A stretch of DNA of 64,000 bases from Ulota crispa (taxonomy: Eukaryota; Streptophyta; Bryopsida; Orthotrichales; Orthotrichaceae): assembly GCA_963920765.1 (NCBI GenBank), contig OY987246.1, forward strand, positions 2,110,501 to 2,174,500, read 5' to 3'. Every line of letters begins with the position of its first letter. Position 1 is the first letter of the stretch. The notes under the pieces were generated by a model that worked only from the letters and a program-made list of their open reading frames with translations, had not been told where the DNA came from and did not search any database. The position numbers and the translations under genes were made by a program. Below, in pieces: positions 1 to 64,000 of the stretch.

Positions 1-448
1 CGACTTGATCACCCGTAATGCGAAGCAAGCTAAGAACGTTCATTGGACACTCAACAAAACGGAGAAAAGTATTTGAATATATTTTTTCCTGGTTTCACAA
101 GATATCACTTGAACTCATAGTACTTTGACAATTAATCAAATGATAGTGTTTTTGCTAAATTCCGGCCACCTTTATAAACATTGGAGATTTGGACTATGGT
201 TCATGTTTCTTCATTATTGTTGAGTCTTTATAGGGTTGGAGAGAATTTGGGCTTAACTCACCTGTACTCCTCGCTACTACTTCGGCTATAACTCGAACTT
301 GACTGGATGCAGCATGCTTTGAATGTTGACCTACCAAAAACCACTCTTTTCTACATCTGGTCTCTTCAATTTCCAATTTGCTTCAACTACAAGGCTAGTC
401 ATGAATCCAACTATTCGTAATTAATTTGGTTAGCTTTTTGAGTTGTCT
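1..448. other. AT-rich DNA, nothing recognised
   Basis: No gene, repeat boundary or tandem array that I can support. Confidence 0.4.
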
Positions 449-1424
449 TTAATCCCTAAAGGACCAAGGGGTTGCTTCAAGAAACATTGTCAAAAACTGG
501 GTTTTCTTGGTACGTTGATCAAAAATAAAAATAGATTTTTTTTATTGAAACTTCAACCATACAAAACTACAGTGAAATATTTATCCAATGTGTGGTGAAA
601 CTTTCAGACCATTTGACTGAGCAGATTGTAAGATAATAATGTTTGAAGTAAAAAAAACAACTCTTTTTTCATTCCTGCAAAACAAGGTCGGCAAACTTCA
701 AGCCCTCATGGAGTAGATTTTTTTGCTCTACACAATAATGAGGTTATTGATTATTCATAAGTATATGATATTAGGGTTACTCATGAAAATCTTTTGAAGC
801 AAATATAGAATCTAGCTTATTCTAAATCACCCTGCAATGCAAGGAGGTTTAGTGAATTGGCTATACACTAGTCATTTTTTCATAATTTCTTATGCAACAA
901 AGAAGTTTTTTATTTGAACCAAACGATGAAAAGTTAGAGGCAAACATTTGGAGTGTATGTGAAAAAAGTTTCAAGAACTTTGAATTTACCAAATGCAAAG
1001 ATAATAGGGCTTGAAGTGAAAAGAAATTATTTTTTCTTGAAACCGCCTAAACATAGTTGGACATAGTTAAAAAAGTTTGGCCCCTCTTAGAATGTGATTT
1101 GAGAGTTCAAATTTTCTACCTTTTTTGACAATTGAATACCATATTTTATTAATTACATACATGCCAAATTTCAAAAGTTGATGAGAGTTTTAGCATAAGA
1201 TTCCCCAAAGATGCTTGAGCTCCCCAAGCTGCCCAAATTCTTTTGGGTAGCATAACTTTTGAATAGGGCATCCAATTGGGAAAAAAAACTAGATTTCTAC
1301 TTGGGGATACATATCTACATCTTGTGTAACACTTTTGAGAACATCCAATATGAATTGACTTTGTATGACCCTACCCGAGTTCTCAAGTGTTTGTTAAACA
1401 AACTTTTGGCCCTTTAGGGATTTA
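449..1424. mobile_element. TTAA-type (piggyBac-like) MITE
   Basis: Left end TTAATCCCTAAAGGACCAAG, right end complement GTAAATCCCTAAAGGGCCAA; about 17 of 19 positions match. 976 bp, no coding. Assigned by ends; one flank has decayed from TTAA to TTTA. Confidence 0.6.
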
Positions 1425-2159
1425 CTTACCTAGTTCATCTTTCACCTAATACATTAAAAAAGATAAAATGCAAGAAATTTAGGTAAATGCATTGCAAATT
1501 TGATGAGCAATAATTGCAACTTAGTAGTGGACTCATGCTACCACTACTAATAGAGCCATACTAAGGTGAGTCCATTCACAACCTTGCCCTAAACCCAACT
1601 TGTAGGGTTTGCTATTTCCAATATCAATCAAGATAATTTATCAATCAAGTCTTGGAATGTGTTCTTCTTTCCTTTGCAAGGTTGGGACCATTTAAGTCAT
1701 GTTGTGTATCCCAAAGTGGTAAACCAGAAAGTAGGAAGTAATGAGCAAAAAATAGTTTGGCTAACATTAGAATTGCATGAGTTTAGAGGTTGGCAATGGG
1801 TTTGAAGCACTTTTAACTCCCAAAATTTGCAATAATTTTAGTTTTGCAAATAAAATCATTAAAATTTTGCAATCCCAATATTTCTTACACTACAAGGGAA
1901 TTGTGTCAATTTGGACATCTTTTGTAGATTTGGCCAAGTTGATTTGGACATTTTTTGTATTTTGGGACATTTTTTTGTCATTTTGGACACATTTAGTTAA
2001 TTTGGACATGTCAATTTGGACAATTATTCTTGTAGTATTATCTTCCTACACGGGAAAAAATACGCATTGTCTTAAACTCTTAATAGTTTGTTGCAAAACT
2101 CCTTAAATTATTGGGTATGGGTGCGCTCAATCACCTTAGTGTGTCCATCCATAGTTGAG
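1425..2159. other. AT-rich DNA with a short degenerate TTTGGACAT array
   Basis: 1908-2020 repeats TTTGGACAT irregularly, which produces an open frame across it. Nothing else recognised. Confidence 0.4.
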
Positions 2160-2431
2160 GTTAGATGACATACCGTTTTGTGGGGCCAAGGTAGAAAATT
2201 TCAGCTTCTTCACCCTCCAAAAAATATAAGAGTTTAGATATTTACCATCAAGAGATTGAATTTGGAAATTTGAATTCACATTTAGATTTGGAAACTTCAA
2301 TTTAATTTGAAATCAACAAGAAGAATATCATTGAACAACGCCATTAAAGGGGGCAAATTGTTACTTTAACCCTCATGGGAAAAATCTTTGAGATTTTGCT
2401 GCCTTGGCCCCATGAAAAGGCGTCATCTAAC
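2160..2431. mobile_element. MITE with about 30-bp inverted ends, Mutator-like relative
   Basis: Ends GTTAGATGAC...GGGGCCAAGG (2160-2191) and its complement at 2402-2431, with a few mismatches. The interior (TTTACCATCAAGAGATTGAA and following) resembles the interior of the Mutator-like element at 27497, suggesting kinship. No clear target duplication. Confidence 0.55.
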
Positions 2432-2454
2432 TCTAGCAGGGAATGTTATTTCAT

Positions 2455-2695
2455 GATCGGGGATTTGTGAGCTGTGAGCCGTGAGCAGGGATTTTTTGTC
2501 AAATTAATAAATTCCACCTATAACCATGTACATAAAGCCCTATAATTGTGCATTTTATACTAACATCTCTTGAAAAACCTATTGTTAATTGTTTCATTGA
2601 TTTTGAATTGAGAATTTGTTCTTGCTCACAGAATCTTGAATCCCCGCTCACGTTTCACCGATTTACGCTCACCAAATAGCATCGTCCAACATATA
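2455..2695 (+). repeat. Dispersed repeat, inverted copy at 33330-33570
   Basis: About 240 bp shared with 33330-33570 on the other strand: GTGAGC-rich ends around a core containing AATTGTGCATTTTA and ACATAAAGCCCTATA. The two copies differ by many substitutions. Family not recognised. Confidence 0.55.
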
Positions 2696-3107
2696 TTTTT
2701 CCTGATAATATGGACACAAAGTCCATGGTTTCTGCCCTTACACTGATTTTACTTCCTCTACAAGGTCATATAAATAGTCTATTTTGAACGATCAACCGAC
2801 TATCATTCCACAAAGTGCCACTTTTCCCTTTAAATTGAGTCCCTTGAATCAGCTTCTAAAACTACAAGGTGTTTCACACTACTCCCCTGTTCCATATGTG
2901 TAAGTTTCATTTCAATGTAAGATTGCAGCTTTATTAGGCTAAAAAGAGAAAAGACATTAAAAATTACAAGTAGCTTTGAATATTTTAGGTTGGTGATATA
3001 TGTTCAAAGTTGAGTTTAAGCTTTTGTTTGATTCAACTCTTGAGAAAAGTTCCATCTTCATTAGAGCCAAAAATTCCAAAGTACCTTGCCATTTAGGCAT
3101 TTCCGAG
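2696..3107. other. AT-rich DNA, nothing recognised
   Basis: No coding or repeat boundary that I can support. Confidence 0.35.
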
Positions 3108-4015
3108 TGAACCGGCAAGTCCAAAGCCAAGTCCGCTCCAAAACTGTCATTTCTAGTACAAGTACCAAATTTTATAAAAATAACATTTTTGGACACATGT
3201 GTAAGATTTTGCACTACACTAATATCAAAAAATATGAAAAGAATTTAGAAATTTCACCATGTAGATTGTAAGATGTTTGAGTTTGAATTGACAAAAATTT
3301 GTTTTTTGTCTTTACAAAAATCTGGGCAACTACACTTCACAAGGTCATATTTGTATGAAAAAAAGTTCAAACAGTTATAACTTTTTGAATTTGTTCTTCA
3401 AAGCAAGTTGGATACACACTTAGAACTTTTCAAATCATTTGGAATTGTACAACACATGGGGAAAATTAGTAAGTAAAAAGAAGAAAATGATTTAGAACAC
3501 AAAATTGTTCAAAGTTCAATTGTGCAAATGAATTGTGTGAATTCCAATTGTAATAATATTGTAAGCAATTTACATCCTTAGGTTTTTTTTTTCCAAAATA
3601 TTGAAAATTGAGTAAAATAAATGACTTCAACGTTTTTCTTAGAGTAGGAAATCCATAACTGCCCGCTAACAAAATCTCCTCATAACTTTCATCTCATTGA
3701 TCAAAGCTAAAAGATCCAAAGCTTCTCATGATAAACCTAAAGAACCAATTTTAAAGAAAAAAAGAAGTTTAAATGTAAATTTTAAAGAAGTTTAATGTCT
3801 GCCCGACAAATAATGAAAACTACATATCATGCAATAACTTTTGAACCATGAAGTCAAAATTTATGAAATTTGTTGGAGCTTAAAGCTACTCCTTGGAAAC
3901 ATCATGACTTATGTGTGAAAACTTCAAAGAAAAAAAAGAAAAAAAATCCATTGATAGTGAGCTGCCCAAAATTGCTATGTTGCCAAAAAAGGATGCTCAA
4001 GGCTTTAGGGGTTAG
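3108..4015. mobile_element. Degenerate TTAA-type MITE, same family as 25015-25935
   Basis: 3360-3660 aligns with 25200-25600 (CAAATCATTTGGAATT...TACAACA, TTTTTTCCAAAATA, AGAGTAG.AATCCATA). The right end reads CTTTAGGGGTTAG at 4003-4015, one base from TTAA. The left end is too decayed to place exactly. Confidence 0.5.
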
Positions 4016-4070
4016 AACATGGGACTTGAACCATAGTATAAATTGCCAAGTCCCAATCTTTATCCTTGAC

Positions 4071-4388
4071 TAAGGTAGCCACACCCATAACCGTCACTGT
4101 ACCCATAATCATCACCTTTGAAATCTTGGAAAATATGTGAAAGTAAACAGATGTAATGACAAGGATGTACAACACGTGAACATGAAACCTTAGTGTTGGT
4201 TATGGGTGCAATGGCAGTTTACTCTTTAAAAATTCACAACTTATTCTCACATTATCCACATAATACATTCAAAAATGCAGACTTATTATTTTTCTGTTGC
4301 TAATAAGATCCTATAGTTTGCTAAATGTTTATTATTAGTCATCATGTTCAAACCCCTTAGTTTGACGGTTATGGGTGCTGCTACCTTA
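4071..4388. mobile_element. TA-flanked MITE, AGGTAG family
   Basis: 318 bp between TAAGGTAGCCACACCCATAA and TATGGGTGCTGCTACCTTA. Reading TA as target duplication leaves inverted ends AGGTAGC...; the ends pair over about 26 bp. Confidence 0.65.
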
Positions 4389-5295
4389 ATCAAATGTTGA
4401 AACTTTATTGGAAATGTGAACACAAGAATTTGTGTAGATGGCTCCTAAGATTTGGTGGATCCTTGTACTTGATTTCACATTTTACAAAATCATATCTTAC
4501 ATTCTAAAATGATGGATCATGATTAGCCCATTCATTATTTTTTGTATACATAGAAAGTGAAAGCAACTCCAATCAAGTTGGTATGAAGCCATGCCAACAA
4601 CTATACATGTGTGGGTAATGGGTAATATTCAAAATTGTTTATTTGGCAAATTTTTTTTTTGATGCAACACCCATACTAAGATACTTGGCAATCTCCCTAC
4701 TTGAACTCTCATGCTTGGCACTCTAGTAGCACTCTTTAGCAAGTTCAAAATAGTAATCTAGAAACAAATATTCTTGACTATGGTGCCATTGCCCCTCCTA
4801 TTGTATCTTGCGCATAAAAATGCAGTGAATTTTCAAATGATGAAGATTGGTTTGTTAATGTATTTTGCATATTTTGCAAAACAAGAAATCTGAAATAGAG
4901 TATTGTGTAGCAAGAGTGCATTAGATGGCGTTGGTATTAGACAAACCCATAACTAAGAGCTAAGAACAAACTCCCTTATTAAAATAATGGTATCAAGCAC
5001 AAAGCATGAATTGAGGATGCTTTTACTTCCTCATGCATCATCATAGCCTCCAATATCTCTTGTCGGGCTAGCACTTTGTTGCAATATCTTGACCTTGGAA
5101 TAATGCATACCATACTTCATATTCTATGACCTTGCCTACAACAATTGACATTTGTTGTATCATAGCAAAAGCAATAATCTCCTAAGTGACAAGAATGTCA
5201 AATGTAATGCAAGCTCCATGTACTATAAGTCCATGATTCATTCCACTTGTTCATTCTTGTGCGTAAAATTCATAAGATTCAAAATAGGAACTATG
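4389..5295. other. AT-rich DNA, nothing recognised
   Basis: Contains a few CACCCATA stretches like those in the AGGTAG-family ends but no pair that defines an element. Confidence 0.35.
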
Positions 5296-6259
5296 TTCAC
5301 CTCTAAAGGCCCAAGCTTTTTTTTTTGCGAAAAACACTAAAAACTGCCACTATTGGGGGAATAAGTAGAATGGTAGGAAAACCAGGTTTTTTTGGAAATC
5401 CAACCATAAGATCTTGCCCTAGACTCTAGGAGGTACTTGCGGGAAAAAAATCAGCTCATTCTAGATGTAGAGGAGTGAGATACTGACATACAAAATGAAA
5501 AAAAAAAGTTTTTTCCCCTATTGCACAAAAACTTTAGAAGCCTTTGATCACTCCTATATCAAAAAAATTGCTCTACACAAATTTGAGGTTTGTTTTTTCC
5601 ACGTAGAAGACCAAGTTAGGTATGTGTGGGAGAATTTTCAAATGAATTGGAGGTGTGAATCATACTTTGTAAAATCTTGCAATGGTTTAAGGTCATGAAA
5701 TTTGCATATACACTAGGCAAAAGTGGAGGATTTATGCAAAATTCAAAAATGTGAGTTACTTTGATCCAAATGGTGAAAACCAAGGAATCTTAGTCTACTA
5801 CAACTTGGGGAAAAAAAGAGTCAAAAAAATAATACATAAAGAGCTCAAAAAAGTAAAGCACAAAATTTTACAAGGGGCAAAAGAAATGGAGGTTTGGTAG
5901 TCCCACACCTACCCGCAAACTAAAACTTCTCATAACTTTCATCTCATCAATTGGGATTGAATGATTCAAAGCTTCCCACATATATAAAAATCTAAAGAAC
6001 CAATTTTAGTTTTTAGTTTTAAAAAAAATGCTATGTTTAATTTTTTTTCTAGGCTGCCTACCCTCCCCTCTTTTTTGGACATTATGCATAACTTCTTCAA
6101 TAAATGTTGGAATGAAGAAAAAATTAGATGCCCATGTAGATTTTTGAATTCCCCATTTTCCATAAAAAATTCAGAAAATCACATAAAGTAGTTTAGTTCT
6201 AGGTACACACCCAAAACCCCACTTGGCTCCCAAGGTGCCACTTGGGCCTTTAGAATTAA
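5296..6259 (-). mobile_element. TTAA-type MITE, inverted twin of 7362-8332
   Basis: 964 bp. 5341-6235 is the reverse complement of 7387-8281 apart from two one-base differences in homopolymer runs that I could find. Both extreme ends diverge from the twin and from the TTAACCCC consensus (TTCACCTCTAAAGG and CCTTTAGAATTAA). A 65-residue open frame (5966-6163) occurs identically in the twin and is not a gene. Confidence 0.75.
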
Positions 6260-6411
6260 CGATTGTTTGTGGTGGTTTTACATTGAAATAATTTGACTAT
6301 GTGCAAAGACAATAAGATCAAAATTCTCAAGAATTGCCTAGTTTTGGTTGGGTAACCAGTTTCTTTTGCTAGTTGTGATTGGGATTGTCATGATCGAATC
6401 ACTCACCTGAT

Positions 6412-6725
6412 AAGATAGGAGGCTCATAAATGGAGCATCTTAGGGCTGAAACTGAATTTTGGGTAGGTGAAACTCCTTGAAATGATTTTCAGTAGACTTT
6501 CCTTGAAAGACAAGAAGAATCTACATCTAACTCAAGTTGTTTCATATTTTTTGGAACTTTGTGAAATAAGTTATGAATATTTGAAATGGAAAGGCCATAG
6601 GGCTCTATAATGGAGCACCTCCTCAAATGTACATGAACTGTACATTGTTGAAGGGTTATGAAAATTAAGATGTACAAGAAAAGTACACTTGAGAAGGTGC
6701 TCCAAATTTGAGCCTCCTACCTTAC
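6412..6725. mobile_element. TA-flanked MITE, AGGTAG family
   Basis: Ends TAAGATAGGAGGCTC and GAGCCTCCTACCTTA pair over 15 bp with one mismatch. The interior has GTACATGAACTGTACATT. Sits in the spacer between the two inverted twins. Confidence 0.7.
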
Positions 6726-6734
6726 TAAAGTATG

Positions 6735-7078
6735 TAAGGTAGGAGACTCATGAATGGATCATGTAAGGGTTGAAACTAAATTTTGGGGAGATCAAATTTC
6801 TTGAAATATTTTTCAATAAATCAATAAATTTTCCTTTAAAAGCAAGAGGACTTGGCATTTGACCTAAGTGGTTTCATATTTTTTTGGAACTCGGTGAAAT
6901 TGGTTATGAAATCTTGAGGTTGGAATGGCATAGGGCCCTAAAAGGGATCGCCTCCTCAAATGTACATTATATGTACATTGTTGAAGCCAATGAACAACAA
7001 CATATACAGCGATAGTATTGTACATTTTAGAAGGTGATCCATTTTAGAGTCCAGGCCAAATTAGAACCTCCTATCTTA
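6735..7078. mobile_element. TA-flanked MITE, AGGTAG family
   Basis: Diverged sibling of 6412-6725, only 9 bp away and in the same orientation. Ends TAAGGTAGGAGACTC and GAACCTCCTATCTTA. Confidence 0.65.
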
Positions 7079-7205
7079 CAAAACTCTACTTTAGTTGAAT
7101 TATGGACTATTCCACAAAATGCTGCTTGTATGTTTGCAGAACTTCTATGAAATATTTTTATAGCTTAAAATGTGAAGACTTAGTTATTTCAAAAGTTTTA
7201 AAACA

Positions 7206-7336
7206 CTTAGGGCATGTTATCACTTATTGTTAAGAGAAATAGTAGCTAAGGATAATAAGATGCATTTGGACAAACCTTTAGAATGTATTCAGATTGCTAA
7301 TACCTCTTATAACACCAAGTGTGAACATACCCTAAG
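7206..7336. mobile_element. 131-bp MITE, GGGTATGTT family
   Basis: Ends CTTAGGGCATGTTATCACTT and AAGTGTGAACATACCCTAAG pair over about 26 bp. A sibling is at 22372-22502. The GGG start and TTA next to it suggest PIF/Harbinger, not proven. Confidence 0.6.
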
Positions 7337-7361
7337 CAATATTTTAAGCTCCTTGAGCTGA

Positions 7362-8332
7362 TTAACCCGTAAAGGCCCAAGTGGTCCCTTGGGAGCCAAG
7401 TGGGGTTTTGGGTGTGTACCTAGAACTAAACTACTTTATGTGATTTTCTGAATTTTTATGGAAAATGGGGAATTCAAAAATCTACATGGGCATCTAATTT
7501 TTTCTTCATTCCAACATTTATTGAAGAAGTTATGCATAATGTCCAAAAAAGAGGGGAGGGTAGGCAGCCTAGAAAAAAAATTAAACATAGCATTTTTTTT
7601 AAAACTAAAAACTAAAATTGGTTCTTTAGATTTTTATATATGTGGGAAGCTTTGAATCATTCAATCCCAATTGATGAGATGAAAGTTATGAGAAGTTTTA
7701 GTTTGCGGGTAGGTGTGGGACTACCAAACCTCCATTTCTTTTGCCCCTTGTAAAATTTTGTGCTTTACTTTTTTGAGCTCTTTATGTATTATTTTTTTGA
7801 CTCTTTTTTTCCCCAAGTTGTAGTAGACTAAGATTCCTTGGTTTTCACCATTTGGATCAAAGTAACTCACATTTTTGAATTTTGCATAAATCCTCCACTT
7901 TTGCCTAGTGTATATGCAAATTTCATGACCTTAAACCATTGCAAGATTTTACAAAGTATGATTCACACCTCCAATTCATTTGAAAATTCTCCCACACATA
8001 CCTAACTTGGTCTTCTACGTGGAAAAAACAAACCTCAAATTTGTGTAGAGCAATTTTTTTGATATAGGAGTGATCAAAGGCTTCTAAAGTTTTTGTGCAA
8101 TAGGGGAAAAAACTTTTTTTTTTTCATTTTGTATGTCAGTATCTCACTCCTCTACATCTAGAATGAGCTGATTTTTTTCCCGCAAGTACCTCCTAGAGTC
8201 TAGGGCAAGATCTTATGGTTGGATTTCCAAAAAAACCTGGTTTTCCTACCATTCTACTTATTCCCCCAATAGTGGCAGTTTTCAATGACTTTCACATAAA
8301 AAAGGGCTTGGGTTTGGACCTTCAGGTGTTAA
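7362..8332 (+). mobile_element. TTAA-type MITE, twin of 5296-6259
   Basis: 971 bp, TTAACCCGTAAAGGCCCAAG at left; right end GGACCTTCAGGTGTTAA. Homologous to 13521-14696 and 30779-31710. Shares its right TTAA (8329-8332) with the next element. Confidence 0.75.
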
Positions 8333-8576
8333 CCGCTGAGCGCTCAGCACAAGTTTGCTCAAACCCAAACCCTTTGGAATTCATTCAAATTTAACTATCA
8401 CCTAAAGGAGATCCAATTTAAATTGATTGTACCAATTGATAGAGAACCAGGGCCTAGAGCTCCGAGAAAAAGGACATGTCCTTTGACCGTACCATTCAAA
8501 AGATTATAATGGTCAAACTATATATTTTTTCAAACCCAGAGGCCATATTTTGGTTCCTTGGGCGCTTAGGGGTTAA
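8329..8576. mobile_element. TTAA-type MITE, 248 bp
   Basis: TTAACCGCTGAGCGC at left and GCGCTTAGGGGTTAA at right pair at 13 of 15 positions. Shares TTAA with elements on both sides. Confidence 0.65.
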
Positions 8577-8937
8577 CCCCTAAATGTTAAAGAGGACGAA
8601 AAACGTCCTCTGGCTCTGAAAAAAGATTATGTGATTTAGAAAAAAGTTGTCTTTCATCTGATTTTTTTTTCAAAAGTGACCAGAAACACATGGTTCATCC
8701 TGTAAGGCAAAAAATTACCTCATGAGATGCATTCATATTTTTTTGTAACCCAAATTGTGATAAGATTCAAAAACAAGGTGTGAGGTCCCAAGCTGCCCTT
8801 CTTGCAACTTTTATGAGGGTACCATGCACTATTGACTTTTGCAACTTTATAGAACAAAGTTTTAATGGGTGGGCACCTGCCACACCATTGTAGAAACCAC
8901 TGTAGAGGGCAGGCACGGCCACCCATCTGACGCTTAA
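8573..8937 (+). mobile_element. TTAA-type MITE, 365-bp family
   Basis: TTAACCCCTAAATGTTAAAG at left, CATCTGACGCTTAA at right. Near the left end GGACGAAAAACGTCC forms a small palindrome. Copies at 51437, 52771 (inverted), 54566 (inverted) and 62832. Overlapping minus-strand open frames here and in the 62832 copy are non-coding. Confidence 0.75.
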
Positions 8938-9441
8938 GAGCATCTCCACTGGTTGGCTCCCGCCTATGATTTACCATGGCCTTAGGGTTGTTTTTGATTT
9001 TAGAGTGTCCAGCGTTGACAAGGTGATGGCAAATTTTTGCCCAGCCTCTTCAAAGAAGGCACCTGGCACTCTCAACTTCCGTGGTACTTTTCATTTGTTG
9101 CGTGCTTGAATCATGGCTCTGACCCTTTTATTTATTGCCTTGATGGTTGGTGAAGCCCCAATTTATTTGCCATCAGTTCTCTAAAGTCCAAACTGCTAAC
9201 CTGCCCATGTTGCCGTGGCAAAAATGCTTGGAGCATTCAAAAGTTGCAGCTAATTTTGGCATAGTTTTTGATTCCAAACCTTGTAATGCATACTCTTAAA
9301 CTCAATCTGGTGAACACGGGAATTACATAACAAGCCAATTCTCCATGAAGGGGCTGGATTGAGCCATATGGCGTGTCATTCCACCGATGCTCTAAGGGTC
9401 AAAGAAAAAATCACACTTGGAGCCACTCGTTGAAGATGCTC
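8938..9441. mobile_element. PIF/Harbinger-like MITE, GAGCATCTC family
   Basis: 504 bp with TAA on both sides (8935-8937, 9442-9444), ends GAGCATCTCCACTGGTTGGC and the complement of GAGCATCTTCAACGAG. The left TAA belongs to the TTAA of the preceding element. GC is higher than nearby. Confidence 0.65.
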
Positions 9442-10274
9442 TAACAAAAGGTGTTCTTTGTAATGGTTGAACTCTAAGTCATGTGACTTACAACAGCACC
9501 CACAGGCTAGAGGGTTCTAGGTTCACTCCATTAATAAATAACTGGACGTCTGGACCCCCTGGCCCATTCAACTCATTAGAAGTACCAAAATCTCTGGTTC
9601 AATGAACTTCCTTGCTTGGTGTCTAGAAAAATATGCCTCTCTTTTTTTGAATGTAAATTTGATTAATGTACACTTAAAGGAAAGAAAAGAAATGCAAGGA
9701 AAGAAAAGAAAAGAAAAAGAAAAAATAAGGAGAAGAGTAAAGTTTTGTGAACTTGAATCCTTGCTTAATTAAACCATTTTGTATTTACCCATAAAAATGC
9801 TAGCGTTCAGTATATGAACAATGAATGATTTCAATGCTTGCCATGAAATAGATGAAGTACAATCAAACAGGCTTAGATTTATTTATTTTGGACTAATTTT
9901 CAACTATGTGATTAGTTTGATCACTAAATGCTTCTTGATTGTTGTAGAAGGGTTTTAATTAATTTATGTAAAGATGGGAGAAACATTTTTTTTGCAAAAT
10001 GAAGACATTATTGCTGGAATCTTCTTGAGACATGATCAAATATGCCTAAATCTGCATAGTTTTTTTAGTTTGTTCAATCAGAATTCAGAATTGGCCAAAT
10101 AGAAACTTTGGCGCATTTGTTTGCAAAACCTAACATTTCCAATACTGGACTACAGTATCACTGAATAAGTTAGTTCAATTTGAAACAACTGAACAATATA
10201 ACCTTTATAAATTAACTCATAAACTATAAATTATACTTCTATCACCACTGAAATATTTTAACTGGATTTGGTTG
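9442..10274. other. AT-rich DNA with a purine-rich tract
   Basis: 9676-9735 is almost purely A and G (AAGAAAAG units). No gene recognised. Confidence 0.4.
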
Positions 10275-10502
10275 TTAACCCCTGAAGGACCTTGGGCTCT
10301 AGAGATATGGTACTAAATATAGTTGCAACCAATATTCAAAAGTTTGAATTAGCTAGAAATTGAGTGTTACAACCACACATATTGAAAGGTTGTATGATGG
10401 CGGGTGCATACAAAAATTTGAAAAGCCCTCAAAGTAGTTCAAATACGTTACATACGGCCCGTACATATGGCCACAAAGGGCTTTGTGCCGTTCAGGGGTT
10501 AA
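10275..10502 (+). mobile_element. TTAA-type MITE, 228-bp family
   Basis: TTAACCCCTGAAGG at left, TTCAGGGGTTAA at right. Near the right end ACGGCC repeats in inverted form. Sibling at 49841-50072. Confidence 0.75.
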
Positions 10503-11406
10503 CTGCACAAAGTACTTTAATTACAATTCTGCAAAAAAATGATTTAGAAACATGAAGTCTAGTATTTGTTGGATCTAAGTTTCATAGTTTCATCTTTCTC
10601 TCAAGTTTTTTTAAATAATTAAGTTTAATATCATAAAAATACTTTCCTTTGTTTGGTAAGTGATTTCTTTGAAGGAGCACATGTAATAATCCGAAAAAAG
10701 TTTCCAAAAATTATAGAGAATGGAAACCAACGTAAACGAATGTCGTTACCTTATGTATTCTTATCAACAGGCGTGTTTTGGTTTGAACAAGAGGACTAAT
10801 TGTCAGTTTTAAACAAATTTGTTATCAATGCTTAGAAATTATAATTTTTAAAATTATGAAGTGCCTATGAATGTCATGGTAGGATGAGTCAAATTTATTC
10901 TTTCAATTCAGAATATTAGCTAATCAAAACTTAAGGGTGTTTAGCATGACCTTGTTGAAATATTCAATTGGATGTTTTTGGCTTGTACTCCTAATATGTC
11001 ACAAGAGTTCCAAAATAAATTTTTTCAAATTCTCACAAAGAAAACTTTTGCACTTGAAGATGATATTAAATTTTTCTTACATTGCAAGGTGATCAAGGAC
11101 AAAATTGTCACCAATTGGACCTTCAAGAAACTACCCCACGTCGAAAAGCTCATGTTTAAAAAAAATAAGAATTAAAATACAGAAATTTGCCCTTTGTAGT
11201 TGGTCAACTTTGTCTTCTTTTGCATGTCTAAGCTTATTTAGGGTCTTTGAACCCAAATTTGAATCCAAGATTTTCAAAGATATCTTCGACTGGCAGATTT
11301 CTGGATTCTTGTGCGTTCTACAAAGTGAAAAATTCACCCTTGTTCACAAGATAACTTAGTGTATCCTCATACATCAATGCAGTGTTTTGAAGCCCACTAG
11401 GACTAT
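10503..11406. other. AT-rich DNA, nothing recognised
   Basis: Only short open frames without family resemblance. Confidence 0.35.
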
Positions 11407-11866
11407 GGGGTTGTTCACACTACATCCCACGCTCCATAATTGGAAGTCCCATCTCAACTCAAGATCCCAACTTCATTGGGTTGTTGAGGATAAAAAGGAG
11501 TATTAAAAAAATTCATATATTTTACCCAAGAATATCGTTAAGATTTGGGTTGAAAATTGGGTTTAGCAAAATGGTGGACCCAAATCTTGAGTGTAGTCCC
11601 ACCTTCTTTGACACCAATTTTTTTAACCCTTGAACGGCGAAGGGGACGATTTCCGTCCCCAGAAATACACGAGGGCCGTGTACCCACAATCACACCCTGA
11701 CGTTCAAGGGTTAAAATGCTGTCATATAAGCAATGAAGATATGGGGCTTGACACATAGTGTGAAGGGCCCAGTCCCAACTTTGCGCTTTACACCAATGGG
11801 ACTCTCAGATATCAGTGGGACTTGGGACATGGGACATGGGACATGGTGTGAAGTGTGAACCGCCCC
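11407..11866. mobile_element. MITE with GGGG ends, hosts a nested TTAA element
   Basis: Ends GGGGTTGTTCACACTACATC and GTGTGAAGTGTGAACCGCCCC, related to the PIF/Harbinger-like element at 60953. 11827-11850 repeats GGACATG. 11623-11714 is a later insertion. Confidence 0.55.
11623..11714. mobile_element. Minimal TTAA-type MITE, 92 bp
   Basis: Perfect 14-bp ends TTAACCCTTGAACG and CGTTCAAGGGTTAA. 11642-11660 is the hairpin GGGGACGATTTCCGTCCCC. Nested inside 11407-11866. Confidence 0.75.
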
Positions 11867-12175
11867 TGATGATGAAATCACGTTTGGAAATCGCTGCTCT
11901 GCTCCGAAGTTTTCTCTGGAGCCCAAGATACTATAACTGTTCCTCTGTACTTGCTTAGCAATGATGGTTGGTTATGGATGGTGATGAATAATGAGTAATT
12001 GAGTATGGCCATAGATGAATGAGGGATGAATGAAGGGCAAGCACAGGCCGAATGCTGCAAAATGCTGCAGAGGGGGTTGCCTCTTGAATACACCACTCTA
12101 TTTAACCACGCACCAGGTTCAACAACCCCACAGGACATTTAATTTGTCACTGTCTTTCTTTCCAAACAGGTCACC

Positions 12176-13087
12176 TTAACCCTTTAAGGACAACGCAACC
12201 ATATTTTGGTAGCTGGGAGTAGTTTTTGGCCTATATATCAAAATTGCTCAACAATTTGGAAATTGGTCTTGTAGAATGTTTGGGACTACTACAATTTTGC
12301 ATCCCTCTAAACAAAAATGGAATCAAGTATGTGAGTTGACAAATAATGGTGTTTATACGGCATGGCCTCAAAATATGTATCCATTTTTTTGTCAAAGATG
12401 GATCAAAGCAACAACACAATACGTCAAATTTTTTAAAAGAATGTCAAATTTCAATTTCACAATCCTAAAAAAATTCAAATTGCTTAAGAAATATGCTTGT
12501 ATTGTTTTCCTATACGGTAGGAGTATAACTGTAGTGTTCAAATATCTATTGAAATGGTGTTGTCATTTCATTTTTAAAATTTGACATCCTATATTTAAGG
12601 CCAATTCTTGATTTTTTTCACCAATCGGATTTTCCATAACATTTATCAAATTTCTTGTAGAATATTTTAAGGGTAGTCAAGAAAGTGGGATTTTGACCCT
12701 TTTTGTCCACTTAACTACACTTTGTGATTGCTATTTTTGTCTATTTTGAGTGAAACAAGTCTTATTGGAAAGGTGGAAACCCTAACTTTCTAAAAATGTA
12801 AGGCTCTTTTCAATCAAAGCTTGCATGAAGCGTTAACATCCAAAACCACACAAGCATGAAAAACTAGAGGTTCTCCACATACGGCTCACTCAATCATTAA
12901 AATATTTCACCTTCAACAATAGATCTAGTTGAAATTTTAATATGTAACAACAAACAAGATGTCTTCCACATTTGCACAGTTAGGTTGTTCAATTTTGGGT
13001 CCATATTTGATTCAACTGCACATCCAAATTTGTCATCCTTATTATTAGTGCGTTTTCTGAAAATGGATGTGGACCTTAAAGGGTTAA
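12176..13087. mobile_element. TTAA-type MITE, 912 bp
   Basis: TTAACCCTTTAAGGACAACG at left; right complement TTAACCCTTTAAGGTCCACA. 13084-13087 is followed by TTAACCTTGCAACGCC, perhaps the start of a further, unbounded element. No coding. Confidence 0.65.
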
Positions 13088-13520
13088 CCTTGCAACGCCT
13101 GGGAGGACGTTTGGATGATTTCAGGGAAAAAAAATTAATTTTTCATCCATTTGGTTTTAAAACATCGTTTTTAAAGAAGGGTGATGAATACCCCTTCCTA
13201 AGGGATGCTTTTGTTGTTTCTCACATAAGAAAACGTCACATTCAATGATCACAATGTAATGTATTTTGGCAACTTTTTTTACTTTCAATTTGTTTAAATT
13301 TAAAATGTAAACGTGGTATTCACGTGTTTGATCCAATTTAAGATAGCTTATGAAGACTAGTTTCTACTCCAATTTGAAAATCTGGATTTTTCCTAAAATC
13401 AAATAGTCTAGTGTAACTTGAACTTTGGGACCTGTTATTCTAATTTTAGATTGAAAGGGTATTTTTTTGCACCTTGCTATTCTACACTAAGGTATAAACG
13501 TATGGAGAGTGTTTTGGATT

Positions 13521-14696
13521 TTAACCCCCTAAAGCATCAACTGTCCCCTTGGGGGACAAATGGATTTTGGGCATGCCTATAGCTAATCTATTTTTTGAGA
13601 TTTTTTGAAACTTTCATTGAAGGTGGAGAATTCAAAGATTTACGTGGGCATCTAATTTTTTTTTCATTCCAACATTTATTGAAGAAGTTATGCATGAATT
13701 TTTGAAAAAAGAGGAGTGAGGGTAGCCCAAAAATAAATAAATCAAAATTGCATTTTTTAAAAATAAAACTACGAAATTGGTTCTTTAGATTTATACAAAC
13801 ATGGAAATCTTTGAATCATTCAATTTTGATTGATGAGATGAAAGTTATGAGAAGTTTTAGTGTGCGGGTAGGTATGCGATTCCCAAACCTCCACTTTTTG
13901 CCCTTTGTAAAATTTAATGCTTTACTTTTTTGAGTGATTTGTGTATTTGATTTTTGACTTTTTTTTCCCAAGTTGTAGTAGAATAAGAATCCTTAGATTT
14001 TACCATTTAGATCAAAGTAGTTCACATTTCTCAATTTTACATGAATCCTCCAATTTTGCCTAGTGTGTATGCAAATTTCATGACCTTACGGCATTGCAGG
14101 ATTTTACAAAGTATGATTCATACCTCCAATTCATTTGAAATTCTCCCACACTTACCTAACTTGGTCTTCTACATGGGAAAAATAAACCTCAATTTTGTGT
14201 AGAGAATTTTTTTTGATATAGATCAAAGTAGTTCACATTTCTCAATTTTACATGAATCCTCCAATTTTGCCTAGTGTGTATGCAAATTTCATGACCTTAC
14301 GGCATTGCAGGATTTTACAAAGTATGATTCATACCTCCAATTCATTTGAAATTCTCCCACACTTACCTAACTTGGTCTTCTACATGGGAAAAATAAACCT
14401 CAATTTTGTGTAGAGAATTTTTTTTAATATAGGAGCCGTCAAAGGCTTTTGAAATTTTTGGGCAGCAGGAAAAAACTTTTGCTTTCACTTCCTATGTCAA
14501 TATCTCACTCCTCTACATCTAGCATGAGCTAAATTTTTTCCCACAAGTACCTCCCATAGTCTAGGACAAGATCTTACGGTTGAATTTCCAAAAATACTTT
14601 TTTCCTACCTTTGTACTTATTCCCCCAAAAGTGGTGATTTTCAGTAATTTTCAGTAATTTTCAGAGAAAAAAAGGACTTGGTCCTTTACGGGTTAA
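13521..14696 (+). mobile_element. TTAA-type MITE with internal 211-bp tandem duplication
   Basis: TTAACCCCCTAAAG at left, CTTGGTCCTTTACGGGTTAA at right. A subterminal hairpin TGTCCCCTTGGGGGACA follows the left end (13543-13559). Homologous to 7362-8332 with many substitutions. The duplication at 14010-14431 accounts for the extra length. Confidence 0.75.
14010..14431 (+). repeat. 211-bp tandem duplication
   Basis: Units 14010-14220 and 14221-14431 look identical but for one G/A difference near the end, so the duplication is far younger than the element that contains it. Confidence 0.8.
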
Positions 14697-16636
14697 GAGC
14701 TGTTTTGTTTTTTGGTGCGATATTTTTGCTTTTTAATTCAAAATTTCTAAGAAAATTCAAGTTTCACAAAAAATATTAATTGTTTTATGCCTCATAGAAG
14801 ATATGTAAATACATCAATGAAACGTGAATACAAAAAATCATTCATATTTAGTTCTCAAATGAGAGAAAATAGAGAGATGAACTTTGGAGCTTAAAAAAAA
14901 ATGGTCGTAAGCATGTTCTTTTAGGATTAACTCTCCAATTGGAATTCAAAACTCCAATTTCCACATTTCTAAAAAATGTGAAAACATGTAAAAGGCGCGA
15001 TCTGGAAGATTAATTGAATGGTGACTTTCCAGCAATAATATATAAATATAAAAAATCTTTTATATGATATCCATACAGTTCGCTCTACTACCGCATTTAT
15101 CAGTATTTTAAATTACTCAAGATTCCTTCCACAATTGTAAAAAACCCCTCAATGGGAAAAAATCCTTCCACAATTGAGTGTGGATTGAACTATTGGTTCT
15201 TCTTATAAATTTATTTATTTCTTTACTTAATCCAAACCTTTTTAGTGTATATATTTTATTGTAATCGTGGTGATTATTGGTTTATTACCAATTACATTAG
15301 AACTCATCTAAATTACTATGCTTGGGACTAGGTGGGTACATTGATTTGTGGAGGTTATAGTGGGTGGGTGATGTTGGAACATGTGAGATATTAGTTTAAA
15401 GAATATTAGTTTAGAGGAGTTCTACTGTATTACTTTCTTTTTAAAATCATTTTTAAAGATTTGTTTTTAAAACTATAAGGTTTACATATGAAGAGATACA
15501 TACTCCTACTCCATGGATATTTGCAATCTTATTTAGGGGTATGTGTTGTGCAAATGTTGCAAATCTAGTACAAGAATCTAAAAATGAACAAACAAATGAA
15601 AAAATAAAATTCTGATGAGCACATAACTGTTAAATATTCATCCACCATTCAAAGTTTGAAATGTTGGTTTATTATGGGTTATTTTTCTTTACCTAAGTTT
15701 TGTTTTGTATTTAGTTTATTTTTGTTATATTCAATTCTGAGCGTTATATGTTTTATTTTTGAAATCCCAAGCAGCAGAATTTGTAATACCTGTAGAGTTA
15801 CCAAGCAATTTATATCCGTGAGTGTCAAGATTTTAGACAAGCGCGCAATCACTCATTTACATGTATGTATATTCGTCTAGCATGTCAAAACATCTTTCTG
15901 TTTTGAATTTGATTGGTGGCTTTAGTACTATCATTCACTCACAAATAGAGAATATCTTACAAAATTTTGTATATATGGGTCCAATGGTCACTGCCCAAGA
16001 TCGATTCCAAGTTGGTTCAATTCAAAATCCAGGAAGCCATTAGTTGGGTCAAGGTTTGGATCCAAGCCATAAAGCCTTTGGAACCAACAAACAACCCAAT
16101 TTTAAATCAACAGAACAAGCCCTTACTCTTGAATTGGATCAATACATTGAGGGGACCTAATTTTGTTCATCTTGGTTTAGAATTTTTGCACTAAACATTT
16201 GTCACATAAGTTGTCATGTCCTCAGCAAGACCAACTAAACCAACCTTCCATATAAAATATTTTGGACCCAATTAACCACCCAATTCCAAGAATTCAGCAA
16301 ACTCCTGGGGCTCATACGACTTTATTTACTGCACATATGTTGATGGAGGGCCAGGGTGGAAAACTTGGCTTCTTTTTATAGACAAGGAAGTAATAAATTT
16401 CCCTTATTTTGGCATTTCAAAGTTGTATCCTCCTTTATTAATTCTAAACTAAATTGGAATTTTTGAATCCAAATGTGAGTTCAAGATTTCAATCTCTTGA
16501 GCTTTTACATCCCAACCCCACATAAAGAAACCCCTCTTTGTCTAAGCAGATAAATTTGTCCCTATTTCTTGAGGATTTTGCAATCCACCGGCAATGAGGG
16601 GTTGATGTACAATAAACCAAGTCGGGTTCATGGTTC
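14697..16636. other. AT-rich DNA, nothing recognised
   Basis: Several 60-75 residue open frames around 15656-16194 are hydrophobic and AT-driven, without family resemblance. No repeat boundary seen. Confidence 0.35.
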
Positions 16637-16834
16637 TCAGCCCGTAAAGGACCAAGGAGCCCAATGTGGGCTTTTAGGATATTTGGGAAAGCATTTTCTG
16701 TGAGAATTCTTGAGATGAGATTGTGAAAATAAGGGTGTACATGCTCGTATTGAAAAGCTCACAGTCCTCCCAAAAAATATGGAATTGAATAATATTTGAG
16801 TGAGATGTGGTACCATAGGTACTTTAGGTGTTAA
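16637..16834. mobile_element. Probable decayed TTAA-type MITE
   Basis: Left TCAGCCCGTAAAGGACCAAG, right ACTTTAGGTGTTAA. The left TTAA has decayed to TCAG. 198 bp. Confidence 0.45.
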
Positions 16835-18154
16835 CATGGGCATCTTTAAAAAAATAAAAACAAAGGGATTTAGGAGGGTGTTGTCCACAAAGTGATCAAA
16901 AGCATTTTACAATGGCTCAATCAATAAGCAAAATTTGAAATTAACTCTCTTTGACTATAAAATAACCTTTTTTTAAAGAACAAAATGATTTTGGCAAGTA
17001 CTCCATTGATGTTTTACATCAAACAACACAGATTTTGCAATTGAGATTTATTACTATAGGAATGTCTACTATGATATTTTCTTAGTGTAATAACAATTTC
17101 AATGAAGTAGTTCCTGCTTCTAGTTTTTTTTCATTATGTATTGAGCATAGGGTGATCATGAAATTTGTGAGGCATATAGCCAACTTCATGCTCTATAAGA
17201 ACTCAAATTGCACAAGAAATTCATGAAGTAGAAGTTATCATTTTGGATGACCAACTTTTCTTTGACACCTTAGATAAGTTTCAAAAAGAATTTGACCCTA
17301 CTTTGAGTGTTATCACCTAATTAAGTATGCCCTTACAAAGTTTGAAATTTTGAAGAGCTGTACATAAGTAAGTAATAAACCAATTCTTATGATTGATATT
17401 TTTTCCAAAATTTGATCCACTACTCAATTTCAAGCCATTTGAGCATGTAAACAAAAAATAATTTTAGGGCATAAATTGGGCTAACAATCAGACCCTAATA
17501 CAAAGTAGCCCTTATCTCAAAAATCAAAGCCTCTCCCTTTTTCCACGAGGCTATGCCCAAAGATGATGAGACCTAGGGCAGTTCAAATTTGCCGCTGCCG
17601 TCAGGACTCAGGAGGTCCGTGTTAGAAGGGCAAAGCAGTAATGCAAAATGGCAGTCTGATAGGAGTAACACCGGTCTGTTAGGGTAGGCCACAGAAGGGT
17701 AGGTTTGGAAGCCATATACCGAGGCGGTACTGAGGTCGAAAATGCAAAGGTTTCGACCGACCGACTGACCTGACCCACAAGAATGATAGGTAGGCCTTTC
17801 CTTTGATTCCTTGTTGGGTACGTAACAAGAAGTGGCCTTTTCCATCCAGATCACCAGTTCTATGTGTCACAGCTTGAAATAGCAGTGCTTGCGGATTTGA
17901 AGGAAATTTAATATAGTCACAGTTAAAACAGAATAATATTTTAAACTGCAGTTAATACCGGTATGGGGGTGTCTCAGTAATCTCAAATGGGTGGCTATAG
18001 TGAGCAATATTTATACCAGGAATAATTTCACGACACCGATAAATGGCAATGGAGAGCACTATTTATACTAGAAATAATTCACAGCACCGGAAAAACTGTG
18101 AAAAAACAGCTAGTTAAAATCTGAGAAAAGTACATACTGTAGTGGTTCTAGCAA
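16835..18154. other. Spacer, partly GC-richer, no gene recognised
   Basis: 17575-17880 is richer in GC and has overlapping minus-strand open frames of 63 and 93 residues that resemble nothing I know. 18000-18090 holds two related short stretches (AATAATTTCACGACACCG and AATAATTCACAGCACCGG). Confidence 0.35.
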
Positions 18155-18484
18155 GAGCATCTCTTGCAGCACTGGAAAGGAAGTATTTGCAAATCAGGTT
18201 TACAAGAGCTATTATAAGGAGAGCGGAGCATAGAGGAAAATTCTCTTGCAACCCTATGTGGACATCTAGGCAGTTAAATTGGCTTAGAGTCATATCAAGT
18301 GATTGACAGGGGCAAGGGCCGTAAAGAAACCCTGGAGAATGTTGAAATTTGACAAGGATTTGGGCTTGGCTTGCAGGCCCCGCGCCTTCACGGGGACAAG
18401 TACAGTGCCATTGGAGAATATCACCAAGGGAGCCGTTATGGATTTGAGCTCCGGGGCTTGTTTCCAGTGCTGCAGAAGATGCTC
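18155..18484 (+). mobile_element. PIF/Harbinger-like MITE, GAGCATCTC family
   Basis: Ends GAGCATCTCTTGCAGCACTG and CAGTGCTGCAGAAGATGCTC pair over 24 bp with two mismatches. A TTA separates it from an inverted sibling at 18488. Confidence 0.7.
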
Positions 18485-18487
18485 TTA

Positions 18488-18860
18488 GAGCATCTCATGC
18501 AGCACGTTAGAACAGCCCTTTGCGTTTAACTCATAATGGCTTCTCTGATTCAAGTCCCCAATAGCACTCGACAGGTCCCTATGCAAGTTGCAAGGCCTTT
18601 AGATTGAGCTGCATACCCGTCAAATCTCAACTTTCTCCAGGCCTCCTTCATGGTCCCTGGCAAGCACTGTTCACCCACTCTTCACTCACTACCCCACTCC
18701 GTAGCCAGGTGTACCCGTGTGGTTCATTGTAAGGCAAGTGCAGGTCTAGAAGGTTTCAAGGCTACATGAGAACTTCAAGCCTCGCTGTGAAGGTTTGCGT
18801 CATTCTCCCCATGAAATCTCATTTATCCAAGTGTTACAAAGCGTGGTGCAGGAGATGCCC
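18488..18860 (-). mobile_element. PIF/Harbinger-like MITE, GAGCATCTC family
   Basis: Flanked by TTA at 18485-18487 and 18861-18863. Ends GAGCATCTCATGCAGCAC and GTGGTGCAGGAGATGCCC. Interior is an inverted relative of the preceding copy. Confidence 0.7.
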
Positions 18861-20635
18861 TTAGAGATATTTGTGAAAATCACCACCAAAAGCAAACCCG
18901 GTAAAATTGTTACTTCCATTGACAAGCTACAGAGCCATGAGGGGGCTTCAAACTTAAACTTTTTTAGGTGACTCACGTCGCAATTCGCCTTTATGAATTC
19001 ATTAGTGAATAGCGAGGTGACTCACTTTTAGAATTAACTCTTAATGTGATTCTTATGGGGAGTGAACTTTAGAAACTCACTTTTGTGCATCCCATCCTCA
19101 CGTCTGTCTCAGATGCTCAAACCCCCGACTTGTGCACAAAACCGTAATTGCAACTTCATTGGTGTGTCAAACTTTTGATGTAGAAATGAACAAAGATAAT
19201 TCACTAGTGTGGATCTTGTGAGGTGAGAAACTCGTAGGCCAGATTTCATGTTTGAACCCCTGTTGTATGTTTGAACCCCTATTGTATGTTTGAACCCCCT
19301 GTTGTACTCGCGCACTGATTGGTGCATTTTCGAATCCATGTTACATTAGCATTTGGTCGGGGGTTTTACCCGGGGGTAATTGATGGTGGTATTTTCTTAG
19401 CCGCGCCCAGATTGGTGGAGGTTTTCAACCGAGTGGGACGTCGATGTGGACTGGCCCAGTCACTCGTGTAGGGGCCAGCAGCAAAGATTGCATGCATGAG
19501 GATGGGCTAATGGTCATGGTCATGGACTCATGGTCATGGTCGTGGACTCATGGTCATGGTCATGGACTCATGGTCATGATGGCGTTGATGGCCATCCATG
19601 GGAGAGTGGCGTGTTGTTGTCAGTGGAGGGAGAAGTCAGTGTGCAGTGTGCTTGTATACTGCTCTGTTTTTTGCAGAGTTAAGCTTAGTGGTGAGGCTTC
19701 TTTTTGCAAGAGCCAGCAATAGAAAATGACGGAGCCCCGTTGTTGTTGCTGTTACGTGGCAGCTTCAGACAAGTATGGTGTTGTGCAAGCTCGGGAAACG
19801 GTTCAGGGAGTGGTGGTGGGTTGAGTAGCAGCGGCACAAATGTACAGAGTGTAGGGAACGGGAGGCCATTCAGTTAGGGTTTGTGCGTGGTGGTGGTTCG
19901 GGCCAGAGGTGTGCAAATGTCGATGACAACCGTTCAAAGAGACGCTAAATGGCCGTGGAGCGATTCCTTCTTTGTTCCACATAGATTCATGACAATCGCT
20001 TGGATTAGTCCTACTTTTGTTGGCGACATTCCCCTACAAAGAAATTGTAGAATCTTGCATTAGGTAGAATCTTGCGTTAGGGGTACTCACGGTTGGTTTT
20101 CTCCATTCTTAATGTTCAAGCAAATCTGATGTGGCGCGCTCTCCCAACGGGTGCGAGGGGAGTTCCATAAAGTTTGAGAAAATATTTTCTTGTTCCCAAG
20201 CGTTTCTGTGAGAACTTTAACCGCAGGTCACAAGCATGTAACTCCGCTTTCACTTTTTTCTCCTCACGATTTATTCTCCCATCGCTGTCGCATGTATTTC
20301 TAAGTAAAACATTCTCCATTCTCTATCACTCAATAGGAGTGTCACACCTCCTTCCATGGAGAAGTGCTCCCATTGGCTCCTACTTTCACTCAGCCATTTC
20401 TCAATCTTCACGGAAATCTCAACCTCTGAGCAACCGTGACTACCCCTGAAATTTGTAAGCCTGATTATCCGTAGTAGTTCTGCTATTTGGCTTTGATGTC
20501 AATCTGAGAAGTCATTGGTTGTGTTTTGACTGCACTTTGGGTCACATCTTGGATTGTATATGCGGTGCCTGTCTTATGGTTAGGGGAATAAACTGGAACT
20601 CAAATGCTAGTAGTTTGTGCTTGTGTTTATTTTTT
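18861..20635. other. GC-richer spacer with two small tandem arrays, no gene recognised
   Basis: 19249-19308 repeats GTATGTTTGAACCCC about three times. 19510-19582 repeats ATGGTCATGGACTC with a 24-bp period. Open frames across these arrays reflect the repeat. Base composition resembles genic flanks, so an unrecognised or lost gene is possible. Confidence 0.4.
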
Positions 20636-20953
20636 GGGAAAATTTCATGGATACCTCTAAAGTTTGCAACATTTTAACAGATACCCCTACTTTTTCAGAA
20701 ATATCATAAACACTCTTGGACCAAAAAATTTGGGCATCTGTTTTGTTATGCATTGTCACTTCCTTCTTCCTTTGTGGGCACACTATTTCTTTCTTGTTAC
20801 GTGTACACACAAAGGAAGAAGGGAAGTGCCATGCACAACAAAACAATTGCCTAAATTTTTTTGGTCCAAGGGTATCTGTTTGTAATATTTCTGAAAAAGC
20901 AGGGGCATCTATGAAAATATTGCAAACTCTAGGGGTATAGATGAAATTTTTCC
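20636..20953. mobile_element. Mutator-like MITE with long inverted ends
   Basis: Ends GGGAAAATTTCATGGATACC and its near complement GGAAAAATTTCATCTATACC; the inversion continues through most of the 318 bp. Flanking TTATTTTTT (20627-20635 and 20954-20962) is a 9-bp duplication, though low in complexity. A 192-residue minus-strand open frame crossing it is spurious. Confidence 0.65.
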
Positions 20954-21259
20954 TTATTTTTTTTATATGTTTGCAGTTGTGATATGGTTGACCTTGCACT
21001 TGCGGGTGATTATGAACTGGTAATTGTGTGATCATTCTAATATTTTTTAAATGTTCTGCGTCCTTGGAGATTTTTCTTGTGCAAAGCAGCATGCTGAGGT
21101 GGTGTTGATTGTTTACTTGTTGGAGTAGGTGGTGGCCGATTTGCTGTTTGGTGGCCGTAATGTTGCGAAGCACTTCGATCATCAAGTAAAAATCATGAAT
21201 GTCTGGTGATGCGCAGTTTGAGATGCGATTGAAGTAGAACCGACTTTCTCAAGTGGGTC

Positions 21260-21674
21260 TAAGGTAGTACGCTCGAAAACCGCCCATCTAAGGGCTCATC
21301 CCTCTTTTTCATGGTCTTCCGTGGATGGAAGGATTTTTAGTTCATTTTTCAGACAAAGAGAAATAGATGCTGAATGCAACACAAGTAGTTTCATATTTTT
21401 TGAAGCATTTTTGAGTTACTTATGAATTTTTAAAGTGCATGTGTTATAGGTACCTATTATTAATCTTAGATCTTCCAAGAACCATTCACTTGCATTTTGT
21501 GAAGAGATTTGAGGAAATAAGGAGAATGATTGACTCTTGCAATTAATTTTTTTTCTTTCTTCCATACATTCAATGAGTTGTAAGAGGTTAATGTAAGAAC
21601 TGCCAGTGCACCATTTCACAACAAGCTACTGGATGGTTCAAAATGAGCTAACGGTTTTCGAGCTAACTACCTTA
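21260..21674. mobile_element. TA-flanked MITE, AGGTAG family
   Basis: Ends TAAGGTAGTACGCTCGAAAA and TTTTCGAGCTAACTACCTTA. Close relative of 39762-40074. Confidence 0.65.
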
Positions 21675-23172
21675 ATCAGTGTAAAGTATGTACTTTTAGG
21701 GTCTTACAATGAGCGGGAAATTCCTATTGAAAATTTACTCAATTGAGACGGATAATTTTGGCAATCCCTTTTTTTTTTCCAGCGGTTAACGTTTCGAGCA
21801 ATGAAACTTGCAAAATGTTTGGTGGATTCATTTGAGTCAACACACGAATGAAGCTAGCATGGTTTTGTTTTGCGTGAGTGATTTCCTTGGTCACCTGCGC
21901 CATGCAGGAGTGCCCTTGAGGATATCAACCTTCAAACCTGTGAAATTTGTATGAAATGGAAAGCCATGTGATTGTGAGTGCTTGGATGGCAGTTCTCCTA
22001 TTTGACACGGTTTTGGTTTGAAACGTTCAATTTGAGCAGGCATATGGGTATGGGAGGTTTCTTCCTACGGTAATTTTGAAGTCTGTTGTCAGATTGTGCA
22101 ATATAGGGTATTGTGTCAATACAGTTAATGAATTTGTTAGCCAGTCGCTCCTTTCACAGCACCGACACAGAGGAAATAACCGTGCTTGTCTACGTGGTAA
22201 GGGAACTCGTGCATGGAAAGCATGGCACCTGGTTTTCATCTTGAGATTTCCGTATTGAAGCCTTGACTAGAGCATTAAGGTGAGCGCAGTCATAGGTACA
22301 TTGGTCTTTCAAGGTGATCCACAAATTTAAACCCCGCAAATTGGATTCAATAATGCTTCTTACTTGATATGGCTTAGGGTATGTTCACACTTGGTGTTAA
22401 GAGGGTAGTAGCGAAGGAAAATTAGATGCATTTGAACCATACGTTTAGACTGCATTCACATTGCTAATATCTCTCCTAACATCAATTATGAACATACCTT
22501 TACGGACCAATTCCATGGTCAAAATGCTTAAAATTGTGCATGTGAAGCTCAAAGTGGAAGGGAGTTTTCAATTCTAGAGTACTCAAAGATTAATTTTTTT
22601 TACCTTTCAACAAAATTTATAACTATTTGAGTGTTAGTTTCTCACTACAATAATGCCTGCACATTTAGTGGCATATTTTCTTAAGTAACAAGAATGAAGA
22701 AAAGCTCCTACAGAAGCTTTAAAACCTCATTAATTATTAAAGTTAAGTATATACCATTTTTGAAGAATGTGTACATGCTAGAATAAACATTCAAAGAAAA
22801 CGCCTCTCATTTTGTCATGTAAGAGATTCAATTCCGAGGAAATTAGTCTTTGAGCACACATCAAAAGTAGAAGCTTTGAATGCTCATAAGAGGTGTCAAA
22901 AGACATTGCCTGAAGCATGTTGCCTACAAAAAGAGTTGGATGTATTCATACGAGGACCTCTACCAAAAGTGTTGGCTGTATTCATACAAGGTCCATTTAG
23001 TATTTGAAAAAATGGTTTTATGATAAATGTCTAAAGTTTTTCAAAAATTTCTAGTTGATCAATAGTATGTGTATGACTCGGCTTGAAATTTACAATTCCA
23101 ATGGGATTTATGTGCTACCCAAGCACCCATTTGTATACAACATAGGAGAGCGTTTACAAAATAATCACTTCT
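21675..23172. other. Spacer with one small MITE and a short tandem pair
   Basis: 22372-22502 is a sibling of the 131-bp element at 7206 (CTTAGGGTATGTTCACACTT and TTATGAACATACC). 22926-22998 contains a diverged 44-bp tandem pair around GTATTCATAC. No gene recognised. Confidence 0.45.
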
Positions 23173-23926
23173 TTAATTCCAAGGCGCCCGAGTCATTTTC
23201 ACTAGAATCAAGGTTTCAGGACACTTACAACTTTGATGCATCTTATCTTAGTCAATTGGATGACCTCCAAAACGTGACCATTGAAAATAGTGGAATACCC
23301 ACTTAGAAATGCCTTGCAAAATTTGGAAATAGTTGATTGTGGAAGATAGGAGATTATAACATTTGATCAAGTAACATGTGACGGCAAAATCTCATTTTTT
23401 GGCAAGTAGTTGCTATTTATTGATTTTTACAAAACTCTATAAGCCCCTCATTTGTCTCAAATTATTGAGAGTAGCAATTTTGATGTGAATGCACACACTT
23501 GCATGTTATTGAAGATTGTACTTCTTTATATATTAAGTTTTAGGGCTTCAAATTGCTATTGCACAAAAAACAATGATCAACACAGCCGTTGGTGAGGGTT
23601 GTCACAACAAGGATTTACAACACCCTCAACCCTTGCTAGTGAAATTTATGTTACCACAAAGCACATGCAAGGAAGCTTGCAATGGGTATTGACTGGTTGT
23701 AGCTTGTAAGACACTGTTTGGCATTGCGCCCCGTATAGTGTTTCAGCCAATTAAGGCTCATCATTAACACTTGGCATGCCTTGCCATTACTCCACTTGCA
23801 TGGACCACTTAAATACCTTCATAATTATAGTTTATAGCAAGGTTAAAAAATTACAACCAATACCTCAAACATGCCTTTGAAATCATGTGCGGACCATTTT
23901 GGTACTTTGGGGCAATCATGGGTTAA
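23173..23926 (+). mobile_element. TTAA-type MITE, first of a tandem pair
   Basis: Starts TTAATTCCAAGGCGCCCGAG; right TTAA (23923-23926) is shared with the next copy. Diverged by many substitutions from 23923-24701. Confidence 0.6.
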
Positions 23927-24701
23927 TCCCTAAGCGCCCATGCCATTTTCACCAAAATCAAGGTTTCGGGACACCTACAACTTTGGTATTTTGTATCTCA
24001 ATCAATTCAATGATCCATAAAAATTGACCATTGAAAATAGTGGGGTACTTACTTAGAAAACAACTTGAAAAAGTTGGGAACAATTGACCTTGGGAGATGG
24101 GAGATTATAACATTTGATCAAACAACATGTGATGACAAAATCTCATTTTTTGGTAGGTAGTTTCTATTTCATGATTTCTACAAAATTACATAAGCCCCTA
24201 CTTCATCTCAAATTTTGTGAGTGACAAGATTGGATGTGAATGCACACACTTGTAAATTATTGAAGATTGCACTTCTTTTTATGTCAAGTTTTAGGGCTTC
24301 AAATTGCTTTAGGGCTTCAAATTGCTTTTGCACGGAAAACGATGACGGGTATAGTCAGTGAGGGTTGCCATAATAAGGGTCTAGAACATGCTTGAACCCT
24401 TGCTAACAACTTTCCCACTACCACAAAGCACACACAAGGAAACTTGCAAGGGATATTGATCGATTGCAGCTTGTAAAATGCTGCTTGCCACCACTCCCCA
24501 TATGGTGTTTCACCCAATCAAATCTCCTGCAACACTTGTACAACATTTGACTTTCCTTGCCTTACTCCATTGCCATGGACACCTTGAATACCTTCATAAT
24601 TGTAATTTATAACAAGATCAAAAAATTAGATCTAGTGCCTTAAACAAGCTTTTGAAATCATGCAAGGACACTTTTGGTCCTTTGCGGCATTTAGGGGTTA
24701 A
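23923..24701 (+). mobile_element. TTAA-type MITE, second of a tandem pair
   Basis: TTAATCCCTAAGCGCCCATG at left; GCGGCATTTAGGGGTTAA at right. 24297-24332 repeats TTTAGGGCTTCAAATTGC twice. Confidence 0.65.
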
Positions 24702-25014
24702 GGCATCTCCACCAATGGCTCAAACTCGCTCAAAGTGGATGAAAAATAGCCAGGCCCCTCTCAAAACCCTCTCAAGCACTTTGTTCTACCAAGTCTAGTA
24801 GGCCACTCTTCAAGTTGCTATTTATTCACTATTCACCTTAAGTTTAGTGAGCTTTATCCTCTACTTTCCTTGATAAATGGTCAACTGCTTATTTATGGGG
24901 CGTGTTGGAGTGTAAGACCACCTTTTTGAAGAGCATGGGTGGAGATCAAGGGGCTTGAGGCTCAACCAAAACAGATGGAAAACTTTGAAAGAGCCCAAAC
25001 TGGTGGAGATGCGC
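24702..25014 (+). mobile_element. PIF/Harbinger-like MITE, GAGCATCTC family
   Basis: Ends GGCATCTCCACCAATGGCTC and CTGGTGGAGATGCGC, abutting a TTAA element on each side. Aligns along its length with 29115-29428 (AGTGGATGAAAA.TAGCCAGG). Confidence 0.7.
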
Positions 25015-25935
25015 TTAACCCCTAAAGGACCAAGCAATGTTTTCTCCAAAAACTCTCCAAAATTGCCATTTTTAGAACATCAACCAAATTTGAAAACAAA
25101 TACATTTGTATGCGTACGTAACCGTAGGATCTTGCACTAGAATAGTTTTGGAAGATTTGGAAAAAAAATCAGAATTTTCCTCCACATGGATTGGAAGATA
25201 TAACCGTTTGAATATTCAAAAACATCTTGTGAAAACTAGGTAGCTACCCTTCAAAAGGAGAAATTTCTAAAGAAAAAACAGTGTGGGTGGTGCTTCTCTA
25301 GATTCCTTATTCCACCTGTGTAGGGTACATGTCAAAAAAGTTTCAAATCATTTGGAATTATACAACATATGGGAAAAAAATAGTAGGTAAATAGAAATAG
25401 AGAATGATTCAAAACACTAAATTGTTAATAATTAAATTATGGAAATGACAAATGCCAATCCCAACAGTGTAATGCTATATTAAACAATTTGCATCCTTTG
25501 GTTTTGCTTTTTTTCCAAAATAATTAAAATTGAGTAAAATAAAGGACTTGAAAGTTTATTTTAGAGTAGAGAATCCATACTTGCCTGCAAACAAAAACTC
25601 CTCATAGGCTTTCATCTCATTGATCAAAACAAAATGATTCAAAGCTTTCCACATTCATGTAAATCTCCTAAACCAATTTCAATTATTATTATTTGAAAAA
25701 ATTGATTTTTAAATCTCCCTAGACTGCCCACCAAGTGAAAAAATCAACATATCAAGTCATATCTTCTTATTCATACTTCCAAATGTCATAAAATTTTATA
25801 TATATGAAAAATAAACCTCGTTCTTACATTCTGTTAAAATTTCAACCCAAAATATATGAAAATCTCCAATCACAAATACTTGCCCAAAATTGCTATATTG
25901 CTAAAAAAAAAAGGACTTGGTCCTTTAGGGGTTAA
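25015..25935 (+). mobile_element. TTAA-type MITE with perfect 20-bp ends
   Basis: TTAACCCCTAAAGGACCAAG at 25015-25034 and its exact complement at 25916-25935. Best-preserved ends of the superfamily in this window. 921 bp, no coding. Confidence 0.85.
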
Positions 25936-26329
25936 AGGCTTTAGGCAAGTTCTAAGTTTTCGGAAGGCCCCTCAGCAAGGCCTTTTTTACGCTTCAAACC
26001 TCCCCTCACAACCTTGCCTATGCATACTTGTAGTCAACGTGAATCGCACACTTTACATGCCATAAAAGACATTTTCTTTTACATGCAATGCCTTGTTTTT
26101 GCCCAATTGCTTTGTGACTTTTGTGACTTTGTTGCCAAACTCCATTCACATCCTTGTAGTTGTTAGATCCTTCTTTTTCAAGTTTTTAGCTTTATTTAAC
26201 GATTTCGATATTGAACAAAGAATCAAATTTAATTGGCCATGTCCAGATATATGCATATTTTTGACTTTAAATCAATGAATCTTATTTTTATGCAATCTTT
26301 TGATGATGCACAATTGCATTTTTAAATAC
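25936..26329. other. AT-rich DNA, nothing recognised
   Basis: No repeat boundary or gene seen. Confidence 0.35.
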
Positions 26330-26630
26330 ACTAGCAGTTGGCACTTGCTACGCTACATATTCATCATTAAAATTTTATTAGGATTTTCATAGGTCAAATA
26401 GAATACAAAGCAATAAATTTAATGAGTTTCGAAATTGTATCTATGTGATTGGAGACATGATATTATAGAGGTCAATGTGATTGTATCTATAATATCACAA
26501 AAATTGAAAATGTGATATTACAGAAGTCAATATGTGATATTATGAAGGGCCTTGTGATTTTTGTAGTATGACTTGCAGTTGGTTGGTGCTTGTTATGCTA
26601 CACATTCACCATTAGAATATTATTAGGGTA

Positions 26631-27162
26631 CTAGTATACTACCCGTCGTACCGACGGGTTTATGCCCCCCAACCCTCTATCCCCGTGCTCCCCGATCCTT
26701 GTGCCCCCATATTGCCGTGCCCTCTATCCTTGGGCCTCTATCCCCATGTCCCCTTATTCCTGTGCCCCTCTATCCCGTGTCCTCTATCCCCGTGTCCTCT
26801 ATCCCCGTGCCCCTCATATCCTTGTGCCCCTTTATTCCTGTGTCCTCCTATCCTCGTGCCCCCTTATCCCCGTGCCCCTTTATCCCCATGCCCCCTTATC
26901 CTTGTGCCCCCTTATTCCCGTGTCCTCTTTTGGCCGAGAGAAAGTTGTGGTGCAACTGCCGGTGACAATGCAACTGCCAGTGACTTATTGTTAACTTTTA
27001 GTGAATCAGATAAAAGAGAGTCATAGGTGATTTTACTTTATCCATTTATACCTTTTTGATCATAGTCATGCCCAAACCTAACTTATGCCCGACCCTAATT
27101 GATTGAACGCTATTATATGATAGGCCCTAACTGACTAAAAGCTATTCTTTTATTAATATAGA
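26631..27162 (-). mobile_element. Non-autonomous Helitron, 532 bp
   Basis: On the minus strand it starts TCTATATTAATAAAAGAATA and ends with the hairpin ACCCGTCGGTACGACGGGT followed by AGTATACTAG. It sits between A and T. Removing it restores a 36-bp stretch matching the unfilled sibling at 26376-26411. Most of the interior is a minisatellite. No Rep/helicase. Confidence 0.88.
26660..26930 (+). repeat. C-rich minisatellite inside the Helitron
   Basis: Irregular 13-16 bp units of the form CCCCGTGCCCCTCTAT. The three overlapping plus-strand open frames with Pro/Cys/Ser repeats are products of this array, not genes. Confidence 0.8.
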
Positions 27163-27496
27163 TTCATATGTTAAATTGAATGCAAAGTAAAATTTTCAGT
27201 AAATCTTCAAATTATGTCCATGTGATAATATCATAGAGATTGAAGATGTGATATTATAGAGCTCACTATGATTTAGAAGTATGATAAAGAGATACACAAT
27301 TTTATTTTTCTTTGTTTTATTTGTTTTCTAAATTTCCTACTATGTTTTTATTATCCAATCACAAGATTAATGTTTTTCTTAGTTTTTGGCTTCTCTTAAG
27401 AATTTGCTTGAATTATTTTTGGCCTATCATAGGGCTTGATAATCTTGTATATTTAGATAGATACATTGGCTTAACTTTATTTTTATTGTTGTTTTA

Positions 27497-27905
27497 GGGA
27501 ATTGATATGCGTACCACACCTTCTTGACTATCCCACCACATCCCAGGGTAAACTTTAGATTTCTACCATCAAAAAGTTGAATTTGAGAATTTGGAATTCA
27601 GATTTGAACTCAGAGACTTGGATTTTGTGTAGAACCATAAAAAATGTTGTAATTGAACAACACCCAATGAAAAAGCTTAGCTTGAGGGAAAAGTATAACT
27701 TTTACTTTTGTTTTTAAAAAATAAGCTTTTTCATTGGGTGTTGTTCAATTACAACTTTTTTTTGTGATTTTAGACAAAATCAGGATCTTTGAGTCCAAAT
27801 CTGTATTCCAAATTCTCAAATTCAGATTTTTGATGGTAGAAATCTAAAATTTACCCCGGGGTGTGGTGGGATAGTCAAGAAGGTGTGGTACGCATATCAA
27901 TTCCC
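27497..27905. mobile_element. Mutator-like foldback MITE with 9-bp target duplication
   Basis: 409 bp bounded by GTTGTTTTA on both sides (27488-27496, 27906-27914). Ends GGGAATTGATATGCGTACCA and complement, nearly perfect for over 40 bp, with weaker inversion throughout. Confidence 0.85.
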
Positions 27906-27914
27906 GTTGTTTTA

Positions 27915-29114
27915 TTATATCTTTATAATGTGCTTTATAGCTAATTGTTAGACTTTGTGATAAGAATACGATCTACTGCATGGCAATCCTTTTACCGCAA
28001 TCCTTTTAGAGCGTGGGTAAACAAACCAATGTGGGTGAAAATTTGCTTGGATAAAAAACTTGCATAAGAAAAAAATGTATGGGTAAAAAATTGTATGTGT
28101 AAAAAAATGCGTGGGTAAAAACAAAAATGTATACAAAATATGCGTGAACAATTACTACATGGGTAAAAAAATTGAGTAGGTAAAAATAAATAATAATTCT
28201 TTGTGCAAGAAAACAATGACGTTCCTTTTATTGCATGAGTAAAAAGCTCTGTGGGTGTAGAACAAAAAATATTTATTGCAAGGGAATTTTTTGTAAACAA
28301 AGACAAATGTTTTATTGCATGGGTAAAGTTTGAAATAGGAGTGCACAAATAAAAAGTAAGAATTGTTGTTTTGCGCGGGAAATACTTTGCGCAATTGGGC
28401 TTGAAATTATTTTGCATCCCGTCTAATTGATAGGTGCCTATACTAGTCTACATCTATAAAATAAACTTGGATTGCATTAATGGCATTGGTCAAGTAAAGC
28501 ACAATTTAAAAATTTGTGATTGGCCAAGGGGCAAAGTGATGAACATGGGCGTTGCATGTGAAAGGACATCTTTGGTGGAACCCATTGAATCTTTTTTTAG
28601 CTTGGATTTGAAATCAAGTTGTCCCTTTGGCTAAATTTTCCTTATTTAGGCTTGATTTGGAGGCCTCTAAGTTTTTTGGAAGTTAGTTGACATTGGATGT
28701 GACATATCTAAATCAACTACAATGTTGTTTTTATTACATACACAATAAATGATTTCACACCCTCCAAATCATTAAAAAATATGTTATAATCTATTTTCTA
28801 TTAAAAGATATTGACTTAATATACTAGGCCTATTTGTTGGGTGGACTAAAGATGCCCATATAGCATCTCTTGCCACTTGTTATGTGAGCCTTGCAAACTG
28901 ATATTCTTTGTACCTGTAAAAGCTTGCAAATTATGAGTCCCTTACAGCACTATAGTCATTGATATACAAGCACGGGGCCTTCACAATTAGCTACAACCAT
29001 GCCAAATTCTAGATTTCTACATAGGACCTTCACAACCTCTCTTCCTTGTTGTCACATGCAGGTTTGACTAGTGCTCAGACCAGTGACCTTCAATTGTGTG
29101 ATGTGAAAGCCTTG
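27915..29114. other. Spacer with degenerate GGGTAAAA repeats
   Basis: 28010-28345 repeats TGGGTAAAAA at irregular spacing, which makes a long minus-strand frame (27992-28417, 141 residues) with recurring THAIK-like units. This is repeat-driven. 28400-29114 holds nothing recognisable. Confidence 0.45.
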
Positions 29115-29428
29115 GAGCATCTCCACTGGTGGCTCTGGCTTGCTCAAAGTGGATGAAAAGTAGCCAGGCCCCTCTCAAAACCCTCTCAAACTCTCTTATT
29201 TGACGAGTCTAGCAAGCCACTCTCCAAGCCACTATTCATGCACTATTCACCGTAAGTTTAGTGAGCTTTATTCTCTACTTCCCTAGATAAGTGGTCAATT
29301 ACTTATTTATGAGATGTGTTGAAGTATAAAACCACCTTTTCAAAAAGCATGGGTGGAGATTGAGAACCTTCACGCTTTACCAAACCGGATAAAAAACTTT
29401 GAGCAAATTTGGACCGGTGGAGATGCTC
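29115..29428 (+). mobile_element. PIF/Harbinger-like MITE, GAGCATCTC family
   Basis: GAGCATCTCCACTGGT at left and ACCGGTGGAGATGCTC at right pair at 15 of 16 positions. Flanks TTG and TTA differ by one base. 29429-29561 ends in GCAGGAGATGCTCTT and may be a fragment of another copy. Confidence 0.7.
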
Positions 29429-29770
29429 TTAGCGAGCAGATCCAAACCCTAAACCTTCTGTGCTGCAAGGGAATTTTGATCCTGCCCGGACACTTCATCC
29501 AGGTTCCTGCCATAACGTTATTTGTGGTGGCGTAGGGCAGCGGGTTGCAGGAGATGCTCTTGGTGGGGAATTTCACCTCAGGTTTGAATTTGTAGGACCT
29601 CACAGCACGCCCTGATTGGCGCATGTCTCTTTTATTTGTGGCTATTTGGACCGGAGGACGACGTCAATGACTTCCACTTTCCATGGTCCCCACTCCCCAG
29701 CCTAAGCAGAGCCCCAGCCTTGTTAGCGAATGCCTGTCAGAAAAAAACATACTAGGCACATTATAAATGC

Positions 29771-30322
29771 TGCACAGTACCCTAAAGAAAGAGTACACAA
29801 GTCCCTCTTATAGGATTCAAAGAAGTTTGTACTATAAATAAATTAGTTTTTGGTAAAATAAACACATCATCATGTTTAAAGGTACAAACTTAATGACAAT
29901 ATATGAGTCAAATAACAAAAACTAATTTTCATAAAGAAATATATATTTTACTAAATTTGGTCATAATCACCATAACATTAAAATCTCTATAGAAAAAAAT
30001 TGATTTTTTTTGGAAATGTTTGTTTGAAACAAAGACGTGCATATGGATGTCTCCTACATATCCATGCAACCAAATCTCAAGAATTCATCACCAATGTTTT
30101 TTAATCTATTTTCTTGTAAAACCATGGTTTTGACACAAAACTATTTACCAGATATAAGATTTTAGTTTTTAGTAACTGAAATTTGGTATGCTTGATCATG
30201 ATTGCACAAGGTGCACATACAAAAAATCTGAGGATAAAATGCCAATTATATTCTTTGTTATACCAACTTTTATGGATGCCACAAAAGAGACTTATGTACT
30301 CTTTCTTTTGGGTACTGTACTG
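29771..30322. mobile_element. Internally deleted sibling of the 56641 foldback
   Basis: Ends CACAGTACCCTAAAGAAAGA and TCTTTCTTTTGGGTACTGTA. Interior matches 57113-57541 in sequence and order; most of the left arm is missing. Confidence 0.65.
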
Positions 30323-30778
30323 TATTTCTAGAATTCCCTGCCATCGATGCAATAAACTTTTGTTGATCCTATTGGTCAAAGTGAATATTGGGGTCTTTGG
30401 TGGCTGGTTAGGGCGTCTTCAGATGACGCACAAGTAAGAGTTTTGGAAGTAGCAAAAGGAGGGTCATGTTATGTATGCATTTTTTGTTGTGGCCTTTCAA
30501 AAGAGTTTGCAAGCTCAATGCACAATCATTTTTAGAGCTCATAAGAATCACATGAAGGCTAATTGTAAGACGGATGGAAGAATTGCATAAGAATTTGTTA
30601 TAGAATCAATTACACTTACCAACTACTAGTGACTAGCTCTCCAAGTTTTGCAAGTTTTTTTTGTGTGTATTGGGGAGGTTTGCTTATGTGCCATGGTTAT
30701 AAGCTTGTTATTTGGCTTGACATGCGGATTGAGAATCAATTTTCTCTTGTTATGCTTGCACCCACGTCCATTATACCC
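30323..30778. other. AT-rich DNA, nothing recognised
   Basis: No gene or repeat boundary seen. Confidence 0.35.
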
Positions 30779-31710
30779 TACACCCCTAAAGGCCCAACTG
30801 TCCCCTCAAGGGACATATGAATTTTGGGCATGTACCTATAGCTACACTAGTTTGTGTGATTTTTTAAAACTTTTAAAAAGGTGTAGAATTCCAAGACCTA
30901 CATGGGCATTTAGATTTTTCTTCATTCCAACATTTGATGAAGAAGTTATTAATGATTTTATGAAACTAGGCAAGAAGGGGCAGTTTGGGCAGGGTCTCTT
31001 TTTTGTAAGTGGGTGTTGATTCCAAAGAGGATCAGCCCTTGTGGCCTGTGGGCACAAGGTGTGGACACTTGGGCAAAGGGGAGTGGAGTGGAAGGTGCCC
31101 AGCTTGGGGGACTCCCAAACCTCCATTCCTTTTGCCCCTTGTAAAATTTGGTGCTTTAAATTTTTGAGCGGTTTGAGTATTTGTTTTTCGATTAAATTCA
31201 TTCCCAAGCTGTAGTAAGCTAAGAACTCTTGGTTTTCACCATTTTGATCAATGATTTGAATCTTTGAATGTTAAATAAAGCCTCCAATTTTGCTTAGGGT
31301 ATTTGCAAGTTTCATGACCTTCTAGCATTCAAAGATTTTTTGAAGTATATTATACATTTCCAATTGATATGAAAATTCTCCAACATATACCTAACTTGGT
31401 CTTCTATATGGAAAAACTAAACCTCAACTTTTCTTAGAGCAATTTTTTGCTATAAGAGTGGTCAAAGGCTTCTAAAAATTTTGGGCGGTAAGAAAAAAAT
31501 ACTTTCTTTTATCACTTCAAATGTCAATAGCTCACTCCTCTACTTCTACAATAAGCTGATTTTTTTCCATAGGTACCTCCCATAATCTAGGGTAAGATCT
31601 TGTGATTAGATTTTGAAGAAAACTATTTTCTTGATTTTCTACTCATCCTCCCAAAGTGGCAATTTTCAATGACTTTCATAGAAAAAAGGGCTTGGGTCTT
31701 TAGGGTTTAA
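30779..31710 (+). mobile_element. TTAA-type MITE, family of 7362-8332
   Basis: Left TACACCCCTAAAGGCCCAAC with subterminal hairpin TGTCCCCTCAAGGGACA; right GGGTCTTTAGGGTTTAA. About 932 bp. The right TTAA (31707-31710) is shared with the foldback element that follows. Contains a local GC-rich stretch near 30970-31110 not seen in its relatives, perhaps an insertion. Confidence 0.7.
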
Positions 31711-32159
31711 CCCCTAAAGGACCAAGCCCCCCTTTGGGGGACAAATGGGATTTTATGCATGTACCTATGGCTAAACTACTTTGTGTGATTTTCTGAAACT
31801 TTTGTGGATGATGAGGAATTTTAAAGATTTATGTGGGCATCTGATTTTTTCTTCATTCTGATATTTATTGAAGAAGTTAAAATTTTTGGAAAATGGGCAA
31901 GATTGAGCAGCCCAATTTTTTTTTTTAAGTTGCATTTTTAAAAGAAATTTTTGAGCTGCTCAATCTCGCATGTTTTTTGAAATTCATTTTTCGCTTCTTT
32001 AATAAACAACGGAATGAAGAAAAAATTAGATGTCCACGTAAATCTTTGAATTCCCCATCATTCATAAAATTTTCAAAAATTTACATGAAATAATTTAGCC
32101 ATAGTTACATGCCCGAAATCCCCTTTGTCCCCGTAGGGACAACAGTCCTCGAGGGTTAA
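31707..32159. mobile_element. Palindromic TTAA-type element
   Basis: 453 bp made of two inverted arms (31707 to about 31925, about 31945 to 32159), each homologous to the first 220 bp of the 7362/30779 family. Ends TTAACCCCTAAAGGACCAAG and CCTCGAGGGTTAA. Arms differ at many positions. Confidence 0.7.
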
Positions 32160-33586
32160 CTGTTAAAGACACATCTAGGAGCAGTTATTGAAGAAGCTCT
32201 TCCGGTGATTTTCCCCTTTATATGAGAGCAGCGGTTTTTTTCCGACAGTCCCCTCTTGAATTTCCCGATTTTCTTTCATACGTGCCATGTATTTTCAAAA
32301 TTGAAATTTTCAATAGGTAGAATCTTCCTAAGCTACAAGATTGTTTATTCAAAGCTTAAATATTGGTTATTTTGATAGCCATAATAAGAATCAATCCTAG
32401 CAATATAGTTCATCATGTATAAGCCAATGATCCTTTCAATTATCAGAGATTGAGCTGAAATTGAAAATTAAACGTTTTTAAATTTATTCATATTAAATGA
32501 ATTTGATATACACCAATCCTAGCCCAGAACAAAAAAATCTTCAAAGATCTTTGATATACCGTTAGAATAGATCAACTACACATATCAAAATATCAAAGTT
32601 GAAAAGTAAGGTTGAAAAGAATTCATCTAAAGGAGGAGGTGAGTGCAAGGCCAGTAAAAGCCCGTGAACTTGAATCTACTGGAGCTACACAACGTCCCCA
32701 ACTATATTTTAAACTCATATTTGTTCATCTGTCTTTACTTGCTTATACTTGCCCATTCATACTTGTTTGTGTATACTTCCATCCATGTCCATCCAACTCT
32801 ATATCATTCATTGGATATTTGCATGCCATTCAACATTCAAGCTATTAAAAAATCTATCTTGTGGAAATTGGACCAAGAATTTTTTGTCTTGGATCCAAGG
32901 AGAGCAAAAGTTTGCTGATTTTTTCCTCTTACTACTTGATTTCTAATCTTATCAAAGTTTCCTTTGGTTTTTGGTCCTTTCGCCTAAGAATTCCTACTAA
33001 TTGTTTAGTAGCTTCTTTAGGCTTACTTTCTGTTAGTTCTGAATCTCTCAAAACTTTGATTGGTTTTACTTTACATTATATCTGAAGTATAAAGATTGTA
33101 AGTCTTGGTTGAGGGTTAATTTCTATTACGAATACGTTGGATATTGGAAGGGCAATTGAAAAAAAAAAAACATTATACAAATTGTTGAGACATAGCTTTC
33201 CAAAATGTTTTTGTTAAACCCAACTTTAGGAGCAAAATCTGCACCTCACAAGGCATGTATGTATCCAATAGGGCGCCGTTCATACTAATATCATTACTTT
33301 ATATGTCAACTTTGTTGCATTGTAGGACAAAGCTATTTTGTGAGCGTAAAATGGTGAACATGTAAATTGTGAGCCAAGATTTGGTGAGCAAGAATTGATT
33401 TTGAGCTCATAATCAATGAAAAACTCAAACAAGGAACAAGTTTTTTAAAAGATATAAGTTTAAAAATGCACAATTATAAGGTCTTATGTATATGTTTATA
33501 GGTGAAATTGAATATTTTGACAAAAAATCTAAACTCATGAGTATCCTTGTTCACAAGGGCATTTTTTGTTGTTGTGTCACCTTTCT
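32160..33586. other. AT-rich DNA with one dispersed repeat copy
   Basis: 33330-33570 is the inverted copy of 2455-2695. Overlapping open frames at 32612-33085 have no family resemblance. Nothing else recognised. Confidence 0.4.
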
Positions 33587-33910
33587 TTAACCCCTAAAGG
33601 ATTGAGTGTGTCGCTGCGACTAGTACAATACGGGGTATTTTTCTTGTATTTGGAATGGATCCGTACCTCTACTACATTTGAGATCAACAAAGAAGTTGGA
33701 GAATAGATAAAAGCGGTTCTAGTGAGCTACTTGAGATCCCAAATCAAAACTTCTTACTGGTAGCAAATACCAATTATACAACAGCGTATATACTATGCCC
33801 TATGGTCCTTTAACCAAATTTCTAAATTGCCAAACTTCATATGCAAAGCGAGTAACAGTGACATTTCAAAAAAATTCTCAAAAGTGATAAGCTTACGCAA
33901 CAACGCCCTC
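33587..33910. other. Single TTAA-type end without a clear partner
   Basis: TTAACCCCTAAAGGATTGAG at 33587-33606 matches the left-end consensus. GGTCCTTTAACC near 33805 could be a decayed right end but I cannot bound the element. Confidence 0.35.
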
Positions 33911-34958
33911 TAAGGTAACAACACCCATACATGAGCAGTCCCTAAAGTGGAGCCCTACTTTTAAGGTGTTCACCACTCACTGTGAATTCAAAGTGGAGGA
34001 GTGAATGTCACTTGCATAAGAAAATCTTGCCACATATCAATTGCTAAGTTATTGTGAGATGGTTGGGATTGGGACTGTCAAGCACATGTATAGGAACACA
34101 TCAAAGCAATATCAAGGGTAGTCTAGAGCTGCTAATAGGGACCCTATGAGTTGCACTTTGCCTTTTAACCCCTCACCGCCCACGGACGTTCCCGAGTATC
34201 TCAGAATCTGCTCTTGACTAAACAGAAAGGCAACATTTTGATAAGTTGCATCAGTTTTTTTAAAATTGTAACTGTACAAACTCAAACTAGATATGTTAAA
34301 GATCACATAGGAAAAGTAAACTCAACAGTGTCACTTATGGATTGAAAGATTATAACATTTGATCAAGAGGGTGTTAAAACTGTGAAAGTGATTTGAGGTC
34401 TTTCAATCCTCTTTTCACATCTCAAATTTAAAATTGAGGATACCAAAAAAATAGGAGTATGTAAAGTACAACATGTGTAACCTAATCAATTTAAGGTTTC
34501 TTAAAATCTACTTTACAATTTTTTAAATCAAGTTTCTAATGTGATTGTTTCTCCAAGTTCCAATGTACTTGAGGCTCATTTCCAAGAGCTCTCAACATTA
34601 GAAAGTGAAGATGTGTAATTGACACCCTTGCACAAAATCTTGAATAGACAAATCATAGTCATTCATTTTCAAAATCAAAATTTTGATACTATAACAAGAC
34701 TTCAATAAGAATTATTTAAAAAAATTAACAATAAAACTAATCTTAAAAAAATGCCGAATAAAAATGCAAGGTGGACAGTGTTGGTCCCCTTGGGCGGTGA
34801 GGGGTTAATACAAAATAATCCACAATACTTTTTTCCACAAAAATCACGTTCCATGATAGCTTGATGAAAAGCTAACCCTACAAAAAAAAATTCCTGAATT
34901 TTCTGAGACTCTAAAGTACCCTACCCTTAAACGCTCAGGTATGGGTGCGGTTACCTTA
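33911..34958. mobile_element. TA-flanked MITE, AGGTAG family, split by a TTAA element
   Basis: Ends TAAGGTAACAACACCCATAC and GTATGGGTGCGGTTACCTTA pair over 26 bp with few mismatches. About 407 bp once the insertion at 34165-34808 is subtracted. Confidence 0.65.
34165..34808 (+). mobile_element. TTAA-type MITE with CACCGCCCA ends
   Basis: Perfect 18-bp ends TTAACCCCTCACCGCCCA. Interior matches 51826 and, inverted, 61789 (GGCAACATTTTRATAAG, CAAACTAGATATGTTA). Nested in 33911-34958. Confidence 0.8.
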
Positions 34959-36303
34959 CCACTTCAACTTCCAACTCTGCCGCCCGTGCGTTAAAAGTCA
35001 AAGCCTCCTGCCACGTCAGCATCTTTGTTGCGAATAACCTCCAATCGAGGGTCCGAATTTGCGCTGACAAAGTCTTCCCCGATGGAGCAAATTTCCTCGG
35101 AACTTGAAGTTACTTCCTCTGCTTTGAAAGGTCAATGGCTATATTTTGCAATGGAAGCACAATCTGCGTGACGCGGGCAATGGCGTGAGCGGGACTGTTT
35201 CAAGTGGGCACCTAACTAGATTCTCCATTGCATTTGACCCTGATTTCTGGGACCTGGATTGTCCGTCACTGCAATAGAAACTAAAAAATGCTAATAGCAA
35301 GGGTAAGAATGAATTGTACAGTAACTTAACTTATGTCCCTCTTCATTGGAATAGTGGAGATCGACCGAGTCAATCCTTCGAGATCGGCGTTACCGAATGC
35401 GCGCGAGGTTGCAGTCGTACAGCATCACTTGGACGTTCGAATGTTTGATAAGCAACCTTTGGTTTAGCATAGCTTTTGCGGAGTCAGTTTTCACCGGAGC
35501 TAGCTAGCTATCAATCTCGGTCTCGAAAGCTGTTTACCGTAAACAAGCCAGTTGTGCTTCTTGAATGAATATACTCGGTCGACTCAACCTCACGGATTCG
35601 GAGTTCGATAGACTTGAAGTGCTTAGAATAAACAAGCTAGGCAGGCTCAATAACGCATTCTGTATGCAAGTGGAGGATTTTGATGCAGCATTCCAAGCTT
35701 AAACTTACCATAAGTTAGCCGAGTCAAAGTTCGTTGCAAGCTGAACATGTATACATTCAAAGCTGAAAGATCGTTAGGTGCTGTCTAGGTCGATTGCAGA
35801 TAGTTATGATCGGTCTGTCCAGATCCACCTCGGGCTTGTCCCGAGATGTGCACAGGTTTGCCAGCTTCCACGAGATGGATCAAGTAGGACAAATCAAGTG
35901 AGCTACGATTCAACGGAGGTGTATAGCTCCGCGCTGGTAAGTCTCTTGCTTGTTTGTGTCTTCAAGCTGCAATAGTCTAAGAAAAAATCGATGAATGTTC
36001 GGATTAGAGGGCCCTGCATGCTTAATATCCATTCTGCGATGCGAACCGTGGTTCACAAATTGCGTAATGTAGGATTAGTCCGTATTGAAAGAGCGACTGT
36101 TGCTGTGTTGGGTATATCGATTGATGGATATGAGCTGAGTGGATTTTGTCAGGCAAACGATTTTCGTGTCACCTGGCCATGGCGCTCTTGCTGCGCGACA
36201 GATAGCGGCAGTGCGCCTTTTGCTGTAAGCTTAGATGAAGCCAAGGATAGGCGGCGTCTGATCAAGCAGACTCGAGTCGGAGTGCATCAAACGACAGCCA
36301 GCC
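34959..36303. other. 5' flank of the VAPYRIN gene, no gene recognised
   Basis: GC content rises toward the gene from about 35000. Short open frames occur here (for example 35991-36404) but none resembles a known protein, and the longest simply runs into the VPY start region in another frame. This stretch most likely holds promoter and 5' UTR. I could not identify a TATA box or specific operator with confidence. Confidence 0.4.
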
Positions 36304-38074
36304 ATGGCCGACAAGCAGCAGCAGCAGCACGTGAGCTTCGATGTGGACGAGGTGCAAATCCCGTTCGCGCTCGGGAAGCGCGTGACGTACAAAGTGCGCA
36401 TTAGGAGCTTAGTCGCCACGACCGCCGTGGCGTACAAGGTGCAAACCACGAGCCCCAAGAAGTTCGGCGTGAAGCCGCACACAGGCATCCTCAAACCGCT
36501 CGCCACCACCACCTTTGTCATCATCCTGCAGCCCCAACACGCAGTTCCAGAGGATTTCCCCATCTCCCGCGACAAATTCCTCGTCACCACCATGCTCATC
36601 CCGGATGAGCCATCGCCGCCACCATCCCTCTCCACGCTCAGCGAATGGTTCGCCACCAAGCGTTACAAGGTATGGCTGAATTCCATGCATTGCTAATCTT
36701 ACGATATTCTGATGCTCAGAGCTCTGACAAACCATGCATGACCAGCACATAGATCTGAAATTTTGCCATTTAGCCATTTTACCGAGTTTTAGCGGAAGTG
36801 TTCAGGTCGTGGTGGCAGTGAAGATACCCGTGGTGTACATTGGCGGCGAGATTCTGCGTCTCTCCGCAGCAAAGGGGTCAAGGGAATCCATCCAGGACGT
36901 GCTTTCGCGGGGCACGAACGTGAATGCGAAGGACGAGCAAGGACGGACGGCGCTCAGCATTGCAGCGTTGCGAGGTGATCCGCACATCGTGCAGGAGCTT
37001 CTCGAGGCCGGCGCGGCCGTGGACGGGCCTAGCGGCGCGGGGCTGACGCCCTTGCAAGAAGCAGCGTTCGCCGGGCATGCAACAATCGTGACGCTGCTGT
37101 TGCGAGCCAAAGCGAATAAGGAGATTCCGTCGCATCCCAGAGGCTGGACGGCGCTCCATCTCTCGGCCTCGCGCGGCCGCGTCGGGGTACTGCGGATTCT
37201 GCTCAAAGCGGGCGCGAATGAGAACGCACCGGATAAGGATATGCGCACGCCATTGCACGCGGCGGTCACGGAGGGGCATACGAAAGCCGCGCTCCTGCTG
37301 CTCCAGAACGGCGCGGACGCGGATCCGCAGAGCCGCGACGGGCGCACGCCGCTGCACTGTGCGGCGATGGCGGGCCACCTGGCGACCATGGAGCTGCTGG
37401 TTGACTGGCGGGCGAGCAAGGAAATCAAGGATGTTGATGGGAAAACGCCGTTTGAGCTGGCGATGGAGAACGGGCACACTTTTGTTCTGGATCCCCTACT
37501 GCTGGGTCAGTTTTTGCACAAAGCGGCGCGCGAGGGAAATGTGCAAGCGCTCCAGCGTTGCTTGCTGCAAGGCGCGCTGGTGAACGGATCCGACCATCAC
37601 GGGTTCACCGCGCTCCACCGCGCGGCGTTCAAGGGGCACGCCGCCGTGCTGGTGGCGCTGCTGGTCGACCACGGCGCGGACGTGAATGCTCGCGACCGCG
37701 AGGGGTACTCCGCCCTGCACTGCGCTGCCATCTCTGGCCACGTCGACGCGTGCGCCGTGCTGCTCCGGCACGGCGCGGACGTGAACGCGCGCTGTGTCAA
37801 AGGCTCCACGCCGCTGCATGTGTCCGTGGCGATGGACTTCGTGGCGGTGGTTTGCTTGTTACTCGATTCTGGTGCAGATGCCACTATTGAAGCACTCGAT
37901 GGCCGCACAGCGTTGAATATTGCCGTGGAGTCGCGGCATCATGATCTCATCCCCATGCTCATGAACCTCCACCAGGAAGTGGACGACGATGATTCAATAC
38001 ACACCTCGGAGTCGGAGCGCCTTTGCCCTTCACTTGCCAATGTCTCCCTCAAGGATAAGGAAATCCTTATCTAA
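36304..38074 (+). CDS. VPY: VAPYRIN-like protein (MSP/VAP domain plus ankyrin repeats)
   Basis: Two exons, 36304-36669 and 36806-38074, joined in phase 0 across a 136-nt intron (donor AAG|GTATGG, acceptor TTCAG|GTCG), give 544 residues, close to the usual size of the family. Residues about 8-125 form an MSP (VAP) domain with the hydrophobic beta-strand pattern and the typical KPHTGILKPLATTTF stretch, ending SEWFATKRYK. From about residue 140 to 515 there are ten or so ankyrin repeats with the TALHxAAxxGH pattern, followed by a short acidic tail. This order, the DWF/EWF-type junction and the break in the repeat array (KTPFELAMENGH, then FLHKAAREGN) match VAPYRIN, a cytosolic protein of small puncta needed for arbuscular mycorrhizal and rhizobial entry in seed plants and also kept in mosses. 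The start ATG sits in a good plant context (CAGCCATGGCC). The coding sequence is much more GC-rich than its surroundings. The identity rests on architecture and remembered homologues; role in this plant is inferred. Confidence 0.92.
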
Positions 38075-38372
38075 CATACAGTGGCTTTGCCAATTGAGTT
38101 AGCTTAGCTTTTGATCAAAGGTCCACATCTCATCAGTCAGTCGTACATTTACAAGCACATGACAATCAGGTCGATCAGATCATCATAGACATATCCGTGA
38201 CCACGCAATCGATTTACATTGAAAATGCCTCGTAAGCACATCTTGTATAACAAAAGCGTAACCATTACAGTTGGTGAGCTCTACTCTTGTCAGTGTGTTT
38301 AGGGGACCCATACAAAGCATGTACTCAGGAACTGGTTATATAATATTAGCCTAGAGCTCTGACTTTCGAATG
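38075..38372. other. Convergent intergenic region between VPY and the DUF3223 gene
   Basis: A 298-nt spacer between two facing stop codons. It should hold both 3' UTRs. No repeat or further open frame is evident. Confidence 0.5.
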
Positions 38373-39349
38373 CTAACTGAAAGACCGATACTTGTCGCGT
38401 GTTTTGAAATCGAAAATGGTTTCACGCTTCGTTGCACCAGTTGCCTGCTCCACTTCTCTGTAAGATCTGAACAGAGTATCGTACTGGCCCAGCATGTCTG
38501 GACACTCTTCGGCAGCTTTCTCCTTGAGGCACTTGTGGTAACTGAAGTCAACCTCGGTGCCGTCGACACGGACCACCCAGAAGCACCGTGTGGTGTGGTC
38601 ATAAACCTTTTGTATCTGCAGGAGTTTCAATCGACATCAGCGGCATCGAATTCTCACAACTTGCCTTGAGAACTTCAAAACTGTCGGTTGAAGGTACATG
38701 GTAACCATGCATTCTAGATACAATGCAACAACTATCTCCGTATGGCCTCGTTTCCAAGGAGATAAATACTGTACAACGACTGAATACTGTAGATTACATG
38801 AACGGCTCCGTAATGAGGTACGGTGAAAATATGGTCTGATATAATCGATTCCTACACCGGTCTTCTCTTCGAATTTCTTGTGATACTTGAGCACATCACG
38901 AACCGCCTTTTTGTCCTCTGGAGAGAGACGTTCACCGTCCTCATAATTCCTGCACACAACAGTGTTGACAGGATCATTTCACAACGTAGAACGATACAGG
39001 TTTACTAGGGACCAAATTCAGATGATCTTAGAAAACGGGAGAGGGGGAAGGAGGAGGAGTTCCGTGATGAGAGTTCTTACTGCTTGTGCAACAATCCTGA
39101 CAAGTGACGACGGTATTCAACAATCTCCTGCCACGGATTCCGACTGTTACCGCTCTTGAAGCTGCTTGACTTGAGCTCCTCTTTAGTTGGCGAGACTGGA
39201 GTATCCTTCGACTTGCACTGTTTCAGCACCATCATCAGATCATTCAACTGGAAGCTCTCTTTCTTTGGAGTGACTTTAGGTACATCGAGACAGGCTTGGT
39301 CTGAAGGTACCAGCTTCCCATCACCAACTTCCTTCCCCTTCAAAGCCAT
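38373..39349 (-). CDS. DUF3223 / DCL-domain protein
   Basis: Three exons on the minus strand, 39349-39081, 38949-38856 and 38615-38373, give 201 residues with consistent phases. Exon 1 has a GTAAGA donor, exon 2 a TGCAG acceptor, exon 3 a TGCAG acceptor. The exon 2 donor (GGT|GTAGGA) is the least certain boundary; an alternative would keep a few more residues (VGIDYI) before the junction. Residues about 105-175 match the DUF3223/DeCL fold: a helix VLKYHKKFEEKTG, then RCFWVVRVDGTEVDFSYHKC, the family hallmark of the tomato DCL protein and of the C-terminus of RNA polymerase V subunit NRPE1. DCL proteins act in plastid rRNA processing and plastid development; others have no known role. The N-terminal 80 residues are polar and not clearly a transit peptide. 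The ATG at 39349 is the first in frame. It is convergent with VPY, with about 300 nt between stop codons. Confidence 0.78.
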
Positions 39350-39761
39350 AGCTTTGATCTCTGCCAACTTCACAATTCAGAACTCTCACTCGCAGAGATG
39401 TGTGCTCAAACTATAGTGGACTGTGACTGGAGAGATGCAATGTGACAATGGCTCTTTATATTGAAATGCTGATGGTCTACGGAAATTATGGAGTGTGGGC
39501 TAGATATCTGGACATACTTACTGTGAGGTTTGTTTCAACGTCGGGAGCAATGAAGCGCAGACAATCTGTGAAATAAATCCGCCGAAGACAAAAATTCATT
39601 TAAATAGAGCGCTTCGAAAAGAGAAGTTTTCTGTACGTACCGGGTTCTTCATGCTTTGATGAATCGCTGCCGCCGTTGGACGCAGAAATAATATTATTCT
39701 ATGGGTGACGTGACTTGGTATGGTGCGCTTTGTGGCATTTGAGCATTCTGGCTGTAGTTCG
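39350..39761. other. 5' flank of the DUF3223 gene
   Basis: No coding sequence recognised. The stretch probably contains the promoter and 5' UTR of the minus-strand gene and ends at the TA-flanked MITE that starts at 39762. Confidence 0.35.
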
Positions 39762-40074
39762 TAAGGTAGAAGGCTCGAAAATCGCTCACCCTCCAAAATG
39801 TTCTAGCTCTGTACATGAATTTTTTCATAGATTTTCAAACTGTACAAGTAGTGTACATTTGAGGAGGTGAGCGGTTATAAAGCCCTATGCCACTTCAGTT
39901 TCAAAATTTCATAACTAATACTACAAAATTTCAAAAAATATGAAACAACTTGGGTTAGATGTCAATTCTTTTTGTCTCAAGAAAATTTTACTGAAAATTA
40001 TTTCAAGATGTTCTACCTCCACAAAATTCAGTTTCAGCCCTTAGATGTGGTCGGTTTTCGAGCCTTCTACCTTA
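39762..40074. mobile_element. TA-flanked MITE, AGGTAG family
   Basis: Ends TAAGGTAGAAGGCTCGAAAA and TTTTCGAGCCTTCTACCTTA form a perfect 20-bp pair. Interior has GTACATTTGAGGAGGTGAGC, as in 6412-6725. Confidence 0.8.
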
Positions 40075-40338
40075 CACTTTTGCCGGCATCAATAAGTTAC
40101 TGAGCATCCGTAGAGTTGTTATGTGCAATTCAATTGCTGACCATTCCTACAGAATTATTTATCAACTGCGCTGGTAGCTCCTCTTGCCATACTCCAAGAG
40201 GTAGATTTAAAAAAAAAAATTCTCCTGGAATTAAGAGCTGAAGTTTCAACAAACAAAAGGAAGGAGAAACCGTCATTCATAAGTGGGCAACTTAGAAGAA
40301 CTCAATAGGAATAAGGTGGAAGCACCATACCCGATATC

Positions 40339-40342
40339 TTAA
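40339..40342. other. Unfilled TTAA target site
   Basis: This TTAA lies within a dispersed repeat (about 40309-40480) whose other copy, at 51799-51825 plus 52476-52625, is interrupted at the same place by the element at 51826. Confidence 0.8.
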
Positions 40343-42763
40343 GCGATTCTGCAACAAGCTACAAAGAGTTTAAGGCAACAAATATTTTTCCCGTATACGA
40401 AGATAAGAAATATTGGGATTGCTAACTTTTCATGGTTTTATTTGTAAAACTGAAATTATTGTGAATTTTTGGGGTTAAAAAATGTTCTAGACCCATGGTT
40501 AATGTCTAGACTTATGCAATTTAGATAATAACCAAACGATTTTTTGTTTGTTATTTCATATTTCACTTTGGGACACGTGGCATGACTTAAGTGGTCCCAA
40601 CTTTGGAAAGAAGAGAACACATTCCAAACCACATAACCTTGCTGATATTGGAGATAGCACACCCTATTGGCTGGGTATGGGGCGTTGTTGGCTATGGTAC
40701 TTCCACCTTAGAAGAGAAGAAGTGGGTTGGGGAAAGGGCTCAAATTTCAATAAACCAAAGAAAGAAGAAACAGTCGTTCACAAGCGGGTAGCTGGTAAAA
40801 ATTGAATAGAAATTGAGTAGATATAGAAGAGCAGTAGGATGAGGAAAGACTTTTGAAATGTGCATTTGTCCAAAACAAGGAGCTGGTCTTTATTGAATGC
40901 CTCGATTACCTTTTCTTTGTATGAACTCAAATGACACAATTGTTCTACTGCTGAACAATGCCATGAGAATTGAGGAAACTTGGAGAAATGAATATATTGT
41001 TCCATATGTCATGAATGCAAAATTTGTCACATTTAATTGAGTTTGAAATTATGCAAAGCCCAAAAATAACAGTTGAAATGTAAAACATCATGGGAGACTT
41101 GTGCAATATTTTGGGAGATGAGTGCCATATGCAAAATATAGGGACATTTGTGCAAAATCCAAACGTTTGTGTCCCTCAATATAGGGACAACAAGAGATTT
41201 TCCTATGGTTTGCACACAAAGTCCAAAGTTACGTGGATAGTTAAAATTCAGTTAAATATGACATAGATTTACTTCATAAATTTTAAAACTAGATTTTTAT
41301 TAGTTTTACAATGCAATACTTATTTGTAGATATCCTTTAGTTCAAAAAAGATAAGTACCTTTTTATCCAAAGAGAAACTTTCCTAAAGACTCAAAAATGT
41401 TTGGCATCAGTTGATTGTGATAAAATAAATAAGACAAAAATATTTCAAAATTAACAAAAATATTGATTTTATGACAGCATAATCCTACTAGCAATGGTAA
41501 GTGCTCCAATTTGATGATCTTTAGCAGCAAATACATCTTTGTTTTTTATTTTTGCCAAAATTATCTATTTCTACTTTAGTTAGCCTTCTTTTCCATTTGG
41601 CAAAAAACATTTTAATTTATCATCCAAATTCTAAGTGGCATATCCGACCTTCACCTTGAGAGTTGATGACAAGCCATCTAAAGGTTGTAAATTTTCAAAA
41701 TAATTTGTGGAGATTTGAAACAGTGATACCATTTGTATTTGAATAAAGAATTAAAAATGTCCTTATCAAGTACAAATTTATCCACAAAAAATGTGATTTT
41801 TACTATAATTTACGTTATAGCAAAGAACATCTTAATAAAAACTTAGGAGAATTTACAAGCATGCTAATATATATTGTTGCTTTAAATCACTACACTAAAA
41901 GAATTGTCAAAATTTCAAAAAGAAAAAGACTTTGTAAAACTTCATTTTACTGGTTAGAATAATAAAACTGCCAAGGATAATATATATACGGGCCTTATGT
42001 GCTTTCTGTAAATCTCAACATGCAACATACGTGAAATGATTCGCTTGCTAATTCCCCCGCTTGGTGAAAAATCACTTGCTCCCGAGCAAAATCTTTTCCC
42101 AGTTGTCAATATGTGAGACTTTTGGAATAATAAAATATAAAGAAAGCACATACGTTAAGAAACTGGTTTACAGGAAGCTCAGATGCAAAGGATGTTAATT
42201 TAATCACTACGATTAAAATCAAGTACCAAGAAGCTAGAAGTTATATGATATGCTCTTATGTTAGACATGGACCGCATATAAATTCCAAACATGATATGAT
42301 AATATTACATGACCATCAACAAAACTTCATCAAAAAAATGCTGTTGATTCTTTGTCATCCGTAGCTTAGAGATTGCTTTCTCCGATGTCACGACATGAGT
42401 TCCTATAATACAGAGCAGACAAGATCCTCAAGAACTCTCACACTTTAAAGACTTCAGGATGCAAGGTTTCCTTAACAAACGTAATGCCTGAGCTGGACCT
42501 CTGTACATGAAGATCTGGCCGAACAGGTAATTTAAGAGGTTCTCCTTGACCTGGAAGTAGTATACTTCAGAAGCAAGAGTGATGCTATCGATGCGGTGCA
42601 CTTGGACAAAATGATTAGAGGACTTATCTGCATACGATTGAAGGCAATGCTCCAGGAAGAGTGCTGTCGAGGTACACTAAGTGCTCCCTCGCAAATTTAA
42701 AAGCTTCACTGTCGGTGCTTTTGTTAACAAGACCCGGCGTGAAGTAACAGCAGGCTTATATCA
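40343..42763. other. AT-rich spacer and 3' flank of the CRM gene
   Basis: No gene recognised. 40343-40480 continues a dispersed repeat also found at 52476-52625. 40222-40305 and 40739-40820 are related to each other (a GAAGGAGAAAC-type stretch followed by a short AT-rich run). 42350-42763 is less AT-rich and may be the 3' UTR of the CRM gene. Confidence 0.35.
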
Positions 42764-45700
42764 TCAAGTTTTCAAGATAATGTCGTCGAGCTCTCTAAGT
42801 TGCTTCCTTTGCTTTCCGCTTCCTCCAAATTTTCCTGCTCAAGTACAGATTTGCTCAGTTTTAGAATCGTAAGAGATTATGATATAGAAACCAGTCAGCA
42901 ACTCGTCTAATCATACACTTGGTTGGTTTTGCCTTTAATTAGCAAGAGGCGTAAAGCACGACTTGGCTAAATGACTATGGACACTCATCTTTGAATGGCG
43001 ATTGGGTTGTCTACTGTCTCTGCAATATGGGTCTATAATCTTCCACTTTAAAACTGTACAGAAAATTCATACATAATGCTAAAAACTCAAGAGATTTGGA
43101 TATTGAACCTAAAGTGATCTCTCCAGAGATCTATACATCTCCCAAAGTCACACTCCTGCATGAATTCAAGTGCTTAAAGTGACACAAATAGTATCCTTTA
43201 CCTTGCATTCTTACTGTAAAGGACGTGAGAGAATGTATGAAGATTCAAAGCACTTACCATCTCTGCTCGTAATACGCTGAAGTCCCTCTCCAGCTTTTGT
43301 AGGTGCCTCTCTAAAGACTGTAAACCAGAACAACCATAAACGCAATTAGTTGCCCAAGTAAATTTTAGAGGATAACATCATGGTTCGGCTCAGATAGAAT
43401 TAATAACATTGAGCTAAAAGGAACAACAATGAAGGCCGAAACAATTGTATAACATACATCATAAGCTGGACGGGAAATGCCTACATGGACAAAAGTAGCC
43501 TCTTTTCCCATATGATTTGAATTTTTTGTTTAGGTATCAAAATATACCAATAGAAAGAAGAAACCATACTCGGCATTTTTTAATGATAAAACATGTTTTA
43601 ATAGGAATGTACCAATTTTCGCCGCTTTTGATTGAAGCGCTGCCAAGCCTCCTTCTTCGTGAGCAATCCTGGTGGCCTTAACCCATGGGGGTGGCCTTGT
43701 GGGCTTACTCCATCAGTAGGGCGCTGGTAATTCTTGCCACGATACACAACGATGGCTTCGCCAACAGGAATGCTACAAATGCCGACCACAACCCCTCCAC
43801 TCTCGATTTCAAGCATTCTGGCTATTTCCTCGACCGCGTCCTTTTCTCGATACATGAAGTAACTCTTCTTCACAATGATCTTCACCAGCTCCCTCCACTT
43901 CCAGTTCAGATGCATGTTCTCAATAATCCCACCAAACACTTCTCTCCTTCCTGAGAAGAACCGAACAGTTCAAAAAACAGATTTATGCTCACCCTGGCAC
44001 CATTTTGAAAGATTCGACTGCATTAAGGGGATAAAATGAACCAGTAAAATGAAGAAATAATGTTACAATTAAATATGTTTTGGAAGTCAATATGATTGAC
44101 TATTAGGCTTCAAATGTATTTTCAGTTTTTTTGGTCTGGTCACATGAAGGGTTAAACCCTAAAAAATTCTTGGTTTTATTCCTCTGCTCCATCTGTGAAA
44201 CACCCCAAAAAAAACTGGTACTATCACTATTGATATCTGTGTTTAACCTACTTGTAGTAACACCTTGATGACAATGAAAAGACTCATAGAAGAAATAAGG
44301 GGATATAGTATCGTACCAAGGAGAAGATATGGCTTCATACGCAACCCGATCTTCTGCAAAGTATACATTTCCTCCTCTGAGAGTTGCTCCTTCGCTGCTT
44401 GCAAACTTTTAGGCCTCACCTTTGAGTCTAGATTTTTTAGCTCTCTCTCAGCTCTATCTATCTTTTGAGCAGCCTGAAGAACAAACATATCACAGCATTA
44501 ATCAAAGAAAATCAAAACTCTTCTTAACAAACTATGACAAGCCTCGTGTTCCTTATCACAAGTACTAACAGAACCCAGGGCCCATCTTTCGAGGGAAATA
44601 TCTTTAAAATGTCATATATTCTAGTATGAACTCACAGCATTGAGTAATCTCTGCATCTTTTTCACAGCTTGATCTCTTGCAGGTCTCCGTATTTGAGTAG
44701 AGCAATCCTGGCTATTTTTCCAAGGATCCCACCTAGACTTTTCCTCCAATGTCTCTGCTAGTGTCCCGGCATTCCTGTTCACAGCACAGAGAAGACTTAG
44801 AAATTTACAACTCAACACCATAAAATGAGGAACACCGACACAAATGAACAACGTGGCAATTGCGAATCTCTATCTATCTTCACATTGAGTACCATTACAT
44901 AGTTCAAGCTGAGCAGATACGGTACCTAGGTTTTAAAGGAGCGTCAATAACAGGAGGGGCATTGCAAAAGCCAGCCAAACGGACTCTTTCTTCCTCCTCC
45001 AAAAGGGTTATGACCATGCGGTTCTTCTCCTCCAAAGTACTCTTCACTACATGCGGTAGAAAATCGTTCCCTCGAAAGAGTGCAATGTAAGTCATGTTTC
45101 GGGCTATCAGGTCTCCTCCAGTAAGCCTCTGCACACCACAACAACAACATCACACCTGTCCTCCCTTTCAAAAAGTAATCGCATGAAACGCATCCATATC
45201 CAGGAAAGCTTACCATCAACTCTGCAGTCACACGGTCGTTATCGATTCTTGAGACACCACTCTTCATAACTAGTTTAACAACTTCGCTCTGTTCCCACAA
45301 CTTCACTATAGCTGAGGCCAGCCCTTCGAGTCCTCGTCGTTTCCCTGGAAGAAATTGTGCACACGGATTAACACGCGTTTACATAAAAAACTAGGCAATG
45401 AGTATTGAAACTTTACATGAGTTTCCTTCACGTACAAAAAAGCGGTTTGCAAATACTCACCAAGTGCAAAATGTGGAGGAAGCTTTTTAGCCAGATGTCG
45501 CATCTCCGTCATTTCGATGTTAGTGAGTCTAGGTCTCACTCCATACGGCAGTCGCCTAAAGGGACTCTTGAACCCCAAATCTGGAGGTACTAACAAATCT
45601 CCATCAATTGGCACATGTCCACCTTGATCCCAGTCTGTGTATTGCGGCCCCAGATCATCCAGAAGCTCCTCGATTTGTGTCTCCCGCATTTGCAAGTCAA

Positions 45701-48700
45701 AGGGAGTTTTACCCTCCTTGAATTGCTCACTTTCGTCTTCTTCATCCAAGCCAAGAGACTGTAGTCGCTCTCTGTAAGCTTCCTCCCTTTTCTCAAACTT
45801 GCGTATCCAACCGGGGATATAGTCCTGTCCACGATAAATCACCACTGCTGGTCCCTCCCTCCATATGACTGTTCCACCAGTTAATCTCTGCACAGCCAAA
45901 CATATCGAACATTAGTACTGCTGGAGACTTTAAGCTAAGAACTCATAAAAGGCCCCAATAAAAGATGTGGAAGATAATTTATCTCTCTTACCCCAATTCA
46001 CCAGTACCACACTTCCTACTATCCTTTCTTTTGCTTGTGAGGAATTAAAAACTATCATAGCCCAGACGTGCCCAAAGTCAACAATACAAAAGTCTATTTC
46101 AGAAGCTAACATTCTAGTAATTCTCAAGATATACTTCTATAGATTGGAGTAGTACTTCTCCTTTCTAGTGATTCATTTTGCTACCTTCAGAATTAAAATT
46201 TTCAACTCTTTAAGATATGAAAGCGGTCACTATTGGCCATTTGAGCACGAAAGGGTCAACCACCAGAAAGAGTACAGAAAGTTTGACTCTGCTACTACTC
46301 CTGAAACATCAAAAAACCGCAGGATTTGACAAAGAAAGAAACATGTATGATAACTTATACATCAGCATCAATGTACTTGAATCACGCCACTCATTAACGT
46401 TGATTCAATCAACAAGCAAAAGAAAAGAAAGGAATTACTAACCTCAATATCGTCATGGACCTTCCTCATGCTGCGTCCAGGGACAATACATCTCACTTTT
46501 GCAACCTCAGACACAAGCCACTTGTTATGGATAGACTTCACAATGCCCCTTGTGATCCCTTCCATTCCAATCTTCATCCAACCTCTTATTTTCAACCTCA
46601 AGGCACACAACCTCTCCAATTCATAAAGCGGTATTGCCTGCACGCGTTCTTCCTCATATTCATCTACATCTCTTGTTTGCTTCCACAAGCCCGAAGTGTT
46701 CTGAGCTTCGTCCATCTCCGAAGGATCATCTTCTTCCGCAACATTGTGTACATCCAAGGCAAATCCTTCTTCCCATCCAAAGTTTGAGGTACCTGTGCCA
46801 TTTGAAGGCTTCTCTTCCAAAAAGGAATCCCAATTGCTGTTATTGCTCTTAACCTTCTCCAATACACTCTCGATGTCAGCTTCAGATTCATCCACCATCA
46901 CTATTTCCTCGGAGTTGATTGCATTTTCCCATAATTTATCGAATTCTAATACTGCTTCTTCAGTGGCTGGGACTGCAGTGGCGTTCAAGCTTGATGCTAC
47001 TGCATGCTGGTTTCGGTCATTCATAACCAAAGCTTCTTCAGATTCCGCAAGCAAGTTTTCGATGTCTACTGACTCTCGGTTAGAAATGATCGTCTCCTGA
47101 GGACTGGTTGATGGACCGGAGGTGTCTTCTTCGTCCTTGTTCTGGCTGATGTTCGACCCTCTCCATAACAACATAAAGTGACTGTCGAAAGAGAGGGGCA
47201 CACATGGCACCAAATCCTGCCAAAAATTAAAAACAAATCCAACCAAAAAGTAAGGAAAAAGCAAAGTACGAGACAAAATAGTAGGTATTGAGTACATTAG
47301 ATCAACCGTAAGACAATCTTAAAATTAACTTAATCTCAAGTTAGTGTAGACTTCATACTAACCTTATAGTTGCAAACGTGATATCTAGTTCATGCTAGTG
47401 ATATTAAAATCGCACTAACATCAACTAAACACCATTTGCATTACACTAACACTAACTCAACATGAACTCAATATCTAAATTATATGGATCTTAAACCTAT
47501 TAAGCTAACGTTAAAAACTTTGTCAATGTAATGGGTATCTATTGCATTGAAGGTGACTCCAAATAGAAGGTAGGATCAAAAGATAGGAGGTGCTAGCATG
47601 ATGAAAACGATCTAATGTAAGAGCAGGACTTACCCTAAGCTTTGCACCAATTTTCTTCATGTCACTTCTATCTAACTCCCTACAGTCCACTTTGACGAGC
47701 TCATGAATTTCGAATGTGTCCTTCACCATCTTCACTAGGTTTTGGTACATCCCAGACCTCTCTGAAAACCAAAACCTAAACTTATTAGGCTGCTTTCAAA
47801 TATGACGCAAGACAACTTCATCCGTTCTCAAACCTCTCGTCTAAAAATAAATGCTAACCTACCGCAAGCATTTAGCACCGACAGGTTGCTGCAATAAAAA
47901 GAGCAGCCCTCCATTGAGAAACGCACCATCACTTACGGCTTTCTCTAACATAAACCTTGCTAGTTGTAACGCAGCTAAGTTTTCTAGAACAAATCCAGGG
48001 AGTGGGTTCTCTACGAGTAAACTATTGTCACTTGCCATGAACAAATTGCAACCTCATTTAACTATGCTTGTGGTTGAACGTTTCTAGCTGAATAAATTTA
48101 AAAAAAACAGTGGACCCTCCAAGCTACATGTAGTCTTCACAAGGTGTCAAGAAATAACAACTAGAGAATTCAAGTCGATGTAACTACAACCGACTTCTAG
48201 AAAAGTAAACTACGCTTGTTGCATATCTTACTCAAGCGACAGAGACAGGAAATTCGCCGCCCCAATGCGCGCAAATTGTCAGCTTCTTCCACACTCAAAC
48301 ACTCGGGCACACGTTGCACAACCGGAGGGTAAATGGGGACGGATGGTTTCCACAGCATCAAAGGAATTTTGGGCCGTGTATTCCAATTGTAATTGCGTCC
48401 ACGAAACACATACAGCATACTCTTAGAACGGCGAATAATCTTGCCACCAGACTTCTCCTGTTTCATGGAAACACTGCCATCAAACAACTGCTATCATTGC
48501 CACATCAACGACAGAAACCCAAGTTTGGCAGGCATTCTTAAAAATGCTAAGAAACATGTCTAAAAAAAAAAACTTTAATATACCCTTGCTCTCCTACAGT
48601 GAGTGGATCAAACGCCTGGGTTGAGGAAAGTTTCAGAACCTCAATCACAGAACAGAGGTTGTCCATGTCCACGGTAGGAACCCCGTAGCACTTAATTCTA

Positions 48701-50770
48701 CAAACACGTCGTCGCTTCCAGTGTCTATGCAATAGATCCAGCATGTTGTGCGTCAGCCCATCCTTCCCTTCAACAAGAACATTACAGCGAGAAACTCAGA
48801 TGTCTGCATTTACGGAGTCTTGTAAGTAAATCCAACCATTACAAAAGTTCCTGATATTTGGAAGAAATAACTTAATCAAGGGTTCCATGACTTTTGAAGA
48901 GGCCAAACAAATTTGACTATGTTGTGCAAACATAATGCACATGGTGCCAAGAGCCGCAACTTGGGAGTTTTAGTAACTATAGACATTAGAGAAAACATAA
49001 TCCACAGCATGGAAAAAATGTAGGATTTACCGAGATCAAGCTGCCGGCGGCGCTCAAAGCAAGCCTCCGCTACAAGCTCCCGCACTTCATCTCTGCTCAA
49101 AGATTCGCCCAATATCTCCCTCCTTGTGCGTCCCAGAGTGGGGCCTGTACCCTCAGGGAAAGGTCCAGGAGGTGCCACTTTCTTAACCTTTGTCATTGCA
49201 GCTGGTGGCAGATTGAAAGAATCAAACTCCCGCGGTGCTCTCTTTGAAGGCTCGTAAGGGCGTTTGCCTGTCCAAGGCCTCACCATGGTCGTAGGTCCGA
49301 AAGGCGAGAAAACTGGCTCCCGAAACGCAATGGGAGCGACCTTTGGATGCTCGGAGTAGCTGAACTGGCAAGTTTGCTCGGGCTTGACAATAGCAGGCAC
49401 AAAGTCTTGGAAGAAAACGGACTTCGCTTTGTAGTAAGGCTGGAGATGCAAATGGTTTTCCTTCTGTTGTTGCTTGACTGTTGCTGAACGAGCTTGATCT
49501 CGATTAGGTTGCTTCCCCTTTGTGTACTTTGAGAATTTCGCAGGAATTGATGGATATGATTTTGAGAGTGTCGATTCAGGTCCACCCCCGAGATGGTGTT
49601 GAGGATCCTCATCGTCCGAGTTCCAGGCCATAGAATCTTCTCTACGGTCTTGAGCAGACCAGAGGTGGTTCTCATCCTGCTTCCACAAAGCATATGAATT
49701 TCGTTACATAAGAACAACACCTTGAACTTATTTCTAAAGAGCAACATACCATTTTTGAGAAGCTGCTGAAACAATTTTCGACATCGATGGACAATGAACC
49801 AAGAGAAAAAAAAGGCTCAGATCGGTTTTTCAGCACAAGCTTAACCCCTGAAGGGTCCTTAAGCTTTAGAGATACGGTACCAAATACGGTCGCAATCAAT
49901 ATTCAGAAGTTTGAATCAGCTGGAAATTAAGTGTTACAACCATACATATTGAAAGGTTGTATGATGGTGGGTGAATAATTTTTTTTGGAAAGCCCTCAGA
50001 GCAGCTCAAATACATCTGTATATACGGCCGTACATACGGCCGCAAAGGGCTTTCGGGATGTTCAGGGGTTAAGCTCATTTGCATGCCCGGCAAATGAAAC
50101 AAAGTTCTCCACAAGTGGCCATGGAAGAAATTGCTACCAAAATTTTAGTGCTCCAGATTCTTATCGTGGTACAGTGGAAAGATGCAAAGTAGTAGACGAT
50201 GCTGGAATGTTATTAAACACTGACGCCCAAGCAGAAGAATTAATCTAAAAACCCTAATCTTGCCACATGCATGGTTCGTCAAAATTAGGGTTACACATGG
50301 GATGGACTTACCTCTGGATCTGATGATGAGCTTCTATCCACTTGATGATAACTTGTTTCATAATCTTGTACATCATATTCCCGTAAAGCCTCCACTTGAC
50401 CATCCCCTCGTCTCCGGACGAAAGAACTGCTATCCTCATCATCCCAGTCTTCAGTATCCTTGCCTTGAAGCTCCACTACACCATTACTTAAGCCAGATTC
50501 ACTGCGTTGCTTCAGAATATCCATAAATATACTCGATAATTTGTACTGAGAACTGTTGGTGGCATCCTCGTTCACTGAACTTTGTTGCTTCCACGGAGAA
50601 GATGATGCAAGCACGGGAACTCTGGGTTGAAGCGGAAGGTGATATATTGAGCGTGACTGCACACGTTTCAGGCTACCTAACCGGGAAGTATGCAACCTCG
50701 AGTTCCGACGCGGACGCTCTAAATTGCAGGGAAAATTGGTGGTGGATGTCACAATAAACCTTACTGCCAT
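42764..50770 (-). CDS. Five-CRM-domain protein: CAF1/CAF2-type half fused to CRS1/CFM-type half
   Basis: Fourteen exons: 50770-50312, 49676-49031, 48767-48640, 48457-48232, 47761-47634, 47216-46443, 45887-45461, 45344-45214, 45128-44926, 44774-44636, 44473-44317, 43950-43613, 43318-43258, 42834-42764. Every junction keeps phase; the sum is 3,888 nt, 1,295 residues plus stop. Residues 1-340 are a transit-like leader and a CAF-type region ([20 protein letters not shown], then [10 protein letters not shown]). CRM1 (about 345-440, [20 protein letters not shown], then [20 protein letters not shown]) and CRM2 (about 465-550, ending [20 protein letters not shown]) are CAF-like. An acidic linker follows (550-722). 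CRM3 (723-812), CRM4 (910-1000) and CRM5 (1120-1215) are CRS1/CFM2/CFM3-like, each with a TGG or SGG and YRG/FRG core, then a coiled-coil-like tail. Both classes bind group II introns in chloroplasts, CAFs as partners of CRS2. The fusion is unusual. The two last small exons are less certain than the rest. Confidence 0.92.
49841..50072 (+). mobile_element. TTAA-type MITE in CRM-gene intron 1
   Basis: TTAACCCCTGAAGGG at left, TTCAGGGGTTAA at right, 232 bp. Aligns end to end with 10275-10502. Right part has ACGGCCGTACATACGGCCG. Fills over a third of the 635-nt intron. Confidence 0.8.
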
Positions 50771-51026
50771 CTTCTCTTCTCTGTTCCTCTTCACTACGAA
50801 CCGCCCTGAGCCATGGAAATTGGCAACCCTAAATCTTGAACAGAACAGGATTGATTGTCCAAATCTCTACAACCAGTAGCCACAACTCCGTCGCTTCACT
50901 CGAAGGAAACGAATTGCAATAATCGTATACACGCAGGCCTAGATTTGATGTCCTTTCTTCGAAATTCTCGATTACAGAGTCTTAAACCCTAAACCTTAAA
51001 ACCCTGAATCTTGCGGTTGCATAAAT

Positions 51027-51440
51027 TCAGCAAATTTCCACAAAACGGCAACGCAACCGAACATAAGAAAGCTTTTCAAGAGAAAAAAAAGAGAAGTTTG
51101 AAATGCTATATGTGAAATTTAGTATTTTGACAGTGTGCACAAGCTCCCCGCTGAACTCTTGGTACTGGGGCCTCACTCTCCGAACAGGCACCGTGACGGA
51201 GCAAACTGGATTGAGTTCTGCGTCGGACGTCACATTGAACTGGACTTTCTCCTCAGACTGAATCTCAACAAAATCTGAGAGAGCGGCAACAATATTAGTC
51301 ACGATCTTTTTCTTTGCTTCGTCATTCACAGAGCACCTGTCGGACACTAGTATCATCTTCAAGCGCTGCTTGGCGATCTTATGGAACTTAACTTTAAGCT
51401 TATCACAGCTCAAGAATCCCCGCTCATGGTGCAAGCTTAA
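51027..51440 (-). CDS. MINE: MinE homologue, C-terminal exon only (partial)
   Basis: An open minus-strand frame in which 51377-51123 encodes about 85 residues matching plant MinE: IAKQRLKMILVSDRCSVNDE, then AALSDFVEIQSEEKVQFNV, then SVTVPVRRVRPQYQEF. In plants MinE is a nuclear-encoded stromal protein that positions the plastid division ring with MinD; this part is the topological-specificity (beta) domain. The N-terminal transit peptide and MinD-binding helix are absent. No ATG lies upstream in frame before the TTAA element at 51437, so the piece is an exon whose 5' partner is missing, either far upstream beyond a transposon-filled intron or lost. The conserved part has no stop or frameshift. 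After about VHTVKI the frame continues but no longer resembles MinE, so the true end or a splice donor is unclear. It lies 256 nt upstream of the CRM gene start, same strand. Confidence 0.83.
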   Translation of the reverse strand, partial: LSLHHERGFLSCDKLKVKFHKIAKQRLKMILVSDRCSVNDEAKKKIVTNIVAALSDFVEIQSEEKVQFNVTSDAELNPVCSVTVPVRRVRPQYQEFSGELVHTVKILNFTYSISNFSFFSLEKLSYVRLRCRFVEIC

Positions 51441-51801
51441 CCCCTAAACGTCGAGGAAAACGTCCTCCGGCTCTGAAAAAAGATTATGTGATTAGAAAAA
51501 AGTTGTTTTTCATCTGATTTTTTTTTGTCAGAAGTGACCTTAAACACATGGTTCATGGTTCATCATGGAAGATAAACAATTACCTCTTGAGATGCATTTT
51601 TTTGTAACCCAAATTGTGATAAGATTCAGAAACATGGTGTTAGCTCCCAAGCTGCCCTTCTTGCAATTTTCATGGGGGCACCATGCACTGTTGACTTTTC
51701 TAACTTTTTGAAGCAATACTACTAGTGTCCATGTGCAAAATACTGTAGAATACTACAAGCATGGCAAGCCACGGGTGATCCATTTGTCCTTTAAGGGTTA
51801 A
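51437..51801 (+). mobile_element. TTAA-type MITE, 365-bp family, abutting the MinE exon
   Basis: TTAACCCCTAAACGTCGAGG at left and CCTTTAAGGGTTAA at right. Left two thirds match 8573-8937 and 62832-63213; the last 80 bp differ from them. Confidence 0.7.
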
Positions 51802-51825
51802 GGTGGAAGCACCATACTTGATAAC

Positions 51826-52475
51826 TTAACCCCTAAATGTCTGAGATCTTTTTTGGGCTTTTAGGAATTTGCTTTAAACTAAACCAAAAGGCAACATTTT
51901 AATAAGCTGTATTAAGTTTTTTTGAAATGTAACCGTACAAATTCAAACTAGATATGTTAGAGGTCACATGGGAAAAGAAAACACAACAATATCACTAATG
52001 GATGGAAAGATTATAATGTTTAATCACAAGGGTGTTAAAACTACAAAAATGACTTGAAGCCTTTGAATCCTCTTTTCACATGTTGGATTCAAAAAAACAG
52101 TTTTAAAAAAAGTACAAGGTTAAAGGAAATAAGATACATAATCCCAATCACTTTATAGCTTTTCAAAATCTCTTTTATAGTTTTTTCAAATGAATTTTTT
52201 GTGTAAATTTTTCTCTAAGATCTAGTGTAATTGAGGCTCATTTCCAAGAGCTCTCAACACTAGAGAAAGTCAAGACCCTCAAGACCCTTGCACAAAAGCT
52301 TGAATAGAAAACTCATAATTGATCATTTTCAAGATTAGAGTGTTGATCCTAAAATTAGACTTAACAAAGAGTAAATCCAAAATGTAAACTACTAAAATTA
52401 GAAAATTAGTTATGTTATTGAATTTCAAAGTATTACCAACACCAAAATTTGGTGCCTCAGGCAATTAGGGGTTGC
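51826..52475 (+). mobile_element. TTAA-type MITE with known unfilled site
   Basis: TTAACCCCTAAATGTCTGAG at left, CAATTAGGGGTTGC at right (right TTAA decayed to TTGC). Flanks match the unfilled site at 40339. Interior family also at 34165 and 61789. Confidence 0.8.
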
Positions 52476-52770
52476 TATTCTACGCAACAAAGTACAAAGA
52501 GTTTGAGGCAACAAATAATTTTCTCAAGTAAGAAGATAAGAAATATTGGGATTGCAAATTTTTCATAACTTTATTTGCAAAATTGAAGTTGTTGTGAATT
52601 TTGGGAGTCAAAAAGTGCTAATTATAGAAAAAAGTGTTATGTGAAAGAGTTGAGATTCATAAGAAAAATGCAATTTTTGTTATGCCAAAAAATATATGTT
52701 GACTAAGTCCATACATTAATTGCACGCTTTTCATCCAAAAGTCTCCGACTTCACTACCTAGCAACTCCCA

Positions 52771-53136
52771 CTAACCTTAAATGTCAGGTTGGTAAGTGCA
52801 GCCTGCCTTGCACTATAACTACTATAGTGCTGTGGCAAGTGCCATCCTATAGAATTGCTTCCTAAAATTGCAAAAGCTAAGAATGCATGGTGCACTCATG
52901 AAAATTGCAAGGAGGGTAGCATGGAACCTAACATCGTGTCTTTGAATCTTCTCACAAATTTGATTACCTAAAAATATGAGTGTATTTGGTGAGGTTATTA
53001 TTTACCTTCTATGTTGGACCATGTATTTGTGATCACTTTTAAAAAAGTCAGATGAAAACAACTTTTTTTTTGTCCTACAAAGTGTTTGATTGTAGCCTGC
53101 GGGCAAAATACGTCCACGTTGGCATTCAAGGGCTAA
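52771..53136 (-). mobile_element. Decayed TTAA-type MITE, 365-bp family
   Basis: Minus-strand copy; ends CTAACCTTAAATGTCAGG and GCATTCAAGGGCTAA. Shares CATGAAAATTGCAA and the GTGATCAC-type core with the family. Confidence 0.6.
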
Positions 53137-54565
53137 AGTCTCGAAATTTGTAAAAATTGGGAATTGAGAGCAACCTTGATGCACCTACTAAACAAGCCCG
53201 GAATACTAAAGAGGGTCTTTTGATAAACAAGAAATTAGAGATTGAAAAATATTATTACTTTATTTGCATTCATATCTCATAGTTAATCCACAAGAAAATA
53301 CAAGTTTGGATATTGCTTGAACTAGATACATTTTGTCAAATGTTAACAAACTTCTAAAAGTTTCTAGGCCTCTCCAAATCAAGTTTAAGAAAGGAAATTT
53401 CAACCAAAGAGACCTTACAAATGTAATCTTTGGTTTTTTTTTTCTAGACTTGGTTTGGAAAAGATTTTAATTTTTTTGGAATTGAGTTAACATTTGATGA
53501 AATCTACCTAAATCAACCAATATCCAAACCCATGTTTTTCTTATGTTTTTACAATAAATTCTTTAATACCCTTCAAAACATAACATTTTTTATTTCTAAA
53601 TTTTCATCTATTAAAATGTTTTATTTTAAGATTTGATACTACGCGCATTGACAATTCTCAATTTTCTCAATACATAGGCTATATACAGTATGCTCAAACA
53701 TATTTTCTTAACACTTGAATTTGAAAATACTATCAATAGAAGTCATTAGGAAACACATTGTACAAGCTATGGGGAAACCATGGTCAAATCTACAAAAAGT
53801 TGATTAAAAAATGTGACCTAATTTACAGTTATTTTAAATTAGGTCACATTTTTTGTCAACTTTTTGTAAATTTGACCGTGATTCCCCATAGTTAAGCCTC
53901 AATTTTTTCGGATATGAATATTGGTTGATTTAGACACATTCCACTGAATATTAGCTAATCCAGAAAAAGAAAGCCCTCCAAAGAAAATCTTAAGAAACTT
54001 TATTTTTAGTCACGGAACTAGGAAAACATGGCAATTGTGTTGTGTCTTAAGCTTAATCTTAAGCTCAATTTTTTTTTACTTGTACAAGCGCAGTTGGTGG
54101 GTAGCTCGTAGACTTAGAGTTTTTGAGACCAAATTAATTGTGAACTACAAGGTTCTACAAACAAGATTTTTTCCTTCCACCTTTATACAAAGTGATTCAA
54201 AACCTTGCAAAAAAAAATCACAAAGCATCCAATGGTCAAACTAGTTACATGGTTCAAGCTCAAGCAAAGTCTTCTTTTTAAACAAATTTGGATGTGCTTC
54301 ATCCATAATTCTTGCACAACTGTTAATGTAAACATTTGAAATTTTTTGTTGCCCATATTCTAGATGCTGGCACTTTCAAGGTTTAAGGCTTGATTTGAAG
54401 GACTTTCCAAATTTTTGAAAGGTACCTATCATATAATGCAATGTATGCAAAACAATATAAATCCAAATCTAAAATTTAATAACTTGAGCTCCCAATACAT
54501 ATTTTTCAATGTACACAAAATAATAAAATTTTCAAGTTCAAATTTTCTTTCTAAAAAAATTCTTA
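53137..54565. other. AT-rich DNA with a 125-bp hairpin
   Basis: 53768-53892 is an inverted repeat (CTATGGGGAA...CATGGTCAAAT and complement; AAATGTGACCTAATTT at the core). Otherwise nothing recognised. Confidence 0.5.
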
Positions 54566-54921
54566 TTAACCCTTAAACATGGGGTTGGTAACTATATTTG
54601 CCCTAACGCTACAGTGATGTGGCATATGCCCACTTTATAATATTATTTCCAAAAGTTACAAAATTCAATGGTGCATGATGTCCGTATGAAAATTGCTAAA
54701 AAGGTAATATGCAACCTAGTGCCATATTTCTAAATCTTCTTACAATTTGAGTTATCTAAAAACATAAGTGCATTTAATGAGGTTGTTTTTTACCTTCCAT
54801 GATGGCCCATGTTTCCATAATCACTCCCAAAAACAATTGGATGAAATAAAACTTTCTTTCATATTAAAAAGCATTTTTTTGTCATGCATTAGATAAACTC
54901 GTTTGGCATTTTAAGGTGCAA
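54566..54921 (-). mobile_element. Decayed TTAA-type MITE, 365-bp family
   Basis: Starts TTAACCCTTAAACATGGGG; right end GCATTTTAAGGTGCAA. Same inverted interior as 52771-53136. Confidence 0.6.
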
Positions 54922-56640
54922 CATGTCAAACCATGTATACATCATAGATTGAGGATACCCTTGGAGCATCACAATGTATTGGTAGTCCCCGTTTACTTTT
55001 AAATGCTTATATGGCAACACCCTTTGTAACTTTTAGACTCACAAAATGTACTTTACTCCAAAATTAGTCAAAATAAAAATGAAGTTCCAACTTGGATGCC
55101 ACTCCAACAAAAAAAGAAGTTTAAAGTACTCTAACATTTCACTGATATTTATCATTTACAATTTTGGGAGTAGACATTTTTAGGACTTTGACGCAAGGTC
55201 AGTCAACTTTAACTACCGATGTTAATCCTGAAACATCCAAAGACTTGCAACTTACTCAAAAATGATGGTGACTCAAAGGATTAAGCTTAAGCTTAACTTA
55301 CGTCTGATGTTCAAGGTTGTCAATGACAATTCCATCCCAGGATTGGTGGTCACTTTTAATCTACTATGATTTGCATGCTAATTTGAAGTATGTATTGACA
55401 TGTGCCCACCACAAGCCTTGGCACATTGCACTTCCTTCTCGTTCTAAGTCACATATCCAAGGCCGAGACCCAAAACCCAAAATACAAATACCAACAAGTC
55501 CAAAACAAGGGACTGCAAACTGTGATCATTGAACACAAAGAGGAGGGTCTAAAATCACAAGACCCTCTCCAATGTAACATTTCCACTTTATGTAATATCA
55601 CATCTCCAATCTCTATGATGACATTATAGAAAATGAGGTAGTTGTTGAAGTTAAGGTGACATTAGAGATGGAGCACATAGTGATATTAAAGAGGTCATAG
55701 CTTTATTGCTTTTATTTGCTTCACACTTCATTGCTTTTCAAGATTTTATTATTTTGAGGAGCTTTTGACTTTCACAATTTCATTGTTTTGTTGCTATTAC
55801 CAAATGATTTGGATCATTTGTTACATTGAGGCAATTTTGGATTTCACAACAATTCCAATGGTGGATGCGTAGCATAGCAAGTGCCAATCGTTAATCTACA
55901 ATTAATAAAAAACTCAAGTTGGCGACCTATCCGTACAATTGCTTAGTGACTGGTTTACTTGTTGTCAAAAATGTAACCAATGTTAGGCAGTTGGATTGCC
56001 AACGGTTAGCTTCAATTCCTCTCTCCCACATAACCAATGTTAAGCAGTTAGGTTTCTCATGTTAGGTGGTTAGGTTGCCTATGAGGCTTCATTTCTCCCA
56101 AAACCTAACGGTTAGCTTCAATTTCTCTCTCCCACATAACCAACGTTGCCGATGAGGCTTTGTCTCTCCCACAACCTAACAGTTAGCTTCAATTTATATC
56201 TCGCACGTAACCGATGTTAGTTGAGGCTTTGTCTCTCCCACAATTGTTCCAATATCATGAATCATGAAGCAATGGAGCTTGATACAACAGAGCATCAGCA
56301 AACATCGATAGTGGTATGTGTTAAAGCATTGTTGCAAATGACAATTAGAGTAGTACATCATTGTATTGTTGCTTTTCCACTATATTGCTACTTCTGATTG
56401 AAGTTAATTTTTTTAGTTCTAATTGAAGTTTAATTTTTTTAGGAGCAACTTGAGTTGCAAATGTTGCTTTGTTTGTTGCAGACAGCACAACAATAACAAA
56501 TGTAATTTATCATGAGTTGTTACACTAACATAAGTTGGAAGTGTAACTATTTTGAATAAAAAACGTGAAATGTGTTAAGGCCTTCATTTACCTTGGTAAA
56601 TAGGTTTATAAGACTTGTATGATCCTAAAAAAGTAGAGTT
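54922..56640. other. AT-rich spacer with a tandem array
   Basis: 55975-56245 contains about three diverged units of roughly 75 bp built on GGTTAGCTTCAATT, CTCTCTCCCACATAACC and GATGAGGCTTTGTCTC. 55855-55890 is an inverted piece of the 26330 repeat. No gene recognised. Confidence 0.5.
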
Positions 56641-57541
56641 TGTTGTACAGTACCCAAAAGAAAGAGTACATAACACCCTTTTATGGCATCCAAAGAAGTA
56701 TGTGTAACTATGTATAACAAAGAATATAACTCACATTTCATTCTCACATTTTTAACATGCAATCCTCACGCAATCTTGATCAAACATACCAACTTTCAGT
56801 TACTAAAACCCAAAATCCTATTTTTGGTAAATGGTTTTGTGTCAAAATCATGGTTTTACAAGAAAGTTGATTAGTAAATAGTGGTGATGAATTTTTGAGA
56901 TTTGATTGCATAGATATGTAGGAGATATCCATACGCACATCTTCCTTTCAAACAAACATTTTCAAAAAAATCAATATTCCTTCTGTAGAGATTTTAATGT
57001 CATAGTGATTGTGACCAAATTTAGTGAAATACATATTTCTTCATGGAAATTAGTTCTTGGTAAAAAAAACATACATTGTGATTAATTTTGTACCTTTAAG
57101 CATGATGATATGTTTTTTTTACCAAAAACTAATTTCCATGAAGAAATATGTATTTCACTAAATTTGGTCATAATCACTGTGACATTAAAATCTCTACAGA
57201 AGGAATATTGATTTTTTTGAAAATGTTTGTTTGAAAGGAAGATGTGCGTATGGATATCTCCTACATATCTATGCAATCAAATCTCAAAAATTCACCACCA
57301 CTATTTACTAATCAACTTTCTTGTAAAACCATGATTTTGACACAAAACCATTTACCAAAAATAGGATTTTGGGTTTTAGGAACTGAAAGTTGGTATGTTC
57401 GACCAAGATTGCGTGAGGATCGCATATTAAAAATGTGAGAATGAAGTGTGAGTTATATTCTTTGTTATACATGGTTACACATACTTCTTTGAATGCCATA
57501 AAAGGGTGTTATGTACTCTTTCTTTTGGGTACTGTACAATG
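56641..57541. mobile_element. About 900-bp foldback element
   Basis: Arms 56645-57065 and 57113-57538 are inverted copies, about 97 percent identical by eye, around a short centre. Ends TTGTACAGTACCCAAAAGAA and complement. Matching 63-residue open frames on opposite strands are not genes. Target duplication unclear. Confidence 0.8.
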
Positions 57542-58601
57542 CCATCTAACAAGTTCTTGAGGTTTTCCAAACTTAGCTACACAACAACCACTAGTGAAGA
57601 ACAAAAAATTGAACAATTCCAAATCAATAAATTCTCATGAGATCCTATGCTAGCAATCTCAAGCAATCTCTAAGTCACATATCTACAAATCGTATTCATG
57701 AAAAAAATACTAGCAAGACTATGGGACTTGTTATTGTTTGACAAAGTTGAAATAATGATTAGCTAAGTTTCAAAGAACTGTTGGAGGGCACTGCACATGC
57801 ACAATTAGTAGAACGTGATAGCCAGAAATGGCATCTACGTGAATTTGTTGAGTACAAGCAAAGTGAGGGTAACTCATATATGCTCCTCCAATTCTGGAAG
57901 TGTTAGTGAGAAGTACCGTGGACATTCAAAGAAAAAGGGTGTTCCTGGTCAACTATGTTATCAACCACAGTAAGTTAGCACATGCTTTCAGCAGCGACAT
58001 GCTCAGAACCAAAAAGAGAAATAACAAACACAGGGCAGAGCAGACAGGCGTTGCCACAACACACCTGATCCATCCCCATTGGATCCGAAATTTAAAAAAC
58101 AAAGGTTTCTGAGCAAGAAAACTGAAGCTCCAGAGAAAATGACAAACACAAATCAGCAGCTCTTACAGTCTTGATTGACGTCTACAGCTTGAATCCATGC
58201 CCCCATCATCATCCTACCTCAAAGCCTGCAGCTCGATTCTAGCGGAGAATACAGCAAAAATGAAGACAGTGAGAGCAACGTTTGCCAACCCTAAATCTTG
58301 GGCGAATTAAAAGCAGAATTAGCACTCTAGGTGCTATCAGAACTTTTCTGATGCTATCTATACAGAGTTGAGTTTCAGACGGGTAACTCACTCAGAGAAT
58401 TGTACAGTACGTGTCGAGAACTCCACACCTAGGAAAAGAATACTGAACACCAGCTCCAGGTTGTTAACTGGAGCCACCAATGATGGTAACATGTAAAAAA
58501 GTCACGGACGGAAATCAATGAGTTCTACCTTTATCCCGTTAGGGCCTGTGCTTCAAAAAAAAAAAAAAACTAACCTACCTATCTACCTTGGAATCTACGC
58601 A
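57542..58601. other. 3' flank of GGPPS and AT-rich spacer
   Basis: No gene recognised. A 16-bp A run lies at 58555-58569. The 58100-58600 part is less AT-rich and may include the GGPPS 3' UTR. Confidence 0.4.
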
Positions 58602-60824
<2,223 letters not shown>

Positions 60825-60952
60825 TCAAATTGGGAAGTGAAGTGGAAGTGAAGTGAACCAGATTTAGGAACGTCTCGTCAAATGCCAGACGCACATGAAA
60901 GAAAGGCGGACAGTGCCGTACGTCGGCGTCCGCTGGCGGGGTGGCGGTTTTA

Positions 60953-61293
60953 GGGGCGGTTCAGACTACGTCCCATGTCCCATCTAACGAAGTTCCACTG
61001 GAGTGCAAAATCCCATCTTCCTGTGTTAGAGGAGATGAGAAAAGATGGGACTTGGGCTAAAAGATAGGTTTTCCAAAATGTTAAACTCAATCTTGGAGTG
61101 AAGTCTCACTTTTTTTGGCGCCAAAACTTGGAAAAGTACTGCCATGTAGGCTCCATGTAAACAAGTGGGATGTGGGACTTGGGACATAGTTTAAAATGCG
61201 AAATCCCATCTTTTACCTCTTCGCCAATCAGATTCTCAGATTTCATCAAATTTCAGTGGGACTTGGGATGTGGGACGTAGTCTGAACAGCCCC
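60953..61293. mobile_element. PIF/Harbinger-like (Tourist) MITE
   Basis: 341 bp with TTA on both sides (60950-60952, 61294-61296). Ends GGGGCGGTTCAGACTACGTC and GACGTAGTCTGAACAGCCCC pair with one mismatch. About 180 bp upstream of the GGPPS ATG, so within its promoter. Confidence 0.85.
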
Positions 61294-61350
61294 TTAGTCT
61301 CGATTGAGTTGAGCCCAGTCAGGAGTGGTGGAGGGTAAGTTAACTCATTA

Positions 61351-61788
61351 GAGCATCTCCATCGATTGGCGCAAGACGTTGAAACAGCGTGGCTGTAAGG
61401 CAGTGTTCATGATTGCAATTTCCACCGGTGACACTCTCAGTGCCAATTTTTCAACTGACTTGTCCAACAGGGCTGCAGGGACAGTGAGCTATCGGGATTG
61501 AGAGTATTCTCAACGCGCTTGAAACTTGGTCCTCCAACAGACCATAATTGATGCCCTCTACCTACAAGCTGCCAGCAAGCCTTCCATTGATGATGTGTCC
61601 CAAGATCCACGCGCGTACCCTGATTGCCATGGAATTGTATAGCCAAATTTAACCCTAGTGGATTCTTTGGCGCGTTAAAGGAGCTGGGATGGGTGGAGAT
61701 CCTATGTTTGCCAGGGCACACTTGTTGCTCAAGGGCCTCTCGACCACCTTTGGTGAGTCTGTGAAAGTGCCAAACGGTGGAGATGCCC
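61351..61788. mobile_element. PIF/Harbinger-like MITE, GAGCATCTC family
   Basis: TTA at 61348-61350 and 61789-61791. Ends GAGCATCTCCATCGATTGGC and AACGGTGGAGATGCCC. Its right TTA overlaps the TTAA that starts the next element. Confidence 0.7.
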
Positions 61789-62435
61789 TTAACCTCTAAA
61801 TGTCTAGCACCAAATTTTGGTGTTTGCAATACTCTAAAGTTCAATAAACCTAACAAAGTTACTATTTTTAGTAGTTACATTTTGGATTTTTTTTTGTGAA
61901 GTCTAATTTTAGGATCAACAATTGGATTTTGAAAATGATCAATTATGAGTTTTCAATTCAAGCTTTTGTGCAAGGGTCTTGAGGGTCTTGACTTTCTCTA
62001 GTGTTGAGAGCTCTTGGAAATGAGCCTCAATTACACTAGATCTTGGAGAAAAATTTACATTTAAAACTCATTTGAAAAAATTGTAAAAGAGATTTTGAAA
62101 AGCTATAAAGTGATTGGGGTTATGTATGTTGTTTCCTTTAACCTTGTATTTTTTTGATGGTCATTTTTATAAATCCAACATGTGAAAAGAGGATTCAAAG
62201 ACTTCAAGTCATTTTTGTAGTTTTAACACCCTCTTGATCAAACAGTATAATCTTTCCATCCATTAGTGATATTGTTGTGTTTTCTTTTCTTGTGTGATCT
62301 CTAACATCTTTGGTTTGAATTTGTACGGTTACAATTCAAAAGAACTTGATAAAGCTTATTAAAATGTTGCCTTTTTGTTCAATCTGAAGCAAATTCCTAA
62401 AAGCCCAAAAAAGGCCTCAGGCATTTAGGGTATAA
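61789..62435 (-). mobile_element. TTAA-type MITE, inverted relative of 51826
   Basis: TTAACCTCTAAATGTCTAGC at left, GGCATTTAGGGTATAA at right. Interior is the reverse complement of the 51826 family (GATCTCTAACATCT, AATGTTGCCTTTT). Confidence 0.7.
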
Positions 62436-62831
62436 GGTCCGTGGTTGATTTTGGAGGTGGGCAATCCTTTGTGTGGCTATTTGGGAGAAATTTTAGGGTT
62501 ATTGAATACAAATGACTACCACAAATTTGACCATATAGATGGAAGTATCTTGGAGGGTTTAGTATTATGCATCATGAATTATATTCTGTTTAGTTGTTAT
62601 GGCCATCTTTTTGCATTTATTGGTGTATTTTCAGCCCATACTCTTTTAGTTTTTTTCAGCCCTCTAGCCACATGCCACCTCAAATTGGCCTGGTTATTGT
62701 CCTAAACTCTTCACTTTCTAATTCCCCAAACCCGCCCTCTTTGCCACATCATCAAATTCCTTGACATGCTCTCTCTACAAATTGAAAAGAGTCAAAATTA
62801 ACCAGGAACTGGTCAATCAAACCGTAATGGA
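62436..62831. other. Spacer, nothing recognised
   Basis: An 86-residue plus-strand frame (62445-62705) is hydrophobic but without family resemblance and without an apparent gene context. Confidence 0.35.
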
Positions 62832-63213
62832 TTAACCCCTAAATGTTGAAGTAGACAAAAAACGTCTGCGGGCTTTGAAAAAGATTTTGTGTTACAGAAA
62901 AACATCATTTTTCATGTGATTTTTTTTCAGAAGTGAATGTAAACACATGGTCCATCATGGAAGGCAAAAAATCACATCATCTCATGCATTCATATTTTTA
63001 GGCAACCCAAATTGTGATAAGATTCAAAAACACAGTGTTAGGTCCCATGCTACCCATCTTGCACTTTTCATGAGGGCACCATGCATTGTTGACTTTTGCA
63101 ACTTTAAGAAACAAAATTTTAATGGGTGGGCACTTGCCACACCACTGTAGAAACCACTGTAGAAACCACTGTAGAGGACAGGCACGGCCACCCATCTGAC
63201 GTTCAAGGGTTAA
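62832..63213 (+). mobile_element. TTAA-type MITE, 365-bp family, with small internal expansion
   Basis: TTAACCCCTAAATGTTGAAG at left, GACGTTCAAGGGTTAA at right. GTAGAAACCACT is present in three tandem 15-bp units, which explains the extra length over 8573-8937. Confidence 0.8.
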
Positions 63214-64000
63214 GAGCCACAATTTTTTTTACCTTTGTTACCACTACAGCTTTGTTCCAGGTAGCTTCCATTGCTCCTTCTCGTGTGCAGAACTTCTTCC
63301 AAGACTCTCCAAGTTTAGTTTTTTGAATTCAAGTTTGTAGTTCTTTTGAGGGTTTAAGGAAGATAGACCCATATCCAAGCATTTTTGGGTACCTCAAGGT
63401 CTCAAAAAATTCAAGAAAAGAATTTGCAGGGTTAGCCTTTCAACAAGCTATCATGGAACGTCATTTCTGTGAAAAAAATTATTGTAGAATATTTAGTATT
63501 AGATGGCAAAATTACAGTTCATAGGGTCCCTAAAAGCAACTCTAGACCAATCTTGAAATTCTTGAATGTATTTCTAAAATGGCCTTTGATGGTTCCAATC
63601 TCAACCCTCCTAAAATAGCTTAGAAATTGGCACATGAAATAATTTGTTTGTGCAAGTAGAATTCATTGCTCTACTTTGGGTGCAAGAGTGTATGGTGGAC
63701 ACCTCAAAGTAGGGTGCGGAATTAAATGCTGCTTGGGAATGGGTATGTTTACCTTAACCCTTTAAGGCTAAGAGTGCTCCGGATCAAGTGCTCAATTTGA
63801 TCAAAATTGGTTTCTTTGACCCTAAAAGATTAAGATTTCTCTTTTTATTTGTTATTGATTTTGAGCATTCTTAGTATGTAGGAAGAGAGCTATTTGAAAA
63901 TGTTTCTTGCAAATAGTCCTCCACCTTTACGCTTGCACAGTTCTTTTGTTTCTATTCCTCTCTCTTCTATTCTCACAAGTCCATCTCCAATTCCTTCTTC
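63214..64000. other. AT-rich DNA with a possible tiny TTAA element
   Basis: 63754-63833 starts TTAACCCTTTAAGG and ends CCTAAAAGATTAA, a possible 80-bp element. 63735-63755 resembles a right end of the AGGTAG family. No gene recognised. Confidence 0.4.

Follow-up and report, generated by a model that had tools for sequence, protein, structure and literature searches.

A CAF-type and a CFM-type gene fused in one reading frame with five CRM domains in the moss Ulota crispa

We analysed a window of 64,000 nucleotides of the Ulota crispa genome and found that its minus strand carries a gene in which a CAF-type gene and a CFM-type gene are fused, the last exon of the CAF being joined to the exon of the first CFM CRM (Table 1). 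All 13 introns are GT...AG, and the spliced translation of the 14 exons gave one frame that begins with the ATG at 50770. The CDS closes with a stop codon whose last base is 42772 rather than 42764, and it measures 3,879 nt including the stop; the single frame across 13 introns that the preliminary description had claimed held, while its length of 3,888 nt did not. According to Pfam, the protein contains five stretches of the CRM domain, PF01985 (251 bits, E 6.5e-76, cut-off 27), in agreement with the five CRM domains read earlier. Exon 13 is backed solely by a by-eye likeness to a C2 frame, and the 20 aa of exon 14 are without homology support.

Table 1. Position of the fusion gene and its parts within the window.
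Feature	Coordinates	Strand	Remarks
Fusion gene CDS	42772..50770	(-)	14 exons, 1,292 aa, five CRM domains; spliced translation and Pfam PF01985
Exon 1	50312..50770	(-)	N-terminus rich in R, S and T with hardly any acidic residues; putative organelle targeting peptide
CRM1, CAF type, exons 2-4	48389..49100	(-)	with C10 CAF CRM1, support 100/100
CRM2, CAF type, exons 4-6	47151..48298	(-)	with C10 CAF CRM2, support 99/98; GxxG = KRSG
Exon 6 (fusion exon)	46443..47216	(-)	774 nt, open; CRM2 end, linker and first half of CRM3
CAF C-terminal block, residues 614-654	46842..46964	(-)	46% identity to C10 CAF tail, E 3.3e-7
68-codon stretch, residues 655-722	46638..46841	(-)	not significantly matched by either parent (p 0.09 and 0.11)
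CRM3, CFM type, exons 6-7	45819..46634	(-)	with C1 CFM CRM1, support 89/86
CRM4, CFM type, exons 7-9	45060..45527	(-)	with C1 CFM CRM2, support 100/98
CRM5, CFM type, exons 11-12	43727..44383	(-)	with C1 and C2 CFM CRM3, support 94/96; GxxG = GRRE

In a tree of 12 CRMs, all five CRMs of the fusion were placed with the expected domain of a paralogue, and three of the five groups reached the tool's starred support. All four introns of the stand-alone CAF-type model on C10 have a counterpart of identical position and phase in the fusion, as do six of the eight introns of the CFM model on C1 (10 of 12 for both models); the exon ends of the paralogues were set by eye from GT/AG and from homology, for which the fusion served in part as a template. 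Residues 1-720 showed 42.6% identity to the C10 CAF-type gene over 679 aligned residues, and residues 550-1292 showed 44.5% identity to the C1 CFM model over 656. The CAF label of the 5' half is based on known sequence hallmarks of the family and on the arrangement with two CRMs. The CFM half consists of three CRMs in CFM order, with no fourth found by Pfam, tree or searches; queries taken from C1 and C2, which recovered both of their sources and each the other, detected no fourth CRM downstream in 37001-43200, nor in the whole window at E up to 1. The join that had been proposed for this locus, of a CAF-type protein with a CFM-type one of three CRMs, lies in one frame and one exon, with its parentage given by tree and introns.

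The junction falls within exon 6. As had been noted, this exon bridges CAF CRM2 and the CFM part without a stop, being open in frame over its 774 nt; the other two frames of the same strand hold 15 and 18 stops, and the window contains no N. When the 173-codon linker was simulated with a first-order Markov model of its composition, none of 20,000 runs left it open. The likeness of the linker to the C10 CAF tail was matched by none of 2,000 shuffles. Within the linker, the helical moment peaks at the CAF C-terminal block, as it does at the same block in the C10 CAF. A passage of PMC8657633 describes a CRS2-binding motif of 22 aa in the CAF C-terminus. Judged by conservation and amphipathicity, the amphipathic helix in the block of the fusion is a candidate for this motif. 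The 68 codons that follow the block, in which neither parent was significantly matched, were open in 2.5% of first-order Markov simulations of their own composition, and the fusion point probably lies within them. A global alignment had given these codons some likeness to the C-terminal end of the C10 CAF, but this assignment was dropped because the homology test was not significant. An AlphaFold model of exon 6 alone (mean pLDDT 36.9, pTM 0.18) was set aside.

We then considered the other CRM genes of this genome, in which six CRM loci were found. Two of these are CAF-type, namely the fusion and the stand-alone gene on C10. The C1 paralogue is CFM2-like, carries a fourth CRM-like stretch and is the nearest complete CFM gene among those that the genome yielded. 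Genome searches, for which an S1 domain search served as a control for the detection of short, intron-split domains, found no stand-alone three-CRM gene, the fusion being the only three-CRM gene found. On whether a stand-alone paralogue might be missing, as the preliminary description had asked, the answer is divided: a stand-alone three-CRM gene was absent from the search results, but a separate CAF-type gene is present. A possible further CFM gene at C2:17185826 (E 0.045) was rejected, as it comprised only short, frame-broken pieces of CFM and lacked any additional CRM. A PTH-family gene lies on C4; of the chains in the PDB, that of maize CRS2 comes closest to it, so that it may not be a plain hydrolase. 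In a PDB search, two chains matched weakly, namely 1rq8 (E 0.0012) and 1jo0 (E 0.7), both of which we take to be bacterial CRM proteins. The exon 6 protein gave three pattern matches and no confirmed one among viral contigs, and the CAF CRMs gave no match among plasmids; both collections are without plants and uninformative on other plants.

In well-studied flowering plants, CAF-type and CFM-type proteins are separate polypeptides, and CRM proteins are found in both plastids and mitochondria. In the earlier reading of this locus, CFM proteins had been contrasted with CAFs as factors that bind other group II introns, but passages of two reviews place CFM2 and CFM3 on CRS2/CAF introns: introns that need CRS2/CAF also require CFM2 or CFM3, and CFM3 co-immunoprecipitates with CAF1, CAF2 and RNC1 (PMC9275481; PMC9497791). 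Since CFM2 and CFM3 act on CRS2/CAF introns, the fusion joins cooperating subunits. In sections of PMC3927076 and PMC9497791, plant proteins are described as having 1 to 4 CRMs each, which is a described range and not a functional requirement. The phrase "five CRM domains" did not occur in the literature searched, and the main text of PMC13419835 does not mention CRM, CRS2, CAF1 or CFM. Within the papers searched, and among the matches listed, five CRMs in CAF and CFM order are new, which agrees, within the scope of that literature, with the earlier claim of a new architecture.

Compared with known systems, the fusion resembles CAF1/CAF2 in its two CAF-type CRMs, in the four introns common to it and the C10 CAF, and in its kept C-terminal block, whereas its frame runs on for >600 aa past the tail through three more CRMs. 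It differs from the stand-alone C10 CAF in having one extra intron in the N-terminal part. Like CRS1/CFM3-type proteins it has three CRMs in the same order, and it has six introns in common with the C1 CFM model; unlike them, its CFM half follows a whole CAF and lacks an N-terminal targeting exon of its own. The four-CRM CFM2 is matched by the fourth CRM-like stretch of the C1 paralogue, and the fusion has no fourth CRM that was found. The CRS2/CAF:CFM complexes of maize and Arabidopsis bring the same two subfamilies to group II introns, according to passages of PMC9275481 and PMC9497791, but consist of separate polypeptides, while in the fusion the link would be covalent.

We consider it probable that this is a real fusion gene whose product is one organelle-imported CAF and CFM protein acting on one group IIB intron. 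By the order of events that we infer, a CAF-type gene would have merged into one transcription unit with a three-CRM gene of CRS1/CFM3 type that lay downstream of it, the terminal CAF exon with its C-terminal tail would have been joined in frame to the exon that opens the first CRM of the CFM, and the N-terminal targeting exon of the CFM would have been lost. The CAF-side N-terminus would import the 1,292-aa protein into an organelle, most likely the chloroplast. There, the CAF-type CRMs and the three CFM-type CRMs would bind one intron together, and the linker helix would tether CRS2 or a PTH-like equivalent. The fusion would thereby hard-wire a pairing of CAF and CFM for which flowering plants use separate polypeptides.

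The location of the protein was considered from its N-terminus. Residues 1-60 contain 16.7% K+R, 21.7% S+T and 1.7% D+E, with a net charge of +9, and form the presumed targeting peptide. The chloroplast is the likely destination; because the N-terminus is arginine-rich (15% Arg), a mitochondrial or dual location is possible. A true fusion working in mitochondria or in both organelles, with the C10 CAF serving the chloroplast, would also accord with the finding of only two CAF-type loci, with the dual localization of CFM3 stated in PMC9497791 and with the five Arabidopsis CRM proteins listed as mitochondrial in a part of PMC10226603. We regard it as unlikely, since the CAF tail with its candidate CRS2 helix is still present in the linker, and the CRS2 partnership is described for plastid CAFs.

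The end branch of the 12-CRM tree was longer in the fusion than in the paralogue in all five domain pairs, and the GxxG loops KRSG and GRRE replace the GKNG and GRRG of the paralogues, suggesting that the fusion may have partly changed its function. The same observations would suit a decaying or repurposed, fast-evolving duplicate with weakened RNA binding, the main load being carried by the C10 CAF and the C1 CFM. That is improbable: 1,292 codons are free of stops, 10 of 12 paralogue introns are kept, identity is 43% and 45% across the two halves, and no other three-CRM gene was found.

It is likewise improbable that the locus makes two proteins, with the CAF and CFM parts split by alternative polyadenylation, an internal promoter or proteolysis, although cleavage after import may occur. 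Five in-frame methionines do lie in residues 551-760 (594, 636, 697, 743 and 747). However, in the three cases of Met 594, 636 and 697 the next 60 residues are acidic (net charge -10, -13 and -1), unlike the true N-terminus. Those that follow Met 743 and 747 are at net +5, but their start already lies within CRM3, the first residue of which is 724. From the CAF tail to the CFM homology there are only 68 codons, all open. The C1 CFM model has its own first exon of about 280 aa, while the CFM half of the fusion has no N-terminal targeting peptide of its own and is preceded instead by the acidic linker (25% D+E, net charge -34), in which nothing is targeting-like. An assembly join of two loci, for which nothing specific speaks, is scarcely credible, as it would have to fall within one exon, in frame, on the same strand and without N, beside a CAF tail and a CFM start, and separate copies of the CAF part or the CFM half were not found in the genome.

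Returning to the fusion as one imported protein, it looks like a natural weld of two parts of one splicing machine. According to PMC10226603, it is largely unclear whether the splicing factors of plant organelles assemble into larger, spliceosome-like complexes, and some of these factors may act sequentially. The chances seem even that the fusion serves, in a single polypeptide, as a splicing module for group II introns, combining a CRS2 dock, CAF-type specificity and CFM-type binding at a fixed 1:1 stoichiometry. Because the fusion is the only three-CRM gene found, such a module would show that CAF and CFM act simultaneously on one intron, not sequentially. If true, this would provide independent evolutionary evidence for simultaneous, stoichiometric action of the two CRM subfamilies, which are reported to share introns. 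The fusion would also supply one ready chain for biochemical or structural work together with a group IIB intron, and would permit a clean test in a plant with few CRM genes.

We obtained a single frame of 1,292 codons plus a stop by spliced translation of the fusion gene, and all 13 of its introns have GT...AG borders. Five stretches of the protein matched the Pfam model of the CRM domain, PF01985. The preliminary description, which had joined a CAF-type and a CFM-type half in one gene of 3,888 nt, was right in exon structure and frame and erred only in its final bases, since the stop codon finishes at 42772, which gives 3,879 nt of coding sequence.

Exons of the CAF-CFM fusion gene (window positions)
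Feature	Positions	Strand	Basis
Exons 1-5	50770-50312, 49676-49031, 48767-48640, 48457-48232, 47761-47634	-	spliced translation
Exons 6-10	47216-46443, 45887-45461, 45344-45214, 45128-44926, 44774-44636	-	spliced translation
Exons 11-14	44473-44317, 43950-43613, 43317-43258, 42834-42772	-	spliced translation

A MinE ORF (PF03776; 51027-51443, minus strand) lies directly upstream of the fusion ATG. It is 92% identical to a copy at C7:16852149, which has a longer open frame, and 80% to one at C10:14310650, and looks like a truncated duplicate. The stretch 36262-38074 (plus strand) contains an MSP-domain ORF and, after it, an ankyrin-repeat ORF of 448 aa, a layout which we take to be that of plant VAPYRIN. 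At 59557-60824 (minus strand), two ORFs match successive parts of polyprenyl synthetase PF00348 and are probably one intron-split GGPP-synthase-like gene.

The CRM search covered the 275-Mb, 157-contig genome, the window being part of contig C5, and returned 12 matches at six loci (the fusion gene, C10, two on C1, C2 and C8). Judged by its size and the style of its genes, this is presumably a bryophyte genome, probably that of a moss. A stand-alone CAF-type gene of 850 aa and five exons was found at C10:5084470-5088303, with two CRMs (Pfam; last 446 residues scanned). The CFM-type gene from C1:23880827 onward was modelled for its first three CRMs, and a fourth CRM-like stretch follows further on; the CFM-like domains found on C2 correspond only to CRM3 and CRM4 of this gene. 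C1:12094654 was a single-CRM match, and the C8 match was weak. Exon ends of the paralogues were placed by eye from GT/AG and homology. The preliminary description had asked whether stand-alone paralogues were missing: the CAF-type gene is present on C10, and searches of the genome with the CAF half, the CFM half and the C1 CFM gene found no stand-alone three-CRM gene and no further CAF-type gene among the best candidates scored. Divergent copies could have escaped these searches, because only the best candidates were scored and the fourth CRM was absent from the Pfam listing for both C1 and C2. The CFM2-like gene from C2:17404369 onward yielded no domains other than those of CRM3 and CRM4 type and is possibly a shortened CFM2 copy. 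The weak match at C2:17185826 lies in C2:17185809-17186315, where nothing more than short, disrupted segments similar to the C1 CFM gene was seen, and which is likely a pseudogene fragment.

Twelve CRM domains, excluding the fourth CRMs and the match on C8, were compared in a maximum-likelihood tree (treekit). The results showed that fusion CRM1 and CRM2 pair with CRM1 and CRM2 of C10 (support 100/100 and 99/98), that CRM3 and CRM4 pair with CRM1 and CRM2 of C1 (89/86 and 100/98), and that CRM5 groups with CRM3 of C1 and of C2 (94/96), the 89/86 and 94/96 groups being below treekit's star level. The fusion shares introns of identical position and phase with both paralogue models: every one of the four in C10 and six of the eight in C1. 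The two remaining C1 introns, one ahead of C1 CRM1 and the other behind it, are missing from the fusion. C10 has nothing equivalent to fusion intron 1, and the final two fusion introns are outside the part covered by the C1 model. The shared introns rule out a retrocopy origin and show that the fusion arose from intron-bearing genes.

Exon 6 (774 nt) leads from the end of CRM2 through a 173-codon linker into the first part of CRM3. Its reading frame is free of stops, against 15 and 18 in the same strand's other two frames, and the window contains no N bases. On a codon-preference score trained on the two flanking halves (0.318 and 0.283 per codon), the linker's reading frame (0.205) was nearer to those halves than the other frames tried (0.016 and -0.169; one reverse frame, -0.060). 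Within it, residues 655-722, a 68-codon gap, had no significant match to either parent; there the +1 frame scored nearly as well (0.172 vs 0.225), so codon preference does not discriminate between frames in the gap. Among 20,000 sequences simulated with the linker's composition, none was free of stops across 173 codons, while 2.5% of simulations had no stop across 68 codons. In C10, the exon beginning DLVPC continues to the stop codon, and in C1 the exon ending mid-CRM1 is preceded by a separate N-terminus exon; on these grounds exon 6 is best read as the CAF last exon joined to the CFM CRM1 exon, with the CFM N-terminal exon lost.

In a search of 9 kb, residues 614-654, within the linker, aligned with the C10 tail at 46% identity (E 3.3e-7), and none of 2,000 shuffles was as good for whole linker against whole tail. 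The top helical hydrophobic moment of both tails sits on this block, VQEAVREFESLWEEAIDS being one of the two highest-moment segments. Passages of PMC8657633 report that CRS2 is bound by a 22-aa motif of the CAF C-terminal region. According to passages of PMC7437035, rice CAF2 needs its C-terminal part to bind CRS2, and a conserved hydrophobic region is said to be important; for maize, a single sentence of that paper names the N-terminal part, in conflict with the remainder of its text. We infer that the block is probably the 22-aa CRS2-binding motif of CAFs. With 25% D+E and a net charge of -34, the linker is acidic, in contrast to the N-terminus, which has a net charge of +9 over 60 residues. 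Residues 551-760 contain five methionines; three of them precede acidic stretches and the other two fall within CRM3, so that nothing resembling a targeting peptide was seen there from which a separate CFM protein could start.

Genome searches found only one PTH/CRS2-family locus, C4:7293958-7295948. Its joined exons scored best against a CRS2 chain in the PDB (189 bits), presumably that of maize, and next against a peptidyl-tRNA hydrolase (116 bits), yet the gene reads YDDLDL at the site of YDDTSL in that CRS2. The predicted protein is a possible partner of the linker helix and may act as a hydrolase, as a splicing factor or as both, in which last case a single gene would serve the two functions.

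The fusion branch was longer than that of the paralogue in all five domain pairs. The GxxG loop of CRM2 is KRSG in the fusion vs GKNG in C10 (48232 with 47761-47751, the first codon being split by intron 4), and that of CRM5 is GRRE vs GRRG in C1 (43950-43940). These loops suggest that RNA binding by CRM2 and CRM5 of the fusion may be altered. Exon 12 further differs from its C1 counterpart by two insertions, one within CRM5 and one just past it. These differences count against the reading of the product as a CAF:CFM splicing factor.

Plant CRM proteins have one to four CRMs according to the reviews PMC3927076 and PMC9497791, whereas the fusion has five. In the open-licence literature, text search returned no paper with 'five CRM domains', and no CAF-CFM fusion appeared in the title or abstract start of the matches listed. 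The same fusion may be present unremarked in other genomes; per the literature searched, a five-CRM CAF+CFM gene is a new form within known CRM protein families.

According to passages of PMC9275481 and PMC9497791, introns requiring CRS2/CAF also require CFM2 or CFM3, CFM3 co-immunoprecipitates with CAF1, CAF2 and RNC1, and the CAFs are bound by CRS2; PMC9497791 states the CFM3 association, yet also remarks that examining it may be of interest. The fusion would bring the CAF and CFM subfamilies into one chain, with CRS2 held at the linker; mitochondrial targeting of the protein is possible. What the sequence establishes is the fusion at the level of the gene; its product is most likely a splicing factor of organelle group IIB introns that combines CAF and CFM in a single chain, and compared with the reviewed CRS2/CAF:CFM association it would have the two subfamilies joined covalently.
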